From Prorocentrum cordatum (lineage: Eukaryota > Sar > Dinophyceae > Prorocentrales > Prorocentraceae): DNA of 64,000 nt. This document shows positions 1 to 64,000 of the stretch, one piece after another. The notes below the pieces were generated by a model, which saw only the letters and a list, made by a program, of their open reading frames with translations, had not been told where the DNA came from and did not search any database. The DNA lies in contig CAUYUJ010014593.1 of the NCBI GenBank assembly GCA_963575745.1, forward strand, positions 456,008-520,007, read 5' to 3'. Positions within the stretch are counted from its first letter, which is position 1, and the number at the start of each line of letters is the position of its first letter. The translations under genes and the position numbers were made by a program.

Positions 1-603
1 AGGGGTGATGGATGAGGCTGGGGAGAGGGGGGGGGGGCAGAGGGGAGGAGGGTGCTGGGAGTCGAGCAGGGGGTGAGGGTGCCCGCCGCGATGGCCACCG
101 GCAGCTGGAGGACGGAAGGAGTGAGCAGGGCAGCGGACGAGTTGAGTGGAGGGACCTACAGTCAAGACGCTGAAATAAGGAACGCCTCGGGTGCGGAAGG
201 GGCTCGCTGTTCCTGAAGCTCTTCCATGGCTCCTCCTCCATCACTTCTCGTGCACCTAGGCGCTTCTGGGGCCAAGAAGGGGCTTCGTTCCTTATCTTGC
301 GTTCCTTCTGATGGTACCTCGACCTTTCTCTCCTTGCTCTCTTCCATATCGTCTGGTCTTTGGTGGATGTGTTTGCCCGCTAGTTTGGCTTCATGGTTCT
401 GGGCAGAAAGAAGATGGGAAAGAAGCGGAGAAGGAGGAAGGGGGGTCGGCGTCGAGCCTGGGCTTCTCAGGTTCTACCAGGCGCGTGAGGGTACCTCTGG
501 GGTACGTGTGCCCTATGCCCCATCGATGATGCTCACTTGGATCGGCCCCCGGGTGTGTCCGCGCCGTCGGCCGTTCTCGGACTCCGCGATGACTCGCACG
601 CGG
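1..603. other. GC-rich stretch without a recognisable gene
   Basis: Short open frames occur on both strands but overlap one another and give low-complexity or arginine/proline-rich peptides without any motif. I see no repeat structure beyond G-rich runs and no RNA gene. Confidence 0.5.
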
Positions 604-1790
604 CCGAGGAGGGAGTAGGAGGAGGGGGAGGAGAAGGACGGCTGATGGTGGTCTCAGGGGTAGCGGGGGGGGGGGGATTTGTCCATCTTCGCAGTCATAC
701 GTTGGAGGGGGAAAGAAGAAGGACGGCCGATGGTGGCCTGAGGGTACGGCAGGGAAACATTTGCGGGGCTTCCTCGGGGTCATAGGAGGAGGGGGCGGAG
801 AAAGGCGGCTGATGGTGGATTCACGGGGTAGCAGGGGGGCATTTGCGGGGTTCCTATGCCCTCCAACCCCCCCCTCTTCATCCTCGCGGGGGGGAAACGG
901 ACGGCCGATGGTGGTCCCAGGGGGTGACAGGGGGTATTTGCGGGGATTCAGTGGGCCTCTTGATCATAACAGGAGGGGGAGGAGAAGAAAACTGTTGATG
1001 GTGGTCTCAGGGGGTGGTAGGAGGGTATTTGCTGTGTTTCTGTGGGCTCCCCCCTCCCCCTCTCCACCTCTCCATCCTCGTGGTCATAGGGGGAGGGGGG
1101 AGGAAGAGAACGGCCGATGTTGGTCTCAGGGGGCGGGATGGGGTGCAGTTTCTGCGGGCTTTTCCCTCCCCAGCTGCTTATGGTGGTCTCATGGGGTGAC
1201 AGGGGGGCATGTGGGGTTTCTGCTGCCTCACCCCTCTTCATTCTCGTGGTCGTAAGAGGAGGGGAAAACAATGACAGCTCTTGGTGGTTTCAAGGGGAGG
1301 CAGAGGGGTGAGCATTTGCGAGGTTCTTCTTGGTTCTTCTCCCCCAACCTCCGTCCTCGTGGTCATAGGATGAGTTGGGGGAATGACGGCCGATGGTGGT
1401 CCCAGGGGCTGGGGTGACCGGGAGAGGTTTGTGCGGGCGTCCCCCTCCCCAGCTCCGGTGACAGGGGTGGGGTGGCGGCGGGTCCAGAAGTCATGAGAGG
1501 AGGGAACGGACATGGGCGGTTGATGGTGGTTGTAGGCGGGGAGGGGGCGTGGCAGGGGCGGGGTGGGGGGGAGCATTCCCGCTTTTTTCTGTTGGTGTTC
1601 CCCATCTTCATCATTGTGGTCATAGTATCAGGGGGTTGCGTGGCACGGCGGCATTTACTTGGTTTATGTTGGTTTCACCCTCCCCCCTCCATCCTTCTGA
1701 TCATGGGAGAAGGGGGGATGGATGGATTGCTGATGGTGGTCTCAGGGGGTGGCGTGGCATGGGGGGGAAGGGGGGGGGCCAAGTGCCCTC
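604..1790. repeat. Degenerate GC-rich tandem array, unit about 85-120 bp
   Basis: The phrases ACGGCCGATGGTGGTCTCAG, GTGACAGGGGGGCATTTGCG and TCCTCGTGGTCATAGG recur in the same order about ten times, for example near 640, 724, 806, 903, 992 and 1111. Spacing varies because of G-run and CCCCCTC length changes. All six frames contain moderately long open stretches, which are by-products of the array. A short related block reappears at 5205-5400. Confidence 0.7.
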
Positions 1791-1796
1791 TTGAAC

Positions 1797-1806
1797 CGAC
1801 GACGAA

Positions 1807-1897
<91 letters not shown>

Positions 1898-1950
1898 CGC
1901 GCCCCAATAGGCGACGACGACATTACGACGACGACGACGACGACGTCGGC
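1797..1950. repeat. (GAC)n microsatellite
   Basis: About thirty uninterrupted ACG/GAC units are followed by a short GC-rich spacer with a GCGCGCCCCAA motif and a second, shorter GAC run. Poly-Arg, poly-Ser, poly-Val and poly-Thr reading frames across it are artefacts. Confidence 0.95.
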
Positions 1951-2144
1951 ACGCCCCAACAGGATCCCCAAGACGCCCCCGAACCCATGCTCCCAGAAGG
2001 CCTTCTGGGAACCCCCGATTCATACGGCCTCCGCCCCCCCACACAACCATTTTTCTCGAATGCCTTTCGGAATGCAGATGGACATGCGTGGACGGTGGTC
2101 CACTACTTCAGTGGAGCAGTGAATTCGTCAAGGCTTGGGGCCTG

Positions 2145-2185
2145 CTAGAACCTGAGCGCGCGTGAAGCGCGCGCGATGGTTCTAG
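2145..2185. other. Hairpin
   Basis: CTAGAACC at 2145-2152 pairs with GGTTCTAG at 2178-2185. The interior GAGCGCGCG and GCGCGCGCGA blocks extend the pairing almost to the loop. It sits immediately before a TA-rich dinucleotide tract. Confidence 0.6.
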
Positions 2186-2189
2186 TACA

Positions 2190-2234
2190 CAAATATATAT
2201 ATACACATATATATATATATGTGTGTATATATAG
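2190..2234. repeat. (TA)n/(TG)n dinucleotide tract
   Basis: Alternating AT and GT dinucleotides, an AT-rich island in a GC-rich neighbourhood. Confidence 0.9.
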
Positions 2235-2452
2235 GTGTTCCGTTCTATTCGCCACGTGGCAACGCCGCGGGGCGGGAACACATGGAGCGCCACTCCGTTC
2301 ACAAAGGGGCAACGACAGGCCGGCGAACCAATTACAATACACTTTTACGCGCAACGTCGCCGAACCGCACAGTTCTATTGCATTCGACGTGGCAACCCCG
2401 CGGAGGCGAACACCACAATCCATTCGGCAGGTGGCTCCAACGCGGACGAAGA
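2235..2452. repeat. Degenerate repeat around CCACGTGGCAACGCCGCGG
   Basis: A motif close to TTCGCCACGTGGCAACGCCG followed by GGGCGGGAACACATGGAGCG recurs in altered form near 2370-2415 (CATTCGACGTGGCAACCCCG, then GGAGGCGAACACCAC). The unit is roughly 140 bp with two copies visible. No gene is recognised. Confidence 0.4.
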
Positions 2453-2454
2453 TT

Positions 2455-2489
<35 letters not shown>

Positions 2490-2536
2490 AAAGACGAGGA
2501 CGACGACGACGGACGACGGACGACGATGACGACGAC
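2453..2536. repeat. (GAC/GAT)n microsatellite
   Basis: Imperfect GAC/GAT triplet run; the aspartate-rich frame over it is not considered a gene. Confidence 0.9.
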
Positions 2537-2784
2537 GGGTTCGAGTCCAATCTCATTTAGGGGACACAAGTCGGCGGCGATCGAGGGGTGCAATCAAGAG
2601 GAGAAGGCCTTCTCAGAAGGCGGCGGAGCTTCTCAAAACCGCTGCTGCCTTCTGAGAAGTTTACCGTGTCTTCGGGAGACGCTTAGAAACCTATTCAGAA
2701 GGCTGGGAAGCCTCCAAGCCTTGTGAGGAGGCCCGCCCCTTCTCCCCCCCCCCTTGCCGCCGAATCCAGATGAGACGCAGAAAG

Positions 2785-2995
2785 GCCACCGAAATCGCCA
2801 CCCCACGGACCTCTCGCAGGATGGGCCCAGACCAGCAGATCTCGGGGCAACTCCAGCCGCGGGTGCGAGAGACATGCCCACTGCGTGCGGAAACCGCAAC
2901 CCCACGGTCGACATCTCGCAGGGGGCGTCCTGACCAGCAATCTCGGAAAAACGCCCGTCGTGGCTGCGAGGAACAGGCAGAGGCATCGGCACCCG
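2785..2995. repeat. Two-copy tandem repeat, about 99 bp
   Basis: CCCCACGG ... CTCGCAGG ... GACCAGCA ... TCTCGG starts at 2801 and again at 2900, with about 70 percent similarity by eye. No gene is seen. Confidence 0.5.
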
Positions 2996-3102
2996 TTCCT
3001 CCTTTGGCCTCCTCCTCCTCCTCCTCTCCTTTTCCTCCCCCTCTCCCTCCTCCTCCTCGTCCTCCTCTTTCGTCTCCCTTCCTTCTCCTTATAACTTCTC
3101 CT

Positions 3103-3853
3103 TGTCGCACCCCGAGGCATGTTTTTTTTAGGGCGGGCCGGGCGTTTCGCCTGAGACTTCCTCACCATCTATAACCCTGAAGCCTAAACAGTGAGAACAG
3201 CTTCACAGATGGAGGGCGGGCCGTTTTCAAAATATGGCTCTCGACTTCGCGCCGCGCACATTCGTAGAAAGTGACAAGAGCTTCACGGATTGAGGGCGTT
3301 TCCTTTTGAAATTGCGGCTCTCGCCTTGCGCAGCGCATACTCGTTTTAAACATTGCCAGAGCCCAGCGGATTGAGGGCGGGTCGTTTTCAAAATGTGGCT
3401 TTCGCCATATCGCCGCGTACATTCGTTTTTGACAATTACAAGTCAATTACAAGTGCTTCACAGATTGAGGGCGGTTCCTTTTCAAACTGTGGTTCTCGCC
3501 TTAGCGCCGCGCGCATTCGTTTTTATAAGTTGCAGGAGTTTCATTGGGTCCCGCGATCGACGTACCATGAATGGCGTTTTCAAAGGGTTCAAGATTTTGC
3601 GTGCGCAGCAGTTATGTTGATTCGCGGTGTTGAAGTTCCCAAAATGGTTCCCACACGATTCCGGATCGTCAAGACGCAGCAGTCAGGTTGACACGCGGCA
3701 TTGAAATCCAGAGTGCGATTTTCTGGCATGTGTCAGGATTTTCAAACGCAGTTTCCCCGATGGAAATGAACCGTTGTGGGGGCCTAGGAAGAGGGAGCTT
3801 GGAAGGAGGGTTAATTCCGACATCGTTGATGACTTTTGGGTTTACACTGGTCC
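3103..3853 (-). repeat. Interspersed ~740-bp repeat, copy A
   Basis: Read on the minus strand, this begins with GGACCAGTGTAAACCC beside a GGA-rich tract. It then carries about four to five copies of an ~82-bp tandem unit and ends with GAGGAAGTCTCAGGCGAAAC and CGGGGTGCGACA, again next to a purine-rich tract. The same layout is found on the plus strand at 7796-8530 and, split, at 12155-13712. The internal unit contains GCGCGGCGCTAAGGCGAGAG, CACATTTTGAAAACGACCCG and CAATCCGTGAAGCTCTTGCA. No reading frame is conserved among copies, so this is probably a non-autonomous mobile repeat; its class is not evident. Confidence 0.75.
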
Positions 3854-4167
3854 TCCTCCTCATCATCCTCCTCATCCTCCTCCTCTTTCTTTTCCTCCTC
3901 ATCCTCCACGCCATCAGCAGCAACATAACAACTTTCGACAAGGATAACTCTCATCTATCGGCTCGAGATCCACAGAAACTGGATGCCAGGAGCAGGCGTG
4001 TCCCTCCAACCCCCGCTGCAGCGCGGCCCCTCCGCCCTCCCGCGCACTCGTCCCCGCGCCGCTGTGCCCGCCCCTCTCGCTGCTGTCCCGAGGGCGTTCC
4101 CGGCGCAGCGCGTCTCCGCGCCAGTGCCCCGTTCCTCCCCGCGCTTCCCGTCCTCTTCCCCTGGCGC

Positions 4168-4655
4168 CTTCGGCGGAGCTCCCTATGGGGCCACGAAGCG
4201 TGAGAGGGGTTTGTCGACATGAGCCTGGTGGCGCCATGCGAACCCTGCCACGGACGCCCCTCGGCGGAGCTCCCAACGGGGCCACGAAGCGTGTCAGGGA
4301 TGTGCCGACATGACTGCGGTGGCGCCATGTGAACTCTGCCACAGGGGCCTTCGGAGCTCCCAATGGGGCCACGGAGCGTGTGATGGGTGTGTCGACATGG
4401 GCGCGGTGGCGCCATACGGACCCCGCCAGTGGGGCCTTTGGAGGAGTCCGCCAGGGGCCACGGACCGTGTGAGAGGTGTGCCGACGTGGGTGCGGTCAGG
4501 CACGCGCGATTCCTGCCAGCGTGGTCTTCGGTGGAACTCTCTATGAAGCCTCGAAGCGTGTGAGGAGCGTGCCGTAATTTGCGCGGTGGCGCCATGCGAA
4601 CCTTGCCATTGGGGCCTTCGGCGGAGTTCTGTATGAGGCCACGAACATGTGAGGC
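4168..4655. repeat. ~91-bp satellite, array 1
   Basis: About five units. Each contains GGCCTTCGGCGGAGCTCCCA, then ATGGGGCCACGAAGCGTGTG, then GGTGTGCCGACATG and GGTGGCGCCATGCGAACC. Units diverge by roughly 20-30 percent. A second array of the same family lies at 56330-56715, about 52 kb away. Frames across it are repeat-encoded. Confidence 0.8.
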
Positions 4656-4675
4656 GTGTGCCTAAATAAGTGCGC

Positions 4676-5200
4676 TTCCTCCGGACGACTTCTTCCGAAC
4701 GTGGACGATTTATTCCGGACGACCTTTTCTGGACGATTTCGTCCGGACGACTTCTTCTGGACGAATTCATTTGGACGATTTCTTCCAAACGATTTTTTCC
4801 AGACGAGCTTGTCTTTCGAACGGCTTTTTTTTTCCGGGCGTTTTTTTCAGATACGATTTTTTCCAGACGATCTTTCGGGGTGATTTGTTCCGAATCACTT
4901 CTTCCGAACGCCTTCTTCCGAACGCCTATTTTGTCGTCCTCTCCCATCCTTCCTCCTCCGTCTCCGCCGCACCAGTATATCTCGACACCCGAAAAAAGAA
5001 TCTCTGTCTCGACGACTTCTTCCGGGTGACTTCTCCTGGACGATTTCTTCCGGACCACGCTTTCCGAAGACGACTTCTTCCGCGACGATTTGTTCTGGAC
5101 CGTTTTTCCGGATCTGCAGACGACTTCTTCCGGAAAAAAGGTGTTCCGGAACAAGTCGTCGCGGAAGAAGTCGTCGCGGAAAAAGTCGTCGTCTTCCGGG
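4676..5200. repeat. 15-bp satellite (GGACGACTTCTTCCG)n
   Basis: Roughly 35 degenerate units based on GGACGACTTCTTCCG, strongest at 4676-4830 and 5020-5195. Because 15 is divisible by three, open frames with a five-residue period appear on both strands (DDFFR-like on plus, EEVVR/KKSSR-like on minus). I treat these as by-products. Confidence 0.8.
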
Positions 5201-5204
5201 CGGG

Positions 5205-5400
5205 GGGGAGGCATCTGTGGGGTGGGCCCCTTCCCCCTCCCCATCTCCGTCTTTCGGAGGAGGGGAACAAATAGGACGGCAGATGGCGGTCTCCATGGGC
5301 CGGCATGGGATGCATTCGCGGGGTTTCTGTGGGCTTCCCTCTCCCCCCATTTCCGTCCTCATCGTCGTCATCGTCATCGTCGGGGGGAAGAGGGCGTCAG
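5205..5400. repeat. Block related to the 604-1790 array
   Basis: It contains GGACGGCAGATGGCGGTCTC and TTCGCGGGGTTTCTGTGGGC with the same CCCTCCCCCC boundaries as the array at 604-1790, and ends in a short TCATCG triplet run. Confidence 0.6.
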
Positions 5401-5552
5401 TGGGAAGGAGCCCTGGCGGGCGCGCCACTGGCCAGGAGGCACTGGTGACGCACCCGGTGAAGAACGTGTGCGGCGTGGCGGCCTTGGGCGGTCTTGGCCT
5501 GGCGCTGCACCGCAGACCTGGGCGCGGGGGAGGGTGTGTGCAACGTCGATGC

Positions 5553-5795
5553 CGCTCCTCCTCCCCCTCCTCTTCCTCCTCCTCCTCCTTCTCCTCCTCC
5601 TTTTCCTCCTCCTCCTCGTCCTCCTCCTCCTCCTCCTACACCTCCTCCTCCCCCTCCTCCCCCTCCTCCTCCTCCTCCTCCTACACCTCCTCCTCCCCCT
5701 CCTCCCCCTCCTCCTCCTCCTCCTCCTCCTCCTCCTCCTCCTCCTTCTCCTCCTCCTCCTCGTCCTCCTCTTCCTCCACCTGCGCTGGGGGCCGT
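5553..5795. repeat. (TCC)n polypyrimidine tract
   Basis: More than 200 bp of CTC/TCC triplets with occasional TTC, TAC and CGT interruptions. It gives poly-Ser, poly-Pro or poly-Leu frames on plus and poly-Arg or poly-Glu on minus; none is taken as a gene. Confidence 0.95.
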
Positions 5796-5799
5796 CGTG

Positions 5800-6135
5800 G
5801 TCGTTGCCAGAGCGGGAGGGGAGCAGCAGCCGTGGGCGGAGGAGGAGGGCAGAAGAGGGATAGATCACAGGGATCACAGCCATCGCGTAGCGATATCAAA
5901 CTACGCGCATGATTGCCACCCGCTGAGCGCCGCCGCGAACGTGAGGACAATGATGAGCGACGCAGCCACGAAGTCCCAATGCCCAGCGTCAAGACTTGAG
6001 CGCCAGCCCTGGGAAGCCAGAAATCTCGAGACTGCGTCATCTCGCATAATGAATTGCCGGCCACGCTCCTGATCGTTCTACTGCACACAAGATAGGTACA
6101 TGTCCGTATGCCCACGACCTGCGTGATCACTTGGA
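5800..6135. other. No feature recognised
   Basis: Mixed-composition sequence upstream of the LINE relic. It may be the decayed 5' part of that element, but no motif can be read. Confidence 0.4.
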
Positions 6136-7195
6136 GTGCGCCGAATTCGGTTTCCCCATCGTTGCGCCGATTCGATGTGTGAGTTTAAGTGCGACCCCAT
6201 TTTGCAGCAACAATCTGAACGACACGCGCATCCAATGAGCTTATGCAACACGGGGAAGGACAACACCAAAGTTCCGCGATCTCTGAAAGGGCATCCTATG
6301 GGCACATACCAATGTAGCACAAGTCTGTGCATATTGTTTTTGCTACGCATGTTGCCAGCATCGACGCAGTAAGCAGTTCGCTGTGTAATGCAACTTACAT
6401 GTTGGACGAGCTTGAGGCCCTAATCATTTCCGATTGGAGGCTCAAGATCAAGCAATCGAGTACATCTTGCATGGTGGCTGCTGGAGGTGACCCGTCCGTG
6501 GCGGACAAGGCCGTCTGGGCGCCGACCGACTCCTTTGAAGCCCTCGGCCACGTCCTAGAAAATACCTGAGCATGCACGATTTGCGTGGACAGGACCTTGG
6601 CAGCTATGTGGGGCGCGTTCTGAGCAAATTGTTCGACGCATCGGCTAGGGGAGGTCCCTTTGCAGCAGCGTCTCAAGTTGCTGGACCGGTCAGTGCTGCC
6701 TGTATTTGACAATCGATGCATTCGGTGGCGCCCAGCCGCCACCCTGGATGGGGCGCATCGACACCTGCCAGCGCCGCATGGTTGTCCTAGTTGCTCATAC
6801 GGGTGCCGCGGAATGCTGGCGAACAGGCGCCAGATTACTTCCGCCGTAGGGCTCGTGAGGCCAAGGACTTGTGTAGGCACAGGCGTTGGTGGAGCCGTCG
6901 CCATCGCTTCCGTGTCTTAGATCGGCGTGTGCATTTTGAGCGACCCCGGAACAGCCGCTCATGGGCTGCGCAGTTGTTGCGTTGGCAAGGCGACCGTTGG
7001 CTCCAAAGCCGGAGAGCTCAGCACAATAGCTACACCGTGTATGTTGGACGGACAGATGCGAGGCTGGCAGCCCGTCGTCTACTGCAGGAGGTGGCACGAT
7101 GGCGCTTGGTATTCGCTGGAGCACATGCTGCCTGGCTCGCACGCCGCGGTTCACCCCACCTCCCTCCTCCCCTCTCCCTCAGTCGGACGTAGTTC
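6136..7195 (+). pseudogene. Degenerate LINE-type reverse transcriptase, C-terminal part
   Basis: Several plus-strand frames together read like the end of a non-LTR reverse transcriptase. A KGHPMGTYQ stretch near 6290 resembles the QGCPLSP region. VFATHVASIDA near 6333 sits where FADD is expected. DSFEALGHVLENT (to about 6568) resembles the conserved 'ALG..L' block, and KLLDRSVLPVFDNRC-RW follows at 6670-6730. From 6791 the frame LIRVPRNAGEQAPDYFRRRA, then WWSRR, LLRWQGDRWLQSRRA, matches the basic, tryptophan-rich C-terminal region I know from dinoflagellate LINEs. In-frame stops and at least two frame changes show it is dead. The identification rests on remembered family patterns rather than an alignment. 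Confidence 0.6.
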
Positions 7196-7235
7196 GTGTT
7201 ATTTTTGATGTTCATTGATGCTTTCTTTCAGCGTA

Positions 7236-7261
7236 GTGTGTGTGTGTGTGTGTGTGTGTGC

Positions 7262-7348
<87 letters not shown>

Positions 7349-7368
7349 TGCGTGTGTGTGTGTGTGCG
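7236..7368. repeat. (TG)n dinucleotide microsatellite
   Basis: About 130 bp of GT repeats with CGTG variants. Cys/Val and His/Thr frames over it are spurious. It lies just downstream of the LINE relic, separated by a short AT-rich stretch. Confidence 0.97.
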
Positions 7369-7795
7369 TTTTGCGCGCGCTCTCTGCGGTGACACCCCGC
7401 TTCCTGAGTCTGAGTCAGTGCAGCACCAGCGAAATCAAACAAAGCACAGCGAGGACACCCAGCGACCATGCTAGCTGCTAGACTGCTCGGAGCAGTCGAA
7501 ACCCAGACACCTCATAGATTTCGCTGCTGCTGCAGGTTGTTCGCGAAGTCGCACGTCTGGAGCGGCACCCCTCAAGCACCACGTGGAGGCTCAAGGAGCA
7601 CTCCGCGCCTCGCCAGCTGCCCAACCCCCAGCACGCAAGCGCGGCCATGTCACGCAGGCTGGAGCCTGAAGGAGATGTTGAGGGAGGCCCTGACCCGGAT
7701 GCGCTCGAGGAGGAAGCGGACGGATAGAAGGAGGAGGGAGGGAGGGAGGGAAAGGAGGAGGAGGAAGAGGAGGAGGAGGAGGAAAAGGAGGAGGA

Positions 7796-8530
7796 GGACC
7801 AGTGTAAACCCAGGAGCCGTCAACGATGTTGGAATTAACCCTCCCTCCAAGCTCCCTCTTCATAGGCCCCTACACGGTTGATCTCAATCGAGGGAATTGC
7901 TCCGCTGGAAGAACAGTTTGAAGACCTTGACGCATTGCAAAACATTGTTCTCGGGATTTCCACGCAAGGAGACTGCTGCGTCCTGACGATATGGAGTCTT
8001 GCCAGAACGCCATTCTGGGACTTCAACACCGCGAGCAAATATTATTATTGCACCCGCTTAATCCGGAATCCCTCCAAGACGCCATTTATGGTACGTTGAT
8101 TATGAGAACCCGTGACGCCCTTGAAATGTTTTAGAACGAATGTGCGCGGCGCTGAAGCGAGAACCACAGTTTGAAAAAGAACCGCTTTCAATGCGCGAAA
8201 CGCTTGCAAGTTGTTGCAACGAATGCGCGCGGCGCTAAGGCGAGAGCCACATATTGAAAACGACCCGCTTTCAATCCGTGAAACTCTTGCAGATTTTGAA
8301 AACGAATGCACGCGGCGCTGAGGAGAGAACCACATTTTGAAAAGGAGCCGCCCTCAATCCGCGAAGGTCTTGCAATTTTCCAAACGAATGTGCGCGGCGC
8401 TAAGGCGAGAGCCACATGTTGAAAACGACCCGCCCTCGATGTGTGAAACTGTTGCCAACTTCGAAGCTTCTGAATCATGAGTGGTGAGGAAGTCTCAGGC
8501 AAAACGCCCGGCCCGCCCGGGGTGCGACAG
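7796..8530 (+). repeat. Interspersed ~740-bp repeat, copy B (most complete)
   Basis: Starts GGACCAGTGTAAACCCAGG directly after a GGA tract and ends with GAGGAAGTCTCAGGCAAAAC and CGGGGTGCGACA, followed by another purine-rich tract. The left half contains ACGATGTTGGAATTAACCC and GGCCCCTACACGG. The right half is a four-unit tandem array starting at 8139, 8222, 8305 and 8387, spacing 83, 83 and 82 bp. Copies A and C-D share the order and both termini, so the boundaries are set by comparison. No conserved ORF is visible. Confidence 0.8.
8139..8469 (+). repeat. 82/83-bp tandem unit x4 inside copy B
   Basis: Each unit runs AATG(T/C)GCGCGGCGCTAAGG, then CGAGAGCCACATTTTGAAAA, then CGACCCGC-CTCAATCCGTGA, then ARRCTCTTGCA. 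Units are about 80-85 percent alike by eye. Confidence 0.85.
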
Positions 8531-8920
8531 AGAGAATTTAGTGATAGGGAAAAGGAATGGAGGAGGAGGGACGAGGGAGGAGGGAGGAGGAGCACCACGA
8601 AGAGGTGAAATCGTGTTCGAATTTAATAGGGAAGGGGGGACTGGAGCGAAACCAGCCACGCTTCGGCCTCAAAAGTAGAGGAGGCGGAATGGGAGAATAG
8701 GGAGGATAAGGAGGGGAGGGACCTGAATACACGCAAGATGCACCAGCGATGCTGCAATACAGCCTCCCGTTTCCCTCCACTCCCTTAAACGATCAGCACC
8801 CTGTGGGCCTGCCCTTCGGCGGGGGCCCCGGTTAAAAAGAAATGGTGTATTGCATATTTCTGTCGCGTTCCCTCCTCCTTCCTCCCTCCTTCTCATCGCC
8901 CGCCTATCCCCGTGCCGTTA
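8531..8920. other. Purine-rich spacer, no gene
   Basis: GGA/GGGA-rich sequence, then mixed sequence with a CCTCC-rich run ending in CCGTTAG. That end could serve as a pyrimidine tract and 3' splice site for the exon candidate that follows. Confidence 0.4.
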
Positions 8921-8921
8921 G

Positions 8922-9046
8922 GACCTGAAGTTTTGGAGCGCATTGCGCAACATCGCGCGCAGGCGCGTGACAGAAGAGCTGCTAAACTCCACGAAACGAG
9001 ACAGGCTCGCTTGCGTGAGGTAGCCCCGTCGGAACCTGGATCATAA
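8922..9046 (+). CDS. Possible terminal exon of an unidentified gene
   Basis: After a CT-rich run and TTAG, a short frame reads PEVLERIAQHRAQARDRRAA, then KLHETRQARLREVAPSEPGS and a TAA stop at 9044-9046. Composition is balanced and helix-like, unlike the surrounding repeats, which is why I list it. There is no homology I recognise, no upstream exon identified, and the piece is short. Chance is a real alternative. Confidence 0.25.
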
Positions 9047-9221
9047 TTTTGGCAGCGGTTTGTTCGGATAGGTTGCCGCCTGTCATTTATCATGATTTGC
9101 GCGGACAAGTGGAGGTGCAGAAGAGCAAGTGGCTGTCGTCTTCTGTACCGCCTCTTTCACCCACCTCTCGATATGACTGCTCGCTCTCTGGTGGCAAGCA
9201 GTACGGGGGGTTCTGCGGCGT

Positions 9222-10060
9222 ATGACTCGGGGCCATGCTGTTGCTGCCCTCGTTGGCCTCGATTGCGTTGTTGGTGTTTTCTCTCTCCGTTTGATCTCCA
9301 GCTGCCGCCCCAGTTCGATAGGTTTCGGGCGCCGTACCAGGTACGGCGAACCTCTTTCGGGGCGGGCAGCCACGCGCGCAGGCCCGCGCCCGCGTATCGG
9401 GCACGCCAGGCCGTCTCACCTTTCCCACTTCCTTTCCTAGCGCTTCGGCTTACTAGTGTCGGGTCCGAGGGAGGGTTTAGGTTTGTTGGCGGGGACGAGG
9501 TTCGTACCGCGGCGTTGGATCAGGCATGGGCCACAGGTCGAGCGTGCGAAATCGCCCACTCCCTTTGGCCCCCGCCTCGTGCCCGCACCCGCCCAATCGG
9601 CTGCCGTTTCGGCCGTTCGCAGGTCATCTCACCCGCTCCCCACTTTGTTCTGCCTCCTCTTGCCCCCTGGTGCTTCTCTCTCCTTTCGGTCTCTAGCTGC
9701 CGTCCCAGTTCGAGAGGTTTCGGGCGCCGTACCAGGCACGGCGAACCTCTCTTGGGCGGGCGCAAACATGCGCGCCGCCCCGCGCCCGCGCATCGGGACC
9801 GTCAGGCCGTCCTACCTTCCCCGCTTCCCTGCCTAGCGTTTTTCAGCTGACTATGGTCGGGACCGAGGGTGGCTTTAGGCTTGTTGGGGGGATGCGGTTC
9901 GCAATGCGGCGTTGATGCAGGCAGGGGGCACAGGTCGAGCGTGCGAAAATCGTGCACTCCCGCGGGCCCCTGCTTCGCACCCGACCACTTAGCTGCATTT
10001 TTGTGTCAGCCCTTTCGTAGGCTATCTCACCTGCTCCCCTCCTGATCATTTTGCCTCCTC
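9222..10060. repeat. 395-bp tandem duplication with internal hairpin
   Basis: GCTGCCGCCCCAGTTCGATA at 9301 and GCTGCCGTCCCAGTTCGAGA at 9696 begin long parallel segments that stay similar to about 9660 and 10060. Shared landmarks include TTTCGGGCGCCGTACCAGG, GCACAGGTCGAGCGTGCGAA and ATCTCACCTGCTCCCC. Each copy carries an inverted repeat (GAGAGGTTTCGGGCGCCG ... CGGCGAACCTCTC in copy 2) that could form a hairpin. No coding potential is recognised. Confidence 0.75.
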
Positions 10061-10492
10061 TTGCCTCCTCCCTTCTCCTGCAGCGTTGTGTTGCGCTATG
10101 TGCGCTTTACGACGATGACGGCGGGGGGTGGCATGTGCATGGGCGGGCGGAGCACTTACACCTTGGAGCCCCTGCTGCTAGATGCCGCGTGTTTCTGCCA
10201 GTAGCAAGTAAGTGCCGCACTAAGCTGACCGTTTCGGCGAATCAGAACGCAATTCCAAATTTCTGCTTCTCCCTCTTCTTTCCTCCTTCCTTCTCCCTCC
10301 TTCTCCCTGCCTCCTCCCGCCTTCTCGCCCCTCCTCCCTCCTTCTCCCTCCTCCCTCCTTCTCCTCCCTCATCCCTCCCCCCGCCATCCACATCCTCCGT
10401 CCTTTTTCCTTCTTCCTTCCCCGTAAGGGTTCCTGCTTGAGAGAGCGGTGTGGCCAGCGTGCCGAGTGCGCTAGCCACTTGCAAAGTTCAGG
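10061..10492. other. No gene; polypyrimidine tract
   Basis: About 170 bp (10260-10435) of CCTCC/CTTCT-rich sequence in otherwise unremarkable DNA. Confidence 0.5.
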
Positions 10493-10647
10493 AGGGAAAG
10501 AATCACACAGACACGATTAATCGTCGTTTCCCAACAAAATATTGGAACATATATGAAGTGGGGGGGATGACGACAATCCCGAAAAAGATATGAAAACATT
10601 GAGAAGCTTACTATTTGTGTGTATTTATGTGTGTCCTTGGGCCCTTT
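10493..10647. repeat. AT-rich dispersed repeat, copy 1
   Basis: Aligns by eye over about 155 bp with 53824-53980. Shared blocks are AGGGAAA-A-CACACAG-CAC, AAATAT-GAA, AAGTGGGGGG, GTGTATTTAT and TGTGTCC--GGGCCC. The base composition is clearly more AT-rich than the surroundings. Confidence 0.7.
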
Positions 10648-11404
10648 GAGAGGACCCATCATAGTTTCCCGTGGATGGGCAGTTTCGTCGAAGATGGCTG
10701 GTGTGGCACATCAGTAACCTAGGAGCTGAATCGGTATCGGTCCTCCACTCCTCGTCGGCATCAAATCAGGCGAGGGCGCCTGATCAAAAAGAAATTGTCT
10801 TGCTCATCCATGGTGCACTCTATCCTCGCAAGCCTGCCAGCCACATCCTGCCTCCTCCCCTCTCCTCCGCCTCCCTTTTTCCTCGCTACCCTTCCCGCCG
10901 CGGCCCTCCGCGTTGCAGCCCCCCTCCCTTGGCAGTGCGGGAGGCTCACGGGGGCCGGTCTGCTCACTGCGAGCCTCGTCGTCTGGAAGCTGAAGCCGAA
11001 GAAGCACCAGGGCTAGGAGCCGGCACCCTCCGTGTTCGTTTCACGTTTTTTTTTGTGTTGGTGCGCTACTCATGGCGGCCACTACATTTTCGCCTGTGTG
11101 CCTTTTACACGAGCACTTTGGCTACGCGTGCAGTTTGATGGTGCGATTGCTACTGTGAATGAGTCATGGCTGCTGATAGCGTTATTTTATTATTGCTGAT
11201 GTCGTTGTCGTTGTCGTTGGTTCTCATTTCTAACGAATCACAATAATAATTGCTGATCCCCGCTTTTGTAACCATTGTATGTTTCAATTGAAGTGCCCCT
11301 CCTGGGGCTCGCACTCAGTTTTCACAAGGGGAAGCGATGGATCACCAAACTGGGCCCTAGGCCCCCTGTTTACAACAACAACGGCGCCCGCTTGATATGT
11401 CTGG
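10648..11404. other. No gene recognised
   Basis: Mixed sequence with short frames on both strands and no motif. A small GTCGTT triplet run lies near 11200. Confidence 0.4.
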
Positions 11405-11600
11405 ATAATTTATTTCCAAATCGCGCTCTCGCGCGGGATGTCCTCACAATTTATACAGGGATCGCGCTCTCGCGTGGGACTTCCTCGCCATTTATTCGGA
11501 CGCCGCGCCCTCGACACTCAGGAATCACTCTCTCGCTGTGGATTGCCTGGTTACTTTGGGAATCGCACTATCTCTCGACTTCCTCCCGATTCGTGCAGGA
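11405..11600. repeat. ~41-bp tandem repeat, four to five units
   Basis: ATCGCGCTCTCGCG-GGGA, then TTCCTCGCCATTTATTC, recurs at about 11420, 11460, 11522 and 11560 with increasing divergence. Confidence 0.55.
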
Positions 11601-12041
11601 CGCACGCTTCAGCAACCCTCCTGCTCGACCTGGCCGCCTTGGCCCGCCTTCCCGACCCGCCCGTTCGGGTCTACCCGCGCGATCTGCCCGTCTGGTTCTG
11701 CCACGTGTCTTCTGCTCCCAGCCACCCTCCTGCGATTCTCTCTCGTGCTCCATCCTCCTCCTTCCCCCTTGTCCCTTCCTCCCATCCGTCCTCTCTTCCC
11801 CTGCCTTAGGGGCTGAACGAAGTATATGGTGCAGGTAAGACAGGTATACTCCTCCGGGGACACGATGGAAGACCCCGCCGAAGGGGCGCGCGTGGCCGGC
11901 CAGCCGGCGCAGAGTTTCACCCGCCCCCCCTCGGGGGGGGCGGTTCGGGCGGCCTCGTGGCGACCAACAGGCCGTTCCGGCAGACGTCCGCGGCGCGGGA
12001 GCGGGGATGTGGGGAAGGGGGCGGGGAGGAGGGAGGAAGGA
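11601..12041. other. No gene recognised
   Basis: CT-rich then G-rich mixed sequence. Plus and minus frames overlap and are proline/arginine-rich; no motif is seen. Confidence 0.4.
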
Positions 12042-12154
12042 GGAGGTACTAGGAGGAGGAGGAGGAGGAGAAGGAGGAGGAGGAGGAGGAGGAGGAGGAG
12101 GGAGGAGAAGGAGGAGGAAGAGGAGGAGACGGAGGAGGAGGAAAAGGAGGAGGA
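12042..12154. repeat. (GGA)n purine tract
   Basis: Continuous AGG/GGA triplets abutting the left end of the ~740-bp repeat, the same arrangement as in copy B. Confidence 0.9.
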
Positions 12155-12822
12155 GGACCAGTGCAAACCCAAGACTCATCAACGATGTTGGCACACGCCC
12201 TTTTTCCAAGCTCTCTCTTCATGGGCCCCTACACGGGATCATCTCCACTGAGGGAACTGCTTCGTGGGGAGACAACCGTCTGACGACCTTGCAGCGTGCC
12301 AAAACCGTTCTCGGGACTCCAACGCCATGGATCAGCCTGACTGTTGCGTCCTGGCGATTCTGACCCGGTTCAGAACACAATTCTTGGGACTTCAGCATCG
12401 CGAACCAACGTAACTGTTGCGCCCTCACGTTCCAGAGTCTTTACAAAACATTATCCGGTGTACCTTGACCAGGAAATCCGCCAAGCTCTTGAAATGTTTT
12501 AAAACGAGAGTGCGCGGCACCACGGCGAGTTACATTTTGAAAACGAACCGCTCTCAATCCGTCAAGCTCTTGCAAGTGTTTCAGACGAGTGTCCGCGGCG
12601 CTAAGGCGAGAACCACATTTCGAAAACGATCCGCCCTCAATCTGTGAAGCTCTTGAAATTGTTTGAAACGAGCACGCGTTGCGCTAAGGCAAGAAACACA
12701 GTTTTAGAAAACGACCCACCCTAAAGCCGTGGCATTCTTTGAAGGTATCATAACAAATGTGCCGGGCTCTAAGACAAGAGCCACATGTAGAAAACCACCC
12801 GCCATCAATCCAGGATGTACCC
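12155..12822 (+). repeat. Interspersed ~740-bp repeat, copy C, left part
   Basis: Begins GGACCAGTGCAAACCC, continues with ACGATGTTGGCACACGCCC and GGGCCCCTACACGGGATC, and carries about four diverged ~82-bp units (GCGCGGCGCTAAGGCGAGAA and variants). It lacks the right terminus and breaks off at CCATCAATCC, where an unrelated palindromic array starts. The missing right end reappears at 13506-13712. Confidence 0.7.
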
Positions 12823-13505
12823 CAAGTAGATATCAACCTGGGTTTATAATGTTGCGGGAATATGAACTGGGGTTCATAATGTCCCCCCTGGAACATTGTC
12901 AACCTGGATTCGTAATGACCCGGGAATCTTATCAGGAGTTTATATCATGTTCTTTTGGAACATCATAAACTTCGGTTTATAATGTTTTCGGGGCCCCAAA
13001 CCCAGAACCCCAATACGATGAATTGGAGTCATTATATTGGAATGATACCAACGGTTATTTCCCCCCCAACCCCCTGTCACCAGGGTAAAAATTATTTTGT
13101 TCGAATGTTGGCCCTGGTTTCTTATTCCCGGGACATAATAAATTTGGGTAGATAGTCCCGGAATGATAATAGTCGAGCCGAGGGGGGGTCGATTCGGTTT
13201 GCTTATTTGTTAGCAGGACCTTCGACGCTGGGGCTTATTATTTCGGAACGATAATAATCGAACCTGGGGGGTCGATTTGATTTACTATTTCTTATTTCCC
13301 CCAACCAATGCGTCTCACAGGGAGAACATCAGCCACGGTTTACTATTTTGGAATAGCGAACTTGGGTCTTCAACTTGGACAGATAAGAATGCAGCTGGGG
13401 GGGTCACCGACAACTCCGCCATAAGATGATGAGTTGAGGTTTATCATCGAATGATAACAGGCTTAGGTTTTTCTTTCTTAGGTAATGAACAACAGTCGAC
13501 GAGGA
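12823..13505. repeat. Palindromic tandem array splitting the ~740-bp repeat
   Basis: Repeats of AACCTGGGTTTATAATGTT, GGAACATTATAAAC-like and GGAATGATAATAATCGA phrases alternate in direct and inverted orientation at roughly 40-60-bp intervals. Local hairpins such as GGAACAT ... ATGTTCC can form. It is AT-richer than its flanks. No reading frame looks coding. It may be an inserted element or an expanded satellite. Confidence 0.6.
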
Positions 13506-13712
13506 TTTCGCACTCACCCTCCCTCAATCCGTGACGCTCTTGCAAAGCTTGAAAACAATATGTGCACGGTGCCAAGGCGAGAGCCACATTTTGAAAACGG
13601 CCCGCCCTCCATTTGTGAAGGTGTTGCCAATGTGTAAGCGTCAATGTCGAAAGTGGTGGGGGAGTCTCAAGCGAAACGCCTCCCGCCCTTTCGACCAGCC
13701 TCGGGGTGCGAC
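13506..13712 (+). repeat. Interspersed ~740-bp repeat, copy D or right part of C
   Basis: Starts within a unit (CCCTCAATCCGTGACGCTCT), contains GCCAAGGCGAGAGCCACATT, and ends with GAGTCTCAAGCGAAACGCC and CGGGGTGCGACA followed by a GGA tract. Parsimoniously this is the right end of copy C. Confidence 0.7.
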
Positions 13713-13740
13713 ATGGAGGAGTTATCCATGAGGGAAAGGA

Positions 13741-13815
13741 ATGAAGGAGGAGGAGCAGGAGGAGCAGGAGGAGGAGATGGAGGAGGAGGAGGAGGAGGAG
13801 GAGAAGACGGAGGGG
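13741..13815. repeat. (GGA)n purine tract
   Basis: AGG triplet run abutting the right end of the split repeat. Confidence 0.9.
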
Positions 13816-14117
13816 AGGGGCTGGGAGGGGGGCTCGCTCGCTCAATTCCGGTATCGGACAGCTCCGCACTCGTCCGACTGTAGCAATATTCTTCCCACCA
13901 ACTGTAATACGAGTGCGCAGAAAAAGAAACGAGGAGGAGACATGGCCTAGCCCAGCACGGAGATCCAGTGTCATCACGAGCAAGGGCCTGCTCCCGAGCT
14001 GCCACCCAGGGCTTGGCTCCTGGAAGCATGCAGCGAGGGGGGGGGGGGCGAGGACCCGGGCGCGGCGGCGCGCCTCTCGCCGAACAGCAGTCTCCGTCCT
14101 GTCGGCTGCGGTCTTGG
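13816..14117. other. No gene recognised
   Basis: GC-rich mixed sequence with a run of about eleven Gs near 14040. Confidence 0.4.
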
Positions 14118-14300
14118 CCTGCTGGCAGGTGACGAGGGGGGAGTGGGCGGGAGGGAGGAGGGGGCGTGGGCGGGGGAGGGGAAGGGAGGGGGCGTGGGCG
14201 GGGGAGGGGATGGAGGGGAAAGGGACGGTGGGGGAAGGGGGCGGGAGGTGAAGGGGGCGGGAGGGGGAGAGGGGGCGGGGTGGAGGAGGCGAAACGGGGG
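14118..14300. repeat. G-rich minisatellite (GGGGGCGTGGGCGGGGGA)n
   Basis: Imperfect units rich in GGGG runs, for example around 14161-14225. The G-run spacing is compatible with G-quadruplexes on the plus strand. Open frames here are low-complexity Gly/Arg or Pro. Confidence 0.6.
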
Positions 14301-14880
14301 CCAACAGCGAGGACGCGGCCTGCTCCTCTGGGGAGCCTGGAAGCAGGTCGGCGACCTCCTCTGCAGCTGCTTCGGCCTCCTCGAAACGAAAGGGAGGCGG
14401 CGGCACATGAGGGGGAGTCATGGTCCCCCTCGTTCTCCTCAGACTCCGCATCGGAGCCGAGAAGACGCGAAGCCTCGGGATCGACCTGCCTTCGACCCGC
14501 GGGCCAAAAGCCAGCAAAGTCGTGAGCAGGGGGTCGAGTGCTCCGATGCCTGTCTGTCGAGTTTCGCGCAAAGAGAACCTGGAGAGATCCAAGAGTTTCT
14601 ACTAAGTCGGGTGGGTACTCCAGCTCCGAGCAGTCCGAAGAGGGGGGAGGGAGGAGGGAGGGCGAGGATGCGGGGGGAGGAGGGGAGGGGAGGAGGAGGG
14701 GGAAGGGGGGAGAGGGAAGGGGGTCAAGCTGGGTGCGCTCTCGCCACATGTGACATCCAATCTGACGCCCATGCCTCCTCATTGCGCTGATGTGTTCTCT
14801 ATCCGCGGGCGCGTGTCATAGCTGACCTGGAGCTTTGAACAGTGGAGTTATGCGTCATCGGAAAATGGGAGCTGCGTACA
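14301..14880. other. No gene recognised
   Basis: Long minus-strand frames cross this interval but are built from CCT/GGA-rich flanks. The non-repetitive middle shows no recognisable domain. Confidence 0.4.
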
Positions 14881-15130
14881 TCGGAGGAGGAGGAGGAGGA
14901 GAAGGAGGAGGAGGAGGAGGAGGAGGAGGAGGAGGGGGAGGAGCAGGAGGAGAAGGAGGAGGAGGAGGAGGAGGAGGAGGAGGAGTAACAGGAGAGGAGG
15001 AGGAGGAGCAGGAGGAGTGGGAGGAGGAGGATGAGGAGACTGAGGAGGAGGAGGAGGAGGAGGAGGAGGAGGAGGAGGAGGGGGAACGGGAGGAAAAGGT
15101 GGAGGGTGAGGGAGGACGGAGACCAGAACG

Positions 15131-15163
<33 letters not shown>
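14881..15163. repeat. (GGA)n tract followed by (CAG)n
   Basis: About 200 bp of GGA triplets to about 15083, a purine-rich bridge, then about ten CAG units at 15132-15163. Confidence 0.95.
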
Positions 15164-15164
<1 letters not shown>

Positions 15165-15620
15165 AAACGGAGTGGGGGGAGCATGAGGGCCAGGAGAAAA
15201 CGGGGGGGGGGAATTGAGGGGGGCGACTGCAATGAACAGAGACTCGGATCAAGAGAAGCCTCTTGAAACACCAAAGCACCGGGATTATAAACTACACATC
15301 GGGAAACAGCCATGTTTGAAATCCGGGGGGTGAAAAACAGTGCGCGGAGAGGGCGGAACATCTTCCGTCCCGAGTCAGGGGGGGGAGGAGAGTCGTATTT
15401 CTAATGTGTAGTTGTAGAGGTATAAATGGAGGGGGGGCAGGAGGAAGGCGAAGGGTAAAGAGGGGGAAGAAGACGTGGAAGGGGTGAAGGAGGGCGGCGG
15501 TGGGTGGGTGGGCGGACGTTGGCGGGGGAGGTTGGAGGGGGATGAGGGGAGAAGGGAAGGGAGGAGAGGACGGAAGGAGGAGGGAGGGAGGCGTGAGGAG
15601 GGGGGATGGGCGAGGGAGGA
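15164..15620. other. Purine-rich stretch, no gene
   Basis: GGGGGA and GAGGGA-rich sequence. No motif is seen in any frame. Confidence 0.4.
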
Positions 15621-15652
15621 GGAATGGAATGGAATGGAATGGAATGGAATGG
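15621..15652. repeat. (GGAAT)n microsatellite
   Basis: Six GGAAT pentamers. Confidence 0.95.
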
Positions 15653-16796
15653 CTCGTGGTCGCTAGGGCGGTGAAGCCACCGCAGACTGACAACAGTGAG
15701 CAGTCCGAGTCGCCTCGTGCGCGACCAGTGGTCCGCCGCGTGAGACGGCCACGAGGTGGAGCGCCTGTCAGAAAAAGCGTTGCAGACTCCTCGTTCGTCA
15801 GTGATCGCCAGGGGTCTCCCCCACGGGTGGGGGGACAGCGGGGGGCGAACTTCGCCTCGTGGACGCTCAGAGGTCTCACCATGCAGGTCCACGGGTCTCG
15901 CACCTTTCCAGGCTCCACTCGACGCTGTGGCAGGAAGTATTGGGTTGGCGTGGGAGTCGTGTGAGGAAAGGGGACTTGGGACGGGAGGGTGTATCGCAAG
16001 CAGACCATTGTTGCCGAGGTGTCGCTCGCTCGCGCTACGCGTCGCTCTGCCCCATTATGCCTCTCTTCCTCCTCCCCCCCTGCCTCTCCTCTCCCCTCCC
16101 CTTTTTCCTCCTCGCCCTCCCCTTCCCCCTCCTCCCCCTCCTGGAAACAAGCGGTTGCATTTGAACGACGGTTCGCTCCTCACCTACAGTCTCTAGACCA
16201 GCATCAATCCCACCAGGTGGGATGGCAAGCGTGTGAAACGAGAAGGTCTTATGCAGGCTCCGACTCCGGCTCTCATTTTTTTCCGACTCTTGGTCCCATC
16301 CCATCCCATCCCTCCGACTCCGGCACCCACTCCGTTGGGCCGCGTGCCTTCGTCCAGCAAATGCAGCAACCGGGCCCCGCCCCACCCGCGCCGCCCCTAC
16401 GGGGCCCGCTGGCCGACCAGTCGGCAGATTCGGCGCGCTCCGCCTCCTACCCCTCCCCGCCCACCCTCCCGCGCAACACTCCACCGAGCGCATTCCACCA
16501 CCCGCGCTGTGCCTTTTCGCGAAAGGTCCTAGAAACATAAACGTCTGCCTCGATGTAGTGGATCTCAGACCCCTCTGGGCGAATCCAGGCCATCTGCGAG
16601 TGGTTAACTACTCTGCGAGTAGCGCAACGCGCTTGTCTAACACTCCTCCTCCTCCCCCTGCACCTCCCCTTCCTCCGCCGCCGCCGCCCGAGAGGCGCGG
16701 GCCCCCCCGCCGCGCGGCGCGCGCGCGCCACCCGCCATGGAGGCCCCCGTGGCGGCCTGCGCAGGATCCGCGCGCGTGGGCCGCAGATCCCTCGCG
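15653..16796. other. No gene recognised
   Basis: Mixed GC-rich sequence with a CCTCC-rich run at about 16060-16140 and a TCCCATCCCATCCCATCCC run near 16290. Open frames overlap on both strands and show no motif. Confidence 0.4.
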
Positions 16797-16985
<189 letters not shown>

Positions 16986-17765
16986 GCGATGGACCGCGTT
17001 TGCACCTCCCGCGCTCGCTCGCCCCGTGGAAAGCGTCCAGAACATGACTCTGCCCGTGGTGTGCGCGCGTGCCCCGCTTGAAGGCTCGCCGGCCGTCCCG
17101 CGGCCTGCCTTCCTTTCGCCCCTCGCCAGGGCCTGCGCCCTTGGCGCCCCAATGCGCAACGGACGCGTCCCGCCGTTGACCGGACCGCTGGTCGGACCCA
17201 GCTCGCCGCAGACTGGACGTGCGCCTGCCCCCGCGGCTTCCTCTCCAGTGCGCTCCTGGCGGCCCACTCGGGCCCGCACGCGGGTTGGCCCTCGCATCCT
17301 CAGGCTCCCAAGGCCCCAGGACTGCCGGCGATGTTTTCACAGCGCGGGGGGGGGGGGTCCGGGCCTCGGCCCGCGCGCGACGATCGCGCCGGCGAGGGCA
17401 TCTCAGGCAGAGCACCGCATTGCCTCGCGGCGTGGCCCACGCAGCTGCGAGCAAGGAGCGCGTTCGGACTGCGTGTTGCCTGAGGGTCCCTCGGGGCAGG
17501 ACAAATGGCTGAAATCATGGATCCCCCTTTCCGTTGTTGAGTGTAATCTATAGATCTAGATACATAGATATAGATATAGAGATACATAGATTTAAAAATA
17601 TGGAAGCCGTCAAAAGGTGCAAGTTTAATACGTGATGTGTGTATCAGTCTCCTATGTTGGGGGATCTCGGATCTCCAGCCTCCCCGGAGGGCCTGCGGGC
17701 CAGCGCGCCGAAGCGGCGCGGAGAGGGCCGCTCCTGGGGGGGCGCTCTGGAGTGACATGTGGCCT
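16986..17765. other. No gene recognised
   Basis: GC-rich mixed sequence, then an AT-rich island with AGATATAGATATAGAGATAC-type repeats at 17545-17600. Confidence 0.4.
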
Positions 17766-17966
17766 CCTCCTCCTCCGCCTCCACCTCCTCCTCCTCCTCC
17801 TCGTCCTCCTCCCTCCTTCCTCCACCTCCTCCTCCTCCTCCTCCTCCGCCTCCACCTCCTCCTCCTCCTCCGCCTCCACCTCCTCCTCCTCCTCCTCCTC
17901 CTCCTCCTCCTCCTCCTCCACCTCCACCTCCTCCTCCTCCTCCTCCTGCTCCTCCTCCTCTCCTCC
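17766..17966. repeat. (CTC)n polypyrimidine tract
   Basis: About 200 bp of CTC/TCC triplets with CCA and CGC variants. Confidence 0.95.
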
Positions 17967-17989
17967 GATGTGGAAGTCTCGTGCGACCA

Positions 17990-18260
17990 TCTTGGGCGCA
18001 CCTGGGACCGTCCAGGGTCCCAATCTAAGGCCTTTGGGGCCTCTCTTGGCGCCCGCTGGGGGCCGTCTTTGCAAGCTCTTGGCGGCAGGGGGCCTCGGAG
18101 GTTTTCTGTCGTGACGATTGGGAGGCGAGCGAGCGTACGAACATCATGTCAAGGCACATGGGATTTGTTTTCCGTGATCACGGGGCGCTTGGAGGGCGTT
18201 TTGGGTTTCCGAGGTCCGTTTCGGGAGCCTCTGGAGCGATCCTGGGTCATACGGTAACGT
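17990..18260. repeat. TTGGGGCC-type dispersed tract 1
   Basis: Loose repetition of CCTTTGGGGCCTCTCTTGG, CTTGGCGGCAGGGGGCCTC and similar phrases. The same phrase family is much clearer at 27230-27440, 31495-31625, 38010-38300 and 49495-49990. Confidence 0.4.
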
Positions 18261-18680
18261 CTTGAACGCTCCTGGAAGTAACTGGAGCCAGATCAGGCCG
18301 TGTGCAGAAAGGGGGAAGTCTGGGGAACCGCGGGCCAGAGGTGGCGTTCGTCCGCCACCCCCACGTCAAACGCGCTTTGGGTGGCGACATGGGGGAAAAA
18401 CATTATACGCCGGGGGACCCCCAAAGTGTCGGCGAGAACACAGACTTCACACGCTCATCACTGTCCTTTCCCTTCCCCTCCTTCCTCATCTGCCTCGTCC
18501 TCCTCCTTTCCACATGAGTGTGCGCAGCACGGGAATGACGTGCCATAGTTCTGGAGGTGTCGAGGTCCAGATTCCTATAACCCCCTCCGTGTCCAGAACA
18601 CCTATGCTCAAGCATCGCTTTCTTCTTTCATCACAGTTGGCGATGCGCGCCGCGCTGGCGCTGCTGCTGGTTTTGGGCAG
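18261..18680. other. No gene recognised
   Basis: Mixed sequence upstream of the DIRS-like element. A frame opening MRAALALLLVLGSWVSGPA at 18643 mimics a signal peptide, but the better coding frame here is the element's ORF1. Confidence 0.4.
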
Positions 18681-20467
18681 CTGGGTCAGCGGGCCCGCGA
18701 AGAAGAATCTCAGCGCGCAGAGCTGGGCGCTGCGGCCGGCCGCCTCGAGGAGGCCGTCGCCGACCTTGGGCGCGCGGAGCCGCCCGCGTGCTCGGAGGAG
18801 GCGCGCCTGTGCTCACCCTGCCCAGCCGAGGAGGCCGAGGGCCTGAGCTGGGGCGGGGTCGTGGGCGGCCACCTGCTGTCGGCGCTCATCGGGCCGGCCG
18901 CGGCGGCTGCTGCCAGGAGGCGCGATGGCGCGCGCGCGGAGGCTCCCCGTGGGGAGGTTCCTGGGGCTCGACGGGCCGCCATGCACGGCCGAGGAGTTTT
19001 CGCTTGAGCTGGTTCCTCGAAGGTCTGTTGGCTTGCGCTACGCCGACGTGGGGGAGCTGCTCTTCCACGAGCGGGTGTTGCTGGGCCCTGTCGGTGCCAG
19101 CGGCGCTGGGCGTACGAGCATCTGGAGGAGCATGACGCCAGATCTCATGGTCTACGAGGAGCAGTGCAGTGAGGGCAACATGGACGTCGAGCAGTTCGTG
19201 GCGCTCAACGCGCAGTCAGAGATCCCTCGCACGTTGCGGGGCTACTTCTACCAGTTTCGGCCAGACGACTACCCTACCACGCAGATGCTGCGTCGGGAGT
19301 TGGCGAGCTGCCTGGCGACCTGCGCGGAGCTGGGCTTCGAGGCCCCCCCAGGTGCCGATGCTGCTGTCCGCCGGGGGGGCGGTGGTGCCGAGCAGGAGGC
19401 TGCCGCTGAAGGCAGGAGCAGCCGAAGGCGCCGCTCCTGCGCCCCTGGCGGATGGCGCCGATGGCACGGCGACGCCACCTCTGCAGCCGCCCGAGGGCTT
19501 CAGCTGGATGATCGCCGAGAGCGGCGCTGCGGCTGGCCGCATCGGGGATCGCATTGACGCGAAGCAGGGCGACATCACGTTGTCCCAAGTGGTCGGCTTC
19601 GCGCAGGACAGGAGTGGCCTCGCGAAGATCGTGCTGGTCAAGAAGTCGGATATCCCCGTTTTCAGGCGCCGAGCGATGGATACCATCAGGGCCGAGTTGA
19701 GGTGGCATGATGCTGCTGGGCTCGGCGGCGCCATCGAGGACGTCGGCGAGGGCGTGACGGCTGAGGAGGCCCCATGGCCCAAGGAGCTAGGAGGCGCCTT
19801 GCGCGACAGTGGCGACGCTCGTAGCCGCACGCTGTGGGTCGGCTACGACGAGTTCGCGCGGCGCCACAAGGGCTTCAGGCAGTTCGCGGCCGAGATGAGC
19901 CAGGGGCCGCTGGATTGCCGCGACATCGAGCGGCCTGGCTGTCTCCCCCACCTCCTGGTCTATGCCGAGCGGAGGCATGGGGGCCTTGAGAAGTGGCTGG
20001 TGGACTTCCGACGAGAGAACAACATCTCGAGGACGGATAGGGTGGCTCACGAGCCCCAAGCAATCGTGAAGTCACTCCATCTGTTCGCGACTCACGATCA
20101 GAGAAACCTGCCGCCCCTTGCTGGCGCCGAGCGGCTTGGTCGGCGGCTGGCAGCTATCGTCGGCGCCTACAGCGGCCAGACGGCGCCGAACTGGAAGCTC
20201 GCGAACGTGTATGGGGGCGTCGCGAGGGGCTTGGAGGCCGTCGACCCAGGTCTGAGCCCCTGGGGCGCCCGACGCTACAAGGACGAGCACGACCGCTACA
20301 CCACGCGTGCCAGGGCGCTCGGAGGGCTTCCGACTGTCGAGGAGGTCGCCGAGGATGGAAATGGCGACGCTGGCGGTGGCCGCGGGCGCGGTCGCGGACG
20401 AGGACGAGGAGACGGACGCGGGGCGGCTCGAGGAGGTCGTGGCGCGCCCGCGGAGGAGCCGCGATGA
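18681..20467 (+). pseudogene. ORF1, gag-like protein of the DIRS-like element
   Basis: Three frames join into one protein. The first (18681 to about 18920) is a charged helical segment, EEAVADLGRAEPP, then a hydrophobic GGVVGGHLLSALIGPAAAAA that could be a membrane segment. The second starts near 18925 with MARARRLPVGRFLGLDGPPC. The third takes over near a C7 run at about 19345 and continues PPEGFSWMIAESGAAAGRIG, then DITLSQVVGFAQDRSG, LLVYAERRHGGLEKWLVDFR and SLHLFATHDQRNLPPLAGAE, to an Arg/Gly-rich tail (GRGRGRGRGRGDGRG) ending at 20467. The tail suggests nucleic-acid binding. The layout (helical and hydrophobic N-terminus, Trp-rich centre, basic tail) matches ORF1 proteins that I recall accompanying dinoflagellate DIRS-like RTs. 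Assigning it as gag is inference. Confidence 0.6.
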
Positions 20468-20585
20468 TGGAGGAGGCTTGCGGCGACTTCGCCCCCGGCC
20501 GCGTCGCCCTGAGCGTGGGGGGCGGGCCGTGCCAGGTGGCCGAGGGTCGGCGGCGTCTCTTTCCGCTGCCGGCTGTGCGCGTTGA

Positions 20586-20822
20586 TCCAACGTCAGGGTC
20601 GGTCGGTCCAAGAAGCAGCAGCGACGGGACCGCGCGCGCGAGGTACTTCCCACGCTTGTGACAGGGGCTATCGATGCATTGAATTGGTCGAGTGGCCACC
20701 GCATCTCTGAGCCGAAGGACCGCTCGATGGGGCCTCGACCTGACCTCGGAGATGGCGGGCTCTACTGCGCGCCACTTGGAAGGGCTGGCAGCGCTCCGCC
20801 AGCCCAGTGGCGACAAGGCTAA
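20586..20822 (+). pseudogene. N-terminal piece of the pol ORF of the DIRS-like element
   Basis: Reading from 20586 in the frame that follows a TGA, the translation gives SKKQQRRDRAREVLPTLVTG, then AIDALNWSSGH and RISEPKDRSMGPRPDLGDG before a stop near 20822. A basic segment followed by 'ALN-LxG' is the pattern I know at the start of the pol-like ORF just after ORF1 in these elements. There is no enzyme motif in this piece. Confidence 0.4.
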
Positions 20823-22302
20823 GCACTTGACATCGGAGGCGGCCCTTTGCGAGTTGCTCCGAGGGCGGGGAGGCGGCTGCGCCGACGCCAGCTCCGTCTC
20901 AACTACCTAGGTCCCTTTCAATCTTGACCTGGCGTCGCTTCCCTCGAGCACTGTTGATTGAAAGCAGATCGGGTAGCTCGTCGGCGCTCGAGGTCGGTAT
21001 TTCTCGGAGGGGGTCGGGGGGCGAATGCGCTTACCAGTGGTACAGGAATTGGCTGAGTCTGTTTTGCATGACTGTCCTTGTTATGTGGATCCTGTCCCGA
21101 CCAGGAATCGCAGAAAGTAAATGTAGTTTCTCAAAGATCTACGCGGTAGAGGCTTGGTGAGGTGTTCGTCATCTTGTATCGAGCGTTTGTGTTGACGGTT
21201 CGGCGTTAAGGCACCCATTAAGGGAACTCTCCAGGGCCTCCTATTCTTGGATCTTCTTGGGGCCCAACTGTGATGAGCGTGTTGCAACCGCTCGCGGCGC
21301 GGTTTTTGACGCCCCCCCCCCAGACCTCCCAGGCAGCGGAACAGCGGGCTATGGCCCTCCCCCCCATATTTCAGACCTACGGGGGGACTAGGTTCGGGGA
21401 CAGCATGACGGTAATCTAGATGTACTCCTCGCCGGTTGCGAACCAATGCTCGAGGAAGCACCGCCGCGCATGTTTGCGGCGCGGAACTCTGCGCGAGAAG
21501 GCTGACCACCAGCCGCAGTTTCGTCGTGCGCCCGCCCACCGCGCGATGACAACGATTGACAAGCTCCAACTGGGGGAGAAAGAGCTGCTCTGGGACATCG
21601 GCATGCAGACGCCCAAGCCAAGAGAGCTCTCCTAGACCACCCCCAACCCTCTGGCATGGAATCCCTGGAGGTCGAGTGCAATATTGATCAGCTTCAAGCC
21701 ATTGCCCGTCTTGCGGGCGAAGTTTTGGCCGTTCTCCCGCAATATAGAGGTGATCGGAGTTTGAGTGCCGGTCTTAGGGCCAAGTTTTTGAAATTTGGTG
21801 GGTGGCGCGCTTGGCAGGAGCTTGAGCATGGGCGCGCCAGGTGCCTCCGATGTTTAACCCATGCTGGGCTGTAAAGGTACGCGCAGGAATCTTAGACGAA
21901 CCCTGAATCTGACTCTAGGGCACACCCTGGCAGACTGCGCGGTGGTCCAGGGTTCCGATGGAAGATTTTTTTTTTTTTGTTTCCCCCCCCCCCTTTTTCT
22001 TCTTCTTCTTCTTCTTCCTCCTTCTTCATGCGCGGTCTGCGGAGCCTACGCGACCCGCAGATGCCGTCTTATGGGGAGAGAGTGCCGGCAGCGTCAGCTG
22101 GCCAGTGGCCCCCTCGGGTTGAGACGGATTCATGATGGCCAGTTTTTTCGGCATCAGTCGAATTCCGAGGTCACGGCGACTTCCAGACGCGGCGTCGCGA
22201 ATCTGCGCTACGCTGCCGCGCCCCGGCCCCCAGGCGAGGTTACGCTCCAACTTGCAGCGACTGGCCTTGTTCAGACTGAGTGCACGAGTGTTTTAAGCCT
22301 GC
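20823..22302 (+). other. Decayed interior of the DIRS-like element
   Basis: Between the N-terminal pol piece and the RT motifs no continuous frame is readable; short segments in all three plus frames alternate. Homopolymers include T12 and C10 at about 21967-21996. This interval probably held the pre-RT part of pol, but I cannot support a finer annotation. Confidence 0.4.
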
Positions 22303-23080
22303 GTGCGCGGGCTAAGGAGGAGGCAGCTCGGGCTGCAGCCTCCGCTGGCGCATAAGGACGATGCGCGCGCGTTTCTACCCCCAGGCCCCCCCCCAAAAAA
22401 AAAAAAAAAACGCGCGGGGCTGTTCTCTGTGAAGAAGTCAGGGCAGTCGAGAATTATGCTGGATGCACGGAGGGCGAACGCCAGATTTCGGACTCCACCA
22501 CATGTGAACCCCTTCACCGCCGAGGGCCTCGGCGACATCGAGGTCGTGGGCGACTCCCACGACGCCGCGCATTTTGCCGTCGGCATTGCGGACGTTGCCG
22601 ATGCCTTCCATCGCACGAAGATAGCCGACCACGTGTCTGAGCACTTCGGGCTTCCCTCCACAAGTGCTGGCGAGATGGGGCTCCACGAGCTGGGCGGCGT
22701 CAAGCTCGAGCCGTCGTGCGGGCTCGTGCCGCTGGCCACCGCGCCCCCCCGCCCCCCCCGCCCCCCATGGGCTTCACCTGGTCGGTGTTCTTCGCCCAGG
22801 ATACCGACGAGGAGGCCACAGCATCGGTCATCGATCGCCGTGGGCTCCTCGTTGACCACGGCAGGCCGCTGTTGCTGAGATGCCTGAGGGGCGGCTTGCA
22901 TCTCCGCCACTACGTCAACGTGGACAACGTCGGGGTCTTCGGCCGCAGTAGAGGCGCCGTGGAGGGGAACCATGGAGTAGCTGGTCGCGCCCTTCGAGGC
23001 GAGGGGCCTCAAGACGCACGAGCTGGAGATCTCGGAGGGAGAGGTCGAGGCGCTGGGCGTGACGCCGAACGCTGGCTGGC
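22303..23080 (+). pseudogene. Reverse transcriptase domain of the DIRS-like element
   Basis: After an A16 run, the frame reads GLFSVKKSGQSRIMLDARRA (RT block 1, 'K-G--R---DxR-xN'), then FRTPPHV, then FAVGIADVADAFHRTKIADH (block with the first catalytic Asp). A C-run near 22745-22766 changes the frame, after which MGFTWSVFFAQDT follows. LRHYVNVDNVGVFG near 22910 holds the catalytic box; the canonical form in this group is YVDN, so an NV insertion is visible here. A further frame change then gives LKTHELEISEGEVEALGVTP. Motif order and spacing are right for a DIRS/Ngaro-type RT, but three frames are needed. Confidence 0.7.
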
Positions 23081-23980
23081 GGCATGCGCGGCTCAGCTGT
23101 CGGCGCTATGGCGGTTGCGGCAGGCGCTGCGCGGGCTGCTGTGGCGGCGGCTGGTCACAGGGCAGGCTTTGGAGATCACCGTCGGGCACTGCGCTTTCGC
23201 TGGACTCATTCGTCGGGAGAGCCTGTCCTGCTTCAGTGCCGTCTACAGCTACATCAGGAAGCACTATTACGACTCCTGCGTGCTCTGGCTCAGTGTGAAG
23301 CAGGAGCTGTCGTGCTTCCAGGGCCTGCTGGTGACGCTGGTTGCCTCCTGGGAGCTGCGCTGGGACGGCGCCGCCTGTGCCGCGGACGCCTGCGACGGGG
23401 GCTTCGGCGTCTGCCTGCGGGGGCTGGGCGGCGAGCGAACTTCTCGATGCGGCCGCGTTCGGGGGCGGGGCCGCTTCCGACGCCCAGGTCACGTCCAGGC
23501 GCGTGCGGCTGCGCTTCGGGAGGCGCTGCCTGCGGCCGACATGCAGGGGCTGGAGCAGCTGGGAGCGGTCGGGCCCAGGGGCTCGAGTCCGCCGCCGAGT
23601 TCCAGGAGGTCCGTGCCGAGGACCTGGCGGAGGATGCATGGCACGCGCGCGGTGGCTGGCCCTCCAGTCACAGTGAAAACGTTCTCCTGCTTGAAGCCCG
23701 TGCTCTTCTCATGGGGGTCGATCGTGTCCTTCTCATTCGCCCGGGGCGAAATATGGGGTAGTTTCTGTTCTGTGATGATATAGCGCTTGTTCTGCGCTGC
23801 GATATGTATCGTACGAGAAGCTACAGGCTCCTTTTGATTATCAGAAAGCTCGCTTGCCTCAGCCCTGCCAGGAACGTGCGTTTTTCGGTTAGGTGGATCC
23901 CGTCGGAGCTCAACCCTGCGGACTGGCCTTCCCGTCTTTTCTGCGCCGAGAAGCCTTCGGGCCTGGCCCGAGGCCCAGGT
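23080..23980 (+). pseudogene. RNase H domain of the DIRS-like element
   Basis: It opens with LRQALRGLLWRRLVTGQALE and ITVGHCAFAGLIRRESLSCF, then AVYSYIRKHYYDSCVLWLS: the thumb/connection region in which 'GH-TFLGLIRR' is typical. The RNase H core follows with ACAADACDGGFGVCLRGL (first catalytic Asp in the 'DAS-xGxGV' position). After a frame change, LLLEARALLMGVDRVLL carries the conserved Glu. FLFCDDIALVLRCD follows an in-frame TAG at 23759-23761. The domain ends with FSVRWIPSELNPADWPSRLF (about 23881-23940), the diagnostic C-terminal signature of DIRS-type RNase H. One frameshift and one stop interrupt it. Confidence 0.75.
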
Positions 23981-24737
23981 CGAGCCCAGGCGAGGTTGTT
24001 TTTGAGGGGGCCTCTCGTGGGCCTGACCCTCCTAGTTGTTTAAATAGGTGATCTAAGAGAGGGGGGATCTCTGACCCCCCCTCAGAACTACGCACCCCAG
24101 GAACGAGTTCTAAAACTTTGTGATCTGATCAAGCTCGAACCCGACGGCTCCAGGAACGTGCAGGTTCTCCGGCTCGCTGAGATTTTTGAGCCTCCTCTGG
24201 CTCCCGCGGTTTGCCTGCGCCCCAGCAGTGGCAACAAGCATCGAGGACTTCTGCATTCAACCGTGGCCGTTTCGGACCCGAGCTTGTTTGAGTCTCGGAT
24301 TATGGGACAGTCGTGCGGCGGCTCGCGGGCGGGCGATCACTGCGGGAGCCGAGATGGCGAGCTAGCCGCCAGCGCCTCGCCGAGTCAGGGCGCTGCCGCG
24401 CGGGAGCGGCCCATCCTCCGCCTCGCGGGCCTCCTCGCAGCCGGCGGCCAAGCGGGTTCGGACGTTGACTCCAGCCTGTGCCAGGCGGCAGCTTGGCGAC
24501 CCGCGATCTGGCGAAGGACCGCGGGGGGCGGGGCGTGCTGCTCAGGCCTGGCCTCGCGAGGCCCGAGCTCAAGTCGCTGGCCGAGCAGGCGGCGGTCTCG
24601 CGCGGCATCTTATAGCGCGCCATTGGCGGCTCGGCGCTGAAGCGGAGCGCGCCGTCGGACTCCACTTCGAGCGAGTCCGTCGGCTGGGGCGGCGGGCCCG
24701 CGCGCTCGCGCAGGCTGGAGCGCCGTGGCAGGCGGCG

Positions 24738-25906
24738 ACTGGAGCGCTGGCTGGGGGGCTGATGGAGCGCGACTCTCAGCTCAACGGCCTGAGCTTGCTG
24801 GAGCAGCGCGCGGCGCGGACGCGCACCGAGAAGCACTGCGCGACGGAGCTCAAGGCGTTCGCGAAGTGGGCTGGAGTGGCCAGCGCACAGGAGATAGTTG
24901 CCGACAAGCTGGACGCGCTCTTGGCGACGTACTGCGAGGAGCTCTGGTTGCGCGGAGAGGCCCCGTCAATGGGGATGAAGGTTATCGCGTCGGCGCTCCA
25001 CGTGATGCCACAGTTCGGCAAGGTGGGGGGCCTGGGCCTGCCGAGGAGCTGGCGAGCTCTCAAAAGGTGGGTCAACGTGGTGCCGCCTCGGGAGCGCGTG
25101 CCCGGGCCTTCCCCGTCTGGGCGGCCATTGTCAATGCCCTCGTCGACAACGGAAAGTTGGAGATGGGGCTGAGCGCGCTGGTGATGTGGAGCACGCACTG
25201 CCGCCCGGAGCCTGCTGGCGATTCGGCCCGAGGACCTCGTGCGCCCGAGCTCCGTGTGCGGTCACTGGGGGGCTCTCCAGTCTCCCCGCCGCCCTCTGGT
25301 CGAAACCTGGCCCCCAGCAGCGCCGACCGCGCCGGCGCGTCCGACGGGCGGCAGGCAACAGGCGGCGGGCGCGCCAGCAGCAGTGGCAGAAGAAGCAGCA
25401 GCAGCAGCAGCAGCCGCGGCGCCAAGGACCAGCCGCTGATTGCCCCGCCTCTGGTCACGGGGCCCGCCGCGCGCCAATGGCCACAACCCTTAGACCCCGA
25501 CGCGGGGCAGCAGCTGTATAGAGCTAAGATCGGCGGCATCCAGTGGGACCCCCCCGGGGAGACACCTGGCAGGACGATGAGGCGGCTTCAAGTAACCCTC
25601 GGGGCGATGTCCACAAGCGCCAGGTACGCGTTCGCCGAGCAGCATGCCGTGCCCGGCAGCAAAGGCGCGCTCGACCCGCTACGGCACGACCAGCAAACTT
25701 GCGTAAATTTCTCGTCCTCCTCCCGCAGCCACAACTGCGACGTGCGGGCCATGGACGTCGCGCTGGACCTCGGCGCTGGCTCAGCTGCGCCGTCGCGGCA
25801 CCTGGGAGGAAGTGGCGGCGCGGGCAGGGGGCGCCGGGCGGCGGAGGGCCACGCGGACAGCCGCGCACCCAGGAAGGGCAAGAAACAGTGGAAGGTCGTC
25901 ACCTAA
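24738..25906 (+). pseudogene. Tyrosine recombinase of the DIRS-like element
   Basis: The N-terminal helical domain reads LSLLEQRAARTRTEKHCATE, then LKAFAKWAGV, LDALLATYCEELWLRGEAPS and LPRSWRALKRWVNVVPPRER. This is the SAM-like arm typical of these recombinases ('SLLE--AV-T-T---Y---L--F--W'). A frameshift near 25100 leads to FPVWAAIVNALVDNGKLEMG and LSALVMWSTHCRP, where the Arg corresponds to the first catalytic Arg of 'YLRPGE'. Another shift gives SLLAIRPEDLVRPSS. Near 25780 LAQLRRRGTWEEVAAR may be a remnant of the 'RRGRW' block preceding the catalytic Tyr, but His-x-x-Arg and Tyr are not clearly preserved. A CAG run near 25400 gives a Ser/Ala/Gln-rich insert. Confidence 0.6.
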
Positions 25907-27229
25907 AGCTCTGCGGGCGCGCCCGCCCTCGTTTCGCATTAGTCTGCCGCCGCCCCGCCCTTCCTGCCCCTCGCCGCCAGCTGCTCGCCAGTGGCCCCGT
26001 CGCCCCTCGCTGGCCGCTCAGGGCGGCTGCGGCGGCCAGGGCGGCTCGCGCGCGTGCCCCCGCCAGCGCCGCGGACGCAGCTGACGCCTTCGGGCGAGTC
26101 GGCGCAGTCCGTGATCGCTGGCCCGCACCACGCGCCGCCTGCACCACCCCGCGCCGACGCTCCCTGCGTCCGTCGGTGCCAGTGGTGCGTGTGTTCTATA
26201 TGTTTTCACCTCTGGCTGGATGCTGCCTGCTCGCAAGCCCCTGACCTCCCTCAGCGGCGCTTGCTCTTCCCGCCGCTCCTGGGCCCTGCGCGGCGCAAAG
26301 GTGCATTCCGGGGTGGTGGCCCCGCGCCGCCCTCCTTGCCATCGCTGCCTCCTGGGGCCCCCCGCTCCTTCCGCCCCTCCTCAGGCAGCCGGGCTCGCAG
26401 CGGCTCTGACGGCCCTGGCTTCCTGCCCCCCCCTGCTCCACATGTCAAATTTCCTCGTTGGCGCACGGAGCCCCCGAGTGCACGTGGTCCAGCTTGTGCT
26501 CTCCTGACCGTCGGCCGACTGCGTTGACTACGCCCACTGTTCCCGGCGGCGGTGTCCACGACACTTTCGTGTTCACTTGACCGCGTGCTTGAGGCGCGCA
26601 CCTGCCAGTTCCTGGTCAGTTCTCCTCAGATGTCGACGAACTAGTTCGGGAGTGCGCGTGGTTTCTTTTGATCCGTTGTCTCAGGTTCAGTTGCGGTGTT
26701 GATCGCGTCCATCGTTTCCCAGGCGACCCCGCTTTGCCGTTCGCGTTAACTCTGTTCACGGTTCGACGAAAAGTGTCCGGATCAGTACTCCCTTCAGGAG
26801 TCTCGTTGTGTGCGACTTTGGTGGCGCCACTTCCATGCACCAGTTTCCAGGTCAGTGTGTTCTTCCTGGCCTAGCTGGTGTCAGCGTTCCTTCGTGATGG
26901 TGCTCCTGGCTTCATCCTGGTATCGCTCCCGCGCCATTTTGGCTGCGCTCCAACCTCGGTTGGCTAATTTTGCATGCGTTCGCTCCTGGGCCTGCTTCTT
27001 GGCAGCTGCAGCCCGCACCTCCTCGCGCAGTCCGGTGAGCCTAGGTGCTGCTTAGGCCGCCGGTTTGTCGGCGCGTTCGGAAATTAGGTTCGCACGTGGC
27101 CCGCCCGACCCTTGACGCTGCTGGCGCGCCCGCCTGCGGCCGCGACGGAAAAAAATATCCCCACCAGCCCATCCAGTAACGATGCCCAGGCAAGTTGAAG
27201 TGATCAGGGAAGTGCGGCAGCAAAGAGGA
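25907..27229. other. No gene recognised
   Basis: GC-rich sequence downstream of the recombinase relic may include the 3' terminus of the DIRS-like element. I find no domain. A 12-nt spliced-leader-like string (GCCATTTTGGCT) near 26934-26945 is discussed under rejected observations. Confidence 0.4.
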
Positions 27230-27440
27230 GGACTGCCGAACCGTACGATTCTTGGTGGCCTCTTGGGACGTTTTGGGGGTCTCTTGGCGATCCTGGGGGG
27301 TTTTTCGGGGTCTTGGGTGTTTCGGGGGGGGGGGGGGGGGGGCATCTTGGGGCCATCTTGGGACCTCGTGGGGCCTCCTGGGCGCTTCTTGGGGCCATCT
27401 TGGAGGAGATCGGTCAACGAAGGGGGGTCCCTCAATTAAG
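27230..27440. repeat. TCTTGGGGCC-type dispersed tract 2
   Basis: CCTCTTGGGACGTTTTGGGG, CATCTTGGGGCCATCTTGGG and CTTCTTGGGGCCATCTTGG recur with 10-20-bp spacing around an 18-nt G run near 27330-27346. Confidence 0.7.
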
Positions 27441-27519
27441 GTCCCCCCCAGGAGGCCAAACTGGGGCCAAAACCTTAGTAAAATCAATGAGTTTGGTTTC
27501 CTCGCCGAGGCCGTTTTGG

Positions 27520-27690
27520 ACGCTCTAACTACCCGCGGCGCCCCCCGTCCAGGTCCAGGGGAGGGGGCAGGGGGAGGGGTAAACTCCCCCCCGAAAGGGG
27601 AAGAGGGAGGGGTGGAAGAGGAAACGCCCTAAACCACCGACGCCCAGAGGGCTGGTGGGATTCTTCGAAAGTTCTTTGATTTGTTCGGGG
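27520..27690. repeat. Dispersed module, copy 1 (intact)
   Basis: GGCGCCCCCCGTCCAGGTCC, AGGGGAGGGGGCAGGGGGAG, CCCGAAAGGGGAAGAGG and CGACGCCCAGAGGGCTGGTG appear contiguously. The same phrases in the same order occur at 38548-38606 and 39057-39150, separated there by about 450 bp. Both copies lie just downstream of a TCTTGGGGCC-type tract. Confidence 0.7.
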
Positions 27691-28039
27691 GCCAAGATCA
27701 TTTCATTCCTGAGTGTTCTATCCTGGGCCTCTTCTTGGCCACTCAGGGGCCAGGAACAATTAGAGACGAGCACAATTAGAAATGAGCACGATTAGAAATG
27801 AACGACGTGTCTGGTGGACTTTGTATCCGAATGTGCGAGAGGCCAAAAAGGAGACCCCAATGCGGTGGGGGCCTTCGCTAGTGAATGTGCCCAGGAGGCT
27901 GCTGGCCCAGGAGGGTTCATGAGGGCGGCGGCGATATCCATGGCTGGTCCACGATTCGAATTCCACCGATTTCGGGACACTGCATTTCCGTGTCCAATGC
28001 CCCACCGTTATGGAGAACGTCTCGCCACCCATTCGCGCA
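27691..28039. other. No feature recognised
   Basis: Mixed sequence including short repeats of ATTAGAAATGAGCACG near 27770-27800. Confidence 0.4.
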
Positions 28040-28125
28040 AGTAAGGACAATTTAGAAGACGAGTAAGCGCGGCGCCAAGGCGAGAGCCTCTTTTTGAAAA
28101 CGACCCGCCGTTCATCAGCCCCTTG
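28040..28125 (+). repeat. Single ~82-bp unit related to the ~740-bp repeat
   Basis: Contains AAGCGCGGCGCCAAGGCGAG, then TTTTTGAAAACGACCCGCCG, matching one internal unit without the element's termini. Confidence 0.6.
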
Positions 28126-28536
28126 ATTGTGGAACACGACGGTGTGCAGCGCCAGCAAAACAAGAACCGCACTTTTAAAACCGTTTTGTGGTCCACGCGC
28201 CAAGACCAATCTGAAGCCATTTGTTTTGAGGCCTGCTGCGGCGACGAGGACGATGCAGACGAGGATGTGGATGATGCTGGAAACGGCGTGCTTGGGAACG
28301 GTTGGGGAGGGAAGCGTTTGGGCGCGCTTGGGATCGCCTTGGTTCTTATGGCGCCGCCTGGGGCAGCCTGGTCCCTGATCGGAACCGGTGATGAGGAACC
28401 CTAAACGGATCGATTCGTTATGTCTTTGTTGTCGATGTATTGTTTGTTGTTCCGCCAATGTGGCCCATGAAGTTTTCGTGGCCACCATTCCCTGTTGAAG
28501 ATTAGCAAAGGCGCGCCGAGCATGATTTGTTTACAT
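28126..28536. other. No gene recognised
   Basis: Mixed composition; short acidic frames near a GACGAGGACGATG run, no domain. Confidence 0.4.
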
Positions 28537-28890
28537 CAGATGGTGAGGGTTGGGTCGGGCGGATGTGCACCGAATGCTTTTGTTGCGCAAGATGGTGCGG
28601 GTTGGGTCAAGTGGATGTGCACCGAATCACGTATGAGGCATAAGATGATGAGGGTTGGGTTGGGTGGATGTGGACCAAATCGAAGTCGCTGCATCGAATG
28701 GTAAGGGTTGGGTCGTATGGCTGTGCGCCGAATAGTTGATTGGCCTGGTCAGCCATACGTTTCAAGTTTGCCCTTAACTTTCTTCTCACCAGAAAGGCAT
28801 TCGTTGCATCGGATGGTGAGGGTTGGGTCAGTGGGATACGCGCCGAATAGCATGTGTTGCGTATGGTGCTGAGGGTTGGGTCGTTGGCTT
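28537..28890. repeat. ~53-bp minisatellite
   Basis: GATGGTGAGGGTTGGGTCGG plus GGATGTGCACCGAATG recurs with starts near 28539, 28591, 28645, 28698, 28811 and 28864. One interval is a double unit, disrupted by a TCAGCCATACG stretch. Confidence 0.75.
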
Positions 28891-28904
28891 GTGTGGATAT
28901 GCGC

Positions 28905-29110
28905 GGCGCTGGCGCGAGAACCACATTTTGAAAAAAACAGGCCTCCAATCTTGAATATGTAGCAAGTTTTTTAGACGATTCCGCGCGGCGCTAAGGCGAG
29001 AGCCACATTTGAACACGTCCCGGCTTCCATCCTTGAAGCTCGTGCAAGTTTTCAAGACGATTGTGTGCAGCGCTGAGGCGAGAGCCGCATTTTGAAATCA
29101 CGCAGGCTCC
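28905..29110 (+). repeat. Three ~82-bp units related to the ~740-bp repeat
   Basis: Units carry ATGCGCGGCGCTGGCGCGAG, CGCGCGGCGCTAAGGCGAGA and TGTGCAGCGCTGAGGCGAGA, followed by the ACATTTTGAAAA-type segment. Flanking termini of the long repeat are absent; a GGA tract follows, as in complete copies. Confidence 0.65.
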
Positions 29111-29154
29111 ATGCTGGAATCTGTTCTGAATTTCAAGTTTCAGGAGCATAGTTG

Positions 29155-29232
29155 GAAGGAGGAGGAGGAGGAGGAAGAGGAGTGAGAGGGGAGGGAGAAC
29201 TGTATATATATATATATATATATATATATTCG
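29155..29232. repeat. (GGA)n then (TA)n
   Basis: A short GGA run is followed after about 20 bp by about 14 TA units (29201-29229). Confidence 0.9.
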
Positions 29233-30616
29233 CCCTCCTCCCTCGTATTCCTCCCCCCTCCTTTTTCTCGTCAGCCCCCCGGCCGAGAGGCACCATGGAG
29301 CCGTTCCAGGTCGCCCACCTAGACGGTCTGCAGGATGGAGTGGACGATGCAGGGCAAGGAGAAGGGAATTGGGGATGAAGGGGGAGGGAGGAGGGGTTGA
29401 AGACGAAGGGGTGGGTTCGGACGATTTCGTTGGTTCTCGTCGGCTTTCCCGCCTCCGGAAGCTTTCCAGCGGTTGCGCCTCGCCGAAGCGTTCCAGGGGT
29501 GCCCGGATCGTCCCGAACGGCCACCGGAGAGCCGAGTTCTGGGCCGAAGCCCGACGGCAAGATTATGGGAGGACCACGACGAGGTGCGATGAGGAGGAGG
29601 AGGAGGATGAGAAGAAGGAGGAGAAGGAGGGATTGACGGTTAGAGGAGCAGCACATGTTCGGTGGTTTTGTCTTGATGTTTTCGTTTCTGTTTCGCCCCC
29701 CGTCCTGGGAGGCCCTCGTCGGCACCGCGGCATGTGCTTCGAGGACTTGGTCAGAACCCGTTCTGGGGGCCGATTTTGAGGGTCAATACAGGGCCCGTCT
29801 TAATATTGACCAGGTGTCATAGAAGCCCTCGCCTCATCAACGATCTTGCGTTATCTCGTGATCCAGCCAGTTGGGTTGAGTCTTCTTTCCGATCCACGCT
29901 TGTCAGCTCAGTTGTTTGTTCGACGATCCGATGCTACCAAACTATCCCTAGGCGGGATATCGTCTATCATTGGGATCACGTCCGTTGATGGTGATACGCG
30001 TGCTAATATTCCCATCCAAATGGTCATCGACAAGCAGTTGCGACTGAATGGGCAACAGTGCGCGAGGTACATGAGCGCGGGTAACGCAGCAGAGCCGCAT
30101 CATCGAGGGATTCAGCTTGAAGAAGATGTTCAAACCAGCGCTGGACATTAGCAGAGTTTCGTTTGACGCAGGCTCAGTTATCATCTGGGTCATCTCCGAC
30201 GCCATGGGAGCCAGCCGCACCTGCAGGGGCCTTTGTTGAGGCCGCTGACTCAGCAGCTAAGTAGGACCCAAGTCCTGAATGCCACCTGGATCAGCGCCCT
30301 TGGAGTCCAGATGATGTAGCACCTCCAATGCGTGTTCCGAGCGTTGGTCCCTTCACTCCAGAGCCTTCGATTAGGACTGTTGGATGCCGATCAGCTTCAG
30401 TGAACTGCGTCCCTCGTCCGGATGCCATAAGCCCTCCTATTCCAGAATATACGGAATTCAACGGGAGTCCATCCCAGGGTGCCTGTCCTCAGACGATGTC
30501 GGTATGGCTCTCATTGGACTCGCCCATGCGCGCGTAAAACACAGTACTTTCAACAGTTTGGTCGTCGACTGCATTGGCGTTGTGAGGAACACTATCGCTA
30601 TCGCAGGGCTCGTTTC
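29233..30616. other. No gene recognised
   Basis: Moderate-complexity DNA. Segments around 29870-30240 translate into fairly balanced peptides on both strands (for example IPIQMVIDKQLRLNGQQCAR on plus), but stops are frequent and no family is recognised. It could be an old element. Confidence 0.35.
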
Positions 30617-30835
30617 GATGCCGCCGATTCGATTCGATTCGACCTCGATGGATTCCGATGCCGATTCGATTCGATTTTGGATTCCGATTTGGGTTCTGAT
30701 TTCTCAATGCACGCACACTAGCCACTAGCCTGCCGATTTCCGCCGATTCGACTTTTCCCGACTCGGCTGCCGATTTCCGCCGATCCGGTTCATGTCGACT
30801 TCCGATCCGACTTGTCGATTCGATTCTGGGCTCTC
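30617..30835. repeat. CGATTCGATT-type satellite
   Basis: GATTCGATTCGATTCGACC, GCCGATTCGATTCGATTTTGG and TGCCGATTTCCGCCGATTCG alternate. The underlying period is 5 bp, drifting into a ~25-bp higher-order unit. Confidence 0.75.
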
Positions 30836-31285
30836 CTGCTATCGGGGCAAGTGGCAGCAGACCTGCAGTGCAACTCTCACATCTTCGAAGCTTCTCGGAT
30901 GCGCATGGAAAGTCATTGGCAGAATGCAGCGTCGCCCAAGCAGTGATGATTTGCTGACCCGTTGCTGTACCTTGCCTTCCAGGGCCATCTCGTCTACGCC
31001 TTCTTTACATTCATTTGCGCCATTTTGAATATAGGAGGTCTTGACTTAACGCCTAATTGGTCGGTTAATGGAGTTGTAGGTTGCGGGGTCTTCATGCTCG
31101 TCCGCATGTGAGTCGGAGTGCGGCCAGAGAAATCAAGACATCAGACTCTGATGATCAGAGCCACTACATCTCACAGGAAGCTACTGTCCCCGTTTGAAAA
31201 TGTGGGTCGACTCTCAGAAGGCACTGGTGACGAAAACCTGTTGCACACTGGGACCCAGGTCCCAGCCATTGCACTCGCATGCACA
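30836..31285. other. No gene recognised
   Basis: Mixed sequence with no motif in any frame. Confidence 0.4.
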
Positions 31286-31472
31286 CACCAACAGCAAGAA
31301 CAACAACAACGACAACAACGACGACGACAACATCAACAGCATCAACATCAACACCAACAACATCAGCAACACCAATGCCATCGTCATCAACACCAACAAC
31401 AGCAGCAACAACAAGGACATCAGCAGCATCATCATCATCATCATCAACAACAACAACATCAACATCAACATT
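31286..31472. repeat. Imperfect (AAC/ATC)n trinucleotide array
   Basis: CAA, CAT, CAG and GAC triplets in register for about 185 bp. Gln/His, Asn/Ile and Thr/Ser frames result. Confidence 0.9.
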
Positions 31473-31494
31473 ATTTATTATCGCTTCGCTCATT

Positions 31495-31625
31495 CCGCCC
31501 GCCCTGGAGCGCTATTTGGGGCCTCTTGGGGCCGTCTTAGGGGCCTCTTGGAGGCTTCTTGGGAGCGTCTTGGGGCTTCTTGGCGGCGTCTTGGGCTCTG
31601 GGGGGCCCCTTGGGGCGGGAGGGGG
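31495..31625. repeat. TCTTGGGGCC-type dispersed tract 3
   Basis: TTTGGGGCCTCTTGGGGCCG, CTTAGGGGCCTCTTGGAGGC and GTCTTGGGGCTTCTTGGCGG: a 10-12-bp decayed unit. Confidence 0.75.
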
Positions 31626-31639
31626 GGTAGTCGATTGCA

Positions 31640-32219
31640 GCCACCCCCTCTGAGGCCACGATCCTCGTGAGTGGTGGCGAAAAATAGCCTCCCCCCTGGG
31701 GATCGCCCGGGACCCAGCCAGGGATCGGCCGGGGTATTTTTCGTCCATGCATGGGCCCCCAGGGGCCGCCCCGCGCGCGCGAACTCGAAATATTGTTAAG
31801 TAGTTACCGGAGATCTTAGCACGCCTCTAGCCCGTTCGGCCGGCGAATTAGCAACAGCAGCATTCGCCACTTCTCGAAACAGTAGGCGTACACAACGCAC
31901 GGTCCCGACATTATCACGAAGACAAACCTTGGAGTGGAGTGCTTTGAATGGGTTCGCCTCCCTCGTCAGATGGTTCCGAGGCTGCAGAAACCCGAGTCTG
32001 TGACAATGTGTGACATCAATGTTGATATAAGATCCTATAGCCGAGCTGCCTGGCATGGTGACGATTCACTGGCGGCAGTACTTTGGAAGTACTTGGCGAG
32101 ACCGCGACTTCTGAGTAAAGTGGCATCGGTAAGCATATAGAAACGCAGTGAGGCCAATTTTAGTTAAATCACCAGTGCACAAGAGAAAAACTCAATCAGT
32201 AGATGGTATTACAGTTACT
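31640..32219. other. No gene recognised
   Basis: Mixed sequence. A short inverted pair (GATCGCCCGGGACCCAGCC / GGGATCGGCCGGGGTATT) is weak. Nothing coding is identified. Confidence 0.4.
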
Positions 32220-32420
32220 GATATGGATATTGAGATTGATGGTGAGATCGATCGTTGAATCGATAGTGAGGGCGATTGTAAGTTCCATCGTGAGACCGAT
32301 AGTGCAGTCGATTCAATGAGGTCGACAGTGAGTTCGATGATGGGATCGTTGATGAGATCGATTGTGAGATTGCTAGAGAGATCTATAGAGAGGTGGGTAA
32401 TTGAGATCGGTGGTGAGACC
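32220..32420. repeat. GAGATCGATGGT-type minisatellite
   Basis: GAGATTGATGGTGAGATCGA, AGTGAGGGCGATTGTAAGTT and GTGAGACCGATAGTGCAGTC share a drifting unit of about 15-20 bp. Confidence 0.65.
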
Positions 32421-32869
32421 GATCGATAAGAAGAACGACCAGGAACACGGGAACCCGGGAACCTCGCCGGCCACCGAAATTGGCTTGGAATCCGGAACTG
32501 GAATCGAGAACCCGGGAACCCGGCCGCCCACCGAGTTCGGCCCCGAGTTTTCGTTAATTTTTGTTTCTGGTCAATCTAGGCCGAAAACCTGTGCAGACGA
32601 ATAAATTCAAAAGCGTGTATACGAGAGCTAACAAACGCTAGGCCTGAGCGGCCGCCACTTCGTCAAGCGACACCTTTGTGCGCAGCCTTTCGCCGGATGG
32701 TCTCCCATGCCACCGCGTTGGCAGGGCGGAGGGGGGACATCTTCCACATAGGAAAACCGGTTTCACGCGATGACGCGTATGGGGGTACAGTCGACGACAA
32801 TCTAGCATTCATTGGGGAATGTCTTGGTGCCTTCTTATTGTTTACTTGGTTTCTCTTGGGACCCTCTTG
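32421..32869. other. No gene recognised; short GGGAACCCGG repeat
   Basis: GGGAACCCGGGAACC occurs at about 32450 and again near 32510, each followed by a GCC-CCCACCGA phrase (unit about 60 bp). Otherwise featureless. Confidence 0.4.
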
Positions 32870-33050
32870 GGGGCAGCGAGGAGGACGAATCGGAGTCAGA
32901 CGAGGAGGACGACGACCAGGGCAAGAACGAGGATGAGGACGAGGACGGTGAGAAGGAGGACGATAAGGGCGATAAGGAGAAGGAGGAGAATGAGGTGGAC
33001 GACGACGAAACGAAGAAAAGGATGGGGATGATGAAGAGGAGGGAACAGTG
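32870..33050. repeat. Purine-rich (GAG/GAC)n tract
   Basis: Aspartate/glutamate-encoding triplets (GAGGACGACGACC, GAGGATGAGGACG, AAGGAGGACGATAAGGG). An acidic plus frame spans it but has no domain. Confidence 0.75.
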
Positions 33051-33079
33051 AGGAGGAGACCTCTCTCGGTGCCTTCTTG

Positions 33080-33225
33080 AAGCTTTATTCGGTGGTATTA
33101 GAGTCTTCTTGTGGCTCGTTTGGGGGTCTTGGGCCTTCTTGTTGCCCTCTGGGGACTCTCTTGGGGACCTCTTGGGAGCCCTGAAGGGCCTTTTGGGGCC
33201 CGTCCGCAGGTACCTCGTGGCCGCC
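33080..33225. repeat. TCTTGGGGCC-type dispersed tract 4
   Basis: GTCTTCTTGTGGCTCGTTTG, GGACTCTCTTGGGGACCTCT and CCTTTTGGGGCCCGTCC. Confidence 0.6.
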
Positions 33226-33420
33226 ACATAGTTTGCACCACATGGTTTGCACCATCTGATTTGTACCACATATCTTTCACCACATAGCTTGAACCACAAA
33301 GCTTGCACTGCACAGCTTGCACCACGTAGCCTCCACCACAGCTTGTACCACGCTTTTGCACCACATTTCGTATACACCATAAGGCTTGCAGCACGATGTT
33401 TGCACCACATAGCTGGCACA
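33226..33420. repeat. 15-bp minisatellite (TTGCACCACATAGCT)n
   Basis: About thirteen degenerate units. Because the period is five codons, an open minus-strand frame with Cys/Val/Gln/Trp periodicity (VVQALW, KLCG) spans the array. I consider it repeat-derived. Confidence 0.8.
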
Positions 33421-33957
33421 TCCAGGCTGCACGAAGTCACTGCTTGGTTCCACGCTGGCGAACTTGGGATGAACACCTTGGCGACACGTCGGTCGCTGCA
33501 ACAGGGGAAGTTGCGTTCCTGGATGACCGATTGAGGAGGAACAAAAAGAGGAAAAAGGACAACGGGGGAGGGAGGAGGCTAGGTGTCGCCGTGGGGGAGT
33601 GGAAGCTCGAGCGCAGCATAGAACGTACGGGTTTGGTGTGTGGTGCCTGGGTGTGGGTGTGCCCGTCTCTCTCTCTCTCTCTCTTCCTTGTCTCGCTCCG
33701 CCCCATTGGGGCTCGAGCCGTTTGCGGGCCTGCGAGGGCCGGGAAGCCTGCGCCTCCCGCGGCGGGCGGCCCGCGCGACCCCCACACGGCCGGCGCCGCG
33801 AGCGCGCCGGGCCGCGGGCGCCCCAGCGCGGGCAGGGCGAGGCACACCCGCCCGCGAGACGTCAGCCAGGCTGGCTGCGGGCCCCGGGGAAGCGCCGCCA
33901 GAGCGGCGCCCCGGACGAGGAGGTGAGCTCGAGGAGGGCACGTTGAGTTCATAGGGT
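33421..33957. other. No gene recognised; short (CT)n
   Basis: Includes TCTCTCTCTCTCTCTCTC at 33666-33684 and a strongly GC-rich stretch to 33900. Proline/arginine-rich frames lie on both strands. Confidence 0.4.
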
Positions 33958-36210
33958 TTGGGGGCGGGGCCAGACGAGCTGACTTGCCGTTGGCTGCCAC
34001 GAATCCCATGCGCGTCCGAGGAGGCCCCGCACGTTCTTGTCGGCGGCGGTGTGTGCTGCCGCTCGCGTACGCTACAGGCTGATGCCTCGCGGCTTGCCCA
34101 AGAGATGAGGTGGGCACGTCCTCGGGGAGGCGACGCCGGTGCGGCGCCCAGGGATCAGGAGGGGGCTGAGGTGCTGCGAGGCGAAGGCTGCGCCCCATGA
34201 TGGCTCTGCTTCACATGATGGTCGGGCTCGTGAGCGCCGCGGGGATACGACGGTGGATCGACCCATCCAGGACGCCTATGCTGCCTCTGCCCCCGGCTGC
34301 GGACGATGAGGCGGCCACCGCTGCACAAGCCGCGGAGGAGGCTGAGTGGCTGGCCCTCGCCGAAGGGCAAGGGCGAGGAGACTGGGCTGCTGAGGGTACA
34401 TTGCGTTGGTCGGAGGCGCCCGAGCTGCCAGGACCCCCCACCCGGCGGGCAGGCTGCCTGCAAGGGACGAACGACGCGATTGGCACCATCAGGGGGATCG
34501 CCACCATTTGCAGGCAAGGTCGGAGCGGCCCCACCCCGGCCTCAGCCAACCCCGCGCCCCGTGGTCGAGGATATCACCCCAGGTCGACGCGGGGAGGAAG
34601 GAGGCTCAGGAGGGAGGAGGCCAGGGAGGATGGCTTTGTACGAGGAGGCGTGGACGAGCCACCCCGCGCCCTTCCGCGCAGGACCCAAACGAAGGCGACG
34701 ACGACGATGAATTCCTCGGGCGTTTCAGCTTCGGCGACGTGAGGATGAGCTGGCAAGGCGGTTGGCCCACGAGCATTCCGGAGCTGTCTGAGCAGCGGGG
34801 GTGTTCTGGTCAGCGTTGTGAACTTTTTGCGCGTGCTCGCTTTCGGTGCGAGCTGGCCCCGCGCGCACTGGATGGCGACCCCCTGCCTCGTGGTGACCAT
34901 GCTCATCGGAGCTGGGCATGGGTCACCTGAGCGGTGGAGTTGCTTGTCCGTGTTCTCCTGAGGGCGGTGGGGCAGCTCTGCGTTTTGCGTGCAATCGCTG
35001 TAAGGGGGGCTGCCGCCGCCGACGGTGAGGTATTTCGTTTGCGAGGTCCGAGAATTGGCAGATTTGCGGACAGAGTGTTCTAGCATGCAGCTGGTAATAT
35101 ACCACGGCATTTGCCTCAACGTCACGACGGCTGAGGAACTTGGAGGAGCCCCGAGATAAAAAAAAACGGTTCGTCCATGCCGAGAGGCACCTTGCACCGA
35201 CGCCGCCAATTGCGCCGTGCACGCCCCTGCCTGCGAGCGCGTGGCGGAGAGAACCGACGCCAGCCTCGACGCGCTGATCACCCACCCCAAGGCCGTGCCT
35301 GCCCGCGAGGGCGCTGGGCGCAGGCGCCGCGGCCTGCGGTCGCGGTCGCAGGGTGCAAACGAGGCGGGCAACGCGGGTGCCATCGTGGACGGCGGTCGCC
35401 GTCAGATACGCCAGCGTAGCTCCTGCGCGACCCCAATTCGGAGTCGGAGCCGACGCGCCCGCAGTCCCGGTGCATGGCTCACAAGATATTGCACATGGAG
35501 GCCGACGTGGTCTACCAGGCGGGACCGGACTCGAGGAGACCCCGTCGCGTTGCTGCGGGAGGATGGCGAGAAGTCGGCTGTCAAGGCATCGGCGAAGATG
35601 GCGATCTTGTGCTGGCAGTAGAGCAACCTGTGCCAGGCCAAGCGGAAGCCTCGCAAGCGTGCGAGGGTTGGGTGCGATGCAAAGGGGTGCGCGATTCACT
35701 TGGAGATCGCCGCGCGCGTGGGCCGCGATCCTCAGGGGGTGGGGGAGCCAGAGGCAGCTGCGCCGCAGCCTGTCGCAGCAGGGATAGTGGACGGCCAAAG
35801 GCGCCGGTCGCCCTATCCCGCTGCGCCCTCTGCAAGATCGTCGCGATTCACAGCGGGATCGAGAAGCGCGCTGGCCGCCCAGGCAGGAGGATCGCCGGCG
35901 TCGCCTGGGGCTTCACTGCGCGGCACAGGAGGCGCGGGCGCCAACTGGCACATTCACATGCGCGCGCTAGGAAAGGCGGGGCATGGCCAGGTCACCTGCG
36001 AGACCCCATTCCTCCGGATGGAACTTCAGGCCCTGAGAGACCCAGTGCCAGCCTTCGAAGAGAGAGGGCGAAGCAGGGGGCGATGGGCACGGCGGACCCA
36101 GCGGCGGCGGTGGCCGTCGGCGCCAAGATCCAGGGCGGGGCGGGCGAGCGCGGGAGGGGCGCCAGCCCCAGTGCGACGGCGTTGGCGCGAGCATCGTCGG
36201 TGAGCTAGGT
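33958..36210 (+). pseudogene. Protein-like segments in several frames, unidentified relic
   Basis: High-GC, non-repetitive sequence in which the plus strand yields balanced peptides, each ending at a frame change. Examples are LVSAAGIRRWIDPSRTPMLP and AEEAEWLALAEGQGRGDWAA (34220-34390), then DPNEGDDDDEFLGRFSFGDV and WPTSIPELSEQRG (34685-34795), then ERVAERTDASLDALITHPKA (35240-35300), ALLREDGEKSAVKASAKMAI and, after an in-frame TAG at about 35619, KPRKRARVGCDAKGCAIHLE. The pattern resembles other decayed retroelement ORFs in this window, but I recognise no catalytic motif. Strand is inferred only from peptide quality. Confidence 0.3.
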
Positions 36211-36920
36211 CGACCGCCCCCGGTTGATCACGCGGCCGCTGCGCGGGGCTGCGGCAGCCCACAGCGCTGCGCGCGCAGTCCCGTCGCCGCGCCCTTCGTG
36301 CCCTGAGCGGCCGCCGTGGGCGGGCGACCAGGACCTCGCCCGCGGGGGGCTGGGCGCGTTATGAGCGGCGCTGTGGGGGAGATTTGAAGGCGCCAGGGAG
36401 GGGGGCACACCGGGGCCGACCACCCTCAAGGCCCGAGCAGGTCGTGGGTTTTGGATGCGGCAGAGCAGATGCAGGTCGATGAAGAGCTCAATGACTTGGG
36501 CGACTCGCGCGACGCGACAGGGAGATGCAGACACCGCGGCAGTTGGCGACCGTCTGAAGGGGGGGTCGCGGTGTCAGCCGAGCTGCGGAGGAGGGCGTGG
36601 CGCGGAGGCTCGGGTAGCAGCCTGCGGTCGCCCCCCCCCTCGCCGCCCCCGGCGCGCCTACCGCGGGCGGGCCGCCCCCGCGGGCTGCGCGGCCCTGCCG
36701 AGGGGCCCATGGGGAGGGCGACGAGCCCCGCGCCCCCCTGGGATCGAGTCGCGAGGCGCCATCGGGAGCTACTGGCCAGACGCCCTTGGGGCCACCCTCC
36801 AGCGCCAGGTCCTAGGGCGCACTCCGTGGCGAGGCCCCCCGCGCGCGGCGCCCCCGCTGGACCTGCTCGGCAAACGCCCTGGCGCATTTGGATTATTGTT
36901 GCGGTGCTGGAATGAGCTTT
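36211..36920. other. No gene recognised
   Basis: GC-rich mixed sequence flanking the decamer satellite; frames on both strands lack motifs. Confidence 0.4.
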
Positions 36921-37830
36921 CCGACTCCCCGACTGGCCGACTCCCCGACTCCCCGACTGGCCGACTCCCCGACTCCCCGAGTCCCCGACTGGCCGAATCC
37001 CCAACTCCCCGAGTCCCCGACCCCCCGACTGGCCGATTCCCTGACTGGCCGACTCCCCGAATTCCCGACTGGTCGACTGGCCGACTCCCCGACTCCAAGA
37101 CTGGCCGACTCCCCGACTCCCCACGACTCCCTCCCGTTTCCCCGACTGGCCGACTTCCCGATTCCTCTATTCCCCGACACCCCACTCCCCGATTGGCCGA
37201 TTGGCCGGCTCCCCGACTGGCCGATTGCATGGCCGATTGGCCGACTGGCTAGTTGGCCGTTTCCCCAATTGGCCGACTACCCGTTTCCCTGCTTCCCCAG
37301 TTTCTTTTGATTCCCCGATTCCCCGACTCCCCGTTCCCCGGCTTCCCGGCCCCCCGACTCCCCGACAGGCCGACTCCTTGACTCCCCGACTGGCCGACTC
37401 CCCGACTCCCCGTTTGTTCCCCAATTCCCCGACTGGCCGGCTCCCCGACTCCCCATCTGTCCGACTTCCCGATTCCCGCTTCCCCGGCGCCCCGAATGGC
37501 CGACTCCCCGACTCTCCGATTCCCCGACTCCTCGACTCCCCAAACCCCCGACTCCCCGACTGGCCGACTCCCCGTCTCCCCGAGTCCCCGACTGGCCGAA
37601 TCCCCATTTCCCCGAGCCCCCGACCCCCCGACTCCCCGACTGGCCGGCTCCCCGACTCCCCGACTCCCCAATTGGCCGACTCCGAGTCCCCGACTTTTTG
37701 ATTGGGCGTCTCCCCAGCTCCCCGATTGGCCGACTCCCCGACTGTTCGGCTGGCCGATTTTGGCCGACTGGCCGACCAGCCGACCTCCAGACTCGCCGTT
37801 TCCCCGACTTCCCGTTTCCCCAACTGGCTT
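36921..37830. repeat. 10-bp satellite, CCGACTCCCC / CCGACTGGCC
   Basis: About ninety decamers of the two main types CCGACTCCCC and CCGACTGGCC, with variants such as CCGATTCCCC, CCGATTGGCC and CCGAGTCCCC. They are interleaved without an obvious higher-order order. Since 10 is not a multiple of three, three units return to register after ten codons. No stop arises in any frame for long distances, so all six frames contain long Ser/Pro/Asp/Arg- or Gly/Ser/Arg/Glu-rich pseudo-proteins. I do not regard any as a gene. Confidence 0.9.
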
Positions 37831-37989
37831 CCCCCATGCCCCGATGGGCAGTCGGAAAGTTCATTCCTGTTCATCAAAATTCTTTACGCTTCGCGTTTCC
37901 CCACCAGCCCATTCAGAACCCATGCCCATGAGAGTTGACGGGAAAAAGGACGAAGAGACACATTTAGGGAACCAAAACGAGCAACCAGG
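37831..37989. other. Spacer
   Basis: Short mixed sequence between the decamer satellite and the next TCTTGGGGCC tract; nothing seen. Confidence 0.4.
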
Positions 37990-38520
37990 ATGAACCGAGA
38001 GATCTATGGGTTTGGGAGGGTCTTAGGGCCCTCATGGGGCCCTCTCGGGGCTATTTTTGGGCTCTCTTGGCGTTCTCTTGGGGCCTTCTCGGGAGCTATG
38101 GAGCGCCTCTTGGGGCCGTCTTGGAGACCATCGATCAAAGGAGGGGGGGTCCTCGATTTGCCCCCCTCTCCGGGGCCATCAAAATCGCCTCTTGGGGCCT
38201 TCTTGGGGTGCTCTTGGGGCGATCTTGGGCGCTCTCGGGGCCGTCTGGGGGGCCTCCTTGGACCCCTCTTGGAGCTTTCTTGGGCCATCTAGGGGCCATC
38301 GGCGAGAAGGTACAAATCATCAATTGTCCCCTAGGTTTTTGACGGTTTTTAGGCCCTTGGAGGGGTCCTGAGGGGTCTCCAAGAACACTTGTAACCGTTT
38401 TGTGGCCCTCTCGGGTCGTCTTGGAGGCATGTCGGAAGCTGCCTTGAACCATGTTGGGCTATCTTGAGCGATCTTGGAGGCCATCTTGGGCTCTCTGAGG
38501 CCCTCTTGGAGTCATCTTGT
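37990..38520. repeat. TCTTGGGGCC-type dispersed tract 5
   Basis: The longest tract of the family. Examples are CCTCATGGGGCCCTCTCGGG, CTCTTGGGGCCGTCTTGGAG, CCTCTTGGGGCCTTCTTGGG, then TTGGAGGCCATCTTGGGCTC near 38475. Units are 10-12 bp and decayed, with a non-repetitive stretch (about 38120-38180) in the middle. Confidence 0.75.
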
Positions 38521-38547
38521 GCGAGCAAGGACCCTCTGACACATCGC

Positions 38548-38738
38548 GGGGCGCCCCGTCCAGGTCCAGGGGAGGGGGTAGGGGGAGGGTCAAGTTACCC
38601 CCTCCCCGCCCGCAAGCCGTCTCGCTCACTCCCACCCGCCCTCCCTTCACATACGTAGCACCCGAGTCTGGCCCGAGCCTCAGCATATTCAGCAGTCGTC
38701 TGGGGATGGGCAGCTACTGGGGTCCAATCCGCCGCCGC

Positions 38739-38769
<31 letters not shown>

Positions 38770-39150
38770 GCCCCCCGCTGCCAAACCGCCGCCGCCGCCG
38801 CAGCCGCCGCAGCCGCCGCCGCCACCGCCGCCGCAGCCGCCGCAGCCGCCGCCGCCGCCAAGTGTACTCTGTATTGTTTTTTGACAGGGATGGTGGGGGG
38901 GGGGGGGCGCATCGGGTTGGCTGCGCATGTTCCGAATTTGGAGGCAGAGTGTGTTTTGTATTGTGGTTTACAATGGATGGTGGGGGGGGGCATGGACCCT
39001 GGTTGGCCCCCAGTCGCCTGGGGGAGGGGGTGTTATTAATAGGGAACAGTGATAAACTTTTCCCCGAAGGGGAAGAATGGATTACGGAAGAGGAAAGAAT
39101 GACATCGTTAGACCACTTGTCGCCCAGAGGGCTGGTGGGAATTTTCGTAC
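38548..39150. repeat. Dispersed module, copy 2, interrupted
   Basis: Left part 38548-38606 (GGGCGCCCCGTCCAGGTCC, AGGGGAGGGGGTAGGGGGAG) and right part 39057-39150 (CCCCGAAGGGGAAGAATGG, GTCGCCCAGAGGGCTGGTGG) correspond to the two halves of the contiguous copy at 27520-27690. The intervening 38607-39056 is absent from copy 1. Confidence 0.65.
38607..39056. repeat. ~450-bp insertion with (GCC)n microsatellite
   Basis: Contains a (CCG)n run at 38730-38858 with CAG and CAC variants. Two phrases, TGTATTGTTTTTTGACAGGG and TGTATTGTGGTTTACAATGG, are each followed by ATGGTGGGGGGGG, a local two-copy repeat of about 80 bp. It interrupts the dispersed module. Confidence 0.6.
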
Positions 39151-40446
39151 TCGGGTGGGGGGCGGCGTGCCCGAGCGTCGGGCCAGGATCGCGGAGGAGG
39201 CCACCACCGAGTGGCGATGGGCGAGGGGGCGGAGGAGGCCAGCAACAGGAGCGGCGGGTGTGACGCGGCTGCTAGCCGACATCGCGCACAACCTCGATTT
39301 GGCAAACGAGCGGGCTGAGAAAGAGAGGACAGGTAGGATGGGCGCGCCCCAGTCAGTCTTCAAGGAAGACGAGTTGCGCATCTTAGCGGCTCGTGGGTGC
39401 AATCGTTTTCGCGTAGCGGTCTGTCTTGACGGCCTAGGGGGGCTGTCGGTCAACGCGCTGCTGAGAATGGCTGAGCACCCCGCTGCCAGCTATTAGCAAC
39501 ACAAGTAGCTGACGTCGGTGCAGTACCAGATACCGCATGGCTTGGCGGTGGGCGCGTGGGGGGAGGGGGCAACTCGGCGGCGGCGATGTTGGCGTGGGCA
39601 TTTGGGGTCGCGGACTTGGTCACCTGCCCTGAGGAGTTTTCCGACGACGCCCCTCCCGCTGACTAAAGCAGGTAGCCGTCCCAAGCTACCCGCCCGCATG
39701 CTCAAGTGGGCGAAAGAGGAACGGCATATAGATCTCGTGTCTCTTCCACGGCATTGAGCACTGGGATAAGAGGTCCGAGGCGCTCGACTACCCAGAAACT
39801 AGGTACGTGGAGGAACCGAGGAAGTTTACGGCTCGCTACGTCCAGGACGCCTGGGAGTTACTGAGTGCGCGGTGGCGGGGGGGACTTGCATTGGAAGGTC
39901 AAGGAGGTGCAGCAGCGCAGTCACAAGGAGCGAAAAGGGAAACATGATTGAGGCTCACCTGCCGTTGGCCAGGCGGAAGAAGGGGAAGCAGTTACGAGGA
40001 GTAAGATCCAAGCAGTCCTGCAGCGGCCAGCGGTGGACGAGGGCTACCCAGCGGAGCGTTTCAAGGCCCACCCGCTGCGCACTGGAGGCGGGAAGGCATT
40101 GGTGGTCAAGAAGCGGGGCTGTTGGAACAGCGGCGCCACCCACTGCTACGAGGGTGCCAATGGAGTGGCCGCACATATGGCGAAGACGGTCACGTCCTTC
40201 GTGTCGGCCACACCGCGAAGGAGGCCGAGGAGGCCCCGCCCGCGGAGGTATGAGAGGCGGCAGGAGGTCTTGCCGAGGAGGGGTGCCGTTTTGACCGAGG
40301 AGTTGAAGATTGCCGTCGCAACTCCAGCAGCGAACCCCGAGCTCTTTGGGCGCTGTGGTTTGGAACATGCCCGCAGGACTGTTCTGCGCGGCCAGAGGGC
40401 CGCGGCCGTGAGGAGGCGCACGGCTTTGGAGGAGGAGGCGTGGTGA
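39151..40446 (+). pseudogene. Protein-like segments in several plus frames, unidentified relic
   Basis: Balanced, low-repeat peptides follow one another with frame changes. They include VTRLLADIAHNLDLANERAE and VFKEDELRILAARGCNRFRV (to a stop at 39494), then LFHGIEHWDKRSEALDYPET and FTARYVQDAWELLSARWRGG (about 39742-39890), then MIEAHLPLARRKKGKQLRG, then GGKALVVKKRGCWNSGATHC and NPELFGRCGLEHARRTVLRG, to a TGA at 40444. The quality suggests a once-coding region, perhaps of a retroelement, but no catalytic motif is visible and I cannot assign a family. Confidence 0.35.
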
Positions 40447-41219
<773 letters not shown>

Positions 41220-41418
41220 TCATGTAGGAGAAGGGAGGAGGGAGGGGCCACTTCCCCGGCAGCCCTCCCCCGCCGGGCCGCCGTGGGCCGAGGGCGCTGG
41301 CGCCGGCGGAGGTGAGGAGTTCGTGCAGGAGGGCGCCCCGAGGGGCGCCGGCGGCCCTCGCCCCGTCGCGTGCCGTGCCTCGCTCCACTCAGGGGCAGTG
41401 TTAAGATTAAGTCCGGCC

Positions 41419-41579
41419 TGTCCCCCTACGGGGGGGATTTCTTCGACGAAAAATAAGAATACCCCCAAAATAGTCAAAAAATAGTCTGGGGACTATTTGT
41501 TTTTGGTAGTTTTCTGCCTTCTTGGGGTATTTGCTCGGTATTTTCAAGTTTTCGTCGAAAATCCCCCTGTAGGGGAACA
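41419..41579. mobile_element. 161-bp foldback / MITE-like element
   Basis: The left end TGTCCCCCTACGGGGGGGAT and the reverse complement of the right end, TGTTCCCCTACAGGGGGATT, match. Both continue through TCGACGAAAA, giving terminal inverted repeats of about 33 bp with a few mismatches. The centre is AT-rich (AAATAGTCAAAAAATAGTCT). No clear target-site duplication could be read. It has no coding capacity. Confidence 0.6.
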
Positions 41580-41590
41580 CGCCCGATATA

Positions 41591-41631
41591 CGTCAAGAGC
41601 GTGGGCTTCACCCACTGAGCCATAGAGCGCG
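41591..41631 (-). other. tRNA-like half with A-box
   Basis: On the minus strand GCGCTCTATGGCTCAGTGGG, then TGAAGCC, gives a perfect 4-bp D-stem (GGCT/AGCC) and an A-box match (TGGCTCAGTGGG). The anticodon, T and acceptor stems do not form, so this is not a tRNA gene. It may be the head of a tRNA-derived SINE running into the foldback at 41419-41579. Confidence 0.35.
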
Positions 41632-41997
41632 TGATGCCCCTCTCTGCCCCCCCTATAACGAGCGTGACGCCCTCCCCCCTGTGCGCCCCTGGCATTGCCG
41701 CAGCGCGCCCGGCACACTCTGTCACGGTGTGGGGCGGGGGCGTTATGTTGTGCCCCCCACACGCCTCTTCCCCCCCCTTTGCCCCCCATCATGCCCGCTA
41801 TCGCCGCGACTGCAAAAATACTCTAGGGGGAGTGGGCGCATCCAGGCCTCCTGAATGGATCCGAGTAGATGGGGCCAGTGGATCGCGCCGCATCGATGCA
41901 ACTCGATGTGGAGCCCGACTTTCCCCCTTCGCCGCCGACGCACCGCTGGCGTCGCCGATGCGTCGGCGATGCGGCGCGACCCTCGGACCCCATCTAA
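41632..41997. other. No gene recognised
   Basis: Mixed sequence with a small palindrome TCGCCGATGCGTCGGCGA near 41953. Confidence 0.4.
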
Positions 41998-42236
41998 ACG
42001 AACCCCATTTTCGCAGGCCTAGAGGTTGACACCAACACCAATTTCGGCGGTGTGCCTCTACAGAAGGAAGAAGATCCCGATCTCGGTGATGGTGGCAATA
42101 TTCTGGCTTCCGAGGTGGTCGAAATATTACCACCAACACCGACATCTAGGATCGTCTTCCCCCTGTGGAGGCAACCCCCCTGTGTTGGTGTTGGTGCCCA
42201 TTTCCAGGCCTCCAAGAATGGGCTCATCGAGGGAGG
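41998..42236. repeat. ~240-bp near-palindrome (arms ~110 bp)
   Basis: From the left: AACCCCATTTTCGCAGGCC, GACACCAACACCAA, GTGTGCCTCTACAGAAGG, GATGGTGGCAATATT. The reverse complement from the right end reads GAGCCCATTCTTGGAGGCC, GGCACCAACACCAA, GGTTGCCTCCACAGGG, GTTGGTGGTAATATT in the same order and spacing. Arms are about 70-75 percent alike and meet near 42105-42118. No ORF is recognised. Confidence 0.7.
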
Positions 42237-43140
42237 AAGAACGGTATCAACATGAACTTGCTGCGGTCCTCGCGGATTTCTCGTGTCGGATCTGAGCCCC
42301 CCTGGCGTGCGTTCGGCGGTGCAGGGAGTGGTTCTGGCATCGGCCCCCCATCGCCCATTCATCGCCGACGGGGGCCGATAGCCTACTTGGCCCATCGGGT
42401 GTGCTATCGGGTGTCTATCGCCGATTTATTTTGGCGATGTATCGCTGATTCAAGTTTGGTGTTTCGCCCCCCTGAGCTGGACCCCCCCCTGACGTGTCCT
42501 CTCAGCCCCTCGCTCCACTAGGCTCGTGGGCCTCCCACACCTCCCAGTGAAAACGTCTCGAAGCGAGAAGCGAGGATGTTGACAGTCTCCGGCCTCCGAG
42601 GGGCCCTTACGGGGCCGCAGGGCCACAGAAAAACAGCTGAGGATGAAAAACCGATCCCAGGGAAGGGGTCGAGACTTCCAGGGTTCTACGTTGCAGGAAA
42701 ATCACGGGAACGGAGACCGCCCCCCCGCACGGAAGGGGTCGAGATTTCTGGGGTTCGCGGATTGAAGCAATCGCAGGAGGGATTTGGGGGATGGAGAGTT
42801 AGGTGCGCTCCCGCCATGTCTGATATCCTATCCCTCCCACGCATCCTTTCACTGTGGTAGACCTCGAACATCACTATTGGTGCTCGAGTGAAAAAGCGTA
42901 CGAAATCGGCTTCGTACTGGCGAAAGTCACGGTGCAATGACGCCTCTGGCCAGTCTGACCCATAGAAATCGTACGAACATATGCGCAACTAATCGTGCCA
43001 TCTCATAGCGAGTCGTCCACGCCCACGTCTAGCACCAGGGAATGTTGTTGGTGGGTGGTAACGACATAATATTGCAGGCCAGCTGGTTGTTTCTGAATCC
43101 GCGCCCGCGTGTGGGAGGGGAAGGGGGTAGAGAGGAAAAC
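42237..43140. other. No gene recognised
   Basis: Mixed sequence. A 40-bp phrase at 42343-42386 (CCCATCGCCCATTCATCGCC, GACGGGGGCCGATAGCC) recurs at 57637-57680 in the same orientation, suggesting a small dispersed repeat. Near 42665-42755 the phrase GGAAGGGGTCGAGA is repeated twice, 65 bp apart. Confidence 0.4.
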
Positions 43141-43190
43141 GAGGTGGAGAATGAGGAGGAGGAGGAGGAGGAGGAAGAAGAGGAGGAACA
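43141..43190. repeat. (GGA)n
   Basis: Short purine triplet run. Confidence 0.85.
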
Positions 43191-44440
43191 TCTGACAAAC
43201 GCTCTGTCACTAGCAGAGAGTTCTTCCTGATCGGAATCTGCTTCACCCCGATGCCTCGGAATTTTGGACCGAGTCCTCCATTGACTCTCGACCAGGACTC
43301 CTGGGCTTTGCCTTGCGACCGGCCTCTGTGTGTGCACTCGGCGCGGAGCTTCTTGAAGCGGCCGCGGGTGGAAAACCCTTCGCACCGCACGCGCATGATT
43401 AGCAAGGTGCACTACGAGCACTCGAGACCCAAGCAGAACCGTGACGCTTCGCCTGCTCAGAGCACCCGCGGGACGTGCTTCCCATGTCCTAGCCCCTGGA
43501 TCGCAAGCGCGTGCCCCACATCCAGAACGTGCCACAGTCGAGTCGCATAGTAAGGCTGAGCAACTTTCCAAGGCCACCCTTGCATTCTTGCCCCTTCGTC
43601 CCATCCTCAGCGTCCTTCGCTGGTCAAATCCGTTCCACAACGCCAACATAGCTTTCCAGTGCCCTTTGCATCCTTACCGCGTACACGCTGGTCGCTGAAA
43701 GTAAGTATTACTGGATGCCAAGGTCCCAATCTACTTCAAGCGCCTTCCTACTTCAAGAATCGATGTGCGCCTGTCGTGGTTTGTTATTCTCCGGAAATGC
43801 ATGAGCCAAATATATTTCATCCGCCTTCCAGCTTCATGATTTACCTACTTCTTCCGACAGGCGTTCATCCTTATTGTGCGACTTGGTTGCGCACCGCAAG
43901 CTGCTCGGCCGACACCACCTCGCCAGCAGGACGGGGTGGCCGAGCAGGGCTTCGGGCGTGGCCAGGAGGGTAGACGTGGGGCCGTCAGCTCACACACTCC
44001 CTGGCCACAGGAATCTGCCATGCCAGCAGTTGCCAGGGGAGCTGGGGCCAGGGCGACGGACGACAAACAAACGACACATTAAATGAGTCCGGGGCCAGGG
44101 AGGCAGGGTCCAGGGGACACGGGCAGAGGTCAGGGGAAAGCTTGCGGGGGGGCGTGGGCCAGGGCCAGGCTTCGTCGCATCCAGGGGCCGCTCAACCAAA
44201 GAGACTCGTGGGCAAGGCTTCCAGACTCAGCACTTCGGGAGGTCCAGGGAAGTGGGCGCCGTGGGGAGGTGGACAGGAGGGGCACAGCGTACCGATAGGA
44301 CCACCCTTCGGGTGATAAGGAGGTTCGGGGGGGGAAGGGGGAGGCGGTCGATTTGCAAGGAGCCCCGCCTACCGCCAACAAAATCGCACGACAAATAACA
44401 AATACCACACTTCCCGCTTGCTTTCATCAACCTACTATAT
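43191..44440. other. No gene recognised
   Basis: Open frames on both strands between 43250 and 43560 look reasonably balanced but show no domain. 44030-44300 is rich in GGGGCCAGGG-like phrases. Confidence 0.35.
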
Positions 44441-45010
44441 GTTTCGATGGATCTTTATATAGACATATAGATCTACCAGTCTATCTATCTATCGATCTAC
44501 CGAGTCGATCCCTCAAGCAGTTAATCGATCTATCTGTGTATATATATATATATACCGCGGGGTTGGTTTGCGCAAGGTCGTGGCATTCATTGGTTTGCGC
44601 ACTACTTGGTGACCGCAGGCGCCGTAGATCGCATTCATTGGCTTCTACCCTTGCTGTGGCGAAGGTGGCGGTCAGGTGGCCTTTATTTGTTTGCCCCGTA
44701 TTGTATAGCAGCAAGCGGAAGTGGTTGATATGTGTTTGCTTGTTGCAAAGCAAGTGCGTGGCAGCTCTTTGCCCGCCCATATGTTTGTTTGTTTTTGGCT
44801 GCCGCTTGGCTGCGCGCACCTGCCTATCTACCCAGCGGCCCATATATCTATAGAACACCTATCTTGCTATGTAGTTATCGACCAACCTACCTACATATAT
44901 ACACATATCTATAAGTGTTTGTATAAACTAACTTTTTTACCCACCCATATGTCAATATATATCTATAGTGTCTCTATATATATCCCCTTTTCTGTCTATC
45001 TAGATGTCCA
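44441..45010. repeat. AT-rich CTAT/TATA tracts
   Basis: TCTATCTATCTATCGATCTA near 44483, (TA)n at 44541-44555, ACCTACCTACATATATACAC near 44886 and TATATATCTATAGTGTCTCT near 44954. Between them lies mixed sequence with TTTGTTTG phrases. No gene. Confidence 0.6.
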
Positions 45011-45029
45011 TTGGATAAGGTTGGTGATG

Positions 45030-45356
45030 ATGGCGAGTGGTGGTGATAATGATGGCGGTGGTGGTGGTGGTGCTGCCAGGGTGGCGGGATGGTGGTGGAC
45101 ATGCGACATGATTGTTCTTGTGCCTGCTAAAGCACCACAACGCGATGCCAGCTTCACTTAGTGGCGCGTGCTCTAACGGCTGCGCGCCCGAGAAAAATCA
45201 ACTCTGCTACAATCAGGAATTTGTTTGCAACGCTAGAAAGCGTGGTGCCCCGAAGCGGGCGGCCGACGGCATCGTCGTCGTCGTCGCGCTCACCATCACC
45301 ATCACCATAATCACCGTCACCCTCATCACCACCAGCAGTCCCAGCATCATCATCCA

Positions 45357-45387
<31 letters not shown>

Positions 45388-45400
45388 AGGGCCTGGCGCA
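45030..45400. repeat. (GGT)n and (CGT/ATC)n triplet tracts
   Basis: GGTGGTGGTGGTGGTGCTG near 45058 and CGTCGTCGTC with CACCATCACCATCACC near 45270-45395. Val/Ile-rich frames here are triplet artefacts. Confidence 0.75.
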
Positions 45401-48400
45401 ACCCTGTTGCCACTGGGGTTCGTCCCCTAGCGTGCCGCGAAAAGGCGCTGAGTGGCGCCATATCTGGTCATTGTCGGTTTTGTCGCAGCGCCAGTGGCTT
45501 CGGCCCTGGAGCTCCTGCCAGTCCGGGCCGCTTCCCAGCGCTGCCGAGGGCTGTCCGCCATCGGGGGCGCCCCAGCCCCGCGTGTCCGGCGGCGCGCGCA
45601 CGACCGCGCGCAAGGGCTTCGCCCGCGCGAGAAAGTCCCGCCCCCCCCCCACGGTGAGACAACTCAGAAACAGAACCCGCAGTGGCGCGATGTCAGAGAC
45701 TGGCGCGCCGCCGCTCCGCTCTGCGCACTCGCGGTGCATGTGCTCCCGGCGCCCCGCCCCTCCGTGGAAGATGCGTGACGCGGGGGCCACGGCCATGCGC
45801 GCGCCCCCAGGGGCAATGGCCGCGCGCGCAGTGGCCGCGCGACGACACCTCTGAACAGAAGGCCGACGCTCTCTGCGATGCGAACGAGCTCACCCACAAC
45901 TAGTGGGCCGAACGCAGTGTTCGCGAGACTGGCGCCCCACGTCAAGAAACGCAGCCCCGCGCATTTCGACAGCGCGACGGTCGCGGGCAGAGCCTGGGGG
46001 AGCGAGCGCCCCAGCCGCGGCGGGCGCATGCCCCGCTGGGCGCTCGCATTGACGCAGCGAACTGCCTCGGAGAAGAAAACCGGCGCGTTTCCATCCTAGC
46101 GCCAATGGCGGCCGAGCGCCCCTTCGTGAGCTGATCACATCATTGAAACCGAGGTGCGCCCGCAAATGCGTCGCCCGGAGCCCGCCCCCCGCCGCGCCGC
46201 CAGCGCCGTTGCCAGAGCCCAGCGACCTGGAGGCCCTGGCCCGCTTCAGGGCCACGATTCGGAGGGCGCGGTAGAAGTGATACACTTGCTCCCCCGTGAT
46301 GTTCTTTCCGCGAGCCCGCGTGGGCCCCCCCAGAGTGACCGCCGCCCTGGCGCGGCGCCACCCGAAGGCCGCGGTCCCACGGCATGGGGCGCGCGTGACC
46401 TGAGCATGCCAGTTTGGCCAGAGATATTCGGCGCGGACGCCAGACGCCACGCCCAGGACCTGCTCATCCATTTGGAGTGCGATCTCGCGAACGTTGCAGT
46501 GACAGCCGGGTTCGGGGCCCACGTTCCCCGCGGGCGCGCCGCCGTCGTGGCAGTGCCATTGCGCGCTTCTCCGAGGGGGCGCGGCGCCGGCAGAGCCCCG
46601 CGCCGTGGGGGGGCCTGCGATCCAGCTCGGCGAGTTCGCCTGAGTGCTTCTTCGCCAGGCCCGCAAGCAACTGCGCGCGACCCTGCGCGGAGTTGATGCG
46701 CTGCTCGCCGTGCTTGCGCCCGCAGGTCTCAGGAAGGTCCCCCAGCAATTCCGAGTGCTGCCCCCAAGGGCGCGCAGACTGGTCTCGGCTCTGGATGAGA
46801 TTCGCGGCCCACAAACTGCGCCCGTTGGCAGCGACCATGAACTCCTGATCGCCATCGCTGGCAGAGCCTGGCGACCGCTCCAACTCGGCCTTCGCCGCCA
46901 AGGGCCCCAAACGCGCTGTGGACAGCATGCTTCGCAAGTGCCCCCCGCCCTCCTCCCTCCCGCTCTTGCCTCTTCCAGGTCCTACTGCGTTTCCCCGCCC
47001 TCGCCGTCGCATTCGCCCTACTCCCTCTCGCCCCCCCCTGCCCCCCCCGCCCCCGCCCCCGGCCCCTCCGAAACCAACTGGCGCAGAACTGCCAGCGGCG
47101 TCTTCTTGTCACGGCCCTCTTGGCCGCCCCCCCCGCCCGCGCCCCCGGCCCTCGCCCCCCCCCCCCCCCCTTCGCCCCCCTCCTCCTGCAGCGCCCTGCA
47201 GGGCCGCCTGGATGGCTGCGCCCGTCGGGCAAGCCGCAGCGCAGCGATGGTAAGCGTGTTCAACCTCCCGCTCTTTGGTGGCCTGCACCTCGGCCAGCTC
47301 GGCTGCCGCCCCAGCTGCAGGAGCGAATGCAGCGCGTCCGTGCGCGCCGCAGCATGATCGGCAGCCGCGCGCGCGTCGGATGAAGCGCTGTCAGAGACTG
47401 GCCCCTGCAGGTCCTCGGCGAACTCCGCGGTGCTCTCGATGCCAGCATCTTCTTACGCTGCGTCGTCGGGGCCACCCCAATCGCTAGTTTCTTCATCGTA
47501 GTTCCCAGCGGCAAACGCCCCCGTGAGGTTTTGCAGCGCGCTCGCTGGCAGAGCCACCGCCGTCGGCCTGCTGGCGGAGCCCGGCGCGGCCGCGGCCTCT
47601 TCTGCAGGCCCCTGCGGCGGAGCGAGGGCGCCCAGCGCGGTCTCCGCTGCCGCTGGCTTGCTGGCAGTGCTCAGCGCGGCCACGGCCTCTCCCCCTTGCG
47701 GCGGGGCGAGGGCGCCCTGCGCGGCCTCCGCCGCTGGCTCGCTGGTCTCGCTCTTCTTCGAGACCGTCTCCGCGTCGGCCTCGAGAGAGGGCGGCGGGCG
47801 CGCCGACATTGGCCCCCCCGCATCCGGCGCAGAGAGGGGAGGGCAGCGTCCGCGCGCCGACGGAGCCGCGGCCGACGGAGCCGACGGCGCCGCTACACCC
47901 GCGGCGAACCACGGCGGGCACAGCTTAGACTGCGACGCCAGCGGCGGCGCGACGCTCCACGGATGCCGCGGACGCGGCGGTGGCGCTGTTCCTGCGCCCT
48001 GGGCTGGGCTGGCAGAGCCTAGGGCAGCCGCCCCAAGTGCTGCCGGCTTGCAAGCGGAGCCGCGCGCGCCCGCGCCCTCTTCTGCATTTGCGGCGCGGCC
48101 AGGGCAACCTGCGCGGCGTCCGCGTCGGCCGCCGCGCCTTGTGAGGCAGGTGCGCCGGCAGGCGCTCCGCCAAGCCGCGCCAAGCTGCCCATCATGTACT
48201 GGCGCACGACCTCTGGCAACAGCTCCTTGCCTTTCACAGCTGCGCGCAAGATCCGCCATGTCCTGCGGCGGATCATCGAACATCGCCGTTTTTGTGTAAG
48301 GCGATCTCCTGTCTTTCGAGTGCTGGTTCCGAGTCGCCTCAAACTCGAAAAGCTCGATGGGGTCGCCGTGCTCTGAGTGGGCCAGACAGTTGCTCTCCTG

Positions 48401-48652
48401 CTCGCGCTTGCCGACGTTGCCCTGCGCGGTCTTCGACGCGTTCCATTCGACGCACCTCGCGCCCGGAACTTTCTCGAGAGCTTGGAACAGCTGCTCGCCC
48501 GTCATCGCGTGGGCGCGGCTGAGATCTGCGAACCCAGCGCGGGAGATCACGCTGTGCGAGTAACGCTGCTTCACCAGGCGCGAGCCAGAGCATGGCCTGG
48601 CGCTGGCAGAGCCTGTCGCCGTGAGTCGGCACGGCCCAGTCCGCGGCGACAT
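45401..48652 (-). pseudogene. Long GC-rich minus-strand coding-like region, unidentified
   Basis: Read on the minus strand, the region gives successive balanced peptides in changing frames. They include GEQLFQALEKVPGARCVEWN and HGDPIELFEFEA (48520-48330), AAVKGKELLPEVVRQYMMGS (48250-48180), an Ala/Pro-rich low-complexity middle (ALGALAPPQG, AQGALAPPQG) ending DEETSDWGGPDDAA at 47455, then EDAGIESTAEFAEDLQG, LGPLAAKAELERSPGSASDG, MDEQVLGVASGVRAEYLWPN and NITGEQVYHFYRALRI. A GSAS-encoding phrase (AGGCTCTGCCAGC) recurs at about 46866, 48015 and 48610. It may be a multi-exon gene or a decayed element; no domain is recognised. Confidence 0.3.
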
Positions 48653-48769
48653 GCCGTTGCGGCGTCGATGCTGGCAGCCCTCTGCAGGGCGATGCGGCTT
48701 GAGTACAAATGTCTGCGGAGTGATGGTGGTGGTGGTGGTGCTAATGGCGTTTGTGAATCCATCATTCTA

Positions 48770-49085
48770 GGACAACCTTCGGGGCACCCACCGGGACACC
48801 CATCGGGACACCCATCGGGACAACCATCGAGTCAACCATCGGGACACCCACCGGGACAACCATTATCCATCGGGACAACCATCGGGACAACCATCGGGAC
48901 AACCGTCGGGCCAACCATGGGGACACACACCGGGGCAACCATCGGGGCAACCATCGGGACAGCCATCGGGACAACCATCGGGACAACTGCGGGGCAACCG
49001 CGGGACAACCATGGGGACAACCACGGGACAATCGCGGGACAACCGCGGGACAACCACGAGACAACCGCGGGACAATCGCGGGACG
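48770..49085. repeat. 12-bp minisatellite (ACCATCGGGACA)n
   Basis: About 26 units, mostly ACCATCGGGACA, drifting to ACCGCGGGACA and ACCACGGGACA at the right. The period is four codons, so every frame is open. One plus frame reads GQPSGHPPGHPSGHPSGQPS, reminiscent of PSGQ-type repeats in some algal secreted proteins, but no flanking gene structure supports coding. Confidence 0.9.
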
Positions 49086-49494
49086 CGCGCCCGCCCGGGG
49101 GAGGGGCGGCCCTCTGGGTTCCATGTGGCCCCTACCAATGCAGGAACTCGCGCACCTTCGCCTCGCCCGCACGCACGACGCGAACCAAAACCGAAACCGA
49201 TTTCCCGGTTGGGGCCACTTCCGTTCACACCCCCCAGCCTCCGACATTGGATTTACCTTTAGGGCACAGGGCTAGATCCCTTTGGAAGTCACAGGGCCAG
49301 GGGCAGACATTCATGGGGGAGAGGTTGGTGGGGGGATTTGGAGCTCGCGGTGCGAAAGCCGGGGCGGGCCCCGTGTCAGGACATTCGCCCAACAATGCCG
49401 CATTTGAGTATGATGTGGGGCCGCCGGGGGGGAGGATGAATGGGAACAAAAACGAAGATAGGAATGAAAAAGAGGACGAACAGGAGGAAAAGGA
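49086..49494. other. No gene recognised
   Basis: Mixed sequence; GAACCAAAACCGAAACCGA near 49181 is a short 6-bp repeat. Confidence 0.4.
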
Positions 49495-49990
49495 GACCTC
49501 TTTGTCCTCTTGGTATCCTCTGGGGTGGCCTCTTGGGGGCCATATTTGGGGCCGTTTGGGGGGCCTCCTCCGGCCTCTGGTGGAGTTCGTGGGCCGTGCG
49601 AACGCGCTCTTGGCCCGTATGATACTTGCGGAAGCAGTCTTGGTGACCTCTTTGGGCAGTCATCAGGCGTTGCAGGGCCTCCCTGGAGGTAAAGATGTTG
49701 AAATCGTCTTGGGGGCCCCTTCGTGCGTGGTTCTGGGGCCCTCCTGCGAGCCTCGTCGGCCGTGTTAGGGTTATCTGGGAGGCCTCTAGGCTTGCCAGAC
49801 GCCCGATCGGCCAGAACGCCAATAGTCATCAACGACATATGGGACATCTGTAAGCTGGGCTTTTCGGGGCGTCCTGGAGGGTCTCTTGGGGCCCTCTTTG
49901 GCCGAACCAGGGACCTCTTGGGGCCATGATGGGCCGTCTTGCAACGTATGGAGGTTACCTCGGGCCGTCTAGAGGCCATGTGGGGCCGTC
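49495..49990. repeat. TCTTGGGGCC-type dispersed tract 6
   Basis: GGCCTCTTGGGGGCCATATT, GTTTGGGGGGCCTCC, GGTCTCTTGGGGCCCTCTTT and GACCTCTTGGGGCCATG, interspersed with mixed sequence. It lies upstream of the host gene. Confidence 0.6.
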
Positions 49991-50224
49991 CGTCTTGGGG
50001 CCACCCGGAGCTATTTTGAGACGTTCTGCAGCCGTTTCAGGCCCCACGGGCCCACGGAAGCGAGCTGACGAGAGTTTTGGTGCGGATGCGCGAGCCCCCC
50101 CCCCCTTCCTCTTCCTCACCTCCTCCGGGCCATCTCGGCGTAAGATTACGGTTCCAACCGACAGCCTATCGAACCCCCCCGGGAATCCCCCCCCGGGTTA
50201 ACGTACTACCACTCTGCACCCCCC
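49991..50224. other. 5' flank of the host gene
   Basis: No TATA box or other promoter motif can be assigned. CCCCCC and GGGG runs are frequent. Confidence 0.3.
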
Positions 50225-50226
50225 AG
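50225..50226 (+). promoter_or_regulatory. Possible spliced-leader acceptor AG
   Basis: TAAC at about 50200 followed by ACCACTCTGCACCCCCCAG is a plausible branch site, pyrimidine tract and AG, 26 nt upstream of the ATG at 50253. Dinoflagellate mRNAs receive a spliced leader in trans, so such a site is expected. This is inference from position only. Confidence 0.3.
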
Positions 50227-50252
50227 CGGCTGCCGGCCAGCACGGGGCGTCC

Positions 50253-50318
50253 ATGGCCTCCGCGCGCACCCTCGCCGCCGCCGTGGCTTCCGTGGCCTTC
50301 CTGCTGGGCCCGCCTCAG
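50253..50318 (+). CDS. Exon 1: signal peptide
   Basis: 22 codons, MASARTLAAAVASVAFLLGP then PQ: a short positive N-region, a hydrophobic core and an expected cleavage site just after the junction (AQA at the start of exon 2). The ATG is the only one in frame. The exon ends CCTCAG at a phase-0 boundary. Confidence 0.7.
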
Positions 50319-53300
50319 GTTACCAGCCTGAAACATATCCCTATCACTATGCTGGGCACCTCCTCATCACGATGCCAATCTTAGGGATTCCCTTATTTCT
50401 TGGGCGAATCCCTAAGATTGTCATCGCCTTTTGGCGTGCCAATCTTAGGGATAGGGATACGTTCGAGGCTGGTAATCAGGCCCAGGCGCGGGGAGCGGGC
50501 TTCCTCCAGCAGCAGCGCGAGGGAGCTGGCGGGGTCTGGAGCGACGTCCGGGGCGCCATCGACGCCGCGCTCTCGAGGAGCAACGCGTGGCACAAGCATC
50601 GATCTTCGGAGGCCTGGCATCGCTCGGACGTGCGCATTTTTTCTCGGCGAGGACCATCGAGGACCATCCTGGACCATCGAACAAAAAACACACGCACGAT
50701 ACCGAAAAATGAACGGGAAATGGACGTCCGAGCGACGGCAAGGAGGTCCGCGCGGATGTCTTGGATCGGCGTTGGGCCCCCCCCGGCGGCGCCTCCGGCG
50801 CCGCCCCTGGCTCGGGGAAGCGTGAGACTCGAGTGAGCCAGAATCTCCGGTTTGCCATCGTTTTTGGACGAGCGCGTTCCGGATCTTGACGGTCCAGTTT
50901 CTTCGGGAGATCTGCAGCGGGAGCTCGCGTCAAATTTCAGATTAAATCTCGTCATTTTCAGGATGGCCCCGTCAGGCCAACCCGAGTGCCCCGTGCCCGA
51001 GTCTTACGTCTCCCTGGCTGGTCCAGATCCAGCGCGGACTTCGAAAATGTATGTTTATGCCATTGTTTTGTTCCCCGACCCTCGCCCTGGGTCTCGCCGA
51101 GGGCGCACGCCTGGCGGAGTTGGAGGGCGCCCTGGCCGCGACGTGGCGGTCGCTGCCGAAGAACGGCGCGGGGCTCCTCGAGGCGCAGACGCTGCGCCTC
51201 GTGGTGCGGCGGCACTTCTCGAGGGCGTCAGCCCTGGTGGTCTCGGGGGCGGAAAAGAGGGGGTTGATGACTAGGGAGGGGTGGATATCATGGCGGGGGC
51301 CATGATATCTCCCCAGATTTCATGGCGCCTCTTCTTGTTTCATTACGTCCCTGGCCCCCCCGCTGGGCCGCGCACATGCCGCCGGTCATGATTTGCACCC
51401 CCCCCTCTTGGACACCCCCCTGTTGGCCGCTCCCGATGGTCGTGGAGCACAATTTTTGCGTCGGCGGCTCGGCCTATGGAGGACGATCAATGGAGAGGAA
51501 GCGTGCTGTCAGATCATTTCCAGATGTCCAAAAGATGTGTCAAAGCTATTTCAAATATGTAAAGCACATGTTTGAAACATGTTTAGAACATGTCTTACAC
51601 ATTTTAAACACATCTTTAATTCAATAACAGGACTGTTAGGGTGTTCATTGTCGTGGCACCCGCAAGGGTAGGCAGGGGGCGTCTGCGCCGGCGAATGGAT
51701 CCGGCCCAGGCGAAGGGATGCCATGAGGGCGACCCGTGCCACCGTGCAGGAGGAGGAGGAGCGGGAGGAAGGAGCGAGCCGCTCAGGGGGGACGGGTCCC
51801 TTTCCCGTATGGAGAAAGCTCGAGCGAGCGTCCGAGCGAAGACGTCTCGAGCAGAGCGGAGCGAGCCGCTCAGGGGGAGACGTGGATATCGCTCGAGCCT
51901 GCTCAATACGTGGGCGCGGCCAAACGGGGGGGGGGGCGGCAGGAGCGAGCCGCTCGGGGGGGACGGGCCCCTCCCCGAGCGGGCGGCGCGGCCGGCCGTC
52001 TCCGGCGGGCCCACCTGGCCGGGGAGCACGGGCAGTCCACGGCACGCCGCCGTGGGGCGCCCCCGGCCGCGCGTGCCCCGCTGGAGAGGCACCAGGCCTC
52101 CCGGTCAAGAGCGAGGGAGGAACCCAGAGGCTCACCCGATGCAAGCAAATACATAAATGTTTAATGTCTGAGTTTATGTGTGTATATATATATATGTGTG
52201 TGTGTATGTAGTCGCCAGTGGATTTACTTGCTGAGTTCACATAGAAGCTTAACATCAGCATGTAAACGACGTAACATATCTTAAGTTTTGCACATGCAGG
52301 TTCAATGATTCATCAAACTTGTAATCTGCAGTAGTTGCATCTGCATATGTGAATATCCATCTGTTGCGTGTAAATGTGCGTGCAGCGCGTGCCATATATG
52401 ATAACATCCGAACGAGGGTGAGGGGCCGAACGGTCTTACATTGTCCCTCGCCCTCCCTCCCCGTCGCTCTTATCCGCAACCGCGGGGGCATGTGTGAGTT
52501 CCCTCGCTAGTGATTCCCTCGCGTCAGCCATTATCAGCTGGCGACAAGAGAAACATTATGCCCGTGACGTCTACAACGCAGGAAATGGACGTCCGAGCGA
52601 TGGCCAGCTGCCGTTCTCCCTACCTCTTCCTCCTGCCCCGTTCTCCCTCCATCTTTTTATATTTTGCAAGCCCCTCCACCGCCAAGCCCGTCCCAAACGT
52701 GAGCTGCGCTGGCTGCTTAGACTGCGCTCTGCTTGTATTGCTACACCTAGGCTGCGCGCCTTCTCACCTGGCGCCGCGGCTCCCCCGCCTCAGCGATGGG
52801 CGGAACCTCAGGCAAGAAAGGCTTCACGGCGGGCTTCAACGCGTTCCACTCGATTTGAAGCTCTCCCAAACGATGGACACAGTCAGAAACGATGCTGATC
52901 GATGGCTCCACCTGCGTGGACGAGTCGAGGCAAGCGAGTCGAAGCTGGAAATCCTCAAGGTTCGCCAACAACGTTTCTGAGAAACGGTGTGTTGGGATAC
53001 TTGCCACCCACGATGACGTGATTGTCTGCATGCTGTTGATGGTGTCTTTCATGTTGTTCCACTCCTCGACGAGGTGATCTGGCACGGTCGTCGGCGATTC
53101 GATCACTTCAATCGTCTCTGCATCCGACTCCGACATGTGAGCATCGCCTGCTCCTTCTCCCACGACTGGGTCACGTTATTCCCCACGAGGAATCAGCACA
53201 GCATCGCTCGAGAGACTGTGCGCGCCCCTGAAAGGCTCTCCAAGTGTCCGAGTCGCCCGAAGCAGAAGCAGGCATGTGTCGCACTCTGCTCCAAACTTGC

Positions 53301-55435
53301 TATCCTAGCCTGGGGCCGAAACGCCTGAGGGATCATGCCAAGAGGCAACGTGTCGATGGTGAGTTTGCCGAACCTCGCGGGTTTTGGGGGCGCAAGTTCG
53401 CCGACCCTCGTGAGGCCAGCTGGCACGGGAGCAACGTTGGCTGTAAAACAGTGTGCCAGAAGCATATTGTTACCATGGCCGAGGGTGCCACTTTCATACG
53501 TAAGCCCCCGAAATTGCAGGTGAAATATCAATACAACACACCACCCTCGAAACCATTTTTCCGCTAGGCACCCCGAGACCATGTAGGACCGTTTGCCCCT
53601 TTCATTCTGTTTTGTACACATACTAATGTTCCCTTAAGTGGGCCACGAATGACATGCGAATCGGTGTAATCTCTTAGCGAATGTGTAATGTCTGTTTTTA
53701 CATGTGGATATCTGTTGATTGCGTGCCCCGTCTTGAATTGTTGAGTGGACTATTTTTTGACATGGATGACTGTCTGGGAGCACGCCGACGAGCACCCGGC
53801 GGCGGCGTGCCAATGATTCATCAAGGGAAAAACACACAGGCACAATTCATCGTCGATCCCAAGGAAAATATGGAAACTATGGGAAGTGGGGGGACAGACA
53901 AAAACCCAGAACATATTGACAAACATGGGGAATCCTGTTATGTGTGTGTGTGTATTTATTTGTGTGTCCCAGGGCCCCTTCGGTGATGCCTTTTTTGTTT
54001 CCTCTCTTCCGAGGTGGTTCGCGGCTTCGAGCCCAGCCAGCAGTATTGGCCGCAAGCCGCCGGCCGTGCGGGCGGCGCTGGGGCCTTCGGCGACGGAGCG
54101 CTGGAGCAGCTCGGGGGGGCGCTGGCGTCTGGGCAGGCCGCGTCCCCGCGGGGCTTCTCCGCGCGGGACGCGGCGCTCGTGGTGCTGCTGGTGGAGCGGC
54201 TGGTCTCTTAGCTGCCCTGATACGCACGTGCTGGAACGCAGCACGCACCGTGCTCAACACGGCTCACGCTCGTGCTGGCTCATGTTTTGACGAACGTATC
54301 GCGTCAGACCTACGTGCTGAATCTGCGTACGCGTTGAGCTCCGTGGCAAGTTGCACTACGGGTTGCAAGTCGCGTATCGGGGCAGATAAGGCTCGTCTCC
54401 GACCAGGAGGAGGCCCTCCTGGAGGAGGCGTACGAGAACTGCTCGCTCTCCCCGCACGGCCGGATCGGCCGCGCGCAGCTGCAGACGGCGCTGGAGCACT
54501 ACCTGGTGCAGTGGATGATGGGCAGCGACCGGGAGACCGCTAACGCGCTGCTCGCGAACAGGTCCATCCTCGAGAGCGGCTTCCCGCACTGGGCCGCGCT
54601 CGCGGACCTCCTGCGGGGCTCTGTGAGGGCGCTGGACTTCAGGCGCCAGCGGGCGATGCAGCCTGGCGCCCTTCGCGCGGAGTACAGCTTCCAGGAGGCC
54701 CGGGCCATCGTGGCCGGGATCACCAGGTCCTTCGCGAGTTTCTGGGACGACGAGTGCAGGGTCATGAAGGAGGGCTTGGTCAAGATGGACACCTACCGCA
54801 CCGGGCGCGTGCCCCTCTCCAAGTTCTACGGCGCGGGGCTCGACACAGAGTGGCGCTACGGGGAGTCGGAGGCATACCTGCGGGGACTTGGCGTGCTGGA
54901 CGAGAGCTCGCGGTGGCTCGGCAAGCAGGTCATCATCACCAACTACATGCACGGGGAGTCCAACTGCATCGTGTCGGGGTCGCACTACAAGGTCTGCTGC
55001 ATGGACGACTGCGAGGGCCTGCTTGGCGAGATTGAGGCCGCCGCTGGCTCGCCAGCGCTGGACCCCCTCGAGCTGCTGGAGCTGGTCGAGAACGTGGCTG
55101 CGCCCACGCTGGCGGCGGACGACGGCACGCCCGCCCTCCCGCGGGCCCTTGCGGCGCAGCTGCGCAGCATCGCTGCCGCCCACGGTGGCGTCGTGCCGCT
55201 GCACGGCCGCCTGTTCGCGCGGTGGCTGCACCTCGCGTTCCCGCACCACTGCCCCCTCCCGCCGCCTGCGGCCTCACACGCGGCGCGCCCCGTGGCCAGC
55301 TTCTCGGACGAGCAGATGGCCACGCGCGAGGAGATGCTCCAGCACGCCGGCGCGGCTGCCGCGGCCGCGGACGAGGCCGAGAATGCGACGGCGGCTGCCG
55401 CCGGGAGCGAGCTGCACCTGATGTCGCACTGGAGC
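50253..55435 (+). CDS. Multi-exon gene for a secreted/organellar protein of unknown function (dinoflagellate family)
   Basis: Five exons are proposed: 50253-50318, 50480-50584 (end tentative), 51102-51236, 54014-54198 and 54391-55435, phases 0, 0, 0 and 2, giving at least 512 residues. Introns are 161 nt (GT-AG), about 517 nt, 2777 nt (GT-AG) and 192 nt (GC-AG). The protein starts with a signal peptide. It has three EF-hand-like helix-loop-helix stretches with incomplete calcium ligands (LPKNGAGLLEAQTLRLVVRR, SLSPHGRIGRAQLQTALEHY, DTYRTGRVPLSKF) and a conserved core with WLGKQVIITNYMHGESNCIV and CCMDDCEG. I recall the same architecture from predicted proteins of several dinoflagellates, with no known function. 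The 3' end is unresolved: after MSHWS at 55435 the frame runs into a TCC microsatellite, and a GT at 55436 may start another intron. Confidence 0.7.
50319..50479 (+). mobile_element. Intron 1 is an introner element (GT-AG)
   Basis: A 156-bp element (50320-50475) has terminal inverted repeats TTACCAGCCTGAAACATATC... and, from the right, TTACCAGCCTCGAACGTATC..., 22 of 25 positions identical. It is flanked by the direct repeat TCAGG (50315-50319 and 50476-50480). The donor GT is formed by the last G of the duplication plus the first T of the element, and the acceptor AG lies in the second duplication copy. Splicing therefore restores exactly one TCAGG and keeps phase 0. Inside, a 20-nt arm (50371-50390) pairs at 19 positions with 50406-50425, so the whole element can fold back. 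This is the structure expected for an intron born by DNA-transposon insertion. Confidence 0.85.
50480..50584 (+). CDS. Exon 2: N-terminal mature region
   Basis: Encodes AQARGAGFLQQQREGAGGVW then SDVRGAIDAALSRSN. The start is fixed by the introner's acceptor. The end is tentative: GCGTGG at 50585 gives a GC donor in phase 0, matching the GC donor of intron 4, but other donors between 50564 and 50590 are possible. Confidence 0.5.
50585..51101 (+). other. Intron 2
   Basis: Ends with TTGTTTTGTTCCCCGACCCT ... CTCGCCGAG, a good pyrimidine tract and AG. Near the left end GTGGCACAAGCATCGATCTTCG resembles the reverse complement of CGAAAATGTATGTTTATGCC at about 51042-51064 (about 17 of 23 matches), hinting at another decayed inverted-repeat element. 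Confidence 0.45.
51102..51236 (+). CDS. Exon 3: first EF-hand-like segment
   Basis: Encodes GARLAELEGALAATWRSLPK, then NGAGLLEAQTLRLVVRRHFS and RASAL. A helix, a short loop and a second helix resemble a calcium-free EF-hand. The exon ends before GTGGTCTCG, so the donor is GT, and the junction to exon 4 reads SAL-VVRGFEP. Confidence 0.6.
52747..53136 (-). CDS. Possible small gene on the opposite strand within intron 3
   Basis: From an ATG at 53136 the minus strand encodes about 129 residues: MSESDAETIEVIESPTTVPD, then HLVEEWNNMKDTINSMQTIT, RFSETLLANLEDFQLRLACL, and a basic end QVRRRAA. Composition is balanced, acidic and helix-rich, which is unusual among frames in this window. I recognise no family. 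It could be a separate gene, an exon of a minus-strand gene, or part of an old element. Upstream minus-strand sequence (53190-53620) is also open but less convincing. Confidence 0.3.
   Translation of the reverse strand: MSESDAETIEVIESPTTVPDHLVEEWNNMKDTINSMQTITSSWVASIPTHRFSETLLANLEDFQLRLACLDSSTQVEPSISIVSDCVHRLGELQIEWNALKPAVKPFLPEVPPIAEAGEPRRQVRRRAA
53824..53980. repeat. AT-rich dispersed repeat, copy 2
   Basis: Sister of 10493-10647 in the same orientation, about 65-70 percent similar by eye. It ends in TGTGTGTGTGTATTTATTTG and TGTCCCAGGGCCC, about 35 nt before the acceptor of intron 3. Confidence 0.7.
54014..54198 (+). CDS. Exon 4
   Basis: Encodes VVRGFEPSQQYWPQAAGRAG, a Gly/Ala-rich linker, then FSARDAALVVLLVERL. 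It ends at phase 2 (GAG CG), with the last codon completed by the first G of exon 5. A TAG just inside the following intron (54208-54210) would truncate the protein if the introner were not spliced. Confidence 0.65.
54199..54390 (+). mobile_element. Intron 4 is a second introner element (GC-AG)
   Basis: A 184-bp element (54207-54390) begins CTTAGCTGCCCTGATACGC, and the reverse complement of its right end is CTTATCTGCCCCGATACGC: 17 of 19 identical. It is flanked by an 8-bp near-perfect duplication, GCTGGTCT (54199-54206) and GCTCGTCT (54391-54398). The donor dinucleotide GC is the start of the left duplication and the acceptor AG is the end of the element. Removing 54199-54390 therefore restores one duplication copy and an uninterrupted frame (ERL-VSDQEE). 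Termini, duplication length and donor differ from the introner in intron 1. Confidence 0.85.
54391..55435 (+). CDS. Exon 5: conserved core
   Basis: About 348 codons starting LVSDQEEALLEEAYENCSLS. Segments in order: a second EF-hand-like stretch (HGRIGRAQLQTALEHYLVQW), SILESGFPHWAALADLL, FQEARAIVAGITRSFASFWD, the third EF-hand-like loop DTYRTGRVPLSKF (54788-54826), the most characteristic block SEAYLRGLGVLDESSRWLGK then QVIITNYMHGESNCIVSGSH, then CCMDDCEGLLGEIEAA, HGRLFARWLHLAFPHHCPLP and an Ala-rich helix before MSHWS. Conservation of these blocks across dinoflagellates is from memory. The cysteines in CCMDDC could bind metal or form disulfides in a secreted protein. Confidence 0.75.
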
Positions 55436-56329
55436 GTGCAGGATCGGAGGAGGGGGGGCCACCGCTGCACACCGCCTTCACCGCCTGGAAGGGGGGCGGG
55501 GGCTTCAGAGGTGGGCTCGGGGGCGCTGGTGGCGCTTGCTCGCCGGGGCGCCCTCGCGGGGAATCCTGCGGGCCTGCACCCCTCCTGCCCCTCCTCCTCC
55601 TCCTCCTCCTCCTCCTCCTCCTCCTCCTCCTCCTCCTCCTCCTCCTCCACGAAGCCGCAGTTCCTGCACTACGCAGGCGGTGGCAGTGGTCAGCCCCCAT
55701 CGCTCCAGAGGGCGCCAACCGAACACTGCTGCGCCTGCGCCGCTCCTGGCCGCCAGCCCTGGGCCCCAGGATCGCGGAGCGCGCGCCTCCCTGGCCAGGC
55801 CAGAGGGCCCACACACGGGCAGCCTGGTCATGGGCCCCTGGTCTGGGCCCCGGCCCTTGTCGTCAGGGCTCTGATGGGGGTCGCCCAATCCCCTCTGTCA
55901 ACGAGGGCAAATCCACCCCGACCCCCATAATCGGCGTTTGCTGAATGGTCCCGTGCGTTTACTAAACAGCGCGTTCTTGTTCGATTTCTTCGCCGGGGGC
56001 GTTTACTAAACGGTTGCGTTGTCGGGGTACTTATTATCGGAGTGGATCTCCAGCCCTCCCCTCTGGCTGACTCGAGAGGTTGGGGGCCACGTGGGCCCGA
56101 TTCCCCCTTTGCCACCCTCCGCTGACCCAGGTTCAGGAGCCACTGAGCGCCCGGCCAGGCTCCGCGACAGGCCCTGGCCAACCCGGACGTGTGCTGGCCC
56201 TTGTCAGCGGTACATGGATGAAGGGGGTTCTCCCAAGATGAACGACGCAGAATTAGCCTGGCGAAGAACCAAACCCTTGGTGAACGAGTGGCGGCGATAA
56301 AGAGGACTGCTCCACGCCGTACGGACATG
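55436..56329. other. 3' region of the host gene; (TCC)n at 55590-55648
   Basis: The exon 5 frame stays open to 55930 but becomes low-complexity, with poly-Ser over a TCC microsatellite, so it is more likely intron or 3' UTR. No polyadenylation signal can be assigned. Further terminal exons may exist but are not identifiable. Confidence 0.4.
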
Positions 56330-56715
56330 TGGCGGGCCGCATGCGACCGCAGCCACTGAGGCCTTCGGTGGAGCTTCCTATCGGGCCACGACACGCTTCG
56401 TGGCCTCTGAGGCTTTCGGTGATGGGGCCACCAAGCGTGTGAAGGGGTGAGCCGAGACGGGGCGGGGCCGCATGCGACCGCAGCCACTAGGGCGGTCGGC
56501 TCATGGGGCCACGAAGATTGTGAGTGGTGCGCCGATATGGAGCGAGGCCACATGCGACCGCAGCCACTGAGGCCTTCGGTGGGGCTCCTCATGGGGCCAC
56601 GAAACGTGAAAATTGTAGGCCGAAATGGGGCGGGGCCGCATGCAACCGCAGCCACTGGGGCCTTCAGTGGAGCTCACTATGGAGCCACGAAATGGGCGAG
56701 AGGTGCGCCGTCCGA
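56330..56715. repeat. ~90-bp satellite, array 2
   Basis: About four units with GGCCTTCGGTGGAGCTTCCT or variants, ATGGGGCCACGAA-CGTG, GTGCGCCGA-ATGG and GGCCGCATGCGACCGCAGCC. The same family as the array at 4168-4655, with the GGCGCCATGCGAAC segment replaced by GGCCGCATGCGACC. Confidence 0.8.
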
Positions 56716-56738
56716 AGTGTTGAGGATGACGATGGTAG

Positions 56739-56740
<2 letters not shown>

Positions 56741-56820
<80 letters not shown>

Positions 56821-56826
56821 AATGAT
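56741..56826. repeat. (ATG)n microsatellite
   Basis: About 28 ATG/GAT units. Confidence 0.95.
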
Positions 56827-57178
56827 GGTCATGGTTGCGGTGATGAGAAGAGGGAGCATGAGGACCAAGAAGATGAAAAGGAGGAAAAAGGGGGAGGAGG
56901 AAGTAGGGAAGGAAGGTGACGCGCGGCGCTGCGATTTCAAGACCAGGACCCAGCACAAAAGGAGGGTTGGGAAAACTGGTCTCGACTGCGCGGACACTGC
57001 GCGCACGTTGCCCGCGTGAGGTCGCGCGTAGACGACATCGTTTCCAATGCAGCGTTCCTCGCTGGCGGCCTGCGCAGGGCACCGCGCAAGGTCGTCCTGT
57101 CATGTCGCGTAAGAGCCTTGGTTTCGTCGCCCAGTGGGGGGTCGGGGAATGAGGCGAGATGCAAGGGCTCCCTCGAGG
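56827..57178. other. No gene recognised
   Basis: Mixed sequence with a short purine run at 56870-56905. Nothing coding is identified. Confidence 0.4.
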
Positions 57179-57321
57179 GCGCGAAGTTATTCGCGCTTCG
57201 CGCTTCGCGGTCCTCGTTCCTTCTCCCCCTCCTCCTCGTCCTCCTATTCTCCCTTTGGGAGGGCGGCGCGAGAGCGCGAAGTTATTCGCGCTTCGCGCTT
57301 CGCGCAGCGCGAAGCGCGAAG
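57179..57321. repeat. Duplicated GCGCGAAG block ending in a perfect hairpin
   Basis: A 31-nt segment beginning GCGCGAAGTTATTCGCGCTT is present at 57179-57209 and exactly again at 57274-57304. At the second copy CTTCGCGCTTCGCGC (57291-57305) and GCGCGAAGCGCGAAG (57307-57321) form a perfect 15-bp inverted repeat around a single A. Confidence 0.85.
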
Positions 57322-57972
57322 TTGGGAGCCCTAGGAGATGCTCACACGTCCTTCTTCCAGGGGCCGTCAAGAGCGAGCGTCCTCCAATTCCACCTCTGCC
57401 CCTGCAGTCGTCCCTGATCAGTAGGTCGGCCCTGCCAGCTCAAGGGTACCCTTGTGTCCTGTGCCTCGCGACACGTGCCTTTTTACACTCCTATGGCGAT
57501 GTGGCCCTCGGAAGGGTCTTGTGTCCTCTCGCGTGTCCTGTCCAATCAAGGCCGACTGTACCCCACCGTTACGTCCCCTCGTCCCCCGACCATGGTCAGA
57601 GACAACGTCAGGGGGGATAGGCTCAGGACGCATCGCCCCCAATCGCCCACTCATCGCCGACAGGGGCCCGATAGCCCACCCCGCCCAGGAACGTGCGGTT
57701 TCGCCTTCGAAGGCCGATCGCCGAACTATCGACGACGTCGTTGATTCCAGCTCGATGCTTCCCCCCCCCCAAGCCGGTCCCGAACGTTGTCCCTCACATG
57801 GGGACCGGTTCGGAGGCGACGATAAGGGGCGAGTAGCGCAGGGGCGGGCAATGCACAGATTCGCCCGGGAGCCTCGCTGAAGGTCTGGGACATCGGCGCC
57901 CCCGGGCTCTGCGCCCCCAGCGGTCGTCGCCGCTGCCGCCGCCGTCGCCGCCGCCGTCGCCGCCGCCGCCGG

Positions 57973-58003
<31 letters not shown>

Positions 58004-58051
58004 CCCGAGCGGTGCCCTCGCGCACGGCCTGGCGCCAGCCCCCCCCCCCCC
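57322..58051. other. No gene recognised; short (GTC)n
   Basis: Contains the 40-bp phrase shared with 42343-42386 (at 57637-57680) and GTC/GCC triplets at 57925-58005. Confidence 0.4.
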
Positions 58052-58240
58052 TGGCGGGAGGAGCTCGCGGCCGACCAGGGCGCGCCGCGCGCCCCGTGGG
58101 GCCGTGGGCCCGCCCGCGGCACGGCCGGCCTGGTGCTGCTGCTGGCACTGACCGCCTCTGGCGCGCTGGGCGCGGCGGCCGCCGCGCGGGGCGGCCAGGG
58201 CTCGGCCCGCACGCGGGGGGAGAGGGCCTACCTGGTCTGA
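58052..58240 (+). CDS. Possible terminal exon with a transmembrane segment
   Basis: After a C13 run the frame reads WREELAADQGAPRAPWGRGP, then GLVLLLALTASGALGAAAAA, then RGGQGSARTRGERAYLV and a TGA at 58238-58240. A polar stretch, a ~20-residue hydrophobic helix and a short basic tail look like the C-terminus of a type I membrane protein. It lies 2.8 kb downstream of the host gene on the same strand and could be its last exon or belong to another gene. No splice link is demonstrated, and GC-rich chance hydrophobicity cannot be excluded. Confidence 0.3.
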   Translation, partial: WREELAADQGAPRAPWGRGPARGTAGLVLLLALTASGALGAAAAARGGQGSARTRGERAYLV

Positions 58241-58255
58241 CGGCTGTTGCGGGCT

Positions 58256-58740
58256 TGCGCCTCGGGAGGAGGAGGAAGAGGAGAAAGGGGCGGCGGAGGC
58301 GGAGGAGGAGGAGGGAGGGGGAGAAGGAGGAGGAGGAGGAGGAGGAGGAGGAGGAGGAGAGGGAGGAGGAGGAGGAGGAGGAGGAGGAGGAGGAGGAGGA
58401 GGAGGAGGAAGAGGAGTAGCAGGAGGAGGAGGAGGAGGAGGAGGAGAGGAGGAGGAGGAGGAGGAGGAGGAGGAGGGAGGAGGACAGAAGGGCAGGGAGG
58501 AGGGAGGAGGAGGAGGGGGAGGAGGAGGAGGTGGGAGGAGGAGGAAGAGGAGGAAGAGGAGGAGGAGTGGGGGGAGGAGGAAGAGGAGGAGGGAGAGGAG
58601 GGAGGAGGGAGGAGGGAGAGAAGAGGGAAGGGGAGGCAGGGAGGAGGGAGAGGAGGAGGGGGGAGGAGGAGGGAAGAGGGAAGAGGAGGCAGGAGGAGGA
58701 GGAGGGAGGAGGGAGGAGGAGGTGGAGAGTGGGAGGGGGT
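58256..58740. repeat. (GGA)n polypurine tract, ~480 bp
   Basis: Nearly pure A/G with GGA, GGGA and AGA units. Together with the tract at 58880-59187 it accounts for the long Ser/Pro/Leu- and Glu/Arg-rich frames here. Confidence 0.95.
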
Positions 58741-58879
58741 GGGAGGAGCGGGAGGCATGGGTGAGGGGCAGGGCGTCCCTGCGCGCGCTGCGCGCTGCGC
58801 GTCCGCCAGACACGGCGCCGCGAGGCGCCGAATCGAGCCGCTGTTGGCAAGGGGGTCGCCGAGGGGGCTGACTATCTCC

Positions 58880-59187
58880 AGCCGTCGTCTCCTCCATCCT
58901 TTGCCTTCTCCTCCTGTTCCTTCTCCTCCTCTTCTTTTTCTTCTTCTGCCTCGTCCTCCCTCCTTCTCCTCCTCCTCCTTCTCCTCCTCCTCCTCCCCCC
59001 CTCCTCCTTCTCTCCTCTCCTCCTCCTCCTCCTCCTCCTCCTCCTCCTCCTCCCCTCCCCCCCCCTCGCTTGAATTTCCTCACCCAGTTTCGTTCTCCTC
59101 CTCCCCCTCGTTTCTCCTCCTCCTCCTCCTCCTCCTCCTCCTCCTCCTCTTTCTCCTCCTGCTCCTCCTCCTCCTCCTCATCCAGGG
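58880..59187. repeat. (CTC)n polypyrimidine tract, ~300 bp
   Basis: Nearly pure C/T, complementary in composition to the preceding polypurine tract, from which it is separated by about 140 bp of mixed sequence. Confidence 0.95.
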
Positions 59188-59795
59188 GGCGTTCCTTTTC
59201 ATTTCCCCCGTCCAGTTCGGAGGATCCTGAACTCCTCGCAGTCGGGCTTTGCACGCCGCCACGCAGCGACGCGTCGGCCACCGCCACTGCCGATGTCGCC
59301 GTCATCCGAGTCGGTGGCCTTGACGAGGGGTGGCGGCGGCAGTGGTAGTGCTGGAACGCGCCCGGAGTTCAGCCAGGCGTGAGGGTGCAATTTTGATTGG
59401 TCGGGTTGCTGCTCTGGGGGGCCTGTATTAAATGGAGGCTGCAGCACCGCTCAACGATGTGCTGTCAACCGAGCCTGCAGGGTGGGTCCGTTTCTTTTCT
59501 GTACACGTCAGTTTTGGTGTTGGCTTCAGCTGTGGTGCACTCCAAAGCGCCTTCGGGCCAGCTTACCCGAACTGGTTTTCTGATTGCACGGGTGCCCCCC
59601 TCCCCCCTCCTCATTCTTCCGAATTTGGTGTTTCCGTTATCTATTATCACCATATTTGCCTTGTCTGCTCGGTTCAGTTGGCCAAGGGACACCCGCCGTG
59701 GCCAGGCAGCGCGCCTCGTGCCCTCAGGGGGGCTCCGATGTTGTCAAAATGGGGCGAAATTGGAGGTGCTTTTTTTTCAGCGAAGCCCCGATTAA
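59188..59795. other. No gene recognised
   Basis: Mixed sequence of lower GC; short frames without motif. Confidence 0.4.
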
Positions 59796-59965
59796 AGGGT
59801 CCTCGAGGAGGAGGCGGCGGAAGAAGGGAAGGAAGGAGGAGGAGGAGGAGGACGAGGAGGAGGAGGAGGAGGAGGAGGAGGAGGAGGAGGAGGAGCAGCA
59901 GGAGGAGGAGGAGGAGGAGGAGGACGACAAAGAGCAGGAGGAGGAGGAGGGACGAGGAGGAATCG
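59796..59965. repeat. (GGA)n purine tract
   Basis: GGA/GAC triplets with AAG interruptions. Confidence 0.9.
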
Positions 59966-61251
59966 AAATCGGACTCGTATCGCTCGTGCGGTCTGCTGCC
60001 CCCCCTCCCTCCCTCCTTGCCCTCGCTCCTGGGTGCGTTCTGCAACCGGCTCGCCGCTGTCGCGCGGCGGAGGACTTCGTGAGCGTGCAGATGACAGGCA
60101 TCCTCCGGCCCTTCGCGGAGTGCGTTCGCCAGCTGCAGGCTGGCTGGGCGTGGGAGGGTGTGAGCCTGGGGCGAGCAGAGATTTTGAACGATTGCAATGA
60201 GGCTCTTCCCCCCCTTCCTCCCACCTCCCTGTCCTCCCCCATCCAGATCCGCCGCTTCCGCCTCCTCCCCCGTATCCTCACCCACGTGGCCGTCTGACAG
60301 GTCAAGGTTTTACTGCCACTTCAGTCAGAATTTGTAGACATGCCAGTAGCATGAGGAGCAGTATTGCCACGACCGTGAATTCAGCGGCGCTTTTGGGAGG
60401 CATGTAGGCGTGGCCGCTTACAAACCGCACAGTGCCATCCGCCAGCGCGCCCAGGATATACGAGACGAGCTGCGCAAGAGGGACAGGACAGAGGGAAACT
60501 CCTCAATGCTCGTCTGTCTTTCTGGGGATGCACTGAGGGATGGAAGTCTGGATCTATGACAAACAGTATTGGAGGCTACAGCACCCCACCGAAAGGACTT
60601 CAGGGGGGCGCGCTTTGCTGCACAACGGAAAGGGAGGCGGTGAGAGTTGCTTGCGTATCGATGTATTCCCCCCTCCCCCGCACACAGGAGAAGGCCCAGC
60701 AAATCAAATACCTGAATTGCTGTGAGAATGTGGTGCGGTGGTTTACGTGCGCTTGGCGATCTGGCAGGACGATGGGTACCAGTACTTCCGATGGATTTGA
60801 ATTTTGTCTGCATTGGACTACTGGGTGCATTGCTGGCCTCTGTCAAATGGCGCACAACTTCCAGGAATATCGCACGACGTATACAGCCGTACCGATGGGG
60901 TAGAGAATGGGCTCATGTACCACCACACCGCAGCAACTTCAAAATATCGAGAGGACTAGGCCGACAGCAACCACCGCTCTGTTGCAGACGAGATGTTCAA
61001 GGAATGTGTCCGTGCAGAAGGCACATCACGTTATTCGTCAACTGGCAGCATGGTTGGGTCACACGGGATACGCGTAAACGGTTGAGGCGGACGACGTGCT
61101 GGTCGATGCATTGAACCAGGGAACCAACGCTACAAGTATTAAGAATGAAGGCTACACGGAGAGTCACGTTGAATACGCCAAGTCAACACGATGGGGCATC
61201 GAGGAGAACACTTCGCATGGGCCTGACTATGATGATATGGTGTAGCTTCAG
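59966..61251. other. No gene recognised
   Basis: Mixed sequence; possibly the decayed upstream part of the relic at 61252-61470. A fragment ACSADEMFKECVRAE-like is hinted at near 60985 but is broken. Confidence 0.35.
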
Positions 61252-61470
61252 ATGGCGATCTGCATCGCTACTTACAGCACTTGGTTGAGGCAGCACAAGA
61301 AATACCATTGGGACGGAGTTCGGGAGGATATAGCACGAGCATGTGAGGAGGCAAGAGGGAATAAGGATTCTCATGAGGTGCACAGAATGGCTATGTTGAT
61401 TGCGCGGGACCGACGAGGACCTCGACGACGCAATTACCGACAGTTGGCGACCAGTGGCGCGATTGAGTAG
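61252..61470 (+). pseudogene. Fragment resembling the pre-RT region of a LINE
   Basis: An ATG-initiated 72-codon frame reads MAICIATYSTWLRQHKKYHW, then DGVREDIARACEEARGNKDS, then AMLIARDRRGPRRRNYRQL. A helical, strongly basic segment with 'W..........A...A....D....R.L....RG..RR' resembles the linker between endonuclease and RT in dinoflagellate LINEs. The match is from memory and no RT motif lies downstream, so the family is tentative. Confidence 0.35.
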
Positions 61471-61639
61471 CGAATGGTCATCTAGAATGCAGCTAGAGGG
61501 CGAGGAGGGAGGTGCTCTGGCTCGAATTGTTGAGCTGGTAGCGTGGCCCGCCTAATGCGCGAACTGCCCGAGTGATGCGAGACAGCGCTCTCAGAAGAGA
61601 TCGAGGAGGAGATCAGCGCTCTCATGAACGAGGCATGGC
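61471..61639. other. Spacer
   Basis: Short mixed sequence; nothing seen. Confidence 0.3.
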
Positions 61640-62284
61640 GGCTTAGGTGCTGGCGAGCGGCACTTCGTGACAGCTGCGCAGCGCGGGCTTCCTGCGCGCG
61701 GACATGCTCCCGAACTGGATAAACATGAGCAGGCAGAACAACGCGCGCCCGGGGCGGGGTGCGAAGAGCGGGAGACGTCGGCCGCTAACCTCGTGCAAGT
61801 CGCGTTGTGGTTCCAGATGAAAGAATACGAGGATGTGAAAGGCTACCCTTGTCTTGGGCCTTCGCCGACTCATGCGAGACCGGCAGGGGCAACCCCGAGG
61901 AGTGTTGCAACGGGGCGGGCGCTTCGCCATGCTGGCCCGCGCCATTGCGAAGGCGTGCTCCAGGAGCTTATTCGCCAGAGGGGCCCACCCAGTCGTGGAG
62001 TCGCGGGCGCGGATGTCTACCGGATAGAAGGAGGGCAGCAGCCGTTCTCGCGCAGCAGGCTTATTCATGGTGGAAAACGCAGAGTGGGCAATCACGCTCC
62101 AAGAGGCTGCGCGCCGCCGACAGCTCTACAGCACTGATCATGAGAGGTCACGTCAGGTGGTAGAGCGTATGTTTCGGGAACGAGATTGGCAGATCATGTC
62201 GTTTCGAGTAGCGCTGGAGGCTTTCGCCCCACCTGGGACCATCAGCAACCGTGCGTATAGCACTTCGCAGTTTCGGATGTACGG
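61640..62284 (+). pseudogene. Protein-like segments in several plus frames
   Basis: ETSAANLVQVALWFQMKEYE near 61775, AMLARAIAKACSRSLFARGA near 61930 and ENAEWAITLQEAARRRQLYS, then RQVVERMFRERDWQIMSFRV (62070-62215) are balanced peptides in different frames. They may continue the same decayed element as 61252-61470. No domain is recognised. Confidence 0.3.
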
Positions 62285-62410
62285 GGCGGGCGCGGGGTGG
62301 GTCGCTGGCGGGTCGCGAGCGGGTCGCGGGGCGGGTCGCTGCGCGGGTCGCGGGCGGGTCGCGGGCGGGTCGCGGGCGGATCGCGGGCGGGGCACGGGCC
62401 GGGGCGCGAG
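62285..62410. repeat. 10/11-bp minisatellite (GGGTCGCGGGC)n
   Basis: About eleven units of GCGGGCGGGTC / GCGAGCGGGTC. The unit length keeps several frames open on both strands. Confidence 0.8.
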
Positions 62411-62790
62411 CGGGGCGGCGAAAACAACAACCATCCGCACCGCGGCACCCAATTTCAGCCACGCCCAAGTGCCAGCGAATGACCGTTCGGCCCCTTCTTC
62501 CTGATTATTGCTCCACCGAGAACGGCCACCCAGCTATCGTGATATTGTTCGTTGAAGCGCGCCCTGGACAGATTAGAGTGGGATCGGCCGGCGTCATCCG
62601 CTACAAGAAGGTAAGTTTTCTATGCCCATGCCCCGAGACACGTGATCACGCGGCCTTCGACCCGCTCACGGGCGACGCCGCCGACGACTTCGACGCAGGC
62701 GAACGCGCGCGGCACATCTTGAGCGCTGGTAGGTATCAGAATGAGGTTTGCAGTTTGAGTGGTTGAGGTTACAGTGGATTAGATTATAGG
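62411..62790. other. No gene recognised
   Basis: Mixed sequence; frames on both strands lack motifs. Confidence 0.4.
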
Positions 62791-64000
62791 CGAGCAGTTG
62801 ATTCCGGTCCCTTCGCGGGCAGGATTCCGCTCGTCTGGGGGCCAAGTTTCTGCGGGAATGATGCTTGGAGGGAAGGGCTGCGGCGCGCGCGGGATATCCT
62901 GGGGCCGCGCACGCATTCCAGGTTCGCCCGCTGCGAGATTGGGTTTCGCCCGCGCGCGGGGCGGGCGGCTCGGCGCAATCCCCCCGTTTTCCCTGGAAGC
63001 AACGTTCTCTTCTTATGGGGGGGGGCACCCTGCTGACGGGCTACGCCGGCGCCTGCTGCAGCGCTACAGCGGGGCCGAAGCGCGCCGCGGCTGCCGGGCC
63101 CGACGCGAGCCCCGGGCCGGCGGCCTATCCCCAGTTATATCGCCGTGCGCGCAGGGGCGCGCCCTCTCCGACCCCTGGCCATCTCTCGAATGCGCGCCCT
63201 GCCCATCCGCGCGCCGAGGTGCCGCGCCATGGCCCGGCGGGGGGGGGGCGCGGAAAGTACCTGTTTGTCACAGTCTGACAGTCAGGGCGTCGCGCGTGGC
63301 CGGCGCGCCATGCGCGGGCCCATTTTTCCCGCCAGTTGGTCGCGCCAAGCGTCTCGCGCGCGACGGCGCGCGTGGAGGTGTTTGCCGCGCGGGCGCGGGG
63401 CGGATGGATGGCGCGATGTTGCAGCCATGTTCGAATGAGCGCCCTGCCCGCAGGTTCGTTGGTCGCGGCGCCGAGAATCTCCGCGGGCGCATCTGTCCCG
63501 AGCATGTGCAGCCGCGCCTGCACCCGCGCATTCTGGCATTTGAGCTGCCGGGTCTCAGGGGGCCATCGACTCTGCGCAAGAGGACGATGCGCGACCGGCT
63601 CGCGCCTGGCGCGCAGGGGAGGGGCGCGGAGGCAGACGGTTCAGCATCGCAGGAAGGTCGACCCATGGCCCACGGGGGCGCGCGAAAGGGAAAGGACATG
63701 CACGCCAACGCCAAGATACTGCGCGAATCAGAATCACGGGCGCGAGCGCTGGAGCTTGGAACGGGAAGGCGGCGCGCGGCCCAGCGACGCGGACGTCGCT
63801 GCGATGTTCAAACCAAGTTGCAGCGAGTGCCAGAAGAAAGTGGGGGGCAAGGCCACTGCCCATGGGCCCGGTCCCCCAGAACGATGGAGCTGCGCCGCGC
63901 CCCCTAGCGCTTGCAGCGACTGGCTCGACAGGCAGGGGGCGGCCCGGGACTCAGTCGAGCAATCCGGGGAGGCGACGCAGAGGCTGTTGCCCGCGACAAG
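62791..64000. other. Very GC-rich coding-like region, unidentified
   Basis: Frames are open on both strands. The most protein-like plus segment is DADVAAMFKPSCSECQKKVG, then WSCAAPPSACSDWLDRQGAA, running to the window end (about 63790-63990) with a C-x-x-C pair. An earlier frame contains the parallel phrase DVAAMFE near 63414. CGAATG(C/A)GCGCCCTGCCC is also repeated at 63189 and 63434, so this may be a tandemly duplicated, decayed coding unit. The end of the window cuts it. Confidence 0.3.

Follow-up and report, generated by a model that had tools for sequence, protein, structure and literature searches.

We find that the first intron of a protein-coding gene of Prorocentrum cordatum consists of a short, hairpin-shaped, MITE-like element, denoted IE1, together with one copy of the pentamer TCAGG that stands on either side of it. 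We consider it highly probable (about 90%) that IE1 is an introner: a cut-and-paste DNA transposon of the non-autonomous type, whose insertion into a TCAGG of the coding sequence duplicated that pentamer. The window, meaning the whole 64-kb stretch of DNA that was analysed, has a G+C content of 62%; the genome value given for P. cordatum is 59.7% (PMC10666404). The element and its borders are laid out as follows.

50315 to 50319, + strand: left TCAGG target duplication, the final G of which is base 1 of the intron
50320 to 50475, + strand: IE1, a 156-bp MITE-like introner, from its terminal inverted repeats (TIRs), fold, randomised scan and copies
50320 to 50344, + strand: left TIR of IE1, 22/25, from comparison of the ends
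50451 to 50475, - strand: right TIR of IE1, from comparison of the ends
50370 to 50426, + strand: inner hairpin of IE1, arms 50370-50390 and 50406-50426, 20/21, from pairing and fold
50476 to 50480, + strand: right TCAGG copy, whose CAG closes intron 1 and whose final G opens exon 2

The termini of IE1 read TTACCAGCCT on the left and AGGCTGGTAA on the right, with TCAGG outside both. On re-measurement, 22 of the 25 terminal bases match as an inverted repeat, the outermost 10 exactly, and the match is 83% over 40-nt arms. The initial annotation, made from the letters of the DNA, had described 25-bp TIRs with 22 identical bases, a 5-bp TCAGG duplication and an element of 156 bp, and all three readings hold at these coordinates. 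It had also described an inner hairpin, which is present, with 20 of 21 bases paired in 21-nt arms (95% complementary) instead of the 19 of 20 given there. The predicted RNA fold of IE1 has an energy of -84.8 kcal/mol versus -40.3 (s.d. 4.5) for shuffled sequences, approximately 10 standard deviations under the mean of 200 shuffles, none of which (0/200) folds as well. The G+C content of IE1 is 48% compared with 76% in exon 2, and its longest open frame spans 51 codons. No transposase was found among the 10 open reading frames of the window scanned against Pfam, and the window contains no Rfam match at gathering scores. IE1 has the following properties of a MITE: it is short, lacks a transposase, carries TIRs and a target duplication, and is multi-copy.

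The gene that surrounds IE1 was reconstructed by joining five candidate exons by hand, and the resulting protein was used as the query of a protein search. This search returned 243 relatives at E <= 0.001 (7997 candidates scored), and its best match is P0001, an 'unnamed protein product [Prorocentrum cordatum]' encoded on a 1.14-Mb contig. The following structure results.

50253 to 50318, + strand: exon 1, coding part from the ATG, 22 codons (P0001, homologue alignment)
50319 to 50479, + strand: intron 1, GT-AG, 161 nt, equal to IE1 plus one duplication copy (P0001)
50480 to 50611, + strand: exon 2 according to P0001, with an alternative end at 50584 via a GC donor at 50585 (P0001, homologues)
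51102 to 51236, + strand: exon 3 (P0001)
54014 to 54198, + strand: exon 4 (P0001)
54199 to 54390, + strand: intron 4, GC-AG, 192 nt, equal to a second element, IE4, plus its flank repeat (P0001, homologue alignment)
54208 to 54389, + strand: IE4, candidate second introner, 182 bp, ends matching 16/18, flanks 54198-54207 and 54390-54399 matching 9/10
54391 to 55438, + strand: exon 5, to the limit of agreement between P0001 and the window (P0001)

P0001 is identical, residue for residue, to the hand-joined protein across junctions 1, 3 and 4, and its tail diverges past ...MSHWSV. Junction 1 reads LLGPPQ/AQARG, with 50319-50479 exactly left out. As modelled in this deposited protein, IE1 serves as the first intron of a genuine gene, spliced at 50318/50480, precisely where the initial annotation had set the GT-AG sites such that excision leaves one TCAGG; gene models of P. 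cordatum combine transcript and ab initio models (PMC10666404). Among the matches listed, none of the 119 other homologues has inserted residues at any of the four junctions. The surroundings of junction 1 are poorly conserved, with an adjoining gap in 12 of the 119 listed homologues, and 106 of the 119 extend at least 5 residues upstream of the junction. At junction 2, P0001 has 9 additional residues relative to the hand-joined protein (AWHKHRSSE, 50585-50611, the end of exon 2), where 117 of the 119 other homologues among the matches listed show a gap; use of the GC donor at 50585 would take these residues out. The candidate signal peptide of the host protein is a by-eye reading. No Pfam domain scores above the cut-off in the host protein (single match, E 0.25), and the UniRef label of P0001, 'Selenoprotein O', finds no support in the host-protein search or in Pfam. 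Those relatives with a readable organism name, among the matches listed, are dinoflagellates.

A scan of the 64-kb window for TIRs (lengths 50-400, 18-bp termini, flank repeat of 5/5 or at least 9/10) yields three places with at least 14 of 18 terminal bases matching. Two of these reach at least 15 of 18, namely IE1 (15) and IE4 (16). Of 30 randomised windows, produced by first-order resampling per 1-kb block, 10 reach 14 and none reaches 15 or more; both places that exceed the controls are introns of one and the same gene. An earlier scan for 12-bp ends, with a single mismatch allowed, returned nothing from the window; when six end bases had to match exactly, 8 places were obtained, with IE1 the best (17/20) and IE4 missed, compared with 1 to 6 places in each of 10 randomised windows. 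By blastn, neither IE1 nor IE4 recurs in the window, all other matches being at most 16 bases long.

From its anatomy, IE4 looks like a second, different introner. Its ends, TTAGCTGCC and TTATCTGCC, resemble those of IE1 (TTACCAGCC), and its flank repeats, GGCTGGTCTC and GGCTCGTCTC, comprise 10 bp with one mismatch compared with 5 bp for IE1. The GC donor of intron 4 would lie inside the flank repeat, and the acceptor would be composed of the last A of the element and the first G of the flank. A search with translated IE4 found no copy at E <= 10 among 2055 candidates, so it is the anatomy that argues for mobility of IE4. Given this result and the difference in flank-repeat length, we do not claim IE1 and IE4 as one family.

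Other repeats were noted in the same gene. Intron 3 (51237-54013) shows, by eye, a GTGGT direct repeat at both borders and 5-bp ends CTCGG/CCGAG; it could be the strongly degraded remains of an introner, but the signal is too faint for a call. Intron 2 holds an inner inverted repeat (50615-50631/50724-50740), and by eye its ends do not match. A 27-bp repeat, 93% identical, is shared between intron 2 (50716-50742) and intron 3 (52581-52607), with inverted matches at 50614-50631/52589-52607 and 50731-50755/26322-26346, and is perhaps another dispersed short element. Elsewhere in the window, short tandem arrays with a period of 80-83 bp occur on both strands (3190-3426, 8120-8455, 12475-12730 and 28901-29119), and their units look related by eye.

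Copies of IE1 were sought by comparing its translated open frames with proteins that might have swallowed a copy. This approach detects just unspliced copies lying inside gene models, and the sample is biased accordingly, as spliced copies vanish from protein databases. Five proteins match at E <= 10 (423 candidates). In the list below, the first fraction counts bases compatible with IE1 on back-translation and the second counts only sites where the codon leaves no more than two bases open; because degenerate codon positions are scored as compatible, the figures are upper bounds.

P0121, JGI environmental contig, opposite orientation: E 2.3e-12; 122/126; 91/95
P0122, P. cordatum, end to end: E 8.5e-9; 148/154; 107/113
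P0123, P. cordatum, end to end: E 5.9e-7; 146/154; 105/113
P0124, JGI environmental contig, opposite orientation: E 0.13; 77/88; 56/66
P0125, P. cordatum: E 0.31; 99/103; 69/73

The matches to P0124 and P0125 are, taken alone, not significant. P0124 leaves the resemblance to IE1 part-way and by hand looks like the same gene as P0121, so that the two may represent one insertion. P0122, which contains a CFAP69 repeat (Pfam), and P0123 both imply 158-bp copies of the element. Of the duplication lengths from 3 to 10 bp, the flanks in P0122 fit 5 bp alone. Those in P0123 fit 4 or 8 bp, not 5, and read CNCA, without AG. Around RTH[YQPG...RLV]THAV of P0123 a copy of the element is translated with no stop in its way and would keep the frame if unspliced; 158 bp of element and 4 bp of duplication together preserve the reading frame. 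P0123 has no Pfam match, and against the PDB gives a single weak match to a cytidine deaminase (E 0.34). P0125 carries a PhyH domain (Pfam) and its gene model begins within the element; it is probably a third P. cordatum gene model with the element. Similar sequence therefore stands at several unrelated gene positions of P. cordatum (P0122, P0123 and, more weakly, P0125), and its occurrence in other genes and in both orientations points to a multi-copy DNA element without a transposase of its own. A lack of further copies, which the initial annotation had named as grounds for abandoning its transposon-like introner reading, is excluded, within what gene models can reveal, by the P. cordatum and environmental DNA copies; that reading is supported by these copies, by the gene model and by the uninterrupted junctions of the 119 listed homologues. 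A TIR pattern scan of genome contigs gave 0 matches. Seven viral-contig matches to a shorter TIR pattern were dismissed as chance; in each of them the best-matching inverted partner up to 1 kb away had 3/10 mismatches.

The TIRs and target duplication of IE1 overlap the splice borders of intron 1, and this arrangement suggests how insertion at TCAGG would have created an intron at once. The donor, CAG/GT, would arise where the left TCAGG, ending in G, meets the element, which begins with T (TTACC...); the acceptor, CAG/G, would come from the right TCAGG. The target would thereby give the donor G and the entire acceptor, with IE1 giving only the T of the GT, and excision of the element with one TCAGG copy would bring back the original codons. 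IE1 was presumably mobilised by a transposase encoded elsewhere, its insertion would be recent in the Prorocentrum lineage, and its removal would fall to the ordinary spliceosome. Because the element supplies only the T, we infer that a copy should be spliceable, in either orientation, only where the duplication contains AG followed by G; the CNCA flanks of P0123, devoid of AG, fit this target-sequence rule. Such a rule can be extended to a single symmetric MITE family whose short duplication decides between a clean intron and retained codons, with the terminal stem, not a pyrimidine tract, aiding excision. A CAGG-bearing duplication would then give a clean intron in either orientation, as the element adds just the T, and non-CAGG copies would stay in the mRNA, contributing about 54 in-frame codons. 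We hold this extension to be rather doubtful.

Several other accounts of intron 1 were weighed against the introner reading. That the inverted and direct repeats reflect chance or selected RNA structure in an ordinary intron, with no transposon involved, draws on the observation that intron structure can aid splicing (PMC4770533); this account is largely refuted by the occurrence of the same sequence in other genes and is hardly credible given that 0 of 30 randomised windows match the ends plus flank repeat. Transposons are frequent in introns as a matter of general knowledge, and a MITE might have landed in an older intron; yet intron 1 comprises IE1 and one TCAGG copy, nothing more, and the splice borders lie inside both duplication copies, which leaves this account highly improbable. 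Alternatively, the transposon could be real but unspliced, disrupting the gene, with the intron an artefact of gene prediction. Gene models containing the other copies found read through the element, and the pyrimidine fraction in the last 20 nt before the acceptor is just 0.50. Nevertheless, we regard this as very unlikely, as P0001 splices precisely at the duplication borders, retention of intron 1 would introduce a stop after 21 codons, and the remaining gene is intact, with its 243 relatives.

Less improbable, though still unlikely, is that IE1 arose as we propose and is excised mainly by way of its terminal hairpin, as has been put forward for the nonconventional introns of euglenids. A long predicted stem joins the donor of intron 1 to the acceptor side, and the pyrimidine fraction of the last 20 nt is 0.50 in intron 1 and 0.40 in intron 4 versus 0.70 in intron 2 and 0.90 in intron 3; the mean before the 1717 AGG sites of the window is 0.36, and introns 1 and 4 are close to it. 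By contrast, the borders are GT-AG and GC-AG, and the CAG/CTG pairing of euglenids is absent from its place. In predicted folds, moreover, the donor of the ordinary intron 2 is mostly paired too and that of intron 4 just partly, and a comparison of four introns is too small for a conclusion.

Introners of Micromonas and Aureococcus, which belong to lineages other than that of the IE1 host, reportedly derive from DNA transposons and have splice borders linked to the target duplication (as Huff et al. 2016 are said to have described). Introners reported from P. cordatum itself carry, close to each intron end, inverted repeats (8-20 nt) and direct repeats (3-5 nt), and were viewed as pointing to non-autonomous DNA transposons (PMC10666404). 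In agreement with that definition, IE1 has such repeats no more than 30 bases from the ends of its intron; IE4, whose longest exact end match is 7, is missed by an exact pattern of 8. The published set comes from the same species and is described through a pattern definition, in which no family with TTACCAGCCT ends is named (PMC10666404). The IE1 family may already be listed in the supplements of that paper. Among the matches listed for the 10-mer TTACCAGCCT in literature text, no title is introner-related. As P. cordatum was already known to have introners, IE1 constitutes an added, well-supported case of a known kind.

Introners are also described in Suessiales (PMC10522408; review PMC11453091) and in many other eukaryotes, including families in which the insertion site provides the donor as well as the acceptor (PMC9860276). 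Those of Symbiodinium microadriaticum share target duplications and TIRs with IE1, but have a 4-bp duplication and a 3' splice site on the element, whereas IE1 has 5 bp and gives only the T of the donor (PMC9860276). In Florenciella sp. introners, donor and acceptor alike stem from the sequence at the insertion site, and IE1 is similar, fully for the acceptor and by half for the donor; according to a legend in the same source, Aureococcus sp. introners have an 8-bp duplication and carry both splice sites (PMC9860276). Introner elements of Amoebophrya share with IE1 a predicted stem-loop, inverted repeats and direct repeats that span the exon/intron border, although their borders are often non-canonical and those of IE1 are GT-AG (PMC7789003). 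In euglenid nonconventional introns a stable RNA stem joins the intron ends, as in IE1; however, their non-canonical borders and conserved pairing of +4 to +6 with -8 to -6, mostly CAG/CTG, are both absent from IE1 (PMC4770533), in which +4 to +6 is ACC and pairs with -7 to -9 in the fold.

The origin of new introns is a long-standing question, and here a single gene presents two transposon-looking introns of different families beside two introns without such a look. The sister copies of IE1 in the same species, some of them read through in gene models, provide a small natural test set that bears on what makes copies spliceable, be it target sequence, orientation, hairpin or pyrimidine tract.
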